DNA of 64,000 nt. Source: Capitulum mitella. Its lineage: Eukaryota > Arthropoda > Thecostraca > Pollicipedomorpha > Pollicipedidae. Position 1 is the stretch's first letter, and every line of letters begins with the position of its first letter. The stretch is taken from assembly GCA_030062745.1 (NCBI GenBank), contig CP099842.1, positions 31,348,901-31,412,900 on the forward strand. Direction: 5' to 3'. The translations under genes were made by a program, and so were the position numbers. Shown one piece after another: positions 1 to 64,000 of the stretch. The notes beneath the pieces were generated by a model that was given only the letters and a program-made list of their open reading frames with translations, was not told where the DNA came from and made no database searches.

Positions 1-6053
<6,053 letters not shown>

Positions 6054-6297
6054 AGTAGACGTAAGATGAAGACTGGTGTCACCGACGATCAGACCGTTGG
6101 CTGGGACGTGGGTATGGCGACTCGCACTGGGTTTGGCCAGAGAAAACGTCTTGTGTATGTGCGCCTTGACCATTCTCTTTAAGTGTGTACAAATAGGTTC
6201 CGTGTCCCATGTGTTACGTAGGATATACAGCAGTTACCTCCGAGAAGACACCGTTGTGGTACCCTGCTGTATTGTATGCTTCCAGCGCCCTTTTTAT

Positions 6298-6303
6298 AAT
6301 AAA
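6298..6303 (+). terminator. MCM2 poly(A) signal
   Basis: AATAAA hexamer 245 bp after the MCM2 stop codon, the first canonical signal downstream of it. It sits about 20 bp from the enkurin signal on the other strand. Confidence 0.75.
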
Positions 6304-6320
6304 GCGTACAGATACCGCAT

Positions 6321-6326
6321 TTTATT
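6321..6326 (-). terminator. enkurin poly(A) signal
   Basis: TTTATT on the plus strand reads AATAAA on the minus strand, 215 bp after the enkurin stop. Cleavage 10-30 nt downstream would place the enkurin 3' end inside the MCM2 3' end. Confidence 0.65.
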
Positions 6327-6540
6327 TCGCTCCAGATTGACAGCTAGAACTAAACCGAATTTCTTCTCACGCCAGCATTCCACGTTCAAAAGCGTGACTA
6401 ACAGTCGGACATCAGCATCGGTCGGTCGACAAGTGTTCGTCAAATTCACTTGGCGCTAACGGTCAGAAGCGTGTAAAGCAGCGCCGCGCCCGCGCAGCCG
6501 GGTGTCGATGCGCGGCTTCTCAGATCCGTCGAAGGACAGC

Positions 6541-7332
6541 TTAATGCGATTCGGTGCGTCCCCTTGGACTGGCGATCAGTATGATCCTGTTTCTTTCGAT
6601 GAGATCGATGTCTTTCTCCAGCGCGGCCATCTGTCGCTCGAGACTCTCCTTGCGGAACTGCTTTGGCAGATTATCAATGCAGAGGGACTGGGCCGAGTAC
6701 GCTTTGTTGAGGGCAGCCCAGTTTTCCTTCAGGCCTTTCAGCAGTTCTTGACGTTCTTCCTCCGATACCTGTTTTGCCTTCTGTGAATCGATGGCCTCCT
6801 GGGCTTGCCTGTCGCGTTCTTCCTTGGTAAATTTTTGTTCTTCCTCTCTTCTTTTTAAGTATTTCGGGGCTGTGCCGAAATCTTTTTTGAACACGTATCG
6901 TAATTTGAGGCCAGATGGTTCCAGAGTATGCTTGTCTCCTCCCTTCGTATCCACGTATTTTCGCTCGGGGACATATATGTCCTGCGCTTTTTTCACTTCT
7001 TTTTTGTTGTTGACAAGAAAATTTTTGTGTTCCCTCTTACGTTGTTTGAAAGAAATGGGTGTAAGATCGTCCACTTTCGCCAGTGCCACCAATTTGTGCT
7101 TCTGAGGTTCGGGAGGCGACGTCATTGGAGTTTTAGAATGCTTTCTCAAGTACTGGCAAGGGTTGGGAGCATTGTAATGCTGGTAGCCGAAGTGTGCATG
7201 GGGTCTCTGACTGTCAACAATTTCCTGCTTTGTCTGCCCACTGAACTTCGAAACATACTTCAGTAACTTGGGCCGAGGGGGCGGCTCTTTGGGAATTAAA
7301 TTGCAAATGTTTTCCTCTTTTTGCCGCGACAT
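6541..7332 (-). CDS. ENKUR: enkurin, ciliary/flagellar calmodulin-binding adaptor
   Basis: A 263-residue intronless gene. Enkurin is a microtubule-associated adaptor of sperm flagella and motile cilia that links signalling proteins to the axoneme. Near the start there is NLIPKEPPPRPKLLKY, a proline-rich SH3-binding-type segment found at the same place in vertebrate enkurin. The mid-region YVD-KGGDKHTLEPSGL resembles the family's YVDKRTGDKHDLEPSGL. The C-terminal third (EEERQELLKGLKENWAALN, then a coiled-coil-like stretch ending DLIERNRIILIA) is the enkurin domain. Length is close to the 256-residue human protein. The start is the first ATG of the open frame. The C-terminus extends by about eight residues (SPRGRTESH) beyond the usual end. 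It converges on MCM2. Confidence 0.93.
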   Translation of the reverse strand: MSRQKEENICNLIPKEPPPRPKLLKYVSKFSGQTKQEIVDSQRPHAHFGYQHYNAPNPCQYLRKHSKTPMTSPPEPQKHKLVALAKVDDLTPISFKQRKREHKNFLVNNKKEVKKAQDIYVPERKYVDTKGGDKHTLEPSGLKLRYVFKKDFGTAPKYLKRREEEQKFTKEERDRQAQEAIDSQKAKQVSEEERQELLKGLKENWAALNKAYSAQSLCIDNLPKQFRKESLERQMAALEKDIDLIERNRIILIASPRGRTESH

Positions 7333-10300
7333 TAGCTCTTCATTTAAAATCAGTGGTCTTCATGTGCATCCAAATGTCAGCTGTAAACAAGAAATCTTGT
7401 TATCGCATGACTGTGATCAAACAGCTATTTCTGCTTTAGCCCGTAAAGACTTCTTCAAATTTCATCTGTTACGAACGTGGTGAGTGTGATATAAGCAAGG
7501 GACTTACTAGATACCATACTGTGTCCCACGACCAATCTCATGATATGGTGCAGGTCATGTTTCCACCAAAAAATTCATCGTATCACTGGGCTCGCCAGTA
7601 CTAGGCCTATCGTATCAGTAGGTCAGATAAAACCAGTTATTTTTTGTTGCCACATGTTATAGTATTTATAATTACATATCCATCGAGGTCCCTGTATGTG
7701 TCACCGGCCTTCACAAAGGCCGCAGCCTGAGGAAAACGGTGACATGCACGCTCCAAACCAGCGGCCCGCTTTCTCAAACTAAGGAGTTCTACCGTCGCTC
7801 ACTAATGTGTGTCAGCGTGACGATGAACAAACAATTTTTCAATGCCGAAACCTTTTGTCGCGACGGACAGGCGGCTTTTCAGTCCTCCGAGTGGTGTTTG
7901 CGAGCGAGGTGGGCCCGCTTGTGAAATGGCATGCTGCGAGGAGTCCGCAACCCGGGCGTAGACAATGAATTTTTGGGAGGTGGAACCCTCTCCAGTTTCC
8001 ACTGATACCGAGAAAACGGCTCACGTTACAGATGCATCATACAAAAACGTTTCTTATTCCTAATCGGACGGGAGGGATTTTCATTCGAAACGATGACGAG
8101 GAAGGAGGAAGCGTATGCGCCCTCACGTCATCCGGCCCCTTATTGAGCTAACGCCACGGGTCAAAGAACAATCGATAGCTGTGTGCCCAAGGAATCCAAT
8201 GGTGCCCTGTTTGACCCCATCCGGTCAACCAGTGGACCTCTTAGATCAGATCAATCTTTATGTTTTGAAACCACGAGTCGATTTGCCGGAAACAAGAATG
8301 ACACACGTGAGGCCAAATAGGCCTAAAATCGTCTCCTTGGTCATATAAAGCACCAAAAATTGGTACAAGAACATTCTAAGGTCGAAAGGGTCATTTCAGG
8401 TCACTGACCTCTTGCAAAGAGTCTTGAAAAGATCATTGGCCTATCTAAAGTGGCCTGTTCGCATGTTAACTACCATTCTGAACAGGCCATATGCCCGTCA
8501 TCTGCCGTTTACGCTAACCTGAAAAAAAAAAACAGACATCTGGCACAGAAATCGTTATGCCGGCCTTACGCAGTGACGTCACAGCTCCATGACCACGGAT
8601 GATCCGGGGTCAATTTTTTTGAAAACATGCTCAATGAATGCATCGTCAGCTTTGCCAAATATGACGGTTCTGTCGTACGCTGTACTACCGTAGTCCCAGA
8701 GACACTCCTGGGGAGGGGCGAGGGGGTGGTATCCCACCCCCCTAGTTAGTATGACTTGTTTAAATGCGTTTAAAATTGACTCAAATATGCTCCAAAAATC
8801 GCTAGACAGGACTTTTTTGGTGCTGACACGTCAGTCCGGTCAGCAGTCTGGTGGTTTCGTCCGTCGGATGGTGAAACGAGTTAGAAAAAAATAAACGGGA
8901 TCTGTCAAATGCTACCTGAGTTACATGGTTTCATCAAGGCATTTTACTAGGCTCCTTGCTGATTAAGTTTTTACGGTTTACATCCGAAAACATTCTCTGG
9001 TATAAACACGTACATACATTCCGGCATTAATTAATATACCTTCGTCAAAGGGACCCATCGACGTGTGCTTCGAAACTAACTCTGAAATACTCCTGACGAT
9101 AGATTCACCTTCCTTTCTCGCTTTGACAACTATCTTATACCAAATGTAGAGACTTTTTGACACAACACAACCGCTTTTACTCATGTGCGCCGAAAAAAAA
9201 TGCAATCGTCATCAGAGGTAGCTTTCTGTAGAAAAAATCAGGCATGTGAGACGTTCTTGTGACCTGTCAAGTTGTCACGCTTAAATTAAGGGAATACTCA
9301 CGAATTTGCCCCGTGCGACGTTGCTGCGTAGTCTAGAAACCATGCATAATCGTCGCAAATTGGAGGGTTTGTACCGGTTACAAACATATGCCCCATTTAA
9401 CCTTGTTTTTGTTGCGTTCCTTCGGCCAGGTGAGAGACGGCGTTCTCAGTACTATATTGTTGCCATGGCGATGCACATGTTATTTATTGTTCCTGATTAG
9501 AAAATGTGGCTTATTTATGTGGTACTTTTGAGTGAAATGTGTGGCTTCAGGACTTTTTGATACTCGTATTCACTAATTTTTTCTCCCTTCTTTATATTGA
9601 GTTAAAAATAAAAGCCAAGAAAATGAAATGACGAAATCTTATGCTGACGAGTACATCAGCTGTTAGCCCCTGTCGTTTGGAGTCTTTTTCGTAATACAAC
9701 GTATCAAATTATGGCGCAATTCTATGATACATATTGGTAAGAATAATTTCCTTCTGTTGATATGTGAGAAACGAGGAGTTGGGAGCTCTGGGTGTGGGTG
9801 TGTTACGGTTCTCGGGGTCAGTGAAGTGGTCCTTTGCAAGTTGTTTTTCTCGTTTGCACGAATGCAGTTAATTGAGACCTCTGGCCATCTGTTGACACAA
9901 ACATGTTAGGTCTGATCTGCATTGGCATTGGTGGTAATGATCATTGATCACCAGGGCTTCTCAGAAACCAGGGGACGATCTAAGTTTTAGAAGTATTTCT
10001 TGTAATATATTGCCTGTGGAGGCACAGGCACAGTTCAGATAGCTGGGTTCACCTCCTCCTCTTTTATTCCTTCTGGTGATAGGTGTCATTGATTTGCTGC
10101 ATAATGCTACTAGTGATCCACAGTATGGTATGTGTTTGATTTGCTTATATGCATGAATTCAATGCAAATATTTCTAGCATTTGCATTTGCTCATTAGAGA
10201 GTTTATGATGAGAGCTAGATTAGCAGTCATTTCTGTTGTTATACAACCTTTGTTCATATGTGAGAAAAGAGGTAAATCACAGAATATGTAAAGGTGGTTG

Positions 10301-11095
10301 GTATTTCTTGCAGTTTGCTGGTGTGTGCACATGTCGTGTTTCCCATTGTGTCAGTCAGCAGTGCTGGGAAATGGCTTATTTGTTTCTGTTGAGGCACCAA
10401 AACATGCCTAATCTTGTGATATGATGTCTAGATGTTTATAGCTTCAGTAGAGATTTTTTCCCAGTTTTGGGAAGATCAGCTCCTTCTACCAATCAGTGCA
10501 ACTTTGGAAGTACATGAACACCAATGAAGTTCTGATTTCTTGCCATTTTTTCATGTCATTTGATTTCATGTCATTTTTTCTGTCACAATCCTGGAGTACA
10601 TAATTTCCTGGTGGCCTGGCATAAATGCATACAAATTATGGTATCGTAACGCAATGGCGAGTCTTTTACCTGGGCATTCCTTCTTATGCCAAACAATTAT
10701 AAGAGCATGAAATGAATCATTTTTGTGGTTTGTGATAAAGCCCAGGATGCATGGGTGGATCCAAGGGCAGCCATCAGGATTGTGGGCCCTGTTATTAAAA
10801 AATCTGAGGCAAGCATGCCATCTCACCAAATGTCAAAATAGGTTGGTTGAAGTATGAAGAGAAAACATTTGGGAGTAGATTAGAATTATGCAGGTAAGGC
10901 TTGGCCCTCCCTTAGTATATAATGGGGTTCTAACAATTTTCAGATGCTTCATATTTTGTGCATCTTATAAAACTGTAACATTTCAGGAAGAGCATGAGCT
11001 CAGATTGCCATGTCAGGTAGCTGAGCAGAGGCTGGAAATCAGAGCCATGCCTGGAAATTGCCAGTGTGGAAAACCAAGGAAAGGAACAGCTGACC
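7333..11095. other. intergenic, no recognisable gene
   Basis: No open frame here resembles a known protein. Noted items: a G/C-run hairpin at 8722-8741, and a marked loss of CpG from about 9980 onward that runs into EDEM. An AG acceptor-like site (ATTTCAG near 10987) 110 bp before the EDEM start may open the exon carrying the EDEM start codon. The enkurin promoter should lie just above 7332, but no core element is distinct. Confidence 0.6.
8722..8741. repeat. G/C-run hairpin
   Basis: GGGGGTGG, a four-base TATC loop, then CCACCCCC: a perfect 8 bp stem. Its architecture is like the subterminal hairpins of the TTAA elements at 35-40 kb, but no flanking TTAA or terminal repeat was found, so its origin is unclear. 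Confidence 0.6.
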
Positions 11096-14000
11096 ATGGC
11101 TTTTGTTTGGAACAGTGCTGATCAAAAATTCAGTTACTATGCAGCAAAATCCGTGATTCTTCTAATAGTATCCCTTGGTGCATCTGCACACTCACTTGCA
11201 ACAAGAAATCAGTCCTCACTGTTTAGGTCAGTCTTGGATTTTGGGCCATCCCTAGGAAATTCAAAAAGTCTGTTTGAAAGCACAATCTCAGCCACTTGGG
11301 ATGCCATGAAATACATGCACTTCCATGATGAGACAAAGAGCCAGATGCAAGAGGAAACTCGCAGAATGTTCTATTTTGGATATGAAAATTACATGAGGCA
11401 TGCATACCCTCAAGATGAACTCAACCCCATTGATTGTGATGGAAGAGGACCAGATGTGGATAATCCGTAAGTATGGATGGTTGTTTCATGGTACATTCAT
11501 CATTGACAGGATCTTATCATAGTGTTGTTGTGATTTAACTGTTAATTATTCTTCCTGACCCAGGAGTTCTTCATGCTTGACTTTACAATATGTTATTCTG
11601 TTTATGAAAACAAAAAGCAGTCCATCATCCTTCAAAACATTGGTAGCTCTTGCCATGCATGCTGCTGTTGATTGCACCTCCATCAATTACATGTAGTGGA
11701 AAATGATGCTTCTATTGCTGTTCCAGCTCCAACTTGAACATAAATGATGTGCTAGGGGACTTTTCACTGACCCTAGTGGACACCCTGGACACCTTGGCTG
11801 TGATTGGGAATGCCTCAGAGTTCCGTAGGGCCGCCCAGCTGGTCATTGAGAAGCTGTCATTCCACAAGAACTCAACTGTTCAAGTGTTTGAATCGAACAT
11901 AAGGTATGAATGAGTTCTTGTGGATTTTTTTTGCCAGCTTGTTGTGTGATGTTTTTGCATCTATCCAAATCTGCTTTATGGTTCATTTTGTTCTGTTATA
12001 GAAAATGCATTTTGGTGCATTGCATAATGTCTTATTTCATGAATTAATCAGACTTGTTAATTCAGCCATAAATTACAAAAGAAGTATCACAGAATGCATC
12101 AGAGTAAAATGTAAGTAATTTTCACCCAGATTTTCTATGCAGCATGCATGGGCAGTCTGTGAGCCGTTCTGCAGGCCGCCGTGTTCCACAGAGTGTTGGG
12201 CGCCCTCCTGTCGGCCCACCTGCTGATCGTCGACCCAGAAAAGCCGTTCGGTGACCTGGACCCGGGCTGGTACGACGGCGAGCTGCTCGACCTGGCGCAC
12301 GACCTGGCGTCGCGCCTGCTGCCCGCCTTCGAGGAGACGGGCACCGGGCTGCCGCACCCGCGCGTCAGTCTCAGGTGGGCGGACGGCCGTCCGGCGCACG
12401 GCGCGGGACGACCGGGAGGGCGCGATCACACGCCGATTGCGCGTCTACTGAAAGTCCCCTCTTATGGGTTCTTCTAGCTGCTGCATTGTAAAACTGTTCG
12501 CAGCTGTTCTCACTAGCCTGCAGTGCCTCAGGTAGTTGTGGACGTGACTGCAACCAGCAGCTGCATCTGTGCGTCCTCACCGCTGGCCTGGATCGGCCGT
12601 TCGACTGCGTGCACGCCGCCATGCCGTGCGTCCAATGTGCAGCCGCGGCCGTGGCGGCTGTGTGTGTGACGGCCGTGTCTGCGCCGCCCTGCCCGGCAGG
12701 CTGGGCGTGCCGGAGGACGGCGTCCGGGAGACTTGTGCGTCCGGCGCCGGCTCGCTGGTGCTCGAGTTCGGCCTGCTCAGCCGGCTGCTGGGCGATCCCA
12801 CGTTTGAGAGGAGCGCCCGCCGCGCGGTCGACATCCTCTGGGGCCTGAGGTCACAGGTCACCGGGCTGACAGGTCGGTCACGGGTCGCAGGGCTGACAGG
12901 TCAGATACAGATCACAGACTACGGGGCTGACGGGTCAGGTGCAGACCACAGATTCCACGCTTGAGGGTGGTAATATGTTTAGGCTCAGTCTCGCAGGGCT
13001 CAGATCGAACAGGAAATGAAAAGCCATTTTCATCATGCTGAAGATTATTTAAAACTCATTTAGAATGCTCGTCAAGACCTGGCCGAAATATTTGTCATTC
13101 CTGTGGGCTTGGCTGCGACTCGATTTTTCAGTTGCTCGATTAGGCTCCTGGCTGATCCCTGCCAGTTTGGGATCATCGCTGCGTAGCATAAGCGTTCACA
13201 TCTTTTGACTGACCTTGCGTGACCTTGACCGCAGGTAACACGGTGAACGTGGACAGTGGCAGGTGGACCAGCAAGCTGTCCGGCCTCGGTGCCGGCATGG
13301 ACTCCTTCTACGAGTACCTCCTCAAGGCCTTCATCATGTTCGGGGACGCTGATGACTACAGTCGTTTTACTGATATCTACGAGAAAATCAAAATATTCAT
13401 GCGGAAAGGGTAAGCCACTGCTTCAGCTGGTTTCCAGCTACCGCTGTGTGTCCGTGACATGTGGCGATTGTCACGCACTTGTAATTACAGAGATGTTAGG
13501 ACTCCACTGTAGAAATGCCAGTTGGTCTGGGACAGCCATGACATGCAGTTGTGCGACGCCATGTGCTTTTCCATATTAGCCCTTGTGCTAATGTAATCAT
13601 TGCTGCCGACTTTGCTACCTTGTAACCACACTTCCACGCATTATCATGGTCACTTTTCTGGCCGTAATCATTGTGACGTGGCCGGCAGATTTTAGGTCCT
13701 TCAGCACTCTGCGTGACGGTATTTAATTCCCGCACGTTTTCCGCCTGCCGCCGCGCGGTCTGTGTCTCTGACGCCGCCGTCCGCCGGGTCCGCAGGCGGG
13801 CGCGCTGCAACAGCGGCACCGGCGACCACCCCATGTACGTGAACGTGGACATGACGAACGGCAACACGCTCACCGGCTGGGTGGACAGCCTGCAGGCGGC
13901 CTTCCCGGCCGTCCAGCTGCTGGCCGGCGACGTGGAGGAGGCCATCTGCCACCACGCCCTGTTCTACGCCATCTGGAAGCGGTAGGCCGCCCCGGTATAG

Positions 14001-15974
14001 ATCCGGGAAGAGGCGGAGACCGCCGGCGGGCGTCTGCGGCTTGGCTCCAGGTCCTGCGAATGCCCGACGCCATTAAGTGTTCACGTTTGTGGTCCAGCTG
14101 GATGAGTCAGATGCGTGGAGTTTCGTTAGGTATCACGCTTGTTGATCGAAGTGCGGCGTTCTCGTCGTTTTCGCTGTTGATGGGGTCGTTCTTTACGCAC
14201 CGGTTTCGTCATGGCTGGAGCGGCAGCTGCAAATCTCGCCTCCCGTGGCGTGTCACCGTCTGGCCTCGCCACCTGCCTGCTACGGCGCCCGGAGCTGCTG
14301 CGATGTCCACCGTCACGTGGTCGTGGTTTTCAGCTACGGCGCGCTCCCGGAGCGATTCAACTGGCAGCGCCGCCAGCCGGACGTGCTCTTCTACCCGCTG
14401 CGGCCCGAGCTGGCCGAGAGCACCTACTTTCTATACCAGGCACGTGCACGTGGCCAGCGCTCACGCTGCTGCAGGGGCGCATCGCCTCCAGTCTCGCGCG
14501 GGGGGCCAGTGTGGCGCCGTGCATGGCTTTTGTTTTTTAATGTGCCTCTGCTGTGCAGCTGCAGGAGCGTGAGAAGCCCAAGAGAAAAGAAACTGGCGTG
14601 ATGTTTTCGGCTGACCTCTCGGATGGGAGGACCCGTATACGCCAGGTCATTGTCGCATCACGAGAGGTTCAGTATGCGATGGGCGGTGGTCGAATCTTGC
14701 GGAGAGCCGATGCCGCCAGGTGTTCCTCTCTGACGCACTACCGTACGCAGGCGACCAAGAACCCATTCTACCTGCACGTGGGCCGGGAGCTGGTGGAGAG
14801 CTTGAACCGGCACGCGCGCGCCCGCTGCGGCTACGCCACGCTGCACAACGTGATCGACAAGTCGCACGAGGACCGCATGGAGAGCTTCTTCCTCAGCGAG
14901 ACCTGCAAGTACTTGTACCTGGTCAGTCGGGGAGGGAGGTGCGGTGACTGATCCAGGGAAGGAGCAATAGGGGAAAGGTGATTCTTCCGCCCATGGTGGG
15001 GAGAGGTCCGATATCGTTGCCAAGTTGGTGATGGTGTTCCGTTCTGATGTCCGGTGTCCAGTCGCATGCTGTCAAGTGGCATTGTGCAGCACTGCCATTT
15101 TGGAGACAGAGGTGCGGTTTTTAGTGAACAAGACAACCACTCATCTTTTAAGTTCTCTTTGGCCGTAGCAGTGAAATTTTGCCAGTCATTTTGAGTTTCA
15201 GGAACATCGAATCATGATCCTCCAACTTGGGGCCACTGTTCGCTGAGCTGAAGTAATACCGCAGATTTGGAGAACGTACGCCTGTATGTTACTGAGAACG
15301 AGACTTAAGCTATATTGTTGCAATATGTCAATACAGATGTGAATGCATGGCCTGATTGCAGCTGTTCGACGAGGACAACTACGTTAACCGTAATCCGATG
15401 AAGTACCTGTTCACGACCGAGGGCCACATATTCCCGCTGCATCACAATCACTTGAGGAAGTCGTGGGATACGCTGCACGAACCGCCGCGAACCAACGTCA
15501 CTGACACGGTGAGTGGTGCCCGCGATGGCTGATCCAGTAACAGCGACCGCGATCAGATAATGCGATTTGTAATCCAACCACATCGTTAACGGCAGAGCTT
15601 GTCGCTGGTATGTTAAGTAGCGCCGTAGAAAGTTGCTGTGTGGTTAAAGTCATGGTCAGCCTGACGGATATGGAAAGCAACGGGCCTAACCAGGGTCGTT
15701 GATCCCAGACATGGTACCTCATAGACAGGCCCGTGGCACGCTGGGCATTATCTCTGATCCGTATCACCGATGTGGCCCGATGCTCACTCGTCTCGGAAAT
15801 AGCACGAATTTCCGTTGCTGGCCGTTGTTGGGCCGTGTCGGCTCTGTCCGTGCGCCGCCACTGACCGCGCTCTGCCGGCAGTGCTCGGCCATCCCGCCGG
15901 ACCGGAAGCTGACTCTGCCGCTGCGGCAGCCCTACCTCTCCCAGCTGTTCGAGGCCGTCGGCACGGCCACGTGA
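11096..15974 (+). CDS. EDEM1: EDEM-type ER mannosidase-like protein (10 exons)
   Basis: Glycoside hydrolase 47 protein of the ER degradation-enhancing group, which trims mannose from misfolded glycoproteins and routes them to ERAD. Exons: 11096-11466, 11727-11903, 12192-12374, 12700-12872, 13235-13409, 13796-13981, 14334-14439, 14751-14921, 15362-15508, 15882-15974; phases chain to give 593 residues. The ATG has a strong context (ACCATGG) and is followed by a hydrophobic signal segment at about residues 17-34. Conserved GH47 landmarks are ELNPIDC, FESNIR (about 178-183), [13 protein letters not shown] (317-329), RPELAES (445-451) and the calcium-site TTEGH (532-536). It is closest to EDEM1 by recall, but EDEM2/3 assignment is not excluded; it lacks the long EDEM3 tail. 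Intron 7 appears to use a GC donor (14440). Exons 1-2 are AT-rich and CpG-poor; exons 3-10 are GC-rich. Confidence 0.93.
12863..12936 (+). repeat. tandem copies spanning the EDEM exon 4 donor
   Basis: GGGCTGACAGGTC occurs at 12863-12875 and again at 12890-12902, with a diverged third copy at 12923-12936. The exon 4 donor is the GT at 12873 inside copy 1. Copy 2 carries an equivalent GT at 12900, exactly 27 nt away and in the same phase, with no stop between them. The third copy is out of frame. Confidence 0.85.
14440..14750 (+). other. probable GC-AG intron (EDEM intron 7)
   Basis: Homology requires FLYQ to join [11 protein letters not shown]. The only phase-0 junction after the CAG codon is CAG|GCACGT, giving a GC donor at 14440-14441 and a normal CGCAG acceptor at 14750. 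Nearby GT dinucleotides would break the frame. Confidence 0.75.
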
Positions 15975-16665
15975 CGGCGCCGCGCGGTGACGTGGCGATG
16001 ACGGTGGTCTCGGTCGTCGTGCCGTGCGGGCCTGTCCAAGGTACCTGGTCGTCCGGGCGCGGCCCGCTGCTGCCTGGCGCGGCGAGGTTGTAGATTTAGT
16101 CGGAGGATATGCAGGAAGGAGATGGAAAGTCGTCGGGAAATGATGCGGAAGCTGAATTTCATGGCACTGTTGGAATCGAGACGATCGAATTAATTTATCG
16201 GAGCGCCATGACACCCCGGAATGCATTCACGCTCTGTTGTGTCGCGTTTTGCGGACGGCCTGGTGGATCGAACGAAGTCGAAGGTCTGAAACGATGGCGC
16301 TCGTTTTTGTCAAACCATAGGACGCATTGCGCCAACAGGCAGGCTGTTGTGGGTTATCACCGAGGGAGTTAGGAGCGCGACAGCCAAATGTTCGAAACTG
16401 GTGGTTGTCGTACCATAATTTGTGTGTCTGGTTTTGGGGCGAAACTATGATAAGTTGTTTCATGGACTGTGGGGTTGTTGTGCGTCAGAGGGTGAGTGCA
16501 TGTTCGGTATTCTGCTGTGGAAACGTCTGGTTCCGATTGAGTGAGCTCCAGTTAATGATTTATGTGTACCAGTACAGTGTTTATTTAGCATTGCCATTAT
16601 TTTTAAAATCATTGTTTGAACGCTTACAGCTCAAGATAATATTGTGCCTTGTATCAGCATTTTGA

Positions 16666-16671
16666 AATAAA
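16666..16671 (+). terminator. EDEM poly(A) signal
   Basis: AATAAA about 690 bp after the EDEM stop, the first canonical hexamer in the 3' region on this strand. Confidence 0.6.
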
Positions 16672-17807
16672 GGCTATTTTATTTTCTTGGTGTTACGCTG
16701 TATCTAGTCTGCGTTCAAAATATGGCACTGCGTTGGCAGTAAACGCCCGTAGGACAGTGGACGGCTTGTTTGTTGGTAATCAAAAGACGTCATGCTCAGG
16801 AGACGGAAATCTCGACGGCCCTAAATTTGTCAGTCGCTACACCTCATAATTTTGTAACGAAAGCGCTGGACGTCGTTGCCCCGTTAGGTGTCTGCGGGGA
16901 AAACCGCCTCTCCAGCCAGCAAACAGAACAGCGTGCCGAGTTACGGTGTCCTGTCAGGATCATTTTGGTTTAGGGATGTCAATCTTGGAGGTTGCAGCGT
17001 AACGGAGATACCGTAAATTGCGCAAGGCATTTTTCCAGATTTTGCACTGCTCCTTATACACATATATTGCCTATCTTTTAACCACTAGCGTATGGCGTTT
17101 CGTCCCTCAGCTTTGCGTCCAATACGTCTCTTATTAAAGGCCAAAGATGCGCAGGATACAACAGCAGCCCATTTGTGGGGTTTAGCCACTCACGTTTCCC
17201 AAACTTCCTGAACCACTGCAAAATCGCACCAGATTGGTGCATTTGACCTGGTAGACTGCAATGCAAACAAAAGATTATGGTCGAGGAGAAAGCGACACGA
17301 AATGACCCGGAAAAGAGAGTCGACAAATAACCTGATAACTGATCAAAAACTATGGAACAGCGAAAACAAACAAAAACTAGGAGAAAAGTAGAGTAATTTC
17401 CCGAACATTTCACGTCTTCACATTCACTCCAGTTCGTGACAGCGCTACGAAATAGAACCTGGGAGCACATACAAAATAGACGCACCCGAGACATTCAAGC
17501 AATACGGGGGTGAAATGGACAAGAATGGACCTCGTACACTTACCGGCGTAAATCGTTGTTGTTAGTTGGATGCATTGTTTTACCTCTCGTATGGAATTAT
17601 TTCTTCTATGCGTCTGTCTGTCTATGTCGTCTGTCTACTGCTGCTGTCAGAACAAGCTTTTAACGTTTGCTTGGGTAGGTGTGTTGTACGTGTTTTTAGC
17701 TGAGGTTGAAGAATGCAGATAGGTTACTCGGCACCGGCTCGTGTTGCCGTATACAGTTGGTATTTTGTCTTTTTCACAGTTTTTTTAGGCTTTACTTTTA
17801 GTGCACG

Positions 17808-19320
17808 GCTTTATTTTTATTGCATTGGACTCATAATTAGTATGCATTGTCTGTTCCAACTTCTGCACACCCAGAATGAACTTACATAGGAATTGTTGGT
17901 GCTGTGCTAGACTGCAAACCAAGTCTGGAAAAGGTGCTGTTTTTTGGTGTTGCAGAACATCAGGAAATGCATCCCAAAAACATTTTATATTCCAAAATGT
18001 TGCACATGCACCTCCAGCAAAAAACTACACCATAGCCATGATGACAATTTCCAACTATAAGTGAATGACTGTCTCCATTTAGTGAGAAGCAGGTATGATG
18101 TCATAAGTCATGTCTGACTGACACTAAGAATGCCAGCTTAAACCAGTACTATTTGTACAAAATTTTGTGCTCCAAAACAAATTGTATACTCTGGCACCAA
18201 GAACTAAAACCTAGTTTACATCCTTTAAGCCATCTCATGACTTTGTCAGGAGTAACCAGGGTACTGTGGTACTCTGCAAGATTCTGATTTTCATGTAAAG
18301 AATTTATACTCATCCAGGCTGTTTTCCTTTATTCCCAATAGTGTGCATAAGCACACAGCAAAGCTGTCAACTGCAAAAGTGCATGCTAGATGTTGCCTCT
18401 AGACCTACGGCATCTTGCAAAAAGCTTTCAAAATATTTACCATCCCAGTGTAGCAAAAGTATTTGCAAGTGTTTTGCTCCTTTTTTCCAGGAAAACTATG
18501 GCTAGTTCATCTGAAATAGCAGTAAATGTCTGTCATAGAAAAAAGCATAGCAAGGTAGAATTCAAGGGCATATTTCCTATACTGAATGCAGAAGATGAAC
18601 CATATACAGTAGTCCTGAATGGATCATGTGGCATTGTTTCTGAAGAAGATGTGGCTGGCTTAAAGGCTGTGGTAAGTCACATTTTATGTTTGTTTCTAAT
18701 TATACTCAGTTTTTGCATCTGTTTCTTTATGACAACTTTTCCTTGCATGTTTCTTGCTTGCATTCCACCATGTGTGTGTACAGCAGGGTTGGACTAGGTT
18801 TGTTTTTTGATGTTCAGAAAAAAAACATTTCATACTCCAAAAGTTTGATTCACCACCTCCATCAAAAAGCTGCATTATTATCATGTCAACAGAGTCCTAA
18901 CTCTGTAAACAAATGACTCTGTCTCAAATGAGTAAGAAGCAGGTGTGACTTCATAATTGACTTATGCCAAAAATGCCACCTTAAACCAGTATTACTCTTA
19001 GCTGAAAATTATGCTCCATTACCAACAACAAAAACCGAATTTCCAACCATGGTGTACAGTAGAATTATGTAATGATTAATTTATGCATCTTTATGAATGT
19101 CATGGTAATATGGCATGTTTTGTCTGTGTGTCAGGCCATATGAATGCTTCTCTGTGCCAAATAGTCATTCTATGGATGCTAATGTCACATGATAAATATT
19201 CATATTTTTAGGGATCTTTTGGTACAGAAGTTGCTGAAGATGTCTTGGATAGATACATGCAAATTCAGGAAGCATTGTTGCTTGGTGAAGATGTTCCCTT
19301 CAGAGACATGTTTTTCCTTC
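17808..19320. other. CpG desert over the 5' part of TSEN2
   Basis: Reading base by base, only about two CG dinucleotides occur in about 1.5 kb (near 18408 and 19026). CpG becomes frequent abruptly at 19322, inside TSEN2 coding exon 2. TG and CA are abundant in the desert, as expected from methyl-cytosine decay. Confidence 0.85.
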
Positions 19321-22300
19321 TCGACTCAGTACGTCGAAGCCACCGACAACAAGATGATCGCATGTCGTCAGAGGGTGCTGACCCCGAAACCCCCTGTGAC
19401 ACGCCGATGGATGAATCGAAAGACTCTGCCTCCTCGGACACGTCAGCAGACGACCTTGGTCTGGACGAGGCATCACCCGCAGAAGGCGGTCTCTCCCCGG
19501 ACAGCGCTGACGACGCCGAGTCCGACGCTGACCTCGCCGCGACCCCCGGCGCCGCCGCGGCCCCCGTGCGCCGCCTGGTGCTGCAGCCGGAGGAGGTGCT
19601 GTTTCTGTCGCACGCGCTGGGCTGCGCGCGCGTGCAGGAGGAGCGCGGCGCCGAGCTGACCGGGGACGCGCTGTTCGCCCGCCTGTCGGCCGGAGACCGG
19701 CACCTGGCGGCGCGGTACGCGGCCTACCTGGCGCTCCGGGCCCGTGGCTGGGTGGTCCGCGACGGCCTCCTCTCTGGGGCAGACTTCGGTGAGCTCCTTG
19801 CTCTGCCGTAGTTGCTTGCTGTCGGCAGTTAGTTATTTGAAAGTATAGTTTTAAAAAGCTGTTAGCAAGTCACACAGACTACTTTTACTGGCTGTAAAAG
19901 TAGCCACAAGTAGTCACACAGACTACTTTTACTGGCTGTAAAAGTAGTCTGTGTGACTTGTCCTTTGCGTATAACGCCCGACACCTGCCGGTCCGTCGCC
20001 CCATCTTTACTCCCTGCCTGGGCGTCGCAGCACCTCTGCCTTGTGATTCAGACGTCCAGGCGCGGTCGGTACCGGTCAGAATGCGTCCCTGACACGGCTG
20101 ACCGTGCCGGCAGTGGTGTACCGGCGCGGGCCGGCCTTCTACCACGCGTCGCTGGTGGCTACCGTGCAGGTGGTGAGCGCCGAGTCGCGGAGGTCGGTGC
20201 CCGAGCTGAGCTGGCGCGCCACCAGCTGGTTGTACCTGGCCGGGCTCTGCCGGGCCGCCGAGCAAGCCGCCAAGGTGAGACGAGTCAGGGCCCTTACCCT
20301 GGCCAAGCAGGCCGCCAAGGTGAGACGAGTCAGGGCCCTTACCCTGGCCGAGCAGGCGGCCAAGGTGAGACGAGTCAGGGCCCGTACCCTGGCTGAGCAG
20401 GCCGCCAAGGTGAGACGAGTCAGGGCCCTTACCCTGGCCGAGCAGGCGGCCAAGGTGAGACGAGTCAGGGCCCGTACCCTGGCTGAGCAGGCCGCCAAGG
20501 TGAGACGAGTCAGGGCCCTTACCCTGGCCGAGCAGGCCGCCAAGGTGAGACGAGTCAGAGCCCTTACCCTGGCCGAGCAGGCGGCCAAGGTGAGACGAGT
20601 CAGAGCCCTTACCCTGGCCGAGCAGGCCGCCAAGGTGAGACGAGTCAGAGCCCTTACCCTGGCTGAGCAGGCGGCCAAGGTGAGACGAGTCAGGGCCCTT
20701 ACCCTGGCCGAGGAGGCCGCCAAGGTGAGACGAGTCAGAGCCCTTATCCTGGCCGAGCAGGCGGCCAAGGTGAGACGAGTCAGGGCCCGTACCCTGGCCG
20801 AGCAGGCGGCCAAGGTGAGACGAGTCAGGGCCCGTACCCTGGCTGAGCAGACTGTCAAGATAAGGGGAGTCAGGGCCCGTACTCTGGCAGTATGGGCTGA
20901 TGTAAAGTCGGCGCCATATGCAACGCCCCAGTAAGAGTTGACCGACCCCACAGCGGGGGGGGGGGGGCAGAGCGAGCTAACGCTATCATCATGAAATCCA
21001 CAAATATTTTGGCCTGCCATTCCATGCCAGCATTCATCAATAACCACAGCGAAGACTCTCGATACCGCCGACCCAGTGAAAGTAGCTGATGGTCCCCGTT
21101 ACCTTATGGTAACGTTCTTGGTTCATACGCGGTTTGTGACGGGCGCTTACGTTCAGTTCTGAAAAGGAACCAGCGCGAATTGACCCGAAACAGGAAAGGT
21201 CGCGTAGATCACAGCAGCCATGTCGAGGCGTGGCGGCACGCCAGAATGCCGTCTGGACCGGTGCCCGGGAAGCTATGCCAAATGGATATACTTGAGCGGC
21301 GGGGTCAGGACGTGCGCCGCAAGCTTCGCTTCATTTCGACCGCGACCCGAACACGATCCAGTTCAAAGTGGGAGTCAGATTCATCATGAAGGATAGGCGA
21401 ATGCTTTTCTTCGCAGTCTGATTCCAAATACCAGCTTTTCTCTGGCGTTGCTCATTGAAATAGACGTTTTGCGAAAATTTGGATGGCTGGTGACCATGGC
21501 GATGGATATAAAGCGTACGACCGATTGGTGATATCGGGTTTGAAGTGAAAAACAATTGGTAATTATTGGAAATTGCATTGTACTTGTGATGCGCCGTAGG
21601 GCTGTGGGCATCGACTTGGAGACAAGCGTTGTTGGATTAGTCGTCTCAAAGCCTTTTACGCGATGTAAGGTCAAACACATAAACGTTTTCTCAGTTCCTT
21701 TTTTTAGTCCTTTTCAATTCATTTTCCTTCTCCGCACAAACAAGGACTTGTTAAGCTTTTTCCCATGCTGTTTCACGGCGTCATAAAATTCGTTCAGCCG
21801 CCGCGGTAGTCGAAGAGGCCTAGCACTGAATTTGAGGACTCGTATTACGGGACCAGCTTTTGCGAGACAGTTGCATAGGCCGGTCCGTGTGTTCAACCCT
21901 GTGTACTGTCACCGACGCCGGCATTAACCAGGACGGTCAGCGACCCTGGGCTCGATGCCTGTCGCAAACTGTTTGGCACAGGACGTGTGACTGTTCAGAT
22001 ACGGAGATTGGTTTGGAGTTGATTAGGGATTCTTGGACGGCTGCTGATGTTTTCAGAACTATCAGATTAAGGGTAGATGTTTGAGAGGCTTTTTTACAAT
22101 AAGACGGGTTTAATTGTGATATTAATCAGACATAACGAGGGTGAAAGGATGAAGTGTAAGTTCCATTGCGTTGATGCCTCATAGGTAGAATCACTGACAA
22201 TGTAGTTATCGACATCGATCTGTGATAGCAAAACAGTAGTCTCCTGGAAAAATGCGGAAACAAAAGAGGCACGCACCGCCGAAGCCTCCGTCGATCCGCC

Positions 22301-25300
22301 GTTGCTGATATGCAGATTGCCAACCTCATCCAGTGCGATATACTTGATCCAAATTGCCGTCAAATATGTCCCAGTCCAAACACCAGGACGCGAAGAACCC
22401 GAGCTATCGTCAGCCAGCAGTTCAGTCACGCGCACACATGTCGGCAGACCCATTGTACCGTGTCTTTCCGGTTGGGGACGCAAACGTATGTGTTGCGTAT
22501 GCGAGACGTATTTCCTTGTGTTGTGTGTGCACGCATATATGTATGTGAGACGTGTCCCCTTCGCTCCGACGTGTGACAGAACAAGGGGGCCCCGGTCCCG
22601 AGGGTCCCTATATTTTGGTCGTATTTATATCCGCAGTAGGCAAACGGGTCGGTCGCCTCGTTTCATGTGGCCGTAATGTGACGCGTGGTATAACACCATC
22701 TGAGGGGTCGTGTAGCCTCTCCTGAGTAATTCCCCAGTGGCGCTGATTTAAAACCTTAGTCTTGCAAAATGCTTTCACCTGACCGCTACCTTCAGTCGAT
22801 ACGAATTAAAAAAAAAAACATGGGAAAGCTATTATCCGAAGTGAAACCAATAACGCCGGAGTACCAGATGCTGTTTATATATTTGTTTATTTATTTATTA
22901 GATCATAAGGACGTAATCGAAACAAGCCGGCCATTCAGATGCGTTAAAGTTGAAAGGTTAACAATAGCCACTCAGTCGTCATGCCAGACATAAACGCACA
23001 TAAACCCCACACTCGCGTACATGCTGTCAGCAGCTGCACAGGCACTCTCACGGTACGCCTTCAAGGGACATATTAGCATCTCTAGCCTGCACTAGGAGCT
23101 GATTATACTTTCGGACGACCTCACAGAAGAAGCGTCGCGTCCCTCCCTCCGTTCGGCTGTACGGTAGTGTCAGATCAGCGTCCTGGCGTGTGGAAACTTC
23201 ACGAAAAGAAAACATCAGTTTGGAGGAGAGCAACGAGAGCGTGGGGTTCCGTGTTCCAGCGAACTTTGAGAAGGACAGGAGCGTGGCGCTGGTACATCTG
23301 ACGGGCGGCGCGACAGCCGAAGTCATCCCTCATGTGCGAACTGGGATGTGGTCGAATTTTGGTCGGCAAGAATTACTCGCCGAAAAAAGATACCTTTTGC
23401 AGCCGTTTGGGGATCGTTGCTGTAAACAGACAAAACACCGGACGTGAGATATGACCACAGAGTTGACAGTCGTAGGAATTACGCATCCGGGAATGCAATG
23501 CCGTACGTGAGCCAATCCGATGAAGATAACAGCGCATTTTTTATGGCATGCGACACATGAGCGTCATGCGTCAAGAACTGGCCGAAAATCCCGCCAGAGC
23601 CAGGACAGGCGGACCTCACGGACGCTGTCTGGACGAGACGCAGAGGAAATGGATTCAGCGCCGTGACAGTTCTGATTAGAACCAAAGACCATACCTTCAT
23701 GCTGCTGCTATTGGCTGGCTTGTGTGGTGAGACTGAGATCAAAGACCAACTGGGGGCGAAGCAGGGATAATGGACACCGAACCTCTTGGGAAGTTATGAA
23801 AAACCAAGGAAGCTGTTTACATTCACGTTGGCTACCAAAGAACCCATCAACCAGCCAAGTGTGGACGTCGTTCCACTCTTGCTGGTATTCCTGCGCACAA
23901 GATCGCTATCTGGAAAACTCAACTCGAGGGAGGCAAAGAAGGAGAAGTTACAGTTCTCCAAAGGTTGTCCTTCTCGATAGCTCATTGGCAGTGTCGGACT
24001 CATGTCGGACTCCTAATAGCAAGGTTGCGGGCTCTCAGTTTTTGTTTGCAGTATTTATTTGGGAACTCATGTGACGACTAGTCACCGAAATGCACCGTCC
24101 ATTGACGTCAACAGCTGATGACGGCTGGAAGTCCTACTGGCCGACACGTAATGTAACGAGTAATAGCGCACTCTTGATGAATGCAACAGTCCGAAATATG
24201 AACACATTTAATGTTTTAGCTTCTTTGTGAAGTATCCTCAGTTTCTGTCCTATTCTGACAGAACTTTTAAAAAATGGGCGTTAAAAGAAATGTCCCATCT
24301 GCAAGGTTTCATCAGTGTGATTGACAGCAGAGCGCAGAGTTTTACACCGATGGTTTATATGTACGGATGCCGTACTCTTTTGGGCAGGAATCGGAATTGG
24401 CTTATTATCTATCTGATGACGGGAGCGCCTTTCATGGGGTCCTTTAGTGCGAATTGAGGCGAAACGGCGGATATGGCCGGTCTAGGATTGCTGTGTCGCC
24501 GCCGCCTGAATTCAGTCACGCTCGCACTGCACTAGACTCGTTGGTGCGGCTGTGGATCATTCTTGGTAATCTGATGTGGTCAGAATAAGCAAGTTTACTT
24601 CAGGTATTACAGATATTTGCCCCCAGATTCTAGTTGTTATGTACGTCTGTCAAAGAAGAGAAACGAACTATTGAAAGGCGCTAACTTTGCAATTCGTTTA
24701 CTATCATCAGAGTAGGGAGCGAAGTTAAGCTTAGGCGCTTAAATTAAGCCTTTATCACGATGCATGCATCCGTCGTGATGTTTGATGCCGTTTGGATACC
24801 ATGTCCTTTCATTGAGATGTTTACAGACGCTATGAAATCATTAGGGCCATTTGTTGAAAGTATTCAACGCCTTTTATTCCGTGTCATGACAGGAACGGGA
24901 GCGCATGCTGCTGCCTTGCCCATTTGTATGATAATGGATGCTATGAGTGTCGGATTTACGCTGGTGATGGCTATTAATGTAGCTGTGTTTGAATTCTTTG
25001 TGTCACCTTTGAAATGACATTGGTGACGTTATGGTCTATTGACTGAATTCTAATGTGGTGATTATGTACCGCAGTTTAAAACGAGGAGGGTACCGCTCAC
25101 ATCGCCGTCAAATAGACATGTCAGTGTGCTGTTCCACACGTACGCAGCGAAACTTGACGCACTAGCTGGGTTGAACTTGCATACACTTTTAGCGCCAAAG
25201 TCATTCTTGTCCATGTTGATCTCCGCTTCTTGTTCACTGTGTTAGTGGGTCCGGGCCAGCCGGTAGTCTCCCTCCCTGCCGTCTCTGGACCGGTTCCTGC

Positions 25301-25478
25301 CGACTCTGTTCTGACGCCCGTCCGCCGCCAACAGGACGTCCTGCTGGTGCGTCTGCTGTGGCCGGACGGCCTGCGGGCCGCCGACCTGACGTTCCTGTCG
25401 CGGGTGGCCGTGCAGGAGGTGCACGTGCGCCGGTGGACCCCGGCCAGGCGACCGGACGGCGAGCGACCGCCGAGCTGA
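18498..25478 (+). CDS. TSEN2: TSEN2, catalytic subunit of tRNA-splicing endonuclease (4 exons)
   Basis: TSEN2 cuts the 5' splice site of intron-containing pre-tRNAs in the nucleus as part of the TSEN2/34/54/15 complex. Exons: 18498-18671, 19212-19788, 20114-20274, 25335-25478, giving 351 residues; phases chain exactly. A 3' splice site (TTTCCAG) seven bases before the ATG suggests a 5'UTR intron. The C-terminal nuclease domain is clear: ALGCARVQEE, then ARGWVVRDGLLSGADF, then VVYRRGPAFYHAS with catalytic Y253 and H261, then EQAAK|DVLLV with catalytic K304 as the last codon of exon 3, then VAVQEVHVRRW near the end. The spacing matches the Tyr/His/Lys triad of human TSEN2. The middle is an acidic, low-complexity linker (residues about 95-160), and the protein is shorter than human (465). 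The catalytic Lys codon abuts the 45 bp donor minisatellite in intron 3. Confidence 0.92.
19866..19960. repeat. perfect 23 bp palindrome with nested direct repeat, TSEN2 intron 2
   Basis: The arm at 19866-19888 is the exact reverse complement of 19938-19960. Inside, a 34 bp sequence is directly repeated at 19870-19903 and 19914-19947, and each copy can itself fold (CTACTTTTAC / GTAAAAGTAG). It lies wholly within the 325 bp intron between coding exons 2 and 3. Confidence 0.93.
20275..20859 (+). repeat. 13 x 45 bp minisatellite carrying the TSEN2 exon 3 splice donor
   Basis: Thirteen units of exactly 45 bp start at the first intron base of TSEN2 intron 3, followed by a diverged partial unit to about 20895. 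Each unit starts GTGAGACGAGTCAG and ends GCCGCCAAG or GCGGCCAAG, which repeats the last 18 bp of exon 3 (one mismatch). The exon-intron boundary has therefore been multiplied. GTGAGA donors preceded by AAG occur at 20275 and every 45 bp to 20815, 13 in all; the junction after unit 13 has ATAAGG instead. The sense frame is open throughout, encoding VRRVRALTLAEQAAK repeats, and reaches a stop at about 20934. Confidence 0.97.
20896..25334 (+). other. remainder of TSEN2 intron 3
   Basis: About 4.4 kb of unique-looking intronic sequence with only short unsupported open frames. Apart from the G13 run, no transposon ends, RNA genes or coding exons could be recognised. The intron ends with CCGCCAACAG at 25334. 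Confidence 0.6.
20955..20967 (+). repeat. G13 homopolymer in TSEN2 intron 3
   Basis: Thirteen consecutive G residues shortly after the donor minisatellite and the stop of its open frame. It could nucleate G-quadruplex structure in the nascent intron. Confidence 0.9.
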
Positions 25479-25548
25479 CGGCCGCCGGCCGTCTGGCCGC
25501 CCGGCTGACGGCCGCCGGCAGCGACCCGTCCGCCCTGGTCCGCCGAAG

Positions 25549-25796
25549 GTAAGATCGAGCGGACGGGGGTCGAGAGTGTGTAAGATCGAGCGGACGGGGG
25601 TCGAGAGTGTGTAAGATCGAGCGGACGGGGGTCGAGAGTGTGTAAGATCGAGCGGACGGGGGTCGAGAGTGTGTAAGATCGAGCGGACGGGGGTCGAGAG
25701 TGTGTAAGATCGAGCGGACGGGGGTCGAGAGTGTGTAAGATCGAGCGGACGGGAGTCGAGAGTGTGTAAGATCGAGCGGACGGGAGTCGAGAGTGT
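25549..25796 (+). repeat. 8 x 31 bp minisatellite after the TSEN2 stop
   Basis: Eight units of 31 bp, each starting GTAAGATCGAGCGGACGG; the last two carry a G-to-A change in the central G run. The first unit is preceded by CCGAAG, so the array begins at a sequence that reads as a good 5' splice site (AAG|GTAAGA), 70 bp past the TSEN2 stop. The later copies have TGT|GTAAGA. Confidence 0.95.
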
Positions 25797-27155
25797 ATTT
25801 GGTGTTACGTCCGGCAATTTGTGAAGCGGCCAGGGAAAGGTTGTGAATCATTGTTCACGATGTTTGCATTTTGCGGTGGACGCTCGGGGTCATTGCCATG
25901 TGGTAGGTGCATTGTTTTGGGAGGATTTGCTCCTCCATGTGTGTGTGTGTTTCGTTTTTTCCATGTTTCTTAGGTAAACCGTCTCGTAATCATGTCCGAA
26001 TTATCTGGCCACTCCGGATGTTTCTAACCAAACCTGCAGTAAAACAAAATGCTCGTAGAACAACTGAAACGAAGTGATGAACTGTGGAACCTAAAGCCAT
26101 TTCAGAGAAATCATTGATAATCAAAGATAATCAAATTTGAATTTGACATTGATTGAGACAAAACAAAAAAAGACATTGACGTTGAGACAAAACATTGACA
26201 ATCAAAGATAGTTCGAGAGTCGTTTTTGCGCAGTTTGCACTCACGCGAGAGCTGCTTATGCAACCATTGGACTGTTATCATATTATGGGATAACGGTGGT
26301 AGTTACTCAGTATGTATGATCATTGCTCTGATGCGGCAACGTTATCAGCCAGTCTGTATACCGCCGCTTTTGAGAACTTGCAAGGTAACGGTACAGAACC
26401 TGTCGGCGTGACTGACGGCGCGTATTACATGCAGCAAGTTTTCAGAGAAGAAAATAGGTACTTGTCAGGGGCAGTCGTTCCTTGAATCATCCAGCTGTTT
26501 GCGAGTACGAATGTTGCGTTGCGGTGCCACTGGACGAAATGTTGTAATCTCGGCACATTTTGCGTTGTTTGTAGCGCAAAGTCTGCGTTGTTCCTGGCGG
26601 CTTGTTTTATACACGAACGTAGCATACCTGAGATTATGTCAAGACACTGTCGACACCAACCATGGCAATGTCCATTCACTTACAAACCTCGAATGACCAA
26701 GGTCTTTACACATTCCGCATGGCGTAGGGGCAAATCGGCCTCTCGCGAATAACTTAACAGTGGCAGTGTTGTCGCTTAGTGTGTAGAACCACACGTACTA
26801 TACAATGACGTCAGGGCACTCAGACTTCCTGCCAGGCCTACCCCGATATGACACAGGCTGGAATGAACAGCAGACGCCACCTCAAGTCCACTCATGCGAA
26901 AGACACATTCCTGAATTCAAGCTTCACACGACCGCTCAACGCGCGCAGACGGCAGCCAAAGTGTACCCGCTTCAAATGCATACAAATAGCATGATCACTG
27001 AAAATAAGAAAGGCAATGTCGATACGGAAGACGGACGCCACTGTCGGTCACGAGTACCTCAAGCGCCTGCAGCCTCCGTCCTGGTGAACCCTGCCATAGG
27101 CGGCAACAGCTTTCTCAACGACGGCACGCCGCTCCACCGAGCATTCTGCGACCTC
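25797..27155. other. intergenic between TSEN2 and the carrier gene
   Basis: Contains the presumed 3' ends of two convergent genes. No clear AATAAA was identified for either one. A long plus-strand open frame from 26805 into 27578 is an antisense shadow of the low-complexity carrier tail and was not called. Confidence 0.5.
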
Positions 27156-29006
27156 TCACTGCGCGCTGCCGGCGCCGGCGCTGTTAGCGCCTCCACTGCT
27201 GAGGCGGCTGGCGTTGCCATTGCTGCTGTTGCCGTCGTTGCTCGCGCTGACGCTGCCGGGGCTCCCGGCGGCGCTGCTGGTGCTGCCGCCGCTGCCGGCG
27301 GCGGCGACGGTGGCGATTCCGCCGGCGGCGCTGCCCTTGGCGCTGCTGCCGTCCTTACCGGCGCTGCCGGCGATCATCTCGTAGATGAGGAACACGCAGC
27401 AGACGTTGGGCATGACGTGCAGCAGGTAGGGAAACATGCCGCGGTACATGCCGCGGACGCCGTCCTGCCACATCACCCGCCTGATGACGTCCATCGAGCC
27501 GGCGTAACTGGCGCGGTGGTCCTGCAGTCGCGCCCGCACCACCTGCGGACAGAGGCAGAGGGAGGTCACGCAGGGTGACGGGCGCACCGCCTCCCGGCGG
27601 AGGGAGAGTAATGGTAACCCTGCGGAGTGCCGGAGTGCGCGGGATTGGGGGACATACGATAGATCTGGGGAAAGCAGCGTTGAGAACCCGATTTCCAAAC
27701 CGCTGCCCGCTGCGCGGGCAAACGGAGGACATGCGTGTTTTGCGCCGCCTCCGCGGCCCTCCATCTCGAAGGCCCGCTGGAGGTTTCCGGTTTCCGCGGC
27801 CGTGCCGTCCGTCGCCGCGACGCCGCTCCGACGTACCTGGTATGGATACGTGATGATGGCGGCGAACAGCTTGGAGAGCGCGGCGCACTGCAGGTACGCT
27901 GCGGTGTTCAGTCGACTGTTGGTGGGCTGCGTGTGGTACCGGTTGTAGGACGTCTTGAGCTCCTCATACGCCATGAACTGAAGCGCGCCGTGAGAGACGC
28001 CCCAGACGCCCGGCAGGAAGCCGCGGTAGAGACCGCGCGCGCCCTCTGCCTTGTAGGTCTTCCACAGGGCGTCCAGCATGCCTTTGAACCGCTTGTGCTC
28101 CGGCAGCTTTGCGTCCTTCGGCGACTGCAGACAGAGGCTGGGAAGCGGGAACAGACGTTAGGTGGCGAAGGTGGCTTTGAAAGGTCGGTGCTGGTGTCAC
28201 CTTCACGGCAAGTTGTGGAATGTTTTAAGTGTATAGGTTTTTAATCCACCGGCGACGGTTAGGCTCTCGCTGCCACCAATCGTTCACCGCGCAATGCCCT
28301 GTAACGGGCTGCCTTTTAGCGATGCGGTCAGCTGTCGAAGTTTGCATTGTCGCTGCGTCGTATAGATGGCGCTGATGGGTGCTCACCGTGTCCTTGCAAC
28401 GCTTAGTGGGTTTGTCAAGGCTAGCGTCAGGATCCCGGCCTCGGAGGCGACCAGTAAGTGGCGCGCCGCGCCCAGCTCGTGGGTGTCGTCTCCTGACTGC
28501 ATCCACGACTTGATCGAGTTGTAGCTGCGGAGACAGGCGTGGCGGTTAGCTGCATCGCGAGGTCGAACAAAGCGCCGCGAGAATTCGACGGACTGTCGTG
28601 CAAGGCTTATCTGTTATCTGGTCTGCCGAGGCGGGTGCTTCCGCGAACTTCAGTTCTCAGAACTGAGCCGGGGTTCGCCCTCGAGTGGCGGTGACGCGGC
28701 ACGGGGTTCCCGGCACGCGTGTCATACTCACAACATGAAGTAGAAGCCCCAGGAGGCGCCGGCGCCCCACAGGTTGGGCGTGACGCCGCGGTACAGGCCG
28801 CGGTAGCCCTCCGTCTGCGTGATGCCGGTGAAGGCTGGCAGCAGGCCGCGCGTGCTCTGCCGGCCGCCGTCGTCGGCCGCGAACCGGATCTTGATGAGGT
28901 CGAGCGGGTGCAGCAGCAGCGTCGACGTGACGCCGCCGACGACGCCGCCAGCCAAGTGCCGCATCGGCACCGGCCCCGAGACGGGCGCGGCGGCGGCGGC
29001 CGTCAT
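27156..29006 (-). CDS. SLC25A32: SLC25A32-like mitochondrial carrier (folate/FAD type), 4 exons
   Basis: Mitochondrial carrier family protein of the inner membrane; the closest recalled relative is SLC25A32, which imports folate or FAD. Exons in transcript order: 29006-28732, 28524-28387, 28137-27837, 27542-27156; phases chain to 366 residues. The start is the ATG at 29006; the open frame extends upstream without another ATG. The three carrier signatures are HPLDLIKIRFA, TNPLSVARTRL and YPYQVVRARLQ. The second is atypical, as in SLC25A32 where a Trp (PLWVTK) replaces the acid; here it is Ser. GLYRGVTPNLWGAGASWGFY and GVSHGALQFMAYE are also typical. Oddities are a roughly 70-residue Ser/Gly/Ala tail absent from known carriers, and an open, frame-preserving intron 3. 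Confidence 0.88.
27543..27836 (-). other. retainable intron 3 of the carrier gene
   Basis: The intron has a GTACGT donor and a CCGCAG acceptor but is 294 nt, a multiple of three, and has no in-frame stop. Retention would insert 98 residues between YPYQ and VVRARLQ, splitting the third carrier signature, so the spliced form is taken as the functional one. Confidence 0.8.
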
Positions 29007-29075
29007 GGTCGGGTCGGCGGCGCCGGCGAGACTCTGGTCCGGCGGCAGCGAGAGCGGCGGCGGCAGCGGCACCAA

Positions 29076-31680
29076 CGGGCCGGCCGCCGGGGGACTGGCC
29101 GTCGCGGCTGACGGAGGACCGGCAGGCGAGGCCGCGTCGGCCGGGGCAGAGACGGACGTCTGGACGGCTGTCGGAGCAGCTCCGGATTTGGTCAGGCTCG
29201 GAGTCGGCTGGCGTGCGGCGGCGGGCTTGGCGTCGAGCGCCGGCTGAGCTGCGGCGGCCTGCTGGCTGGCTGCGGGTGGGAGCCGCGGGGCACGGAAGGC
29301 GGTTGTTTTGGACGGGGCGACCTGTTTGCGATGTCGCGGCGGCGAGGGTCGTTGCCGGGTTATGCGCGTGACGGCCGGGAATGTGACGGCCGCGCTGCGA
29401 GCGCCCGTCCTCCGCGACAGCGGCCGCCCGGGCTGATGTTATCCGCCGTCACCGGCACAGCAGCCCTTCCGTGTCCCCGGTATCTGATCTGCGGCCCTCT
29501 CCGTAGCGGTTTCTGTTCCTGCGTAGCCTGGGGTCAGGCTGCCCCACCCCTCAGCACGCCAAAGTCCAGCTTTCTGCGCTTTGGGGACTTCGTGCTCGTT
29601 TGTTGCGCTCGCGGCTCGTGCGGGCGGAGCTTAAAAGATGATGGCATTGTTGGTTTTCCATGGGTGCATGCATCCATGCTGATATGCTTCAATGGACTCA
29701 GAGTTTCGTGCGGCCATAGCGAGTGCTAGGAGGCCGAAATGAGTACAGAAGGCGGCGTATGTTTTCTCAGGCACACTAGCAGACTGAAATGATACTCGGC
29801 TCTACTGACCTTCCCAATTTGCTTATTTCTGAGTCGATTATGCCTCAGGCTGTTCATGACAGATAAACTCCTTGATGTTCTGAAAATACGTTTGATTTTT
29901 CTACCAGGAGGTCATTGAAATCCATTTCAGTTAATAACAGATCCGTGATGTTAACAACCATCGGAGATAACCGGTTGCAGGTATTGACCAGTGTATCTTG
30001 CTGCTAAATATATCTTCTTTTAATAGCCCCGGGTTTACCGGCACTGATCTTACTGATAAAGATATCTTTCCATTAATGATATCCCGCTCCCAGAACCGTC
30101 CACTGTTTACCGACATTAGCGCCCTCTCTTGCCAGCCGTTGTCAGATTTGCATTAGAAAGACCAGCGCAGTTGAAACCATCAGAAGCGGTTAGATAACTT
30201 CCCTTGTTTGGCTGAAACCTAATATGATTATTGAAAGCTGACGCCTGTCATGACCGGTAGCAGTTTTCCGTCCACGGACAGTTCACTCGCTTTGACATCA
30301 TCCTTGGCTCGGGTGCAGCCGCCGTGACCGCGGCTCCCCCGCGCGCGCCGCGTCGTCCGTCGGTTGCTCGCCGGAAGGCGGCGCGCGCCGTAACCGTCGC
30401 ATCCGCCGCCAAAACACGGCCCGACCTCCCGCCCAAGGTCGGCGGGCCTCTGATGGCCGCCGCCTGCCCGTCGGGCGGGCCCGCACGCAGCCACGCCCGC
30501 CGTCACGCGCGCCGCGCCTGTCTGTCACGCGCTCGTCACGATGGGCGGCGCCGGCGGGCCGAGAGGACCTCCAGCCCCGGGCGGCGTCACTGACCGGCCC
30601 TGATCGCCGGCCGTCAGGTCTGCCGGCCGGCGGTCCCGCGGGGCTGATAGGGGGCGGTCCGACCCGGTCGGCGCCGGAGAACGGGGTCTTTGACCTGTCG
30701 CGCTGATGCCTATCGGCCATAGTGGACGCTGGGTCAACACCTTTGGCGTAAACACTGACTTCGTGTCATGGGATTGAGTGCCTGCGTTGGGTTCGCGAAT
30801 TTTTTCGGATCGTTACTTCTTCGTTTCGATGTGTCCTGCCGCATGGACCTGTTCTGCGCGTGCTTAATTAAGGCCGTGAGTGGAGATGCCACCGTTAAAC
30901 CAACAGATACCGGCGACGGAGGATCCATGGGAGGAAACTCTATTTCCGTGGCTTTATGGCTCAGATTAAGGACTCCGTCAGTGATTCGAGCAATTTTGAG
31001 CGACTGGACCGTCTCACGGGGATAAAATCACGCCTTCTCCCGCCACCTCAGTGTGGACGTCATGAGTGTTAAGTTCGTGATGAATTTAGACTTTGCATGA
31101 CAAACTCGATTCCTCACTGCGTCGTAAAATGCTGATTGCGTCGGGTGAAGAGGTGGTTATACAGCTACTGAGCTGTTGGTGGTCCGAGCGAGGTTCAGTG
31201 ATACCGCCCATCAGAAGCGTAGTCAGGGAAAGGTCATGAGAGCGACGGACCCCACCCCTCAGCACCAAGCTGGGCCATTGTTTCCCACTGACTTGGCTCC
31301 GATGGCCACATGCCGTGCCGTTTTTAAGATGCCGCCAGCCTGGTCACGGCGCTGTCGCGGAGCGCAGGGATAGGGTGGCGTCGAGCTGCATTACGGTCCC
31401 CGGATACGGCTGCATTTGTTTGTAATCCCAGGTCACCTGAGGGTCAGATCGGGGGCGCTTTGTGCCCGTTTGGTGCCACCCAGATGGAACAGGTTTGCCG
31501 CAGTCCATGTCTGAACGTGCGATTTCTCTAGTGTCTACTGCGCTTTGTGCTTCGTCCGTCTTATGCGTTAATTTCATTTCCCTACTCTTTTACTATCAAG
31601 TTTTCGTGCTCTTCCATCACAGTGGCCGAAAAGCGTGAAACACGTAGTAATCACCGCACTTTTCGGGTTCTCAGTGATAC
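29076..31680. other. gene-free upstream region with GC-rich block
   Basis: No gene recognised. About 29076-29450 is GC-rich and may be the promoter and 5'UTR of the carrier gene. A second block at about 30300-30720 is dense in CpG and CCG/CGG triplets and looks like an unmethylated CpG island, but no adjacent transcript could be found. Confidence 0.45.
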
Positions 31681-31685
31681 ATTGG

Positions 31686-33157
31686 TCCTATTCCCGGAGG
31701 GTTAGACAGTATGGCCGATTCCCGGCAGGGGGGTGCAAATTCGCCCCCCCCCCCCTGAGATCTCGAGAACTACACATCCGATTTCATCGCAACAAACGGC
31801 AATCGATTTTCCATGACATAAACTACATTTTTATGGAAAGAAGTTTTCAAAATTTTGGAAGGGCTGGAGACGGGGGCAAAAATGTCAAAAAGGGGTGATA
31901 TTTTGGACTTCTTATAACTCTGTTGTTTATTGATCGATTTTTGTGAAAGTGGCATGAATCGAGAGATAATGGATGAGACTTTTACCATTGGTACATATAT
32001 TTGAGATTTGCAGAAAATTCTTGGCGTTCACAGTGTTTCAAAAATAGGAGGAATAGTTTTTCAACGACTGATTGGACAAAAAAGTTGAACGTACTTTTTG
32101 GCGTCTGCTAGTCATGTTATGCTGAAGAAGTACAATCGTATTACAATGTTTGTATAATGTTGGCATAGGCGGTGCCAGGGATACGAAAAAGGGGGAACGG
32201 TCATGGCCACATGTTCTTCAGATCGGCTTATGACCTTTGACCTTAAATAACCTCCAGTGGCCTTGGAGCCACTTGGAATGATCTCGTGTGCATTTAATAT
32301 TAATTAATATTCAGCCACTCTATTTTTTGTGGTCTTTGTTGGTGAGCGGGGCCGCCCTGTCATCGCCACGTGTGCCGACCCTGGATTCAGGCAGAGCCGT
32401 TCCCGCCATCATTTAGTTTTAGTCATCACAGTGTTATTTTAACGTCGGGGCTGAGGAGCCGACCCCGGGCGCAGATCGGGTTTCAGGCCGACATGTGCGG
32501 CGGCGTCGGGGGCAGTCGGAAATAAAGCGTGGAGACGTTGGGACGCGTGTGTGAGCCTGGCGGGTGAAGGGTCGTCGAGACGCAGCCAGACTAGGCGGAT
32601 GCCCAGTCTTACCACATTTTTAAAATTCCGTTTTATGGCTGTCGTGATATCGGGTGCGCGCATTGACATTTTCGGTCATAGCTCCACGACCTGACCGGAT
32701 ATTGAGCTGAAACTTGGTACGCAAATAGAGGACGCCTTTCTACATCATTTGTATTCTGGGTTTTGCACTTGAAAAAATAGCGCCAAAATTATTGCTACAA
32801 AACCAAATTTTGACTTTTGGCCTTCACCTGACCTTGTAAAGTGATCTCAACTGAACAAAATTGTATTCGTGCGTTGCTGAACTATTAACCTATACATCCA
32901 TATGAAGTTTTAAGTTCTACATTAAAACTTTGTTTTTGGCAGTCATTTTCCTTTTACCCTCAACGGGGCCAAAAACGGCCTGAGGTGCCTCCCAAAAACG
33001 TTGCCTGGTTCCGCCCTTCTAGGGAAAGTCACTAAGTTTCGTGAAGCTGCGTCAAGAACCCTGGAACTGGCAATCAAAAAGCCCAATTGGCAATAAAAAA
33101 CAAACAAAAATGGGGCGGACTGGGGGCGCCTAACCATATCCCCTGCCGGGTAATGCG
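31686..33157. mobile_element. TTAA-element family 1, copy A (degenerate, with ~270 bp insertion)
   Basis: This copy is the reverse-orientation relative of the element at 35825-37041: blocks such as ATTATACAAACATTG / CAATGTTTGTATAAT and the CAATCGATTT region occur in reverse complement and in the same order. The left end has CCTATTCCCGGAGGG but no intact TTAA; the right end has a degraded CCCTGCCGGGTAAT. About 270 bp at roughly 32330-32600 has no match in copy B and looks like an insertion or a deletion in B. No transposase frame. Confidence 0.8.
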
Positions 33158-35820
33158 AAGCGTAATTTCTCGGGGTTTTTCGTTTTTGTTTTTCTTACGT
33201 TCGTCTGAGCTTTCCCGAGCGTGGAAACAGCTTGACTTCTCCCTCCCGAATTCAAGTTATTGCACCGATGGCCGTGGTAGTTGTGACCGAAAAGTGATGT
33301 AACTTTTGTTTGAACCGTGTTGGCTGTCGAATGTCTGAATGACCCGTTCATTAGTCACGATCGGGTGTAAACAAATGGAAAAAAGTACGCTCTTATTGCT
33401 TCAGACTGCTTCGCGTCTCTGAAGCCGCACCTATCCCCTACTTCAGCTGCGTGGGCGGCGGATGACGGGCTGTGGCAAGTGACCAGTGAGTATGTCACGG
33501 CATTTCCGACCCCCGCTGCAGGAAGCAGGAAAGAGTTACCCCGTCAACCGTCTTGCTTCTGTTTGGCTGTTTCGATGCGCTGTTTTTGACAGCTGTGGAC
33601 ATTGGCGCAGGAAGAACGTTTGAGTGGTAGCCATGTTGAAACACCCTCGGTGGTTTTGTGTTTCTATTGGGTGTAACTGAATACAGTTGTATGCAATGCC
33701 GAATCTACTGGCAACCACGTCGGGTCAAAAATAAAATAAAATAAACGCCACATATACACCACGGTCGGTTGATTTCGTGTTCGTTCTAATCTTAGCCATC
33801 CTGCTCCGATATTTACAAACATTCTGCAGCTGACGGCCTCCGCTTCTGACAGAGGGGGGGGTCAAATCACGCCGGGGCCCAACATCTAGCTCGCTGTTCA
33901 GCTGGCACCTGGTCGGGGAGGGTTCTCACTAACATCGACACATCCCTGACATCCGTGTCACGGTGTCGGTTCCGGACGAACTTTGAACTTTGGCCATAAA
34001 ATCAGCGGTGAACCTTGAATTGCGCATCGGGTGCGAGGGCGCAGGTCCGCGCAATAAGCTTTGCGTTGCGCAAGTTGGGCCCGGACAGCACTGTGGCAAA
34101 TCATTCTGTTTAGATGCATTTTGGAAATGGGAATAAACATTAAACACCCAGTCGTGCTTACCGCCTTACCATCAAGATGACGACATTGGATGCTACCCGA
34201 TACGAGTGACGAAAGAAGGTCCGTGCCTTTTGCCATTAATTCAGAACAGTAGGTCCCCTGGAACCACACTATTGCATCAAACCCTGTTGAAATATAAACA
34301 GCGACATTTTGTTTCGGCTACGCCCGCCGCGGCTCACGCCAGCTTCTTCCTCCACCCAGGAGGCACTCGGGCTTCGTGGAATGAGAGGGACTTCGTTTTT
34401 GCTAACGAGAGGGCACGCTACTAATGTCCGGATGTGCCCATGAGATTTTCCTGGACATGCATCCTTCAGTTTAGTTTAAAGCAGTTATTTCGTTAGGCTT
34501 TCTTCATTAACACTGGCTTTGCTCCGAACTCTTGGAGATGTCGGAAATAGCATGGTAGCTGATCTATGTCCGTATTAATTTGATTACATTTTTGGCGTTT
34601 TTATTGGGGCTCAGTATTTGTGGGGGAGTGCACTGTTGAATTAATGCCTGGGTCCTTCACATATCGCTATTTTCTTTTTAATCTGGCCCACGAGAATTTG
34701 CCCGAAAAAAAATCGGCCTCGCTTGACTAAAATCCAGCCTCGGTGCCTTCAGAGGTCATCTTAGCTTCCATGAAATCTTCATCCGTGATGACATATTCGT
34801 AATTTAACGTGGTGTTAAGCTCTTTTGTTGGCTCAGATCGGGTTAAATTGCACTTCAGTCAGTGGCACGGCAAGCGCATGCTGAAATGACAAACTACCGG
34901 ACGTAAAACAGCATGTCACTTACCGGGGTCGACGCGGGTTTCAGTAGCCGAGAATGGGTGATTTTTGCTGGCAGCGTTTACCCCGTCCGCTCCGGCAGGA
35001 CGGCAGTACACATGTGCGTGAGGTGCATCTTCTGATGCCAGTTCAAGACGAGTCGCCGTATACAAAGAAAAATGTTTTCTCCTGGTAGCGTCTCAAAAAT
35101 TCTGTTGATAATTAAAAGCAAAAGTCCAAAACCATGAACACTTAAATCCTAAAATTAGTGATCGTCAATTTATGCTTTTCATTGCTGTATATTTTTAAAG
35201 GGTTTTCATTTACTCCTAGCGTGTAAGATATTTCACTTTTTGGAAAGGCAGCGCTGGAAAGTGTTTGAAGGCGTCTGGCAAGAGGGATGCCGCAGGGCTG
35301 GGAAGGGGTGGTAATCCCTGGGCGGTGGACGGGAGGATGATGGTGGGGGCCATGGTGAAAGGGTCGAGCCTCAGGCGATCGGCCTAAACTAGGGGACCGT
35401 TCGAGAACACCGCATTCGTCTACCGGTCCTGATGGCTCCAGAAAAGGCCGGCATGGCGGTGACCACAGCCACAATCTGGTCCAGTCTGTTACTTACAAAC
35501 TTGTTAAGTTTGTGAATAGAATTGTGTATGCGAAGAAAGTATTAATGCCATGCCATTGCAATATCGCGTACTAGCGGTATTTAGGGCAATGCAGTGATGA
35601 TGAAGACGTTTTTAATGTTTTTTTTTTTTTAATCTGGCGCCACACCGTTGGAATCATGCTTAATTTTTCAGAAAGCTGCGTTAATATGTTTCTTCTGGGA
35701 CGTTTTTCTTGACCTATTCACTTCGTATCATATGAAAGTGAGCTCGTGCATCCTCAGTGCACGTCTTTTAGCGTCAGTCCAAAGCATCACAATGGACGCC
35801 ACAGACATATGTCCTGTGCC
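33158..35820. other. unique sequence between transposon copies
   Basis: No gene, RNA or repeat could be recognised. Only short open frames without any familiar motif occur. Confidence 0.5.
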
Positions 35821-35824
35821 TTAA

Positions 35825-37041
35825 CCCTATTCCCGGCAGGGGGGGGGCGGAATCGCCCCCCCCTCGGGTTTTCTGCTTGCCAATTGCAGGCTTTTTAACG
35901 CAGCTTCACGAAACTTGGTGACTTTTCCTAGCTATTCTTTCTACGTGCTGTGACAAAATTTCAAAATTCTATTTTGCTCAGGGGCGGAGCCAGGCAACGT
36001 TTTTGGGAGGCACCTCATGCCATTTTTGGCCATGTTGAGGGTAAAATGAAAATGTCTGCCAAAAACAGAGTTTTAAAGCTAGAACTTAAAACTTTATATG
36101 GATGTATAGCTAAATAGCTGGGCAATGTGCAGATATAATTTTGTTTATCTGAGGTCATTTTACAAGGTCAGGTCAAGGTCAAAAGTCAAAATTTGTTTTT
36201 TTCGCTATAATTTCGGCGCCATTTTTTCAGATACCAAACCCGGAACATATATGACGTAGAAGGTGCTCTCTACTTGTGTACCAAGTTTCAGTTTGATATC
36301 AGGTCGGGTCACGGAGCTATGACCTAAAATGTTCGTGCGCGTACCCTATATTGTAATAGCCATAAAATGAAATTTTTCAAATAGAGTGAATTCAAATGAT
36401 TGAAAGCGTTTACAGATGATATTAAATGCACACGAGATCATTCCAAGTGACCCCAAGGTCACTGGAGGTCATTTAAGGTCAAAGGTCACAAGTTGATCTG
36501 AGAAACGTGTAACCGTGACAGTTCCCCCTTTTTCATGTCCCTGGCACCGCCTATGCTAACATTATACAAACATTGTAATGCGATTTGTACTTCTTTAGTA
36601 TAACATGACTAGCAGAAGCCAAAAAAGGGTGTTTGCCTCTTTTGTTCATTCAGTTGTTAGAAAACTAATCCCCCTATTTTTGAAACCCTGTGAACGCCCA
36701 TGAATTTTCTGAAAATTTCAGATTTGCGGGACCTATGGTAAAAGCCCTATCCATAATCTCTCGATTCATGCCAGTTTCATCGAAATCGGTTCATAAACAA
36801 CGGAGTTATAAGAAGTCCAAAAGTACCCCCCATTTTGACATTTTTGCCCCCCTGTATCCACAAATTTTAAAATTTTGAAAATTTCTTTTTATAAAAATGT
36901 AGTTCACATCACGGCAAATCGATTGCCGTTTGTTGCGATAAAATCGGATAAGTAGTTCTCGAGATCTCAGGGGGGGGCCGAATCCGCCCCCTTCCCCCTT
37001 GCCGGGAATCGACCATACCGTCTAGCCCTCCGGGAATAGGG
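35825..37041. mobile_element. TTAA-flanked non-autonomous element, family 1, copy B
   Basis: The element starts CCCTATTCCCGG and ends with the reverse complement CCGGGAATAGGG, and is flanked on both sides by TTAA (35821-35824 and 37042-37045). A TTAA duplication with CCC...GGG ends is the hallmark of piggyBac-superfamily transposition. At 1,217 bp with no transposase frame it is a MITE-like derivative. Near each end sits a G-run/C-run palindrome (for example GGGGG-CGGAATCG-CCCCC). The internal sequence is AT-rich and contains several AAGGTCA-type repeats. Confidence 0.85.
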
Positions 37042-37045
37042 TTAA

Positions 37046-38255
37046 CCCGCCACCGACTGGGGGTGCAGTTGACCGCCCCCCTGAGGTTTTTCTGGGATTA
37101 CGAGAGAACGAACAAAGACAGAGTCACGAAACTTTGTGTACCTTTTGCTTCATCATTTTTACACCTTGTGTAGAAGGTTTGACCTCAGGTCAGGTCAGGT
37201 GCCTGACCTAGGTCAGGTCAAACGGACCTATGTCCAGAAAAGTTGAGCGCCCTGTAACTTTTTCGGAAAACAATATATCACAATAATACTTCCAGAGATT
37301 AGTGATATTGATAGATTCAATAAATCTGCTATCTCAGATTTTTCGGGGTTTTCCGGTTCTTTGACCTAAGGTCAAACCCATTTTTAAGACATGTGGTCGT
37401 TTTTTTCGGAAATTGACGGAATATTTCATAACACTTTTACTGTGGAGTGAAGCAGACATCTAGTTACCGTCGTTGGACAAAGTATCAATGACTTCCAGCC
37501 ATTGACCTGAGGTCAGGTCACGAATAACTGTTATGAGCCAAAATGTACCACCGTCAAAATCAGCGATGAATTACTCAGAATGGGTAGAAAATGGCAGAAC
37601 TGGTTTGCGCAGACGTAAATAATACCAGGAGCCTCAAAAAGTTGTAAAAAATTGCATGGTTTGGGAATAAACGGGCTGTCGCGAATAAAGCTCCGCCAGT
37701 TGTGTAGATTGGTAACTAATTAATTTTTCCAAAATTTAAGCATGAAAAACTATCACAAGAACCACTAAGATCAATAACGTTTACATGGATAGGCTTTTTT
37801 CGCGAAAATAAAGGAGCGCTAAAATTAGTCTCCGTTAATTTCTTACTGCGTACGGCTGCGGCGCACGCCGACAGCCGGCGCGAAAATTGCCGTGTCTTTA
37901 ACTCAACGTTTCGGCGTATATATTGAACAAGTCCGAGAAGTTAGATGTGTGTCGGCATTTGCGGACCTTTACTTGTGCGCTGGTGCCTTTACCTGTGCGT
38001 TATTAGTTACAGCCCTTGAGATTCAGGCCGTTTCTCGGTCTCATGTAGTCGGCTATGAGAAAACATATATAGGACATAAATTGCTTACATATTATCTAAA
38101 ACTAAAAATGAGATCAGTTTCGAGCTCTACTCGTCACGAGCTTTCCAACAGTGTGCTTATTTTTATCGTGCGACACACCGTTCGTGAGTTAGAGGGGGGG
38201 GCCCAACTGCCCCCCAGTCGAGCTTGATCGTGGCCCACCGACGGTCGTGCGCGGG
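37046..38255. mobile_element. TTAA-flanked non-autonomous element, family 2, copy C
   Basis: This element starts CCCGCCACCGACTGGGGG and ends CGGTCGTGCGCGGG, with TTAA at 37042-37045 and 38256-38259. It shares its left TTAA with the right end of copy B. It is in direct orientation with copy D (38859-40080), clearly similar along its length, 1,210 bp long and without a transposase. The terminal repeats are short and imperfect. Subterminal G-run/CAGTT/C-run hairpins are present at both ends, as in family 1. Confidence 0.85.
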
Positions 38256-38689
38256 TTAATAACGCAAATAGAACCAAGCTAATTAGGCGTCTTGACTTGA
38301 CTCCCGGCTTGGCTTGCTTACCGACTTCCTTACCGGCCGCTTTTGATGTCTTCTTTCTTCAAAACGCTTACCTGCGTGGTCGTTTTTTTTCATACACTCA
38401 CGGAGCGACCCGTCCCAACGTAGTCCGAACTGACGCGACCGGACCGAATCGGTCAAATGCATTTCGGCGGCTTGGATTTCGGCATCCACTGCTCACACAG
38501 CAGTATGCAGTCGACCTGCCCGAAGGAGACATATTCGTAATCATAGCACTGTGAGATCTCACTGTCACTGTCAGACCACACTAACTTGCCGTGCGCCCAG
38601 ATGTGCTGGTGACAGGTACGGATCCGGGAGGAAGGAAGGCGAAAGCTTCACCTCTTTGCATTTTGGCGCCTTCATCCCTGCGATAGAGG

Positions 38690-38858
38690 ACGAGGGCATT
38701 CTTATGTTAAAAGGACGCTGCTGTGACATGGAGAAAGCGGCTGTCTCATGTGCGACCCGTCCAAAAAAACCGCCGTGAAGACAAAGCTGTGTAACACTAA
38801 CAGGACGTAGAGGACACAGAAGCGCCCTTGCGATGGCGTATGGGCGGCATGGCGTTAA
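38690..38858. repeat. left part of a hairpin-rich tandem array
   Basis: Diverged units of roughly 60 bp with the pattern TTAAAAGGACGC..TGTGACATGGAG, related to the array that resumes after copy D at 40081. The array is interrupted exactly at the TTAA target of copy D. Confidence 0.65.
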
Positions 38859-40080
38859 CCCGTCCCCGACTGGGGGGGGCAGTTGACTGCCCCCCCTGAG
38901 GTTTTTCTGGCATTGCGAGAGAACCAACAAACACAGAGCCACAAAACTTTGTATAGCTTTTGCTCCATCAATTTTACGTCTCGTGTCAAAATTTTGATCT
39001 CAGGTCACGTCAGGTGCCTGACCTAGGCCAGGTCAAACGGACCTATGTCAAAAAAAGTTTAGCGCTCTCTAACTTTTTTGCAGAACAAGATATCTCAATA
39101 ATACTTTCAGGGATTAGTGATCCTGATAGATGCAACAAATCTGCTATCTCAGATTTTTCGGATTTTTTCAGGTCATTGACCTAAGGTCAAGCCCATTTTT
39201 AAGACATATCGCCGTTTTTTTCGGAAATTGACGGAATATTCCATAGCATTTTTGATGTGGAGTGAAGCAGACATCTGGTTACCGTCATTGGGCAAAGTAT
39301 CAGTGACTTCCAGCCATTGACCTGAGGTCAGGTCACGAATAACTGTATTGGGCCAAAATGTACCACCGTCAAAATCGACGATAAATTACTCAGAATGGGT
39401 AGAAAATGGCAGAACTAGCTTGCACAGACGTAATTAATACCAGGAACCTCAAAAAGTTTGAAAAAGTAGCATATTTTGCAAATAAAAAGGCTCTCGCGAA
39501 TAAAGCTCCGCCAACTTTGTAGATTGGCAACTTATCAATTTTTCCAAACTTTAAGCATGCGAAACCATCACAAGACCCACAAAGATCAATAAAATTGACA
39601 AAGATCGTCTTTTCTGCGAAAATAAAGGAACGCCAAAATTAGTTCCCGTCAATTTGGTACCGCATACGGCCGCGGCGCACACTGACTGCTGACGGGAGAA
39701 TTACGGTGGCTTTAACTCAACGTTTCGGCGTACATATTGAACAAATCTGAGGAAATTAGACGTGTATCGGCATCCGCGGACATTTACTTGTGCGCTGGTG
39801 CCTTTACCTATGCGTTATTAGTCACAGCCCTTAAGATTCAGGCCATTTCTCGGTGTCATGCAGTCGGCTATGAGAAAACATATATAGTGCGTAAATTGGC
39901 CTAAATATTATCTAAAACTAAAAATGAGACCAGTTTCGAGCTTTACTCGTCACAGGCCTTCCAACGGTATTCTTATTTTTATCGTGCGACCAACCGTTCG
40001 CGAGTTAGAGGGGGGGGCAGTCAACTGCCCCCCCCCCCCCAGTTGCCGATGTTCGGGACGGACCGACGGTCGTGCGCGGG
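38859..40080. mobile_element. TTAA-flanked non-autonomous element, family 2, copy D
   Basis: It starts CCCGTCCCCGACTGGGGG and ends CGGTCGTGCGCGGG, with TTAA at 38855-38858 and 40081-40084; 1,222 bp. It is a close direct-orientation copy of element C. Removing it and one TTAA rejoins the surrounding tandem array in register (CATGGCG-TTAA-AAAGGC versus the array's TTGTCGTTCAAAAGGC), which supports true insertion and the target duplication. Confidence 0.88.
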
Positions 40081-40640
40081 TTAAAAAGGCATCTCTGTGA
40101 CACAAAGGAAGCGTCTCTGTGGTGGGGCATGGTGCCCTCAAAAGGGCACCCAGATGACATGGAGGAGGCGCCCACGTTACAATGCATGGATGGTATTTCC
40201 GTTAGTGTGACGCCCGTATAACACAAAGGCGCTCCTTCGATGTCGTAACATTTAAAAGGCGCCCCTTCGATGACATGGCGTTCAAAGGCGCCCGTGTGAT
40301 TAATCATGGTGCCTTAATGTTTGAAACGTCGCGATGACATTGAAAAGACATCTATGTATGAGTATGTATGTGTACCCCTGTCGTTCAAAAGGCGCTCCTG
40401 TGACACCAAGGAGGCGCCTCTGCGATGGAGTACCGGCATCTTGTCGTTCAAAAGGGGCCACTGTGACAACAAGAGTGGCCCCTTTGATGGAGTATGGACG
40501 TCCCGTTACTTAAAATGCGTTCCTGTGACGCCAGGAAGACACCTATCGAATGGTGTTGGGGTGCCCGTCGTTCAAAACGCACCCCTAAGACACAAAGATG
40601 TCTCGGCGAAGGACCATGACGACTGTTTCTTCGAAATATG
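40081..40640. repeat. hairpin-rich tandem array, right part
   Basis: About nine diverged units of roughly 60 bp. The unit core is CGTTCAAAAGGCGC, then TGTGACAC, then a complementary arm, then GATGGAGTATGG. The flanking arms differ between units but still pair: AAAGGGGCCACT at 40451-40462 is the exact complement of 40474-40485, and AGGCGCTCCT pairs with AGGAGGCGCCT in the previous unit. Traces of the pattern continue toward 40930. Confidence 0.75.
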
Positions 40641-40930
40641 GCCCTGGTAATATCGAAGAGGCATCAACGTTTTATTATTAGGCGCCCTTGGGTTAAAATG
40701 GCTCCCTTGTGACACAGAGGCACAAAAGCACACCGTACGTTCAGACTGGTGCTTGACGCAATTTTTCTCGGACGGATTTTGTTCATTGATACAAACACGC
40801 TCCTTCGTTCGAGAACGCACATATGGCGTCGTGCGCTCTTGTAGCAGAACATGGATGCCTTGCTGTCAAAAAAGGCGCATGTGTAATGTCGAGGGAGCAG
40901 CCAAAATACAGCATATATATACAAGATAAT

Positions 40931-43900
40931 ATCCACATATATAATAGGGGCGTTCCGCTTTCAAGCACGCATGAGTCAGAACGTCCTCGTCAGTCGTTTT
41001 GACGCTGCCCGTCACACACAGTTGAACGTTTTGCGTGATTTACGCATTAAGATCGCGTTTATTGCCTTTCCGGCTCGATTTTGGCGCCCTTTCGGCGCGG
41101 TTTTTGGTATTGTTTTGGCTCCCTCAAAAGCTCCCCGGCAAAATCCTGGATCCCTCGCTGGCCGGTGAGCTGTACGTGATTCATGGATGGGTGTCGAAGG
41201 GGAAATAATGACTGAAGCGTCAGATAATGGACATTTCTGCCGCGAAATGTTACCCAGATAACTGTACCATTCGTACGTAAGCGATTGCTGGACAAAGCAA
41301 AACTTTTGGATAAAATTCCCACCCTGTATACTGTGGAATTGTAAGGCATTTTTGACTCGGTTTTTAATTTATTTTGCAGTTTAACGGGGAAAGCTGCAAA
41401 CTGTTCTATGGAACGTTATGATCCGTCCATTTTCCGCGGCCTTCCATCGCTAGGACATTGCATGGTCAGCGTGACTGTGCCTATCGATCAACAGTGAATC
41501 TGACTGTAACCTTGCTGCTCTTTGTCTCAAGGAAAGACTTATTTGCTCGTCTTATCGGACGCATGCAACCGTGTTCAGCAACGGATGACAGTTGACCCTC
41601 GCCGGACGATGGGGGTGGATGCCGTCCCACCGTGCAGTGTTCCCGGATCCACGGCAGCGCTGTGAACTTTGTCATAGTTGACGATATATTCATTGCAATG
41701 TTTTGCAAAAAAAGAGTGGCCCCGCGTCAACTCAGGTCACCGAGCTATGACATCGTTACTGAAAGCTTGCGGAGCAACTTTTACTTTTGATTTGACTTTT
41801 GTACTGTTTTAGAGCAATAGGTATGCATAAGCGGGAAATGATTGGCGTGAAATTGGAGCAGAATGGTGGTGTACATGTGAACAGGTCACCTTAGATAGAT
41901 CGGACTTTTCAGGGCCAAATGAGGTTAGTAACTTCTAGGGTCTTTTTGATCTTATGATAAACGAGGCGATTTCAGGTCATTTTAGCCCCAAATGCGTCGT
42001 TTTTGTTTGCGGAAAATCCACCAATAGTTCCCAAGCATAAAGGTTGCCCTGAACTAGAAGGCCACTGGTTGACTAGACGGGGTCAAACGGAGTACGGCTG
42101 GATTCTTTAAGCACACAGTTATCGATTGCTCTTTGACCCGTGGCGTTACCTCAATTAGTGGCCATATGGCCGGGAATGTTTGCCATCTCCCCCCCCCCCG
42201 TCATGTGATCGGTGCGACTAAAAATCCCTGCCGTCCGGCGAGGGTTAATAATGCAATTTAGAAAACGGAGTGTCGTCACAGATTTCTGCAAGCATTCTGT
42301 TGCAAGTTCGTTCCAACGTAAACACCGTTGGATCCTTCTGGCGTACCCTAACTGGAGAGGACTGCGGCGCCGGTCTGCGAGCAATCACGCTGCGTACGTG
42401 CTCCGACGCGTCATTTCTGGTCCTTTTGCAGTCAGACGCGTAGCCAGTATTTTCATGCGTGGGGGTGGGGTGGGAAATGCCACATTTTGCCACATACCAC
42501 TGGCATATCACAAAGTCCGTAGGAAAAGGAGTAATTTTATGCAGCTGACCTCATATTTAGCGCACAGGAAAGCATGCAATGTTTGCTTTGTATCATATAT
42601 GTGATCACTATTCCGTATTGACGCGAACGTGCTAAACATCAAGTGTAAGCTTGGCTCGGGGGGGCATGGCCCGTATGCCCCCTCCCCCACCGGCCACATG
42701 CCTGTTTGCAGTTGTGTAATGTGTAAAAGCACGCTAACACCATTCATCAGGGGCGTTGAAATCGGTAGGGGGCAGGGTACAGTTGCCTCCCAGCTTTGGG
42801 CAACATTTAACTTTAACCCTATGGCGGTGTATGGAAAGAAACGAGGTAAAAATCACGTCACGTTTGCCCCCCCCCCCCTCCACAGAGCTCCTGCCATTCA
42901 GTCCGATAATGTACCGTTCGGCGTGTTTGGTAGGTGCGGATTCATGAGGCAGGTATCTGGGTCCCATCCCCCTTTAAATTTCAGAAAATCGAGCTCGGCT
43001 GGGCGATGATCCCATAGTAAGTGGCTACAACCGTGCTCACTCTCTCAAATATTGGATCCGTGCCTGGTGGACATCAAGGTGCTTGAAAATGAAGGGTGAT
43101 TTCGCCGGTCGCATGGGACTTCCAAATGTTTCAACTTCAAACCAGTTATTTCGCAGATGTTTCGTTATCCCGCGTATTGCGCTGCGCAAAGCTGCTCCCT
43201 CGTCCAGACGGCAGGGTGTGCCGTTTCGCTGGTAGCCCGGGTTTGCTCTGCACACGATGACCGGGCGTTTCGGCTAGTCCGGGGAACCCCTGGCTCGTGG
43301 TTCTGACGAGCCTCGTGGGCCGTCCCGCCTCTTGACTGAGAGCCCCTCCTGAGTACGCCGGGGCGGTCGGGAATTCCGCCCCTGAAACGCGCCGAGCTCA
43401 GCGCATCGCAGCTCTTACGCAGCGTTGCGCAATCGCCGGACTCCGGCATAGTATTTTCCGGTCGGCGTCATGCGTTTTCTAGTGGCGCCCGGACCCTCGC
43501 CGAGGATGATGCAATCGCGGCCGGTGCGGCGGGCCGCGCGGCCGGCGGCCCGGTCGTGACGTCATGGGTTCAGCTGGCGGCCGGCGGTCGCGGCGCCCTG
43601 GCGAGTCGAGTGGCTCTCTGGCGACGCGCAGTGGGGCGACAGTTCGCCTTAGGCTTCGATGAAGGCGAGACCAGCCGCCCTGCCCAGAAACGCGACGCCG
43701 GCGGTGTCGGAGATGGTCCCGCCGACGGCCGGCGGCGCGAACCGGAGCGTGTTTGTTTGGTCATGATATCTGGACGCGGTGGCGCAGTAACAGCGACATT
43801 GCAGCCATGCATGGCGCCGGATCATCTCCGTGATGTATGGCGCCGTTCCCCGTTCTCCGTGTTGAAGCCTCAGGACAGCGAGACCTGTCTGCTTGTTCAC

Positions 43901-46900
43901 GAGGGCATGACCACAAGCTCCCGACCTGGAGCGGATTAAGATTAGCCTGTCGTCGCAGAGAGATACCGAGTGGTCGTGCAGGCTGGCAGCAATAACTTCA
44001 TCAAACCTTTGTTGCGGCAGATACGGACACCGGTGGAGTTTGCACTCAGATAATCGGACAGGTCTTCGCCGTTTTCAGGAGCGGATCCGGGGAAAGGGGC
44101 ACAAGAGCAGCTCCTCCCAGTCCCCAACTTTGAATGCCGCGACTAGTCGAGAACCAGCTGAACGGTGGTTGAGAAACCGAGTTCGGAAGTATCCGTCCCG
44201 CCCTCACCTGCTTCGAAACCCTGACTCCACGTCTGGTCTGGCGTTGCCGATAAAGACCGTTTCGTTCCCGTCGTCAGTTCGCAAGTACCGCAGTAGCACT
44301 TCAGACCGAACAGATTGCCACGAGACCGGATGCTTCCCTGCTATCTGCACTGTTTCGCGATGGAAAACTCGCGGTGCGGTTCTCCTCAGCTTGACATTGA
44401 GGTTGGACTTCAGTTGCATTCAGATTAGATTCAGCATTACTCAAGATTTTAGCTTGGTGCACTTGGCTACTTTGGCCGATCGTTGACGCGCTGCCTCCAA
44501 GCGAGTAGTTTTTGGACAGTTTTCTGTTGCGCATGTCTCCGTTGTAACGGGATATCATTCTTGGTGGTTCTAGGCTGCGTGGTAAGTTGTGTGCATACAA
44601 AACGGGAGCTGACATTTGCTCACCAACTCTCAGGTAGGACAGAATGTATGCATAAGTCTTTTTCGAGCAGTAAGGGCAAATTTGACCGCAGTAAATATAC
44701 GGCTCCAAACGTTCCCTGCTCAAACTCTAATTTGGTCAGACTGCTGCAACGAGAAGTGGTTTTAGTGGAGCATCTGTGTCGCGTTCTTATGCATAAACAG
44801 CCACCAGAGCTGAGAGTCAGTCTGTTTCGTTCGCACAGAGACCACGACGCTCTTTCATCCGATCTGTCGGCATGAGGAGACGCCGTCGGTGGCCGCGTCG
44901 TTTTTAGGGGTGAGTCACGGCCCGGACGCCAGGTCGGCCGCCTGGCGGCGCCTGGCGTCTCGCTGCCTTGGCGACAGTGCAGCGCGTCAGGGCGCGGTGC
45001 CGCCTCTCCCCGCCAACAGCTGTCTCTGGTGGCGCGCCGGACGAACAGGGAGAGGATGCATGTTTACGTCTGACCGGGTGACCAAACGACTGCCTGCCGC
45101 CGGCGCTGGCAGCACCCATTGGTTCGCCGGAGCTGTTGATGCGCGACCGCGTGTACCCGCGGTCTCAGTGTGCTGTTTGTTGCGGCACCGCTCCAGCCCG
45201 CTCCTGAGGAGCGATGGCCTCCAAACGGCTGTCCCGAGAGGCTTTGGAGGCGTGAACGGAGTGGCGGCATCCTATCGCGGGCTATGGTCAGGGGCTGCGG
45301 AACGGGGGAGGGACGACGCGTCCCCCCTCCACTTTCTGAAGGGAGGAACGGTAATGCTCCCCCCACGCGTACACAGAGAAGTCCCCGCTCAAAAGTATAG
45401 TTTGTCACGGGAGGCCCCACAGTGCCATGAAACAATGCGGATGTCCTTGTTTTAGCAGGAGAATGCCACTTTCCGTGCCAGGAGGCTCACTCGTTGCCAG
45501 AGGTCCCGCTCAGCATCACAGGAGGCCCCTCACCCAGGAGCGTCATAGTCAATTTCTGTAAATTATTAGTGTGGCCGAGCCGAGGGCCTGACAACGTACT
45601 TTCCTGAAGTGTGAGTTCCTCCACGAATTTAGCCCACGGTATTTTGGTAAACGGCAATTTTTGATTTATATTTATTTTTTTTTTTTGTATCACCAAATCG
45701 CAGATTTCGTTCCCCTTGTGAAAACTGAGAGGAAATTTTGGGGGGCCAAAGTGACCTCTGGAGGCACCAAGATCCACATTAGGGGGGAAACATGGCCCCC
45801 GCAAAAGAATACAGATCGACACCCCGGCCGTCACCTCTGCAGGAGCGGTGATGGACCTAGTGGTATCGGGTGTTCGAGAGCGCTTCTTGGTGCTTCCGAC
45901 TGCGGAGTGGTGGCTCGAATTGTATCGGTGAATTTTTGCTGCTTTTCCTTCTTTGAAAAATGCAGAACTGACGCGAAATCAGCGGCGTAGCCAAGCGGGC
46001 TCAAGGGTGCCCTGTCCCCCTCTTTCCTTGGGGTTAAAAATGTAACGTTTCTTAACGCACCAGCGGAAATATAGTGGCCAAGGCCGAGGAGTTTGAAGAG
46101 TTCTAGGTTTAACCTGGCCTTCTCGTAGGTGACATCCTGGCAACTCACCTGGTGCCGACCACTGTTTTTGACACATGAACGATATGTGACACTTGAGACC
46201 TGGTACTTGAGCGGCACTTGACACTTTGAGCCTGCGCCCCAGGTCAGATATCGTCTTGAGGCCCCAAGCCAGGGTGATTCGGAAATCAGCAAGATTCCTT
46301 CTTGCTCGTTGCGATGAATCCGTGCCTAACGCGTTGTGATTCTCGGCGTGTGTGGTCACGAGTTTATGAAAAGTGCCTGTGACTTTTTGGTTACACTGCG
46401 CCTGAATCCCTCACGGCATGCTTTCCCAGAGCTGAGTTTTCCTGAGTTTTGTTATTCCCATGTGATTGTCGTTACACTTACACCGTCAGCTGCGGACTGT
46501 CTCTGATCTGGCCCGATGTCGAATAAACCTGTCGGCAGCATGATCTGGGGACCGGCATGCCCTAAAACCACAAACACGCGAATAAGTTGGCCCCTGGAGT
46601 AAACAGTTCGGAGGCTTTTGGTAACGGACCCAGGGCGACTTCCTCCGTGACAGTTCATACCGGCTTCGCAATACCTCACAGGCCTCGTAGACGACGTCGT
46701 GTATTTCACTTCGGCGCAAACAGTCCTCCACAATGTACACATTCACGCGCGCGAACATCCATAAAAATGCTGCAATGGTCTATACACGACACCGAGTTTT
46801 GATTTCACAAACTCAAATGATAGTCACATTCAACAAAAACAAGTGTTCACAGATGGGCACGGTCCATTTGGCATGAGAGACGCGGGGTTGGACCTCTCTC

Positions 46901-47065
46901 CCCGCCCCCCGGCTCAGTAACACTATATCACAATGTGACGGCGCGACGACGCTTCATGGCATGCATAAGGAAATACTGTTGTGGACCGTGGCACTGCGCC
47001 TGAGGGGTATGGCGGGGCCGCGCCGCGCGCTCCACGCGGCGAGTTCACCGTGACGGGGGGAGGCG
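40931..47065. other. gene-free region with scattered G/C-run remnants
   Basis: No protein or RNA gene recognised. Several G-run/C-run inverted motifs (for example GGGGGCAT...ATGCCCCC near 42660-42685, and C-runs near 42190 and 42870) and phrases such as GCGTAGCCA (42440, 45993) look like decayed ends of MITE-type elements. CGAGGGTTAA near 42240 could be another TTAA-element end, without an identifiable partner. Confidence 0.45.
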
Positions 47066-50000
47066 CTATATCCGCATCTCGCTCTCCGAGCTGGACGACG
47101 CGCCGGCCAGCAGGTGGGAGCGGTGGTGCGCCGCCGACGCGGCCAGCCCGTGCGGCACGTGCGGCGACATGGACGGCGACCGGGTGGCCAGCGGCGACAG
47201 CGCCGGCGAGAACGAGGGCGACATGGCCTGCGCCGCGAAGGCGTCGTGCGCGATCGGCGAACGCGGCAGCGACGGCATGGTCACCAGTCCGAGACTAGAG
47301 CGGGGCGCCACGGGCGCCGCCACCGAGCGCGGCGCCACGTTCGTCAGCAGCGGCGGCGGCTTTTTCGGCGCGCTCACCGCGTACGGGCTGGGCGCGCTGT
47401 CGTCCTTGAGGCGCGCGATCTCGGAGAAGACGTGCGCCAGCGGCTGGTACTGCGGCCCCCAGTTGAGCAGGTAGTCCCAGTTGTAGCTGCCCGTCAGCTC
47501 CTCCTCGCTGTGCACGATCGAGCTCAGCGAGCCCGTCATCGACGGCTGCGTCTCGTCCAGCGCGAACGCGCGCGTGCCGTCCATGATGGCGTCGTCCTCC
47601 TCGGCGCCGACGGCCGTCAGCTTCGACGAGATGAGGTTGCCGAGGTCGACGGCGCCGTCCTCGGCGCCGCCCTCGTCGTCGAACAGGTGGATGCTGTCGG
47701 CGCGCAGGCTCTGGGAGCCCTTGTGCGAGTCGGAGCGCGTCGTGTCGATGCCCAGCCGCGCCAGGTACTCCTGCGTGTTCTGCGCGCTCGCCTCGGACAC
47801 GTTGTCGTCGTCGCGCAGCCGGGCGTCGGGCACGGCCAGCTGGCGCAGCTTCTGCTGCATCAGCGGGCCCTCGTTGATCATGCGGATCTCCTCGTCCTCG
47901 TCGCCGTCCTCGGCCGAGCCGCGCCCGCTCGAGGCCGACCGGTGCGACTGCTCCGACAGCTCGGAGGTGGTGTTGCGCCCGGTCGGACGGTCGGCCGTGT
48001 CGTACGGGTGAATCTCGCTGTAGCGCGGCGGGTAGTTGAGGTCCGCCGCCGGCCCCGTCCGGATGTCCGTGTCGAACGACGAGTCAAAGTGGTCGGCCAT
48101 CGTGGGCTTGCTCAGGCGCCGGTTGCGCATGTGCAGGAAGACGAACGCGGCGCCGAACGCCATGACGATCAGCATGATGGAGACGAGCAGGCCGACGCCC
48201 CAGTCGGCCATGCCGCCGCCGCCGGCGGCCGCCGGCAACCCGGTGCCGTTCAGCGACGGGTCCAGCACCACCTCGACGCTGGCCAACGCACTCAGGCTTC
48301 CTGGCCGGCCGCTAGATGCCACCACCTCGAGCCGCTCGCTGGCGAGGTCGCGCCGCGTGCGCCGCCGCTCGCCGAGGCTGCGCCGCACCACGATCTCGCC
48401 GCTGGTCTTGTTGACGCGGAAGAACTGGTGCGGCGTGCGCAGGTGGAAGAGCACGAGGCCGTCGGCGCCGCGGTCGCGGTCCGTGGCCGCCACCCGGCCG
48501 ACCACGTAGCCCGGCTGCGCGTCGGCCGGCGACCGGAAGCGGTACGCCGACTCGACGAACACGGGCGCGAACTCGTCCACGCCGCGCACGGTGACGCGCA
48601 CCTGCGCCGTCGCCGAGCGGCCGCCCAGGTCGGTGGCGCTGACCGTGAACGCGTACGCCTCCTTGGCCTCGAAGTCGAACACGGCCGCCGTGGTGACGTC
48701 GCCGGTGACCGGGTCGATGCGGAACCAGCCGCCGCCGTCCGTCAGCGTGTAGTTGAGCCGGCCGTAGCGGCCGCGGTCGGCGTCGTTGGCGTGCGCGGTG
48801 AACACGAGCCGCCCGGCCGGCTCGTTCTCGGCCGCAAACTCGTAGTAGACCGGCTGCGGGAAGCTGGGCGCGTTGTCGTTTTCGTCCAGCACGCGCACGT
48901 GCACGGTGGCCAGCGCCGAGAGCGGCCGCTGCTGGCCGCCGTCGGTGGCGCGCACGATAAACCGGTACTCGGCCAGCCGGTCGAAGTCGAGCCGTTTGCC
49001 GAGCCGGATCAGGCCCGACTCGCGGTCCAGCTGGAACACCTCGTGGTCGTTGCCGGACGTGATGTCGTAAACGATGGCGGCGTTCTCGCCCGCGTCCCGG
49101 TCGGTGGCGCGCACGCGCAGCACGGTGGAGCCCACCTGCGAGGGAGGGGACGGTTAGATCTGGGCGTCGTGGGACGAAGGGAAATTTGGGCGCGAAGCCA
49201 CGCCTTTGGGTTTGGGAGTCTTACGGACTCATCATCCCGTGGCGAAAGCACTTGTGCGGAACACCGTGTAAAGTTAGGGGTGTGTTGTCTGAAAAAGTGG
49301 CGCAAACAGTGTGGCAGACACACTTTAAATACAGAATGTGTTTTGTCGCTGGTTTTCGCCGATATGAAGTTGCCACTTTTGACTACGAAATCCACCCGAC
49401 CCCACAACCACGCAAGCAACACTGCGTCATCACATCGCCGCCGCGCCGGCCGCGGCGCCCACCTGGAGCAGCTCGCTGACGCTGGCCGTGTACTTGGACT
49501 GATTGAACTTGGGCTCGTGGTCGTTGACGTCGGTGATGTCGATGACGATCTGGGCGGTGGAGTTTCGGGCGGGCGTGCCACGGTCGCTGGCGGCCGCCTC
49601 CAGCACGTACTGGGCGCGACGCTCGCGGTCCACGGGCCGCAGCAGGATCACCTCGCCCGTGTTACTGCAGCCAGGGGTGGGGGGAGTGAGCCGACACAGC
49701 ACAGCTCAGGTCAGCCCAGCGCCGCTGAGCTCTAGTCAGTTCATACGTTATTTAATGAGCGTGACGAAATTTTGGGCCACATATCGCCAGCATTTGTCAC
49801 ATCCTGCTTAAGTAGCATATCTGAAAACTGGAAGAAAACAGGATGAAGTGCGTAGTATAAAAGAAGAGACTGCCTTCTGCCGGCAGCTTTTTACGGGAAG
49901 TCTTTGTCAAGTCTAACGCCCCGCAAAGGCCGTGGAATGGCCACACCACACACCTAGCGATCTGGAAGACTCCGTCCTCGTTTCCGCTGACGAACGAGTA

Positions 50001-53000
50001 GTCGATGTTGCGGTTGTGACGCGACTCGTCCACGTCGTCAGCCGACACTCGGAGAATAACCTCTCCCGGTGCCTTGTCCTCTCCGATGCTGGCCCTGGGT
50101 CGCACAGGTCACGAGGTCAACAGAAGGTCATGCGAACAGTTCACCGGCCAGCGTGCCGATGTGGACCCGTTATAACCCCCTGGTTGTCTCAACGCATTCC
50201 TCTTCACCGTCAGGACAGCTCCTGCCTTGAACTGCACGCCGCTGACAACGTGAACCATCTACACCAGGCACGCGTCACAGCGCGCGGCCGCGGGAATCAC
50301 GTGACTAGCGCGCGATGACCTCCGTCCGTCAGACTGTCCCGCCGTGCCAGACGCCGCGCTCGGCCGGCGGCGGGCCCGACCGGCCAGTTCCGGCTCGATC
50401 CGGCCGCGTCCGGCCGGGCGGCCAGAGTCCGCGCGCCGCGCCCCGGACACTCACTTGTAGACGGAGCGGCTGAACTCGGGCGCGTGGTTGTTGATGTCCT
50501 CGATGCGCAGCCGGACGGCGGCGGCCGCGCTCAGCGCGGGCCGGCCGCCGTCGCGCGCGCCCACCACCAGCTGCCGCGTCGGCCGTCCGGGGTCGAACCG
50601 CACCGTCGCGTTCGTGTAGAGCACGCCCGTCGCCGGCTCCACGTAGAAGTCCGAGGTGGGCGTCAGCAGGGAGTAGGTGATGCGCGCGTTCTCGTCCGTG
50701 TCAGCGTCGGCGGCCGACACCGCCAGCACCTGCGGGCGGCGGACGGGGCCGGGTTGTGGAATGCAGGCCGACGACGGCTCAGTGGTGCATGAGTACGCTG
50801 ATTTGGCCTCATGCGCAGGGAATTGGAACCAGGGTGGATTGCAGATGTGGTGGACTAGAGACAGTCCGTTATTGTTTCATTTATTTTGTGCACTCGAATG
50901 ATTTTCCATCGTGATGTGCCAGCCCATTGTGACCATGTCGAAAAGTGCAAGAAATTCATAATTATCTCCATGTATGCAATGTCAGGTAAAACTAAGAACG
51001 TTGTCACAGCAAGTTTTATCAACTCAATGCTTCTGAAGGAACAGCGTCGGCCGTCTGACACTTCTGAACATCCACAAGCGTCACGAATATCCCACAAGGG
51101 CCCACTGGATCCCCCATCCGTCCTCCAGGCGTCTCACTCGTTCGCCGGCCGGCCGCCAGATGTCTCTGGCGGCCGCGAACCTCCGGCCAACCCACCTCCA
51201 TGCCGGGTCCGGTGAGCTCCAGCACGGTGCCACTGTAGGACGTCTCGGAGAACACCGGCCGCTGGTCGTTCTCGTCCATCACGTGGATGTGCACGCTCGT
51301 CTCGGCCTCGTGCGCCGTGTCCGAGGCCACCACCATCAACACGTACTTCTGCTGCGTCTGCGGACGGCGGCAGGTGCGGCGGTCAGCGGCGGCGCCGGGC
51401 GGCATGGACGGGGCAGGAATGTATGTCCGAGGCATGCTGAGGGCGACTCAACACGAGCATGATGCACTTAAACGGATGCTGCTGCGATTGAGATTTTGCA
51501 CCGTAATAATACTCGTCTTTAATTTCACGCTACCTCATCAAACCCATACTTCGAATTAAGCCTTCACACGCAACAGGATTGTACATACATGTAACGCCTT
51601 TCAGTAATAATGGTAATATAAATCCCTTCTTTATTTGTTCACAGGTATGCCGCTGAGGACTAGCGGCTGCATCACTTGTCACCACATTAACCGACGATGA
51701 GCACTGGCGGCCGGTCGCGGCGCTCACCTCGCGGTCCAGCGGCTCGACCAGCGTGATGCGGCCCGTGAACCGGTCGATGGCGAAGGCGGCCTGGCGCGCC
51801 GCACCGCCGGCGAAGCTGTAGGTGAGCGCCGGGTTCGTGTCGACGTCGTTGGCTGTGACGGTGGTGACGACGGCGCCCACCTGGGCGCCCTCGCTGACGC
51901 TGATGACCGAGTGCGGCGGGAACGTTGGTCGGTTGTCGTTGATGTCGATCACCTTGATGTGCAGCGAGCACGAGCCCATGAGCGCCGGCCGGCCCTGGTC
52001 GGTGGCGATGATCTTCAGGTCGTACGAGTCGCGGATCTCGCGGTCCAGCACGATGTTCGTCTTGACGATGCCCGACGACGGCGTCTCGATGACGAAGGCG
52101 TTGTCCAGGTTGCCCTCGACGATGCTGTAGACGACGTTGGCGTTGGCGCCCGTGTCCGCGTCCGTGGCTGATACCTGTGGTCGGAGGAGTGCGCGTGAGG
52201 CAACTCTGTTCTGAAATGTTCGACGTTTTGGCGATAATCACAGCTCGCGCACCCACGGAATGCCACCGCAGATTGTATAAACGGACTCGTTGACGAAATA
52301 CAAAACAGGGTGACGCCAAGGAAAATTGTCGGCTGCTTACGGGCTGTTTACTTGAAACGTGTGAGTCGTGACAAATGCTGGTACCATTCCTCATATCCTG
52401 TAACGTGACCACGTAACACTCATCCTGGCCAACGCCGTCGGTCTGGTACGGGGCGAAGGCCGTAGCCACGTCCAGCGCCTGACCTGGACGACGAAGGTGC
52501 CCTTGCTGTTGCCCTCCCAGACGGCGCTGATGTACTCGTCCTGCGTGAAGCGCGGCTTGTTGTCGTTCCTGTCCAGCAGCTCGACGAACACGGCGGCGTA
52601 CCTGCCGACGCGAGGAGGCGTCACCGGCCGCCGCCATAGCCCGGCAGCGCGGCCACTCCCGGCCGGCGTCACGGTGTCGCCATCTGGCCGGGCCTCGTGT
52701 GACGGCAGAGGCAGTGGTCTAAACTCCGTAACTCAACTGCTCACCAGTTGTTGTCGCCCCGGAATGGATGCGAGATGGATGTTGTCTGTCATCGCCCAGG
52801 GCTACGAACAGCGTGCTGACGTCAGGCTGCGTCTGACGGCGCAAACCCGTCCCGGCCACCCACGTGGCCTTCGAAAGTGGACCGGCTCAGCGCGCCGCCG
52901 CCGGCCGTCGGGCGGCCCGGCGCTGGGACTCACCCGTAGAGCGGCCTGGCGCCCTCGGCCCGCGCCACCACCACCAGACGCAGCGTCCGCGCCAGCTCGA

Positions 53001-56000
53001 AGTCGAGCCGGGCCGGGTCCCGCACCCGGATCAGACCGTTGTTGGCGATGATCTCGAACGTGTTGTCCTCGTTGCCGGAGCCGAAGCTGTAGGTGATGCG
53101 CTGCCGGCGGCCGTCGCTGCGCACGGCCGTCACCTGCGGGACGGACGGACCGGGCTGAGGTGCGGCGGGCGGGGCATGGTGTTGACGGGCTGCCGTCATG
53201 GTCCGGTTTCCCGTTGTTTTCTTACGTTCGCAGGGCTCAGCGGATGCGGTACAAATCCGTTTAGATCGTCCTTCGTGACGCAGTGACCCTTTCCGATGCC
53301 AGTCCTTCAGTCATGTTTGCAAAATAGATTCATGGGTTCCGAATCTAAAGCTTCCTCCAGGGTCTGTGAGGAATACTTGATTCATTTGCCAGTCACGTCA
53401 GTTTTGTCGTGCGGACGGTTTCGGCCCTGGCCTCCGGCGCCGGCCGCTCACCTGGATCACGTCGCTGCCGGTCTGCGCGTTCTCCGGGACGCCGACGCGG
53501 TACGTCCGGTTCTGAAAGCGCAGCGTCGTCTGCGCCTGCTTCTCGCCGACGTAGATCTCCACCAGGCCGGCGGCTGACTGCGGCGGCGTGCCGCGGTCCT
53601 TGGCCACCAGCTGGAGCGGGTCGACCCGGTCAGGTCACATCGGGAGGGCGGGATCGGGTCCGGGAGGACGTGGCCGCGAGAGCAGACGAAAACGACCTCG
53701 CAGACTTGGCTTCTACTTGACTTTTTGGCTAGCGGTCGGAAAAGACCACATTAGCTTCAAAAATGGTTGAATTAGATGCGAACTGAGACCGCTAAACGTC
53801 GCGCTGCCCATACACCGGGAATGCCGTTGCCCGCGCCACGAGCGCTGGCTGCAGGCCGTGTCCGGTGGAGGCGCTGCTCACCTCCAGATGGAAGAGCCTG
53901 CCGGACTCGGCCCCCAGCGAGCCGGTGGTCTTCACCACCCCCGTGACCGGGTCGATGCCGAACGGACTGGAGGCCGGCTGGTTGGCGAAGCTGCAACCAG
54001 AGCGGACAATGACGCGCGACGCTACTGGAGACGAGATGGCCAACGCCGGGTCCTGCTGTCCGTGTTTGTGACAATGATGTCCTTAGCCCGCGCCGACATG
54101 TTCCAGGGCCATTCCATCTAGGACTATGTCATTAGGTACAGGTTAGGTGCATTTCGTGATAGATGGCCGCATGCCAAATGACTAACGGTTGTTTGACTTG
54201 ATGACTATCTGTTAGATTTTTTCGTAAATCCGTGAAAGCGACGGAGTCGTTACCGTTATGGCAGCAAACGTAACTTCTGAACAGTAAAGTCCAAGCCGGC
54301 TCACGGTACCAAAAAGTCGTCGTACCCCTCGTCGCCCCACGCCCAGGTCGCCACGCTGACCTGTAGGTGACCTGGCCGTTGGCGCCCAGGTCCTCGTCCT
54401 CGGCGCTGACGGTCAGCAGCTCGGCTCCGGGTGGCGTGCGCGCCGGCACGTGCGTCGTGAACGGGTACTGCGCCAGCACCGGCGCGTGGTCGTTGGCGTC
54501 GTCGATGGTGACGGTGACGGTGGCGCGCGTCGAGCGGGCGTCGTACCGACCGCCGTCCGTCGCCTGCACCTCGAACGTATACGTCGACTTCTGCTCCCGG
54601 TTGAACGTGCTGGGGAGGGCGAGCTGACGTCAGGGAGAGGATCTAGGGAGCGTGTCCCGAGTGACGTAGTGACTTTGATCGGTCGAACATTTATTGTGTG
54701 TTGGTTAATTGCAACGCCGGCTACACGAAGACTAACTAGGAGACCACATCGTGCGAGCGGCCGACTGCAGTTAAAAAACGGCTTAGTAACGGGCACCAGT
54801 AGATTTCGAGGTTCCGACAATGCTGCACGTGATATCATTGTGCTGGCAGTGCCGCGGCAAATGCATGCCATGCACATTTCGAGAGAAGACTGTTGTCCCG
54901 GCGAATGCGTGACCGCACAGCGCAGTCACCAGCCGCCCCCCCCCCCCAACTCTGTGACGTCACGCACCCAGCCGTGGTGATCTTGCCGCTGTCGTTGTCG
55001 ATCCGGAATCGCCACTGGGTCTCGTTGTTGAGGCTGTAGGTGATGCGGCCGTTGACGCCGTGGTCGTCGTCGATCGCCTGCACGGTCAGGACGTTGGAGC
55101 CGAGTGCGGCGTCCTCGGCGATGTGGGCCTGCCGATGAGGGGCCTGTTAGGGGGTCTGTGGGGGGGGTTTGGTACATGAGGTCGGTCGCAAAGCCCCTGT
55201 TGCGGGACTTTCCGAAGCTTCGAGAGAGAGAAAAAGACAGGAGAAGAGAGAGGGACAGTAAGAGTTAGAGGAAGAGAGAGGAGAGAATAGGACAAAGAAG
55301 AAGAAGGGAGAGGGAGAGTAGGAGTTAGAGGAAGAGAGAGAGAGAGAGAAAGAGAAATAAGAAGAGAGAGAGGAAGGGAGAGAGAAAGGAAGAGAGAGAA
55401 AGGGAAAGAGAGGGAGGGAAAGAGATGGAGAGGAAGAGAGAGAGAGGGAGACAGAGGGGGGGAGAGACGATTGGGATCCGGAGCGGAACTGGCAAGATGA
55501 GATCGATGGGCGATAACCGCGCCGTCCGATCGGAGATAACGGCCAGTCATCGCCTCACGAGCCCGGCTTTCGCCCGGTACGAATGCACCTCGTGAGGCTG
55601 CGAACGGCGCTCAAGCCGCCGACTCATCGCCGCGCGTCGTCCCCGGCGTGTCGACACATCCGGACAGACTCCGACGCCCCCGCCCCGCCGCCGCCCGGCG
55701 CGCACCTGGTACTGGCTGAGCTGGAAGACGGGGTCGTTGTCGTTCTGGTCCTGGACGCGCACGTCCAGCGTGCAGACGGCGCGGCGGGCGGGCGAGCCTC
55801 GGTCCTGCGCCGTCACCTCCAGACGGTAGCTGTCGCGCTCCTCGCGGTCCAGCGGCCGCGCCGACAGCGCCCCGGACCGCACGTCGATCGAGAACTTGTT
55901 GCCGACGTTGCCGTCTGCGGAGGTGACACCGTTAGCGGTGATGAGGCGGAAGAAGTTGCGTGGATAGGTAGTCGACTGGATGAGGCAAACGGGAGCCCAA

Positions 56001-59000
56001 AATAAGGCTTCAGGCTGGTGGTTGTTATCGGCGAAGTCATCAATGCCCTTTTCACTTCATCTTTTGACGTGCCGTTTAACTTTACTGCATGGTGGGTCAT
56101 TAAGCTAGTAGATGAAAAATGTAGACCGGTGCCTTTCTTTTTGCTTGGCATGATCCTGCTGGAAATCTGTTATGAGCGAATAGCGTAAATAAGTAAATGG
56201 AGGGATGAAAGGTCAGATTTCCATTGCTGGTTGTAATACGTTTGTAACGCACATAAATATTTGCCGTCATTCTTATGCTTTTACGCACAAGTGTTAACGC
56301 TGGCCCATTGTCAGGTGGTGGGACGGTCTGACCTGTGATGCTGTAGGTGACCTCGCCGTTGATACCGCTGTCCGCGTCGGAGGCCACCACGGCGTGCACC
56401 ACGGCCAGCTCGCTGTTCTCCGGGATCCGCAGCGGGTAGCAGGAGCCCCTGCAACGGCCGGGGCCGTCAGCGCCAGCCGACGACACGACGAGCCGCCTTC
56501 GTTAGCGCGGCGCTCGGGGACACACGCGGCCGCGGTCTGTCCCGAGTGGGGCCAATGCCGCGGCGGCGAAGGCCGCCGAACCGATACCGGTCGCGCTCAG
56601 GACGACGCCGGAGCCGCGGTGGCGGCGGCGGTGAGTCGCCGCTTTCCTGCCGCGCCGCGACCGAGGCGACACGGCGGCGCGTCGTCGCAAGGTCAAGAGC
56701 GCCGCGGCGACACGTACTTGAACTCGGGCGAGTGGTCGTTCTCGTCGAGAACCTCCACGACGACGGTGGCGGCGTCGAACTGCGGCGGGAACGAGCCGTC
56801 CCGGGCGTAGACGGTGACGTTGTAGCGCGCCACCGTCTCCCGGTCGAGCCGCTTGGCCGTGCTGATCTCGCCCGAGCGCGGGTCGATCTTGAACATGTCG
56901 TCGGCGATGCCGGCCGGGATGTAGTAGGTCGGGTTGCCGTTGGAGCCTGCGGCCGGCGGGCGCGGCGTTAGTCGGCGCCAGGCTCGCCGCGGCGGACGCG
57001 CCGCGCCGGCATTGTCTCGGCGGTGCGAACCTGAACCACGCGCGACGGCGGCCGGACCCGGCGGCCGGAGGACGGGCCGTTGTTGTTTCGTCAGAGGGCG
57101 GCCTCCGGCGCCGGCCGGACCCGCGTCCGCCGCCCTGGCGCGGAGCGGCCGGCCGGCAGGCGGCGCCGCGTCACCGCGACCCACTCCTCCCGCAGTCAGT
57201 CCACGTCGGCCTTTGCACCAGTCTTAAGTAGGCGTCCACTCACTCATCACGTGATCGTGATGGGCAAAGGAGATTTTGCCGACTCGAGCAGTCGTGGCCA
57301 CTTCGTCCCCTCCCCATATGCATCCTGGTGAGGCGCGTTTTGTGACCATAAAAGCGGCCATTTTATCGGCTCTTGGAATACAACCGTCCCTCATTATGCC
57401 ACGGTCTTTGGCTGTCCCATGTGTTCTATGTCTACTTATCGGGTGGCACGGTACGTTGTAATGCATGCACCAGCCCCATAGCATCACACGTTACAAGACA
57501 TCACGTGGATCAACCCGATAACCTCGCACCTCGAGCTGCTGCAACGGTTCTACATCTCACACCACTCCTCAATGATCCGCCCTCGCGACAGCTTGCCCTC
57601 ACGCCTCCCGGGACGTCGTCGTGACGTCACGGTGACGTCACCGGGGCCTACCTTCGTCGCGGTCTGCGGCGGAGACGCGGGCCACCAGCGTGCCGACCGG
57701 CGAGCGCTCGCTGATGTTGGCCTGGTACACGGAGCGGCTGAAGATGGGCTGGTTATCGTTGACGTCCTCGACGGTGATGGCCACCGTGACGGAGGAGGTC
57801 AGCGGTGGCTTTCCGTGATCGGACGCCGTGATGTTGAGCAGGTACTGCTTGCGGGATTCGCGGTCCAGCGGCTTGCCGATGGACAGCAGGCCTGCCGGCG
57901 GTGGGTTCGTTAGTGTCCGGCGGCCGGTTGTCAATGGATTTGTTGTCAGCACGGACCGGGGAGGGGCACCGCGATTTTAATCGTGGCTGGTTGTAGTGGT
58001 GCTCATGTGCTTGAGCTGAGTAGCCCGGCGGTACATGGGTGCACTGCACTTGGGTCGAGGAGGGAAGAATGCATTGGGACGTTACTGACTGTAGTGACAC
58101 TCATGTACTTGCACCGCCTAAACCGGCAGAAACTGCGATAAAAGTTGGTCTTCGAATGCCACCTGTTTTCGAATGACTAAAAATAAACGATGACTTGAGC
58201 TGTAGTGATCTGCCAAAAGTTGCAGTGCGGCAGATCACAGTGCATGCCATTCGTGGAGACCGTGTGACTCATTACTGATCAAGTCCAACAAAAAATCATG
58301 TCCACTGCCCCCAGTCACCCAAATGCTAACCTTAACAGGCTGCCGGCATCGCAAACTAATGACTAACTGACCGGAACCGTTTTTCAGTCGTTCCGTTTTT
58401 TGTCGCCAAGGGAGTCATGTGATGAATCACCCAATTCCATCACCAACCCCAGTCCGCGCCGGTCTCCGGGCGCTCAGCGGGCGCGCTCACCTGTCTCCCG
58501 ATGCAGGCTGAACACGCCGTCCGGGTCGCCGTCGGTGATGCCGTACGTGACGCGGCCGTTGTCCCTCGAGTCCTTGTCGACGGCGATCACGTGCAGCACC
58601 GGGTACCCGACGCGCTCGTCCTCCTTCACCGTGATGCTCGTGCCGGCGGCGCGCACGAACATGGGCGCGTGGTCGTTGACGTCCTCGATGATGATCTGCG
58701 AGGTGACGGAGGTGCTGAGACGCGACGGCTCGTCCTCGCTCTGGTCGGTGGCCGTCACGATGATGGTGTACTCGGCGTGCACCTCGTAGTCGATGGCGTC
58801 CCGCAGCGTCAGCGAGCCCGTGTACTGGTCAATGGCGAACACCGGCTCCGGCGACTGTTGGCTGATGCTGTACCTGACGGGGAGGAGACGCTGATGTCAG
58901 GAGGGGCACCACCGTCTGGTGCCGCACATGGCAGTCGGTTGGTTATTGGGGCTCTAGGGCGCGCCGGCGGCAGGGTCATCGGCGGGGTTGCCCAGGCACC

Positions 59001-62000
59001 TGGGGGGGGAGTGAGTGGGATTACACGAGGCGATCAGGATGGGTACTGTCGGTTAATGCTCTGAATGAACGACTGGTACAGACTCGTGCACTGCTCGGTA
59101 TGAAAGCTGTTCTTCACCGTGAAGACTGAAATGCGGCGTGGTGAAACGAGAATTGGATCCTCCAGAGAGATCTGCCAATTACCGCTTAAGACTGCCGATT
59201 TGCGAATTTAGAGATACTTTACAATACTACCAAATGGTGTGCTTGCTTCATTTTGCCGGAAAGTGCAAAGGGAAAATGCATCTGTACTGGCTAATAACCA
59301 CATACTGCAATTAACGGGCGGAGCGTCTGAATGTGGACCAGAACCTGATGCCCCGCACGCCAGACTGCCGGGGCGATAAGGGAGCTTCTACGGAGCAGCC
59401 CAGCAATAGCGCAGTGTCGTGACGGGCCTTGGGGGCCGGGCTGGGCTCAGTCCCGGCCCGCCGGGCAGCGGACAGTCGCAGTAGCGTGACGTCCATTGTC
59501 GTACAAGGCAATGCGGGGCCCGTCCGGTCCAGTGGCGACTGGTCCTGAAGGTCCTGACGTGCAAACAAGACCGGGCCCACCTGCCATTGTCGAAAGCCAC
59601 GACAGCAAAAATCCGCTCCGTGCAGTTGCGGTTGGCGCATGGGGTTTGATGGAAACAGGTGTTGGTGAATATCTGTACATGGTTATCGCATCATTTTTGG
59701 AACTTTGCAATGCGGGTTCAGGAAAAACATCAATGAAGAAACGTGCACCCATGAAAACGAAGCGTACGGAAAGAACATCTCAGATCAAGCGTGAGAGACG
59801 ACACTGCTTTGTTTGAGCTGCATCCCACGGCGCAATGCTACCGCTAAAAGGGCAGAGCGCATTCCGGTGCGTTAACGACAGGTGGTATGTGTCTCTGACA
59901 GGAACACAGTACTGAAAAGGTCATGCATGACTGAGGAGACAACACCATAAATTAAGCGCACAGTGTCCTTTTCCAAATCAGCGTCACCTTCCTGGCCGCC
60001 CCACATAACTAAAGTTACGTCGGATGTTCGGCTGACGAAACCGCGTCGCTTTCCGCTCTTTTATTTGGCTGTCTGGGTCGTCGAGCACCGGCAATACAAT
60101 CGCCCTCTGTACCCGGCTGTAACTGTGGTAATGGTCGTTTGGGACTGCGTTGCGCGCTAGTTTCACACACTCACACCGTCACCATCAGATCATGGTGGCG
60201 TCACCGACGACCGTCGCGTGAACGTCCAATAAGGAAGATGAAGCGGCACTCCCGCAGGCAGAGGGCGCAAGCTAAGAGAGCCATCTGTCCAGGAAAATGG
60301 CCGAGGTTTTCTTGTGTCAGCACGTCATCGAAGCCAAGGACAACGCTCCCCTCGCCGGCCGACCTTATCGTTGATTAAATTTGAATGTCAACCAACCTGA
60401 TCCACGCCGGTATTGCCGCAAAGGCGCCAATGAATCATGAGTTCGCATTTCTCGGGAGCGGTCGGGAGACGACATATTCGGGCCGGGCGTTTGAGTGGCT
60501 TGACATGCCAAAGAATATGCCGAGGCACATGCGGTGACCCCGTTCGAATGCCACGGAGCTTCGGAACAGGTTCCCGCGCCCGTCGTGGAACGCTTTCCCT
60601 GGTTGACAAGGAAGTGTGCCCTTTGTTCTGGGGACCCGGACAGTTCCGGCGCCGCGTGAAACAGTGGAATTCGATTCAGCCGAGGCCTGATTAGATGGTG
60701 ATGTGCTTCGATCATCCCGGCTACCCGCCATGTCCCAGTACCTGGTTGTAAACACATCAGTGTTCCTGGAGTCTCAAACGAGCGTTTGTTTTCGGGAGAG
60801 GGGGTACTCTGGATGATTTACACCGTCATTCTACACAATGGTAGCTCTGACTAATCCCTGAATCGCTTCCGAGTAAACACGTATGTTCACATATCCATGC
60901 CTGTTTCTGCATCGGAATTCTGAACGGAGCCCTGTCAACAAATGCCTGCTCAGTGGTTTGCATTTCTACCTAGCGCTTGTTTTACACCCCAGATGCTGCA
61001 CGATGGGCCCAATATATGGGGCCCAGTGGGCAGATGATGCTGGAGAAAGCCGTGTCCAAGCGGACAGCGGTCTCCGCTGGCGCGGCGTTCCGGCGGCTCG
61101 GGCGGCCGCGGCCGGCGGCGGACCCACCTGACTGTCCCTGCCGGACCGCTGTCCTTGTCCGTGGCCGAGAAGTTCCAGACGGCTGTGCCCGGCGGCGTGT
61201 CCTCGCCTACCGAGAACAGGATCGGGTCCTCGCTGAACGTCGGCGCGTTGTCATTCAGGTCCTCCACCGAGATCTTGACGGTGATCTTGCTGTTCTGCGG
61301 GTTGGTGGCGCTGGCGTCGACGGCCTCGATCTGCAGCAGGTACTCCGTCGCCATCTCGAAGTCCACCTGCCGGAGGAGGACGCCAGTCGGTCCGTGAACA
61401 CGTGTCGGCGGGGGAGATTGGTGTTCTGTTTCTGGGACCGGTGTTCGCCGAGAGTGAGTCTGATCCGTTTCCAAGGCGACGAGCTTTGCGGGTGTGTCAT
61501 AACGCAGGCGAAAAGCACCAGCCTTGGCAAGGTGGCAATTGCTCATTGTTGTCTATTGAACGTGCGATTCAATTTATTTATAAGTTACGGCAGTTTTGAA
61601 TACAGGTCACGGCATTTTGAACTGGTAATGCACTACTTTGGTTTACAATTGACATAACGCTCCTGAATATCTAGTTCTGAGGGTGAGAACTCAACAGACA
61701 CATCCAATCGGGCGCCCTTCGAAATAAAAAAAAGAAAAAAGGAAAAACGCGTCACGGCTGGACTCACCTCTCTGGTGGTGAAGAGCGCGCCCGTTGAACG
61801 GTTGATGTCGAACGTGTCGTTGAGGTTGCCGCTGAGTATGGTGTAGGAGACGCGGCCGTTCTCGCCGGCGTCGCGGTCGATGGCGACCACCGAACCCACC
61901 TGGCGACAGGCCACCGGCGTGAGCGGACTGGGACGAGGCCGGGCCGGCGCGCTGCACCACGCGAAACCGCCGCCGCCGCCGCCGCCGCCGATTACACGGC

Positions 62001-63053
62001 CCATCCCAGGCTTCCGTTGGCTTAGCGCGGATCAGAATGGCGGCTACAGGCCGGCTCGGCGCGGCTACACGGCGCCGCGACAGGCCGCTGACGGCTGCGG
62101 TCGGCCGGCGCGGGTTTTTTCGAGCCGGCGATCGCGCCTGCCGGAGACGTGGCCGCGATCGGCATTCGCGCGGCCGCTGCGGCGCCGGCCCGGCCGCCGC
62201 GGCCGCTTTGAGCCGCGCCGTCGTCGGCCGATGCGCGGCGATACGGGGCACGTGCGGCACCGCCGCTCACCTGGAACCCGATCGGCGAGTTCTCCTTGAT
62301 GTTGAAGGCCAGGCTGGAGGTGGTGAACGTCGGCGAGTTGTCGTTGAGGTCGAGCACCTTGATGGTCAGAGGGTGGGTGGCCTGGTTTGGCCGCACGCCG
62401 CCGTCCATCGCCACCACCATCAGCCGGTAGACGGACTTCTCCTGCGGCGGTAAGACAGCGTCACCGTTGCCCCGAGCAAGCCGGCGCCGCTAAGCCGCAG
62501 CGTGGGCGAAAAATGACGCCCGTCATTAGCGAGACTAAGTCGCCGGACACCGGTAACACACCGTTTCAGGCGGATCGTTACAGCGCCGGGTACATGACAG
62601 CCGAGAGATAGCGGCGATTCATGGAGAAATAACAGATCGAAACGAGCCGCGACAGTCGGCGTGGAGAACCCCGCCGCCTCGGCACCGCTGCGATAAGATA
62701 TTCCGGCGGCTGATCAACAGCACCTGTTAGCTGGGCCACAAAAGTCATGTACGGCACACAACCCGCCAGGGTAAACACAGGCCGGTATTTACGACTTGCC
62801 GTCCGGCGTCGATGGCCACTCCCATGCGGCGGCGAACCAAAGAACCGCCGCGGACGCCGGACGCCCCTCGCTCGCATGCGGCGCGCCCCGAACAGAGGCC
62901 ATATACAGATAGTGCACGAACCCCGTGCATCACAATAGCTCGCAGACACTTGCAGCTGGCACGTGCATACCTCGTGATCCAGCACGCGGGTGGTGGAGAT
63001 GGCGCCGGTCTTCGGGTCGATGGCGAACGCGCCGTCGCGGTCGTCCTCGGCTC
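47066..63053 (-). CDS. ds: Dachsous-type giant cadherin (5' partial, 21 exons)
   Basis: Dachsous is the atypical cadherin that binds Fat between cells in planar polarity and Hippo signalling. Exons from 5' to 3': 63053-62971, 62441-62271, 61899-61768, 61366-61128, 58873-58491, 57891-57652, 56946-56718, 56448-56333, 55914-55706, 55128-54968, 54609-54361, 53990-53882, 53610-53452, 53133-52934, 52601-52484, 52174-51728, 51357-51196, 50729-50455, 50094-49954, 49664-49463, 49135-47066. All junctions are GT-AG with matching phases; 2,030 residues. About 16 cadherin repeats follow one another, with linkers such as LDLNDNSP, EDLNDNAP and LDENDNAP, then a membrane span (about 48203-48131) and a cytoplasmic tail containing SYNWDYLLNWGPQYQPLAH, the most Dachsous-specific motif. 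One linker (near 53530) lacks DxNDN, reading VGEKQAQTT. Upstream repeats and the signal peptide lie outside the window. Confidence 0.92.
47398..47493 (-). other. conserved Dachsous cytoplasmic motif
   Basis: SYNWDYLLNWGPQYQPLAH followed by VFSEIARLKDD. This intracellular block is conserved between insect and vertebrate Dachsous proteins and distinguishes them from Fat and other large cadherins. Around it the tail is Ser/Pro/Ala-rich and of low complexity. Confidence 0.85.
55222..55469. repeat. ~250 bp polypurine (GA-rich) tract in a Dachsous intron
   Basis: Nearly pure A/G on the plus strand, made of imperfect GAGAGA, AGGAAG and GAAAG units, with AGTTAGAGGAAGAGAGAG appearing twice (near 55261 and 55322). 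In the transcript it is a long polypyrimidine tract inside the 577 bp intron 55129-55705. Confidence 0.93.
61968..61990. repeat. (CCG)n microsatellite in a Dachsous intron
   Basis: About eight CCG triplets in the intron between exons ending 62271 and starting 61899; read antisense as (CGG)n in the transcript. Confidence 0.8.
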
Positions 63054-64000
63054 CTGCGGGCAGAGCGTGCCGGTCAGGCCGTCCGTGGGTCGCGCGAGTC
63101 GGCCGCTGCTCCGGGTCGGCTCCAGAGTCGGGCAGGGGCAGGAGTCGGGCGGGGCCGGCGTCCAGCCCCGCCCGCCGGCCGGCCGACGGCCGACAGACGC
63201 CGCCGAGCCAGGCGGCGCGGACTTCCGAGCCGGGACCTGCGGCGGCGGCGGCGGCGTGCCGCGGCCGGCCGGCCCCCGCGGCCCCGCCCGGATCAGCTCC
63301 GGCGGCCGGCCGAGCCGCTGCACGCCGCCTGCGCCGCAATCAGCGCCGGACTTTCGGGTATCTTTGATCGCGCACGTGACCGGCAGCCATGCAAATCGCC
63401 GGCCGGCGGAGCTGGCGAGGGGGGCGCGTAGGAGCGGCCGGGCGGCGGCGGGCCGGCCTTGCACGCGGCCGGCAGGAAGTCAAACACGGCGGATGTTTCG
63501 GGCCATGATGGATTTCGCCGCGGGGCCCGCGCCGGTGTGCTCGGCGCAAATATCCGGGCCGCGCCGCCCGGCCCGTCTCCGGCGCGGCCGAGCGGCGGCT
63601 TAGCGCGCGCGCCGCCGCGCCGGCGGAGAGCCCGCGCGTTGGCCGTCAGCCGGGACGGGCGGCCGCGCCGGAACGGCCGACGGAACACGCGCGACACGGC
63701 GGAACCGACAACGACAGGCGGCCGCCGACCTTGGCCGGCTGTCGGCGCGGCCGGACCGTGAAAAGTCGGAGCCGGCCGCCGACACGCCGACGGCGCCCGC
63801 CGGACACTAATCTGGCGTCGGCGCCGAATGCACGGCTGCAGCGCCGATAAGCCATCGACAGCGGCCGTCACCGCGCGCCGCTCCAGGTGCCGGCGACGCG
63901 CCGCCGCGCCCTTGGACGCCGCCACGCCGCCTTTGGCGCGAAACAAAGCGCGCTTCGCCCGCGCCGCTGATCGTGCCGCGCGGCGGGCCGACGTGGGTGG
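63054..64000 (-). other. GC-rich Dachsous intron running out of the window
   Basis: Very GC- and CpG-rich sequence with no cadherin-like exon on the minus strand. Exon 63053-62971 begins in phase with one base carried from an upstream exon, so the gene continues beyond 64000. Confidence 0.7.

Follow-up and report, generated by a model that had tools for sequence, protein, structure and literature searches.

Tandem minisatellite-like duplications of exon/intron boundaries have been described in amphioxus under the name of 'mirages' (PMC3087553, PMC3902484). The genes concerned are Adh3, the globins BflGb6 and BflGb9, troponin C and PGBD5, the PGBD5 structure being described as mirage-like and troponin C being cited in the second of these papers. 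Unit lengths in the Adh3 mirage run from 10 to 72 bp, and regular splicing is reported for amphioxus mirages together with length instability and copy-number variation (PMC3087553, PMC3902484). Intron gain from mirage copies has also been proposed in this work (PMC3087553). A tandem array of in-frame splice sites is known in human UBC, where it gives an isoform ladder of ubiquitin copy numbers in RT-PCR (PMC10809524). In genes of human segmental duplications, variable internal tandem repeats at exon-intron boundaries alter the intron/exon structure (PMC2812944), and an abalone kinase gene carries a 27-bp minisatellite within intron 3 which, in the passage that presents it, is not said to span a boundary (PMC6905558). 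Among the matches listed in the open-access literature we found no mirages outside lancelets, a result that does not prove their absence elsewhere.

We analysed a 64-kb stretch of DNA (the window) in which a 45-bp minisatellite lies across an exon/intron junction of a predicted TSEN2 gene. An earlier note on this DNA had stated that no enzyme was known with its active-site exon end amplified in this way. That claim does not hold, since the kind is already described in the amphioxus mirages and the human UBC array, and the TSEN2 array is a large, clean member of the mirage kind.

We identify the gene as a TSEN2 homologue from the protein predicted by joining four coding exons on the plus strand, which has 351 residues. 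Exon 1 (18498-18671) was placed by its open frame and splice signals alone; no database match was found over it, and the Sen2 alignment of the joined protein begins at residue 180. Exon 2 (19212-19788) was placed by profile and Sen2 matches and holds the start of the tRNA_int_endo domain. Exon 3 (20114-20274) has as its last codon a lysine that aligns with K416 of human TSEN2, and the coding part of exon 4 (25335-25478) includes the stop codon at 25476-25478. The joined protein scored 42.5 bits for tRNA_int_endo, above the Pfam cut-off of 27, and 72.1 bits against the solved Sen2 chain 8iss_B. Single exons gave weaker results: exon 2 alone scored 18.9 bits for tRNA_int_endo, under the cut-off of 27, a profile search of the exon 3 read-through alone gave no tRNA_int_endo match, and single-exon searches reached Sen2 at E = 0.14 and endA at 21.2 bits, under its cut-off. 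The predicted catalytic Tyr, His and Lys are conserved and aligned with Y369, H377 and K416, the catalytic triad of human TSEN2 (PMC10539383). The assignment to TSEN2 made in the earlier note is borne out by these matches. Its claim that all donors of the array share one phase into exon 4 is also right, exon 4 beginning at 25335 in the phase of those donors.

The junction array occupies 20257-20888 on the plus strand and has 14 units by TRF (period 45, 14.0 copies, 93% matches, score 1047), the top of 24 rows for the window. Each unit is made of 18 bp of exon end and 27 bp of intron start. The geometry had been described correctly before; of the limits given then, 20257 to 20895, the start stands and the end does not, as the array stops at 20888. 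The sequence AAGGTGAGA occurs in 13 exact copies with GT at 20275 + 45n up to 20815, as had been claimed, and in no copy outside the array on either strand of the whole 64-kb window. This gives 13 identical donors, AAG|GTGAGA, at 45-bp spacing (20275 to 20815, G of GT, first to last, plus strand). The intronic 19-mer had 13 matches at up to three mismatches, against 0.01 expected in shuffles. Unit 14 (20842-20886) has lost its donor, reads AAG|ATAAGG and carries 10 differences from the consensus, while units 1-13 carry one to three. The 13 intact units vary at eight positions, and three sets of units are identical in sequence (3, 5, 12 and 13; 4 and 6; 7 and 9). This pattern of relatedness, with the outermost unit 14 the most diverged, is that of ordinary minisatellite turnover, and it is reasonable to regard the array as a likely substrate for copy-number change. 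Translation in the frame of exon 3 is free of stops through units 1-14, and the read-through stop lies at 20932-20934.

The array shares with the amphioxus mirages a tandem unit that spans the exon/intron boundary and AG/GT splice signals in many copies, here in 13 of 14 units. It differs from them in consisting of 13 identical in-frame donors and in standing at an active-site lysine. With human UBC it shares tandem in-frame units that each carry an AG|GT site, unit length being a multiple of three and the site present in 13 of the 14 units. However, the UBC units encode whole ubiquitins, and the UBC sites serve as both donor and acceptor with a proven ladder, whereas the TSEN2 sites are poor acceptors by score. 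Tested as acceptors, the AAG|G sites of the array scored between -3.5 and -8.6, the median of the 44 mapped acceptors being 8.3; a low score (-2.2) is found at one real TSEN2 acceptor too. Judged by score, the units therefore seem to lack the dual use of the UBC type, and only donor choice could yield a TSEN2 ladder. Dual-site or recursive splicing inside the array was also considered and judged unlikely, the acceptor scores being too low. The repeats in human segmental-duplication genes are likewise located at exon-intron boundaries, but those differ between recent human paralogues, whereas the TSEN2 array is known from one gene and one sequence. The mean GC content of the window is 54% (40-72% in 2-kb bins) and that of Branchiostoma is about 41%; on this comparison, the mirage precedent may lie in a phylum other than that of the source animal.

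Which of the donors is used cannot be read from the donors themselves: all 13 share nine bases and score 8.92 bits, at the 57th percentile of 40 other donors of the window, and being equally strong they give donor 1 no preference. The predicted proteins do differ. The donor-1 product aligns with Sen2 through the lysine toward the C-terminus, gap-free around K416, and its best Sen2 match (72.1 bits) compares with 56.4 bits for the donor-2 product. One inserted unit lowered the score by 14-16 bits against all five Sen2 chains, although insertion lowers bits in any pairwise comparison and what the drop measures is distance from the relatives rather than a loss of function. With four of these five chains the alignment of the donor-2 product stops at or just before the lysine; with 7zrz it continues past the insert. 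The Pfam score is nearly flat at 42.5, 42.4 and 42.2 bits with zero, one and three inserted units, because the match ends upstream of the insertion point. The lower Sen2 match, with an alignment that ends near the lysine, suggests that a restored lysine is perhaps not placed in the fold; the earlier claim that a lysine is always restored at the catalytic position thus holds for the sequence and perhaps not for the fold. Exon 3 would measure 161 nt via donor 1 and 701 nt via donor 13, and short exons are favoured under the established principle of exon definition. From the protein match and exon length we infer that donor 1 is the main donor. RNA folding was a further candidate. Each unit carries CUUACCCUGGCC (in some units CGUACCCUGGC(C/U)), which is partly complementary to its own donor. 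In local folding, the probability of being unpaired over the nine bases was 0.024 for donor 1 and 0.001-0.117 for donors 2-13, and 12 of the 13 donors exceeded the region median of 0.0016. We rejected the idea that hairpins hide the surplus donors, as donor 1 is no more accessible than donors 2-13.

Two further donors of the window are associated with arrays. One array (25549-25796, plus strand; 31 bp x 8, TRF score 482) is the second-strongest of the window and starts exactly at CGAAG|GTAAGATC, 70 nt past the TSEN2 stop codon, at the donor of a putative intron in the 3'UTR of the same gene. At 25973 lies the end of an acceptor-like TTTCTTAG, whose score of 3.8 is modest against a lower quartile of 6.0. 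Six of the copies are identical and two have one change. Since the repeated unit lacks the exonic AAG, copies 2-8 have TGT|GTAAGA at this point and make weak donors of 1.63 bits, where copy 1 reaches 8.25 bits. The other array (12849-12917, plus strand) is diverged, with 27 bp x 2.6 and a score of 89, and lies across a donor (12873) in a gene for an EDEM-like GH47 mannosidase; by eye, GGGCTGAC(A/G)GGTC occurs three times within 12860-12940. Its donors score 9.11, 8.08 and 5.15 bits, the first being the strongest. The best match of the EDEM-like product was 83.6 bits via donor 1 and 72.9 bits via a later donor, which scored lower in 14 of the 14 chains listed. For TSEN2 and the EDEM-like gene, the two coding cases, it is the donor-1 product that most resembles relatives of solved structure.

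Amphioxus mirages affect both 5' and 3' boundaries, whereas among the junctions mapped in this window only donors are affected: TRF arrays of score at least 50 cover 3 of the 43 donors and 0 of the 44 acceptors. Junctions were placed by hand, and the counts leave out ENKUR and, beyond about 58.9 kb, the cadherin exons. A self-similarity scan gave 4/43 donors, 0/44 acceptors and 2.5% of 1500 random positions at 20 of 24 matches; the corresponding values were 5/43, 0/44 and 3.3% at 19 of 24, and 6/43, 2/44 and 6.2% at 18 of 24. For array starts 0-25 bp upstream of a donor, P was about 1e-4 with the six arrays of score at least 80 and 0.0017 with the 14 of score at least 50; on removal of the TSEN2 45-bp array these became 0.003 and 0.021. 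We regard the enrichment of arrays at donors as suggestive only, because the 25-bp limit, the score limits and the junctions were chosen post hoc. Other repeats were seen at or away from donors. At the MCM2 donor at 4089 there is a partial 53-bp duplication signal (4066-4142, 20 of 24 matches) that is CAG-rich and may be low complexity. On the minus strand, at 57608-57651, 11-bp repeats (CCGTGACGTCA) start a few bases into the intron that opens with a cadherin donor (57651), and a 30-bp x 2.4 array of score 84 lies at 40224-40293, where no gene was placed.

Several other features of the window were recorded. At 19866-19960, in intron 2 of TSEN2, a 36-bp sequence stands in two identical direct copies, 44 bp apart, and there is a perfect inverted repeat of 21 bp whose arms are separated by 5 nt, perhaps a small hairpin element. 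An EDEM-like exon apparently ends CAG|GCACGT at 14440, which would be a GC donor or a misplaced boundary. To the eye, the EDEM-like and TSEN2 genes (11021-25478) seem to pass from AT-rich early exons to GC-rich late ones. One MCM2 exon matched four chains at 117-119 bits, which we take to be vertebrate, then 6raw, presumably Drosophila, at 82 bits and 8ouw at 69 bits. Searches of the 64-kb window gave no Rfam matches at gathering scores and no ARAGORN genes.

The array could be read as expressed, with several of the 13 donors used to give TSEN2 proteins with 0-12 extra 15-residue units. The isoform ladder suggested in the earlier note is possible, since the 13 donors are identical, in a single phase and stop-free, and since in UBC an in-frame array of splice sites is proven to give a ladder in RT-PCR (PMC10809524), but it is not favoured. 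The loss of 14-16 bits to Sen2 with a single unit, mostly with the match ending at the catalytic lysine, weighs against it, as does the contrast between the dual sites of UBC and the acceptor scores of -3.5 to -8.6 here. The open 45-bp unit is itself weak evidence of coding, because one length in three is divisible by three by chance and about 80% of random 27-nt stretches, the length of the intronic part, are free of stops. Substitutions among the 13 intact units were 4 synonymous and 4 non-synonymous, with 29% synonymous expected (P = 0.17), and therefore indicate no significant coding constraint on the units; selection on the repeated peptide was rejected as lacking evidence on the same figures. 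Overall we consider such a ladder improbable. The same low estimate applies to its boldest form, in which donor 1 and some later donors would yield a graded TSEN2 series in which basic 15-residue units are inserted at the active-site lysine, copy-number alleles would tune the amount of active enzyme and, more widely, donors would be recurrent birthplaces of minisatellites (3/43), with a second mirage lineage if the animal is not a lancelet.

A full-strength donor in 13 of 14 units might instead have been kept because it safeguards the splicing of an essential gene should donor 1 be lost. Any such back-up would insert 15 or more residues at the active site, however, and copies 2-8 of the 31-bp array in the same gene are weak (1.63 vs 8.25 bits), so there is no general pattern of keeping spare donors; we give this explanation very little credence. 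That the array is an assembly or sequencing artefact, with a true copy number that is small or one, has a precedent in one amphioxus mirage that was aberrantly assembled in the draft genome (PMC3087553). Against this, the 13 intact units vary at eight positions in patterns that fit minisatellite turnover, unit 14 has diverged, and two further arrays with different units lie at other donors of the window. An artefact is thus quite unlikely, although the exact number of copies may be in error.

Most probably the TSEN2 array is a mirage-type minisatellite that is spliced out with its intron and whose function is none or incidental. It probably arose by tandem duplication and then grew by unequal exchange or slippage, an event apparently of the same kind as at the two further donors. 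All extra copies lie downstream of the original donor, and splicing, mostly at donor 1, would remove the rest with the intron; the array would be tolerated because these copies leave in this way. The other donors are probably used rarely and would give small amounts of elongated, probably poorly active TSEN2.

With 13 identical donors competing in one phase, this minisatellite represents a natural test of spliceosome choice between 5' splice sites of equal strength, and of the extent to which exon length by itself settles that choice. If the source animal is not a lancelet, the mirage phenomenon would be broader than the amphioxus work describes (PMC3087553, PMC3902484). Within 64 kb there are three donor arrays and none at mapped acceptors, a hint that in this genome donors are favoured as sites where tandem duplications originate or persist; such a preference would bear on the model of intron gain by boundary duplication.
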